Assembly: GCA_937934635.1 (NCBI GenBank)
Contig: CALGZD010000214.1
Location: forward strand, 1 to 7,468
Length of the DNA stretch: 7,468 nucleotides
Direction: 5' to 3'
Source: an uncultured Deinococcales bacterium
Lineage (GTDB): Bacteria; Deinococcota; Deinococci; Deinococcales; Trueperaceae
The stretch's first letter is position 1, and every line of letters begins with the position of its first letter. Position numbers and translations under genes: made by a program. Positions 1 through 7,468 of the stretch are shown piece by piece. The notes beneath the pieces are model-generated. The model saw only the letters and a program-made list of their open reading frames with translations, was not told the DNA's origin and searched no databases.

Positions 1-150
1 AAATTTACACGGCGGCTTACGACTTTCTTCATCGTAGTGCTTACCTTCAGTTACGCTATATTGTTCTTCAGGATAACGTGCATTCCAAAGATCGCAGATG
101 GCTTGGTAATCATCTTCTTCTTTTTGGGTCCGAATAAGAACTTCAAACAT
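1..150 (-). CDS. GNAT-family N-acetyltransferase, N-terminal 50 residues (truncated by window edge)
   Basis: Reading the minus strand from the ATG at 150 gives an open frame of 50 codons to the window edge. The residues fit the start of a GNAT (acetyl-CoA dependent) acetyltransferase: a first strand FEVLIR, then an acidic EEDDY at 11-15 opening a helix, then LWNARYPEE at 21-29, as in GNAT proteins beginning with an arginine-bearing strand and a 'DYEAIAALWN'-type helix. The acetyl-CoA binding motif would lie outside the window, so the family call rests on the N-terminus only and the substrate is unknown. The ATG directly follows the TAA of the upstream DUF368 gene with no spacer, so the pair is almost certainly one transcript and probably translationally coupled. 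A GGTGGTGAG stretch at the end of the upstream gene could act as a distant ribosome site. Confidence 0.6.
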   Translation of the reverse strand, partial: MFEVLIRTQKEEDDYQAICDLWNARYPEEQYSVTEGKHYDEESRKPPCKF

Positions 151-1074
151 TTAGCTAGTCTTTTTCTCACCACCAGCATCAATTAACACAACTAAAATCA
201 TGCCAATGAGTGCTGCTAGCAATGCTATTACAAATTCTTGCCAGCCACCTACTTGCCCTATAGGCGGGTTGATATTTATACTGAACTTTCCATCGGCAAG
301 TTGCCAAGGCCATACTTTTCGCAGAGATCCAAGCACAAAACCAGTTAAAACCGCAATAGTAACATTTGGATATTTTTTAAACAACCAACTGACAACTTGG
401 GCAAAGAGTATAAGACCAATGAGTCCCCCAAGAACAACTAAACCTAGGCTAAGCAAATCACCGTTGTTGACTGCACTGAGGATAAATTGATACTTGCCCA
501 TCAGTACTAAAATCAGCGAGCCAGACAACCCTGGCAAAATGAGCGCACATACCGCAATTACTCCTGCTAAGAGCAAAAACCAAGCACTCTCTGGTGTTTG
601 ACTTGGACTTAAACCTACAATCAAAAAGGCTGAAACTGTTCCTATTACAAAAGCTAAAATTGTCTGAAAGCTCCACCTTGTGATGCGTCTGCCAACGCTC
701 CAAACTGAGGCTAGAATAAGACCGAAAAAGAAGCTCCAGACTGTAACAGGGTTGGACTCTAGGGTGTGCTCGAGCACTCTAGCAACCACCAAAATAGCCA
801 CCCCTATACCTACAACTAAACTAAGTAAAAACCAACCATTCACCATTTGCCAAGCTTTATCTATACGACCCCTAAAGACAGCTTGCCAAACTTCCTTGTG
901 GGCAATTGACTTGATACTATCTAGCAACTCTTCATAAATACCAAAGATAAAAGCCATGGTGCCACCAGATACCCCTGGGATGGTATTGGCTATACCCATT
1001 GCGCCACCTTGCAAAGCAAGAATCAGATAATTTAAAACGTTTCGTGATTGTTTTTGATTATGTTTATTGCTCAT
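151..1074 (-). CDS. DUF368 family membrane protein, PopT-type polyprenyl-phosphate carrier
   Basis: A 307-residue polytopic membrane protein. Two family hallmarks are visible: PGVSGG at 33-38 (in a NTIPGVSGG context) and the second-half counterpart PGLSGS at 181-186, followed by a glycine-rich hydrophobic segment. These paired motifs are typical of DUF368, whose halves are related. Hydrophobic segments lie at roughly 81-100, 112-126, 138-155, 166-200, 209-230, 237-252 and 281-298. DUF368 proteins (PopT in Staphylococcus, and Vibrio homologues) have been shown to recycle undecaprenyl phosphate across the cytoplasmic membrane for peptidoglycan and other wall polymers. That role is inferred here from the family. 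Length is normal and nothing looks broken. The start at 1074 has no clear Shine-Dalgarno; a TATGAT lies 11 nt upstream, so a very short leader is possible. The GNAT gene abuts it downstream. Confidence 0.9.
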   Translation of the reverse strand: MSNKHNQKQSRNVLNYLILALQGGAMGIANTIPGVSGGTMAFIFGIYEELLDSIKSIAHKEVWQAVFRGRIDKAWQMVNGWFLLSLVVGIGVAILVVARVLEHTLESNPVTVWSFFFGLILASVWSVGRRITRWSFQTILAFVIGTVSAFLIVGLSPSQTPESAWFLLLAGVIAVCALILPGLSGSLILVLMGKYQFILSAVNNGDLLSLGLVVLGGLIGLILFAQVVSWLFKKYPNVTIAVLTGFVLGSLRKVWPWQLADGKFSININPPIGQVGGWQEFVIALLAALIGMILVVLIDAGGEKKTS

Positions 1075-1085
1075 AGATAAAAAGC

Positions 1086-1113
1086 ATCATAACAAGATGT
1101 ACGCTAGTCTTAA
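1086..1113 (-). promoter_or_regulatory. Candidate promoter for the DUF368-GNAT operon
   Basis: On the minus strand TTAAGA (1108-1113) is followed after 16 nt by TATGAT (1086-1091), which ends 11 nt before the ATG at 1074. The -10 matches the consensus at 5 of 6 positions and the -35 at 4 of 6. Transcription would begin only a few bases before the start codon, which agrees with the lack of a Shine-Dalgarno there. This is by inspection only. Confidence 0.35.
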
Positions 1114-1151
1114 CGAGAGTTTTCCCAAACTTCATCTCAAAAAGTCCTACT

Positions 1152-1171
1152 TTCAACCTAGTTCAACCTGC
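1152..1171. repeat. 10-bp tandem duplication (TTCAACCT core)
   Basis: Two adjacent 10-bp units share TTCAACCT and differ in the last two bases. They lie 16 nt upstream of the ATG at 1187. A TAAACT at 1172-1177 follows directly and sits 9 nt before that ATG, so the repeat occupies the -35 area of a possible promoter for the 87-residue gene. Confidence 0.6.
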
Positions 1172-1186
1172 TAAACTAAGCTATCT

Positions 1187-1450
1187 ATGACAGAAACCGA
1201 ACTTAAAGACTTTGTTTTAAATGCAGCCTCAGAACATACACTTGAAGATGACACCTTAGAAAATCTTGCTTCTCAATTACTGTGGCGTATTGGACGCACT
1301 GTTGATGATGGACCTATCGTTGTTCGCATAGGCTATGCTACCTATGCAAAACGATTTGCAGAAATGCCAAGACTCAAATCTGTAACTGACATGGAGTTAG
1401 AAGAAGCTATGGTGAAGCGCAACTTACATGTGGAGTGGGTTGGTCGCTAG
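1187..1450 (+). CDS. Small acidic protein of unknown function (87 aa)
   Basis: I do not recognise a family. The 87-residue product is soluble, with no signal peptide or membrane segment. The N-terminal half (about 1-37) is acidic and likely helical. The middle carries a short beta-like stretch, GPIVVRIGYATYA (about 42-54), and the C-terminus ends WVGR. The frame is supported by ordinary codon use and by its position at the head of a plus-strand pair with the DUF3809-like gene 180 bp downstream. There is no Shine-Dalgarno before the ATG. TAAACT ends 9 nt upstream, so a leaderless or near-leaderless start is possible. The stop codon lies inside the first unit of a 13-bp tandem duplication. It may be a lineage-specific conserved protein; I cannot assign a function. 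Confidence 0.7.
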   Translation: MTETELKDFVLNAASEHTLEDDTLENLASQLLWRIGRTVDDGPIVVRIGYATYAKRFAEMPRLKSVTDMELEEAMVKRNLHVEWVGR

Positions 1451-1472
1451 ACATGTATGCTAGACATGTATG
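1447..1472. repeat. 13-bp perfect tandem duplication overlapping a stop codon
   Basis: CTAGACATGTATG occurs twice back to back (1447-1459, 1460-1472) without a mismatch. The TAG that ends the 87-residue gene is within the first copy, so the duplication copied the stop region without changing the protein. The unit contains the palindrome ACATGT. Replication slippage is the simplest origin. Confidence 0.9.
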
Positions 1473-1534
1473 CCACAAGACTGTGACGTTCTTGCGTAGA
1501 CCTTATTCTTGAATTAATGCTAAGTTGGCTATTA

Positions 1535-1576
1535 GATTTAAAGCAGGAGATTTAAAGCACGAGATTTAAAGCAGAA
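1535..1576. repeat. 14-bp tandem repeat, three copies
   Basis: GATTTAAAGCANGA is repeated three times head to tail (1535-1548, 1549-1562, 1563-1576). Variation is confined to the last few bases (CAGGA, CACGA, CAGAA). It lies 54 nt upstream of the DUF3809-like ATG, in the 180-bp space after the 87-residue gene. It could be a slippage product or a multi-site operator; position alone does not decide. Confidence 0.9.
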
Positions 1577-1630
1577 AATTATAAGTGTCAGCGTTCAGAT
1601 AGTTAAAGTACCCGAAAATAGGATAGTAAG

Positions 1631-2158
1631 ATGCAGATTAGTCATAAAGTACCCTTTGAGTTTGAACTCAATTTATCAAAAGAAAATGCTATTGCCTTTG
1701 TTCGTGATGTTGAAAAGAGCCTAAGCAAAGCTGATTTTATTCGTGATTTATACCGCTATACAGAAACCGACTTAGGTCATGACTATGTAACTGCCAATAT
1801 ACCTATCAACGCTGCTATGTTCGGTCAACAAAAACTTGCTTTTCAAAGCCTACTCATACCTACAGAAAATGGTGCACGCCTTCAAGCCTTGCCACTAGAA
1901 ATACCAACAGCAGGCTGGGCAGAAGTTTCTGGTGAAGCTGTAGTGCTAAACAGTCCTACAGATACAAGCTCACTCGTACGTTACGACTTTGACATCACTA
2001 TTCATCTGCAGTTGCCTAAACCTGAAAAATGGGGCGGGAGAGCACTGCTGAAGATGATTGAATTTACAGCACAACAAGTGCTTAGCAAAGTTGCAGAGGA
2101 ATTTCCACGTTCAGTACAAGCTGCTGCTAAAGAAGTTGAAGCTGCACACAGCGTGTAA
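1631..2158 (+). CDS. DUF3809-like protein, function unknown
   Basis: A 175-residue soluble protein without signal peptide or TM segment. It opens with a strand-like region (VPFEFELNL, about 7-15), followed by a helix (about 17-33). The middle alternates short hydrophobic strands (about 75-110), and a long C-terminal helix (about 140-170) is rich in Ala and Glu. The overall look, beginning 'ISHKVPFEFEL', recalls DUF3809, which I associate with Deinococcus, and also the coenzyme Q-binding/START-like layout of strands ending in a long helix. Both are resemblance, not a search result. The start is well supported: AGGA at 1620-1623 sits 7 nt before the ATG. The next gene is convergent, and the space between holds an inverted-repeat structure. 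Confidence 0.75.
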   Translation: MQISHKVPFEFELNLSKENAIAFVRDVEKSLSKADFIRDLYRYTETDLGHDYVTANIPINAAMFGQQKLAFQSLLIPTENGARLQALPLEIPTAGWAEVSGEAVVLNSPTDTSSLVRYDFDITIHLQLPKPEKWGGRALLKMIEFTAQQVLSKVAEEFPRSVQAAAKEVEAAHSV

Positions 2159-2163
2159 CGAAC

Positions 2164-2268
2164 CTACAACCGACGGTTTACCAGATTCCGTGTATCGACT
2201 TGTGTAAATCTTGACTTAATCATTTTGACTTGAACCAATACACACGAAATCGGAAACCTTCTACAACC
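2164..2268. repeat. Small inverted-repeat structure flanked by 8-bp direct repeats (possible MITE-like insertion)
   Basis: Imperfect inverted arms run from about 2175-2197 (GGTTTACCAGATTCC...) to about 2236-2258, whose reverse complement begins GGTTTCCGATTTCGTG. The arms share most positions over about 23 nt. Outside them the word CTACAACC occurs at 2164-2171 and again at 2261-2268, as a target-site duplication would. The enclosed stretch is 89 bp. The right CTACAACC includes the stop codon of the deacetylase gene. TTGACTT occurs twice in the loop (2211-2217, 2225-2231). Alternatives: a long-loop bidirectional terminator or a chance arrangement. Confidence 0.5.
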
Positions 2269-2980
2269 AGTTAACCGTAATTGCGCCAGAGTCTTTGACT
2301 TCAGGACGCACACGGTGAAAACTCTCAAAAAACAACTTTCTTGATAAACGAGCCATAAACATCACCACACTACGGGCTTGACTCTCGTACTGCCCCATTG
2401 CCCGAAGTTTGAACTCCATGTACTCACGCATATCCAAATAATGCGTTGGTGGCAAGTGCATACTTGCTACTTCGTCTGGATGCATAAAGTCTGGACGAAC
2501 AATTCCTGCATAAGGCGTTTCGGTTGCATAGTAATACAATGATTTTGGCTGATGCTTACTTTTTTTCAAAGATGCTAAAACAAGCTTATTGGTTGTCACA
2601 TGGTCTGGATGACCGTTGGAACCATTGGGTGGAAAAGTAATGATTGACTTTGGTTTTAGGCTTTCTAAACGACTGACAATATCTGACACGATAACCTCAG
2701 CATCATATTCACGCAAGCCACCATCAGGATAATCCAAAATATGTTGTTCTTGAACACCAAGAATATCTAGCGAAGCTCGAAGTTCTTTTTCACGCAAATC
2801 TGGCAATTCTTCTTGTGTGCAAAGCCCTAAAGTACGACCAGCTCCACCTCTTGTCAAAGTCACGGTTGATACAATTTTATCCGCATCAACACATTTTCTT
2901 AAAATGCCAGCAGCACTAAATACTTCGTCGTCAGGGTGAGGCACTATTACCATCAGTTCAGTTTTGAATTCACTTGTCAT
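2261..2980 (-). CDS. PIG-L/LmbE family zinc-dependent deacetylase
   Basis: A 239-residue cytosolic protein of normal family length. The signature PHPDDE is at 14-19, providing His15 and Asp18 as zinc ligands and Asp17 as the catalytic base. The distal zinc histidine is His127 in GHPDH (123-127). An LTRGGAG loop (42-48), then a RxxEL helix (63-67) and YPDGGL (84-89), are usual for the family. Members remove acetyl groups from N-acetylglucosamine-type substrates, for example BshB in bacillithiol and MshB in mycothiol synthesis. BshB is plausible in a bacillithiol-making lineage, but PHPDDE proteins are numerous and no other thiol gene is nearby, so no symbol is given. There is no clear Shine-Dalgarno before the ATG at 2980; TAAACT ends 8 nt upstream. 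It is the last of three minus-strand genes. Confidence 0.92.
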   Translation of the reverse strand: MTSEFKTELMVIVPHPDDEVFSAAGILRKCVDADKIVSTVTLTRGGAGRTLGLCTQEELPDLREKELRASLDILGVQEQHILDYPDGGLREYDAEVIVSDIVSRLESLKPKSIITFPPNGSNGHPDHVTTNKLVLASLKKSKHQPKSLYYYATETPYAGIVRPDFMHPDEVASMHLPPTHYLDMREYMEFKLRAMGQYESQARSVVMFMARLSRKLFFESFHRVRPEVKDSGAITVNWL

Positions 2981-2986
2981 AATGAA

Positions 2987-3016
2987 AAAGTTTAACGCAA
3001 ACTAGGCTCAAACTTT
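2987..3016 (-). promoter_or_regulatory. Leader of the deacetylase gene: -10-like TAAACT within a small inverted repeat
   Basis: On the minus strand TAAACT (2989-2994) lies 8 nt before the deacetylase ATG, a TANNNT box at the distance expected for leaderless transcripts. The same bases take part in two mutually exclusive pairings: AGTTT (2989-2993) with AAACT (2999-3003), or AAAGTTT (2987-2993) with AAACTTT (3010-3016). No convincing -35 is seen. Confidence 0.3.
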
Positions 3017-3056
3017 ACTGATTTTTCCTATTTTTTCTTCTTCTTTTTGTTTCTCG

Positions 3057-3617
3057 CTATTTCATCTCACAACGATTGAAGCGTGGCATCGCAGCTCGAC
3101 CTTCATCGCTACCACCACGCACCTCTAAGCCTGCTAAAGACAAGAGCGTTGGACCACTTTCTTCGCCAGCTTCAACAACAAGGTACACAGTTCCGTTAAA
3201 GAACTCGCTAATTTCTGTACCTTTATAACCTTTTAAACCATGACCGCTGTACTTACGCCATTCGGGGGGCTCGAGCCCTGTCAACACATACCCATCTGGT
3301 AGCTCTAAATCAGCAAAAATAGTCCCATTCTCAGCTTGCTCCCCCTCATGTGCCACCCACACCTTCGGATTAAAATCCTTACAGTTACCCTTAAACAAGC
3401 TCACATTCAATTGATAACCCGCTGGCACATCAAAACGGTAAATATCCACTTCGCCAGCTTCTAAATCACCAAAAATAGCCTTAGAGACACGGATTTCCTC
3501 AACCAAAAAACTTGAGTCAAACTCTGGTGACGTTTCATTCCAAAGCGGTTGATGGGCATAACTCAGACTGAAGAGCGAGATGATACAGCAAAGAAAAAGG
3601 AACAGTAAGTGTTTCAT
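3057..3617 (-). CDS. Secreted protein with a pre-peptidase-C-like beta domain
   Basis: A 186-residue product beginning with a clear Sec signal peptide: Lys2-His3, a hydrophobic core at 4-19, and a likely SYA cleavage after residue 21. The mature part has a strand-rich segment, GDLEAGEVDIYRFDVPAG (about 50-67), followed by LNVSL. That is the 'G-L-x-x-G-E-x-D-x-Y-x-F-x-V-x-A-G' pattern of pre-peptidase C-terminal (PPC) beta-sandwich domains, so an extracellular binding or scaffolding role is inferred. Two mature cysteines (79 and 183) could form a disulfide. There is no protease domain and no lipobox. The start is supported by AGGA (3623-3626) 5 nt before the ATG. It lies 109 nt after the membrane-protein gene and 76 nt before the deacetylase gene on the same strand, with no obvious terminator in either gap. 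Confidence 0.75.
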   Translation of the reverse strand: MKHLLFLFLCCIISLFSLSYAHQPLWNETSPEFDSSFLVEEIRVSKAIFGDLEAGEVDIYRFDVPAGYQLNVSLFKGNCKDFNPKVWVAHEGEQAENGTIFADLELPDGYVLTGLEPPEWRKYSGHGLKGYKGTEISEFFNGTVYLVVEAGEESGPTLLSLAGLEVRGGSDEGRAAMPRFNRCEMK

Positions 3618-3726
3618 ACTGTTCCTAGTTTTACCTATTTAGGCAATTAATGCTGCATTCCTGACTTCAATTCGTACCAACCTTTAGTACTAGTTTTAAA
3701 ATCATAAAGTTTTACTTATATAGTTA

Positions 3727-4755
3727 CTAACTGCTCTTCCCATCATCCTTCGGTAAATTTGCATCTTCAACAATTTTATCTACAGCTTCTTTAATTTTTG
3801 ACACAGCTTCATCCAAATGTTTGGCATTAGCATCATCTACATCATCAGACTCAATCTCTACGTCAATGCCCGCAATTTTATGTGAAGATTTAAATCCATT
3901 ATCATCAGACTTTGCATCTGTTTTAGCATCTGTATTTTTAAAATCCGAATCTTCTGGCATGATATCCACTACAACAGCTTTAGCAGCTTTGGTTTCTTTA
4001 GGATCAGCGCTATTATCGCCATCAAGCTCAACATCAACAGTAATATCATTTTTAGCTTCTTGAGCAGCATCATGTGCTTTAGAGTCTTTAGCCTCAAAGT
4101 CATAACTTACAAAGCTTTGCGTTCTCTCCTCTTTTAGATTCGCCTGTTTATCTTCACCGTTATTATCACCAATACGAATATCAATATCAGCTTTGACATC
4201 CATCATGCTATCAAGCACCTGACGATTTCTGAGTAACAAGAAAGTGCCAACGACAATCAACATGATTGCAAAGAGCATGTTATTGAATAAGGTTTGTATC
4301 GTCACAACTGTGCCTATGGCTAAAAGCACAATACCTGGATAGAGCGGCCAACGAGACTTTTCCTGCTGGATTCGGTCAATAGCTATGAAACCACCACCCA
4401 GACCAAGCAAGAACACGCCTTCAACAGGGCTCAGTAATTCAAAAATGATTCCTGCGGTAACACCTGCCAAAATACAAGCTGGTATCAAAAAACCATAGGC
4501 TTTTGTGCGGTAATAAGCAAAAAACATCATGGCTGAAATCATGCCTGTCCAGAGAAAGCCTGATTCATCTCCAATGTTCGTCAGCACAGCCAAAAGACCA
4601 ATACCGACTAAAGCAAGACCGAGCAGACCTTGTTTACTGCTTGCTTTTTTACCCTGCTCTAAATTTACACTTTGACTACTGCTGTTGTGACTATCGCCAT
4701 GACTACTTTGCGATTCTGTATCATTTAGCGTTTCATTGACTGATTTATCGTCCAT
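3727..4755 (-). CDS. Six-TM membrane protein with long acidic C-terminal tail
   Basis: 342 residues from the ATG at 4755. That start is preferred over the in-frame GTG at 4764 because AGGAG (4766-4770) is 10 nt from the ATG but only 1 nt from the GTG. A Ser/Asn/His-rich N-terminus (1-40) is followed by about six hydrophobic segments (44-61, 68-82, 88-107, 112-128, 138-155, 161-175), glycine-rich like the small TM domains of LiaF/DUF5668-type proteins. That resemblance is weak and gives no function. Residues 179-342 form a hydrophilic Asp/Glu/Lys tail, probably disordered, in which a short 'D-[IV]-x-[IV]' strand followed by acidic residues recurs four times (about 189-198, 238-248, 260-271, 294-305). 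A last helix (AVSKIKEAVDKIVEDA) is amphipathic. An 11-bp tandem duplication lies just upstream. Confidence 0.85.
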   Translation of the reverse strand: MDDKSVNETLNDTESQSSHGDSHNSSSQSVNLEQGKKASSKQGLLGLALVGIGLLAVLTNIGDESGFLWTGMISAMMFFAYYRTKAYGFLIPACILAGVTAGIIFELLSPVEGVFLLGLGGGFIAIDRIQQEKSRWPLYPGIVLLAIGTVVTIQTLFNNMLFAIMLIVVGTFLLLRNRQVLDSMMDVKADIDIRIGDNNGEDKQANLKEERTQSFVSYDFEAKDSKAHDAAQEAKNDITVDVELDGDNSADPKETKAAKAVVVDIMPEDSDFKNTDAKTDAKSDDNGFKSSHKIAGIDVEIESDDVDDANAKHLDEAVSKIKEAVDKIVEDANLPKDDGKSS

Positions 4756-4776
4756 ATATATCACGCTCCTTTTGAG

Positions 4777-4798
4777 TACTACTTAAATACTACTTAAA
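4777..4798. repeat. 11-bp perfect tandem duplication upstream of the membrane-protein gene
   Basis: TACTACTTAAA occurs twice with no spacer, 22-43 nt before the minus-strand ATG at 4755 and just upstream of its Shine-Dalgarno. The 11-bp period equals about one helical turn, so a regulator could bind both copies on one face. Slippage is equally possible. Confidence 0.85.
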
Positions 4799-4902
4799 TA
4801 TTACGAAACCGAAAAAACTACTTTCTTTTTGAACCGAAAGACACCTGATTGACAAGACTTTGCTAGAAAAACACTGCTGTGCTTGTGGTCATGAAGTTGT
4901 AG

Positions 4903-4930
4903 TTATGACCTTTATGATTAACTTCGGTAT
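4903..4930 (+). repeat. Dispersed intergenic repeat, copy A
   Basis: This 28-nt stretch matches 7252-7279 at 26 of 28 positions in the same orientation. It contains TTTATGATT and ends ACTTCGGTAT. Weaker similarity extends left (a TTGTG about 18 nt before) and right (CATCA and ACTT/CTTT words). Flanking bases AGTTAT and ATAACT can pair to form a hairpin around it, with one bulged base. It is noncoding on both strands as far as I can see. Confidence 0.8.
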
Positions 4931-5015
4931 AACTCATATTAAGCTTTCTTATTCATCAAGACTTCATACCAAAGGATGAACCTGAAAAGTTGCGCTAGTA
5001 TATTGCTGTAATAAC

Positions 5016-5032
5016 TTTACCGTAATGGTAAA
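5016..5032. promoter_or_regulatory. Perfect 6-bp palindrome, candidate operator for the phosphoesterase gene
   Basis: TTTACC and GGTAAA flank a 5-nt centre GTAAT, 85 nt before the ATG at 5118. The half TGTAATGGTT recurs at 5091-5100, 17 nt before the ATG. Together they look like a strong and a weak site for a dimeric regulator. No regulator gene is in the window. Confidence 0.35.
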
Positions 5033-5117
5033 TACACTAATATCGATTCTTAGATAATGACCTAATCTTAAGGTATTAAAAAACACTAACTGTAATGGTT
5101 TGGATAAATAAATAAAG

Positions 5118-5876
5118 ATGCGCTATTTAATTTTGAGTGATATACATGCAAATGCAGTTGCTCTTGAAGCAGTTTTAAAACATTCTCAAAATAAGAAATG
5201 GGATAAAGTCCTTTTCTTGGGAGATGCCATTGGCTACTACACAGACCCAGAACCTGTGCTGAGTTGCTTACGTGAGCTCGAGCCTGAAATTGCACTCATG
5301 GGAAATCATGATCAAATTTTAGTAGACTTAGAAACAGGCGCTGGCAATACTACAGGGACCAAAAGTGTAGTTGTTAAACTTGTGCAAAGACACCAAGAGC
5401 TTATCTCAGATACTAATTTAGAATTTCTGAAGTCATTTACTATGCAAGAGCAAAGCTCTTACTGGACAGCAGTCCATGGCGCACTGTCTGAACCTTGGGA
5501 CTACATAGATAACCTCATGTCTGCTCAACAGAACATATCACTCTTTGAAAATCGTGTCTGCTTTTACGGTCATACCCACCTGCCAGGCATCTATGCCACA
5601 ACTGAGTCATCAACTGGCTCACTTTGGCGTACGCTCCCCTTTAAAACAGACCACATGGTTTACCGCATACCGCCAAAAGCAAAGCTCTTATTTAATCCTG
5701 GCTCAGTAGGGCAACCACGAGATCACATACCCAAAGCAAGCTATGCTATCTTTGATGAAGATAACGAAGCTATCGAAATGTTCAGAACAGAATTTGATAT
5801 TGCTAAAGTCCAGAAAAAAGTGGCCGACAACGACTATCCTGAAGTACTAGGGCTACGCTTAGCACAAGGACGTTAA
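5118..5876 (+). CDS. Calcineurin-like metallophosphoesterase (YfcE/MJ0936-type)
   Basis: A 252-residue cytosolic protein with the complete metal-site set of the superfamily: DxH at Asp8/His10 (SDIHAN), GD at Asp36 with GDAIGYYTDP, GNHD at 62-65, VHG with His120, and GHTH at 151-154. The family's NPGSVGQPRD is at 193-202. These residues hold two divalent metals that hydrolyse phosphomono- or diesters; members include cyclic-nucleotide phosphodiesterases and phosphatases of unsettled substrate, so none is assigned. No residue is missing and the length is typical. The start is set by the DIHAN motif only seven residues in. The upstream bases (ATAAATAAAG) give no good Shine-Dalgarno, only GGA about 13 nt away. 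It is monocistronic, with an intrinsic terminator 11 nt after the stop. Confidence 0.93.
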   Translation: MRYLILSDIHANAVALEAVLKHSQNKKWDKVLFLGDAIGYYTDPEPVLSCLRELEPEIALMGNHDQILVDLETGAGNTTGTKSVVVKLVQRHQELISDTNLEFLKSFTMQEQSSYWTAVHGALSEPWDYIDNLMSAQQNISLFENRVCFYGHTHLPGIYATTESSTGSLWRTLPFKTDHMVYRIPPKAKLLFNPGSVGQPRDHIPKASYAIFDEDNEAIEMFRTEFDIAKVQKKVADNDYPEVLGLRLAQGR

Positions 5877-5887
5877 TAGACAAAACA

Positions 5888-5916
5888 AAAAACACCCTCT
5901 TTTGAAGGGTGTTTTT
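5888..5916. terminator. Bidirectional intrinsic terminator
   Basis: A perfect 11-bp stem (AAAAACACCCT with AGGGTGTTTTT) surrounds a 7-nt loop CTTTTGA. A-runs on the left and T-runs on the right give a U-tract in either direction. It lies 11 nt after the phosphoesterase stop and 54 nt beyond the lipoprotein stop, so it can end both convergent transcripts. Confidence 0.93.
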
Positions 5917-5932
5917 CTTTAAAACTTGCTTG

Positions 5933-5964
5933 GGATATAGGGATATAGGGATATAGGGATATAG
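5933..5964. repeat. 8-bp tandem repeat, four perfect copies
   Basis: GGATATAG is repeated four times without variation between the bidirectional terminator and the lipoprotein stop codon, 6 nt from the latter. On the minus strand it lies in the 3' untranslated part of the lipoprotein message. Perfect identity suggests a slippage-prone, recently expanded tract. Confidence 0.95.
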
Positions 5965-5970
5965 ACTCGA

Positions 5971-6882
5971 TTATTGGTACACAACTGAAGCAGTTGCTGT
6001 TGGGAAGCTTCCTAAGTTCTGTCCTAAATCGTAAGTTACATGGTGGTCACCATCTGCAGGTGAAGGACCAGCAAGTGGTTTGAACGCGAATGGTGCTGGG
6101 CTATCATCAGCTTCTGGTTCAATTGATATAACAACTGGATTACCTAAAAGGTTTGTTGGGAAGCGAGCATCGTTTGCTACAAAGTCTTCGCCTGGGAACG
6201 GTGGTCCACCTAGTGGTCCACTAAACGGTTCAGCATCATCAGCACCTGTTGCTGACGTAAATCTACCAGTTGTTACTGGAGCACCATCGATAACAACCCA
6301 GCCTTCATATTCCCAGCCTGCAGGTAGTGTTGGTAAAGATAAACCTGCTGCAGGACTACCTGAGCTTAGGTCAATAAACCAAACACCACTAAATTCATCA
6401 TCATCGGTTGCTGTAGTTGGTGTTGCTAAGATGAATTTACCAGCAGCGCTTGAAAAATCATTACCTAAAGCTGCTGGGTGACTAGCAGTTAAACTAGAAG
6501 AACCATTGCTAAGTGCGCCACCTAAAACTTTGGTAGTTGCTGGGATTGTGTCTGTATCACCGTTTGGTTCAATGGTTAAAACAATATCACTTGCATTACT
6601 GATGTCAGAATCTACTTTAAACTCAGATACAGCACTGCCATCAAGGTCAACAATGTTGCCATCACTATCGATGTTGAATTTACCAGTCGTTACTGGAGCA
6701 CCATCTACAATTGCCCAACCTTCGTAGTGAAATCCATTTGCTAAAGTTTCTAAACCAGATGTTTGCAGTGTGAGTGTTGAGCTCTTGGCTACTGGTGTTG
6801 TTTGACTACATGCTGCAAGCAGTGCAGCAGTTGATACAATCAATAGGGCGGATAATGTTTTCTTGCGGAAAATATTTTTCAT
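5971..6882 (-). CDS. Lipoprotein with two tandem 'YEGW-DGAPVTTG' modules
   Basis: A 303-residue product with a lipoprotein signal: KNIFRKK, a hydrophobic core at 10-22, then lipobox LAAC with Cys25, so it is probably membrane-anchored outside the cytoplasm. The body is a duplication. Module 1 (about 44-123) has YEGW, VDGAPVTTGKF, TIEP and KVLGG. Module 2 (about 183-272) has YEGW, IDGAPVTTGRF, SIEP and KPLAG. A linker with VWFIDL (about 167-172) joins them. At DNA level the DGAPVTTG codons match at 24 of 25 positions (6264-6288, 6681-6705). The motif resembles the extracellular domain of anti-sigma-K factor-like proteins and related uncharacterised lipoproteins; there is no TM or sigma-binding part, so function is unknown. 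The start is supported by GAGAGG (6889-6894) 6 nt before the ATG. Confidence 0.88.
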   Translation of the reverse strand: MKNIFRKKTLSALLIVSTAALLAACSQTTPVAKSSTLTLQTSGLETLANGFHYEGWAIVDGAPVTTGKFNIDSDGNIVDLDGSAVSEFKVDSDISNASDIVLTIEPNGDTDTIPATTKVLGGALSNGSSSLTASHPAALGNDFSSAAGKFILATPTTATDDDEFSGVWFIDLSSGSPAAGLSLPTLPAGWEYEGWVVIDGAPVTTGRFTSATGADDAEPFSGPLGGPPFPGEDFVANDARFPTNLLGNPVVISIEPEADDSPAPFAFKPLAGPSPADGDHHVTYDLGQNLGSFPTATASVVYQ

Positions 6883-6910
6883 ACTAAACCTCTCTTACCT
6901 TCTTTAACTA

Positions 6911-6934
6911 CTGAAAAAGTAACTTCTTTTTCAG
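6911..6934 (-). promoter_or_regulatory. Perfect 9-bp inverted repeat in the lipoprotein leader
   Basis: CTGAAAAAG and CTTTTTCAG flank a 6-nt loop, 28-52 nt upstream of the lipoprotein ATG. If transcribed it forms a leader hairpin ending well before the ribosome site; as DNA it could be a dimer operator. No U-tract follows on the minus strand, so it is not a typical terminator for that gene. Confidence 0.6.
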
Positions 6935-6960
6935 CGATAAGTGAGTTTAGGTTTGAGAGC

Positions 6961-7003
6961 TCACAAGCAAATCACGAGTTATCACAAATCATTCACAAAT
7001 CAT
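6961..7003 (-). promoter_or_regulatory. Helically phased array of four GTGA boxes upstream of the lipoprotein gene
   Basis: TCAC (GTGA on the minus strand) begins at 6961, 6972, 6982 and 6993, that is at intervals of 11, 10 and 11 bp. The two distal units are perfect 11-bp copies (TCACAAATCAT at 6982-6992 and 6993-7003). The array lies about 79-121 nt before the lipoprotein start. Direct repeats at this period are characteristic of OmpR/PhoB-type response-regulator sites, which is the inference here; the regulator is not in the window. Confidence 0.5.
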
Positions 7004-7190
7004 CCCAACTGCAAAACTCTTCGCCGATTCACTGCTGTTGCACAGCAATTCGAGATGAGGGCAAAAAATCTATAGTGTATGGATTTATGCCGATTGTGAC
7101 AGGCTAAGGAAATGACAAACTTAGATTCAAAGATCACTAAAAATTGATTGAATTATACTAAACTGAAAGATGAATGTCATAAAGATATAG

Positions 7191-7205
7191 TCGCAAAGAT
7201 TGCGA
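7191..7205. repeat. Perfect short hairpin inside the foldback
   Basis: TCGCAA and TTGCGA form a 6-bp stem with a 3-nt AGA loop. It lies inside the larger AATGTCATAA/TTATGACATT pairing, which makes a nested, RNA-like arrangement. Confidence 0.6.
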
Positions 7206-7251
7206 AATAACCGAAGGATAAAGGCTTGAAAACCTTGTGTATTGACTGGGA

Positions 7252-7279
7252 TTATGACATTTATGATTCACTTCGGTAT
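7252..7279 (+). repeat. Dispersed intergenic repeat, copy B
   Basis: 26 of 28 positions match copy A at 4903-4930, same orientation. Its first ten bases are also the right arm of a perfect inverted pair with 7173-7182. Its CTTCGGTAT end faces an imperfect complementary AATAACCGAAG at 7206-7216. This copy is in the middle of the 400-bp foldback. Confidence 0.8.
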
Positions 7280-7468
7280 TAGTCCTTTTTCATCACTTTA
7301 CGCCCTACAAGGTACTTTAAATACAAAAAACGAGTTAGTTCATATGGCTAAATTAGCCTTGCTAAATCAAGCAGTATAGAGTTTGACTGGTCATCTCGAA
7401 TTGCTGGCTGTTGCAGTGAATCGTGGAACTGCTATATGTAGAAACGTTAGAATTATTGTTTGTAGTCT

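What the first reader, a model, noticed from the sequence alone, without database searches (positions are those of the whole stretch)
7025..7423. Foldback whose terminal repeats are inverted but whose cores are not
The two ends match as inverted repeats for 11 outer and 16 inner bases, yet the 6-7 nt in the middle of each match do not. On the plus strand both ends carry GCTGTTGCA in the same orientation. In each terminus this core sits at the tip of a small hairpin (GCTGT-TGC-ACAGC on the left, CTG-TTG-CAG on the right). A core turned relative to its flanks is not expected from plain decay of a transposon. It could arise by flipping at a cruciform or by a recombinase acting within each terminus. 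The element is gene-free and about 400 bp, so it may be a non-autonomous mobile unit, a recombination substrate or a structured RNA.
Basis: partly seen in the sequence, partly recalled or inferred. Interest (0 to 1): 0.7.

Follow-up and report, generated by a model that had tools for sequence, protein, structure and literature searches.

The report
Nested mobile elements inside a palindrome
The odd foldback is three layers of ordinary repeat DNA: a short repeated palindrome was split at its centre by a small inverted-repeat element, which left a 9-base duplication on each side and was later hit by a second, common mini-transposon.

Summary
The two same-orientation copies of GCTGTTGCA (7034-7042, 7407-7415) lie exactly outside a perfect 16-bp terminal inverted repeat (7043-7058, 7391-7406). 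This is the anatomy of a 364-bp gene-less element with a 9-bp target-site duplication. The 11-base outer match is the pair of arms of the target. Joining the flanks with one GCTGTTGCA gives TCGCCGATTCACTGCTGTTGCAGTGAATCGTGGAA. That hairpin is 32/35 identical to a repeated palindrome of a sister Deinococcales MAG (G001), with the family at 22 or more places there; two of the three differences form one compensatory pair. The duplication is centred on the hairpin's axis. Inside lies a third layer, a 123-bp MITE (7156-7278) flanked by TTA; 27 of 28 aligned G001 copies show matching triplets (25 TTA/TTA, 2 TAA/TAA) and the 28th was cut short.

So it is a nested insertion; core flipping and a group I intron are disfavoured. 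Open: no second complete copy of the 364-bp element and no transposase for it were found, and whether it prefers hairpin tips is unknown. Insertion at the axis of REP palindromes is published (ISPsy8, ISRm22). New member of a known kind; modest interest.

The parts
7021..7042 (+). Layer 1, left half of the target palindrome: TCGC + arm CGATTCACTGC (7025-7035), running into the left copy of the duplication
   Evidence: family in the sister genome
7034..7042 (+). Left copy of the 9-bp target-site duplication GCTGTTGCA
7043..7406 (.). Layer 2: 364-bp non-autonomous element (238 bp before layer 3 entered, my arithmetic), no ORF of 60 aa
7043..7058 (+). Left terminal inverted repeat CAGCAATTCGAGATGA, 16/16
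7153..7155 (+). TTA, left copy of the 3-bp target duplication of the inner MITE
7156..7278 (+). Layer 3: 123-bp MITE; high-copy family in sister genome G001; with its TTA triplets 99 identities in 131 columns against the G001 consensus
7279..7281 (+). TTA, right copy of the 3-bp target duplication
7391..7406 (-). Right terminal inverted repeat of layer 2
7407..7415 (+). Right copy of the 9-bp target-site duplication GCTGTTGCA
7413..7433 (+). Layer 1, right half of the target palindrome: arm GCAGTGAATCG (7413-7423) and tail TGGAACTGCT, like the family's 3' end
4802..4930 (+). Probable second, diverged copy of the layer-3 MITE in the window; 4903-4940 is 84% identical to 7252-7289, the left half is weak

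Best explanation
A three-layer nested insertion in intergenic DNA of a Deinococcota bacterium. Layer 1 was a repeated extragenic palindrome, CGATTCACTGC-TGTT-GCAGTGAATCG. Layer 2, a short element with 16-bp terminal repeats and no gene, was moved by a transposase supplied from elsewhere. That transposase cut the palindrome with a 9-base stagger centred on its tip; repair left GCTGTTGCA on both sides in direct orientation. Layer 3, a 123-bp MITE of a high-copy family, then entered layer 2 at a TTA and duplicated it. Shown by sequence: the ends, both duplications, the reconstructed target, and the copy families of layers 1 and 3. Inferred: the order of events, the transposase in trans, and any preference for the hairpin tip.
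For: Perfect 9-bp direct repeats abut perfect 16-bp inverted repeats; an exact 9-bp match at a fixed pair of places has a chance of about 5.5e-6 in this composition. The flanks joined with one copy are 32/35 identical to the G001 palindrome in L051/L083; the three differences are one compensatory A-T to C-G pair and one loop base. The palindrome family is at 22 distinct places in G001 by the union, reversed self-matches removed (recounted; two of these, on contigs C465 and C541, share their left flank). Among 12 chosen palindromes (11 of G001 and the joined site) 90.9% of cells pair, against 82.3% in shuffles (0/500), and 13 cells change on both sides (0/500). The inner MITE: 42 matches in G001 at E <= 0.1, some of them reverse self-matches. 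28 copies were aligned; 27 were read at both ends and all 27 carry identical flanking triplets, 25 TTA/TTA and 2 TAA/TAA; the window's copy is TTA/TTA.
Against: No second complete copy of layer 2 was found: in G001 only one exact 16-mer, a solo end in L036. None of 111 genomes of the order has a match to it outside the MITE at E <= 0.001, though in G001 and some others only part of the first-look candidates was scored. None of 14 DDE_Tnp_1 matches in G001 and G026 lies between such ends. So the mobility of layer 2 rests on anatomy. The window's own genome is not held, and the sister locus in L001 shows neither palindrome nor insert, so no clean empty orthologous site is seen. Only the palindrome part of the layer-1 repeat is recognisable in the window. 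In one search two of five measures are not above shuffles (158/500 and 225/500).
Confidence: 0.93

Rival explanations
1. The unit is one foldback element with 34-bp terminal repeats whose 6-7 nt core was flipped at a cruciform or by a recombinase in one terminus.
For: Cores do lie between two inverted matches. In G001 the 4-nt loop of the palindrome occurs in both senses (TGTC in L083, GACA in L084), so tips of this palindrome family can be turned.
Against: Flipping the left core does not restore a match (TGCAACA against AACAGC, and the lengths differ). It does not predict an exact 9-bp direct repeat touching both inner repeats, nor that the joined flanks match a known palindrome.
Confidence: 0.03
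2. A structured RNA, possibly a degenerate group I intron, closed by a terminal stem.
For: Rfam group I intron match at 7062-7214, E 0.019, 22.6 bits; strong fold, z -7.2.
Against: 22.6 bits is far below the gathering score of 50. The match runs into the MITE, and the intron-like AAGATATAGTC (the likeness is recalled) is not in the MITE consensus. 19 G001 loci with MITEs or palindromes gave only three tRNAs at gathering thresholds. The complementary strand folds nearly as well (z -6.4).
Confidence: 0.02
3. The 399-bp unit 7025-7423 moved as a whole and the palindrome arms are its true ends.
For: Outer arms are inverted repeats.
Against: Close relatives of the same arms stand side by side as a continuous palindrome, without any insert, at 20 of the 22 G001 places.
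Confidence: 0.02

Closest known systems
Insertion sequences ISPsy8 and ISRm22 in REP palindromes (PMC1525189; passages and the Results section read)
   Same: Insertion at the symmetry axis of a repeated extragenic palindrome with a direct repeat taken from it; joining the flanks rebuilds the palindrome.
   Different: Those are full insertion sequences, all copies of which sit in REPs, with 3-bp (ISPsy8) or 6-bp (ISRm22, six of nine copies perfect) repeats. Here there is one gene-less element with a 9-bp duplication in another phylum; preference cannot be shown from one case.
Bacterial MITEs such as Correia/NEMIS and RUP (PMC2229807, passages read)
   Same: Small non-autonomous repeats of under 200 bp without protein genes; RUP has terminal inverted repeats and is often found inside other mobile elements.
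   Different: Sequence, and the 3-bp TTA/TAA duplication of the inner MITE; RUP is reported at TA.
YPAL/RU-2 of Yersinia (PMC2229807, passages read)
   Same: Targets span or adjoin dyad symmetries.
   Different: 168 bp with internal inverted repeats and duplications of 3-26 bp.

Membership tests
MITE / non-autonomous transposon (layer 2, 7043-7406) | Terminal inverted repeats with flanking direct target duplication | tested here: met
   16/16 inverted repeats, 9/9 direct repeats
MITE / non-autonomous transposon (layer 2, 7043-7406) | No transposase gene | tested here: met
   No ORF of 60 aa or more in 6883-7468
MITE / non-autonomous transposon (layer 2, 7043-7406) | Several copies in one genome | tested here: inconclusive
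   Own genome not held; in sister G001 one exact solo end only
MITE / non-autonomous transposon (layer 2, 7043-7406) | A partner transposase with the same ends | tested here: inconclusive
   14 DDE_Tnp_1 matches in G001 and G026; three of the 14 loci hold a lone end-like 16-mer at 4 mismatches or fewer, none a pair; other transposase families not tested
MITE (layer 3, 7156-7278) | Many dispersed copies with shared ends and flanking duplication | tested here: met
   27 of 28 aligned G001 copies read at both ends, all 27 with matching triplets, 25 TTA/TTA and 2 TAA/TAA; the 28th, L020, reads TTA at both ends by eye
REP-like palindrome (layer 1) | Short palindrome repeated in the genome, arms covarying | tested here: met
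   22 places in G001; 13 cells with paired changes, 0/500 shuffles
REP-like palindrome (layer 1) | A REP-associated tyrosine transposase in the genome | not tested
   No search made
REP-targeting insertion sequence | All or most copies sit at the same point of a palindrome | tested here: inconclusive
   One complete insertion known; of 22 G001 palindrome places 20 have their arms together and 2 (L090, L094) are partial
Group I intron (RF00028) | Score at or above the family's gathering threshold | tested here: not met
   22.6 against 50 bits

The most novel reading that the evidence does not exclude
Layer 2 belongs to an unnamed transposon group of this Deinococcota lineage whose transposase recognises the folded or cruciform tip of a repeated palindrome and cuts it symmetrically, leaving a 9-bp duplication centred on the axis; the palindromes would then act as safe landing pads for it.
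Probability: 0.2. Interest if true: 0.4.

Novelty: new member of a known kind. Interest (0 to 1): 0.2.

Why it matters
It removes an apparent oddity (a 'turned' core) by showing that a target-site duplication taken from the centre of a palindrome looks exactly like that. It also brings to light two repeat families of an uncultured Deinococcota lineage: a 123-bp MITE with TTA/TAA duplications and a palindromic repeat of about 100-130 bp. Anyone scanning genomes for long inverted repeats will meet the same trap.

Tried and rejected
Core inversion: the flipped left core does not match. Group I intron or other known RNA: sub-threshold and not conserved in the MITE family. Phage or plasmid origin: one weak 35-bp phage match of E 0.6 and no plasmid match; no viral contig matched the patterns of the neighbouring phosphoesterase or the left terminus; the 16-mer alone hits 27 viral contigs, which were not looked into. 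Homologues of layer 2: among 39 family genomes (E <= 0.01) and 111 order genomes (E <= 0.001) no match outside the MITE; the first look was capped in some genomes (in G001, 40 of 68 candidates scored, 17, 6). The 16-mer with up to 1 mismatch hits 4 of 39 family genomes; in the three besides G001 no inverted partner at up to 4 mismatches lies in the 3-kb locus, so they look like chance. Transposase with these ends: not found among 14 DDE_Tnp_1 matches. L094, a right half-palindrome of G001, was checked as a second broken site; no matching left half was found in the 1.7-kb locus. A first pattern for the palindrome gave only hits with 2 mismatches. A first count of the flanking triplets used a faulty pattern (end) and was replaced. 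Left out of the pair count: the repeats of identical sequence and L087, L088, L090, L094, L098, L102 (degraded, partial or near-identical), and L011, a further place seen. Paper searches: 'repetitive extragenic palindromic' with three further terms, 0 papers; MITE + Deinococcus and two more terms, 8, none by title on MITEs of Deinococcota; REP sequences + IS1397 + target, 5; MITE, nested and four more terms, 44 with at least five of them, 15 listed; 'small intergenic repeats' + Deinococcus radiodurans, 0. That these repeat families are unnamed rests on those searches only.

Full report
What is there. The window codes for DUF3248, DUF3809, PIG-L, an undecaprenyl-phosphate translocase-like protein, a metallophosphoesterase and, next to the finding, a protein with a partial RskA_C match (5971-6882, minus strand; a lipoprotein by its start, my reading). 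The one relative found in the genome collection is a MAG contig of an uncultured Deinococcales bacterium (L001; whole genome G001), whose phosphoesterase is 91% identical. The window's own genome is not held.

Check of the observation. The 11 outer and 16 inner bases are exact inverted matches, the 7 and 6 nt between them are not, and GCTGTTGCA lies in the same orientation at 7034-7042 and 7407-7415. In 2000 dinucleotide shuffles the longest exact inverted pair was 13 nt.

Layer 2. Read outward from the inner repeats: [GCTGTTGCA][CAGCAATTCGAGATGA ... TCATCTCGAATTGCTG][GCTGTTGCA]. This is a terminal inverted repeat with a 9-bp target duplication, and neither can be lengthened by a base. The element is 364 bp and has no ORF of 60 aa.

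Layer 1. With one GCTGTTGCA kept, the flanks read TCGCCGATTCACTGCTGTTGCAGTGAATCGTGGAA, a hairpin of 11 pairs with a TGTT loop, closed by two more pairs (-20.1 kcal/mol for 36 nt). G001 has TCGCCGATTAACTGCTGTCGCAGTTAATCGTGGAA (L051/L083): 32 of 35 identical, the differences being one A-T to C-G pair and one loop base. The palindrome is the 3' part of a repeat of about 100-130 bp. By the union it lies at 22 distinct places in G001, reversed self-matches removed (recounted); two of these share their left flank (L049, L052). All 22 were looked at: 20 have both arms together, some degraded, and 2 (L090, L094) are partial. A 23rd place, L011, turned up. In L001 such a repeat stands between the phosphoesterase and the lipoprotein gene, where the window has none, so the family differs in position between the two genomes. 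Over 12 chosen palindromes 13 cells change on both sides of a pair (0 of 500 shuffles reach this), while the numbers of pairs with two-sided changes and of further pair types are not above shuffles (158/500 and 225/500). In the window only the palindrome part is recognisable.

The 'core' therefore is the tip of the palindrome, copied to both sides of the insert. The outer 11-base match is the palindrome's two arms, which is why arms, core and inner repeats look like one interrupted 34-bp terminal repeat. The duplication's centre (7038) is half a base from the axis of the palindrome (7037.5), by my arithmetic.

Layer 3. Searching G001 with the region gave 64 matches at E <= 10, all within window 7133-7294 and some of them reverse self-matches; 40 of 68 first-look candidates were scored; 42 matches have E <= 0.1. 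Of the 30 loci L002-L031, 28 copies were aligned (L024 and L030, partial, were left out). Conservation starts at TTATACTAAACTG and ends at TTCGGTATTA. The triplets outside TAC...GTA agree in all 27 G001 copies read at both ends: 25 TTA/TTA and 2 TAA/TAA (L010, L031). L020's stretch was cut too short in that count; it reads TTA at both ends by eye. The window's copy is TTA/TTA. The paired TAA cases argue for a 3-bp duplication rather than a fixed element end. In the window the MITE is 7156-7278. A probable second, diverged copy is at 4802-4930: 4903-4940 is 84% identical to the first, but the whole-length alignment score of 46 only equals the best of 1000 shuffles. In the alignment with L001 most of it falls in a gap.

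What was not found. Layer 2 has one exact solo end in G001 (L036, about 90 bp from half a MITE, outside any ORF of 70 aa) and no complete relative. 39 family and 111 order genomes show no match outside the MITE at the limits used; the only others are two weak MITE-end matches in G026, E 0.004. None of the 14 DDE_Tnp_1 matches in G001 and G026 lies between its ends. The matching intergenic region of L001 shows neither palindrome nor insert.

Mechanism. Most likely a transposase acting in trans made a 9-base staggered cut across the palindrome's tip, and gap repair duplicated it; the MITE came later, since it lies wholly inside layer 2 with its own duplication. Whether the tip was chosen is open: one case, expected about 2 in 27 for a random hit within the palindrome (my estimate). 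Precedents exist: ISPsy8 (3-bp repeats) and ISRm22 (6-bp repeats) insert at the symmetry axis of REP palindromes (PMC1525189, Results section read).

Verdict. Real, well explained, new in sequence but not in kind.

Noticed in passing
L083, L084, L086, L087, L091, L094 (G001): The 4-nt tip of the palindrome occurs in both senses: TGTC in L083, L086, L087 and L094 (the last partial), GACA in L084 and L091.
   Followed up: partly
window 4802-4930: Probable second, diverged copy of the 123-bp MITE, mostly in a gap of the alignment with L001.
   Followed up: partly
L036 1378-1516: An exact layer-2 end (CAGCAATTCGAGATGAG) about 90 bp from half of a MITE in G001; no opposite end at up to 5 mismatches in the locus.
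   Followed up: partly
window 5932-5964: Tandem copies of a 9-bp unit GGGATATAG between the phosphoesterase gene and the 3' end of the next gene.
   Followed up: no
window 1534-1585: Tandem copies, 14 bp apart, of an AGATTTAAAGCAGG-like unit.
   Followed up: no
L083 5' end of the repeat: The palindromic repeat's left end, CAGCAATTCCATGAAACG, shares its first nine bases (CAGCAATTC) with the layer-2 end CAGCAATTCGAGATGA; the two families may be related.
   Followed up: no
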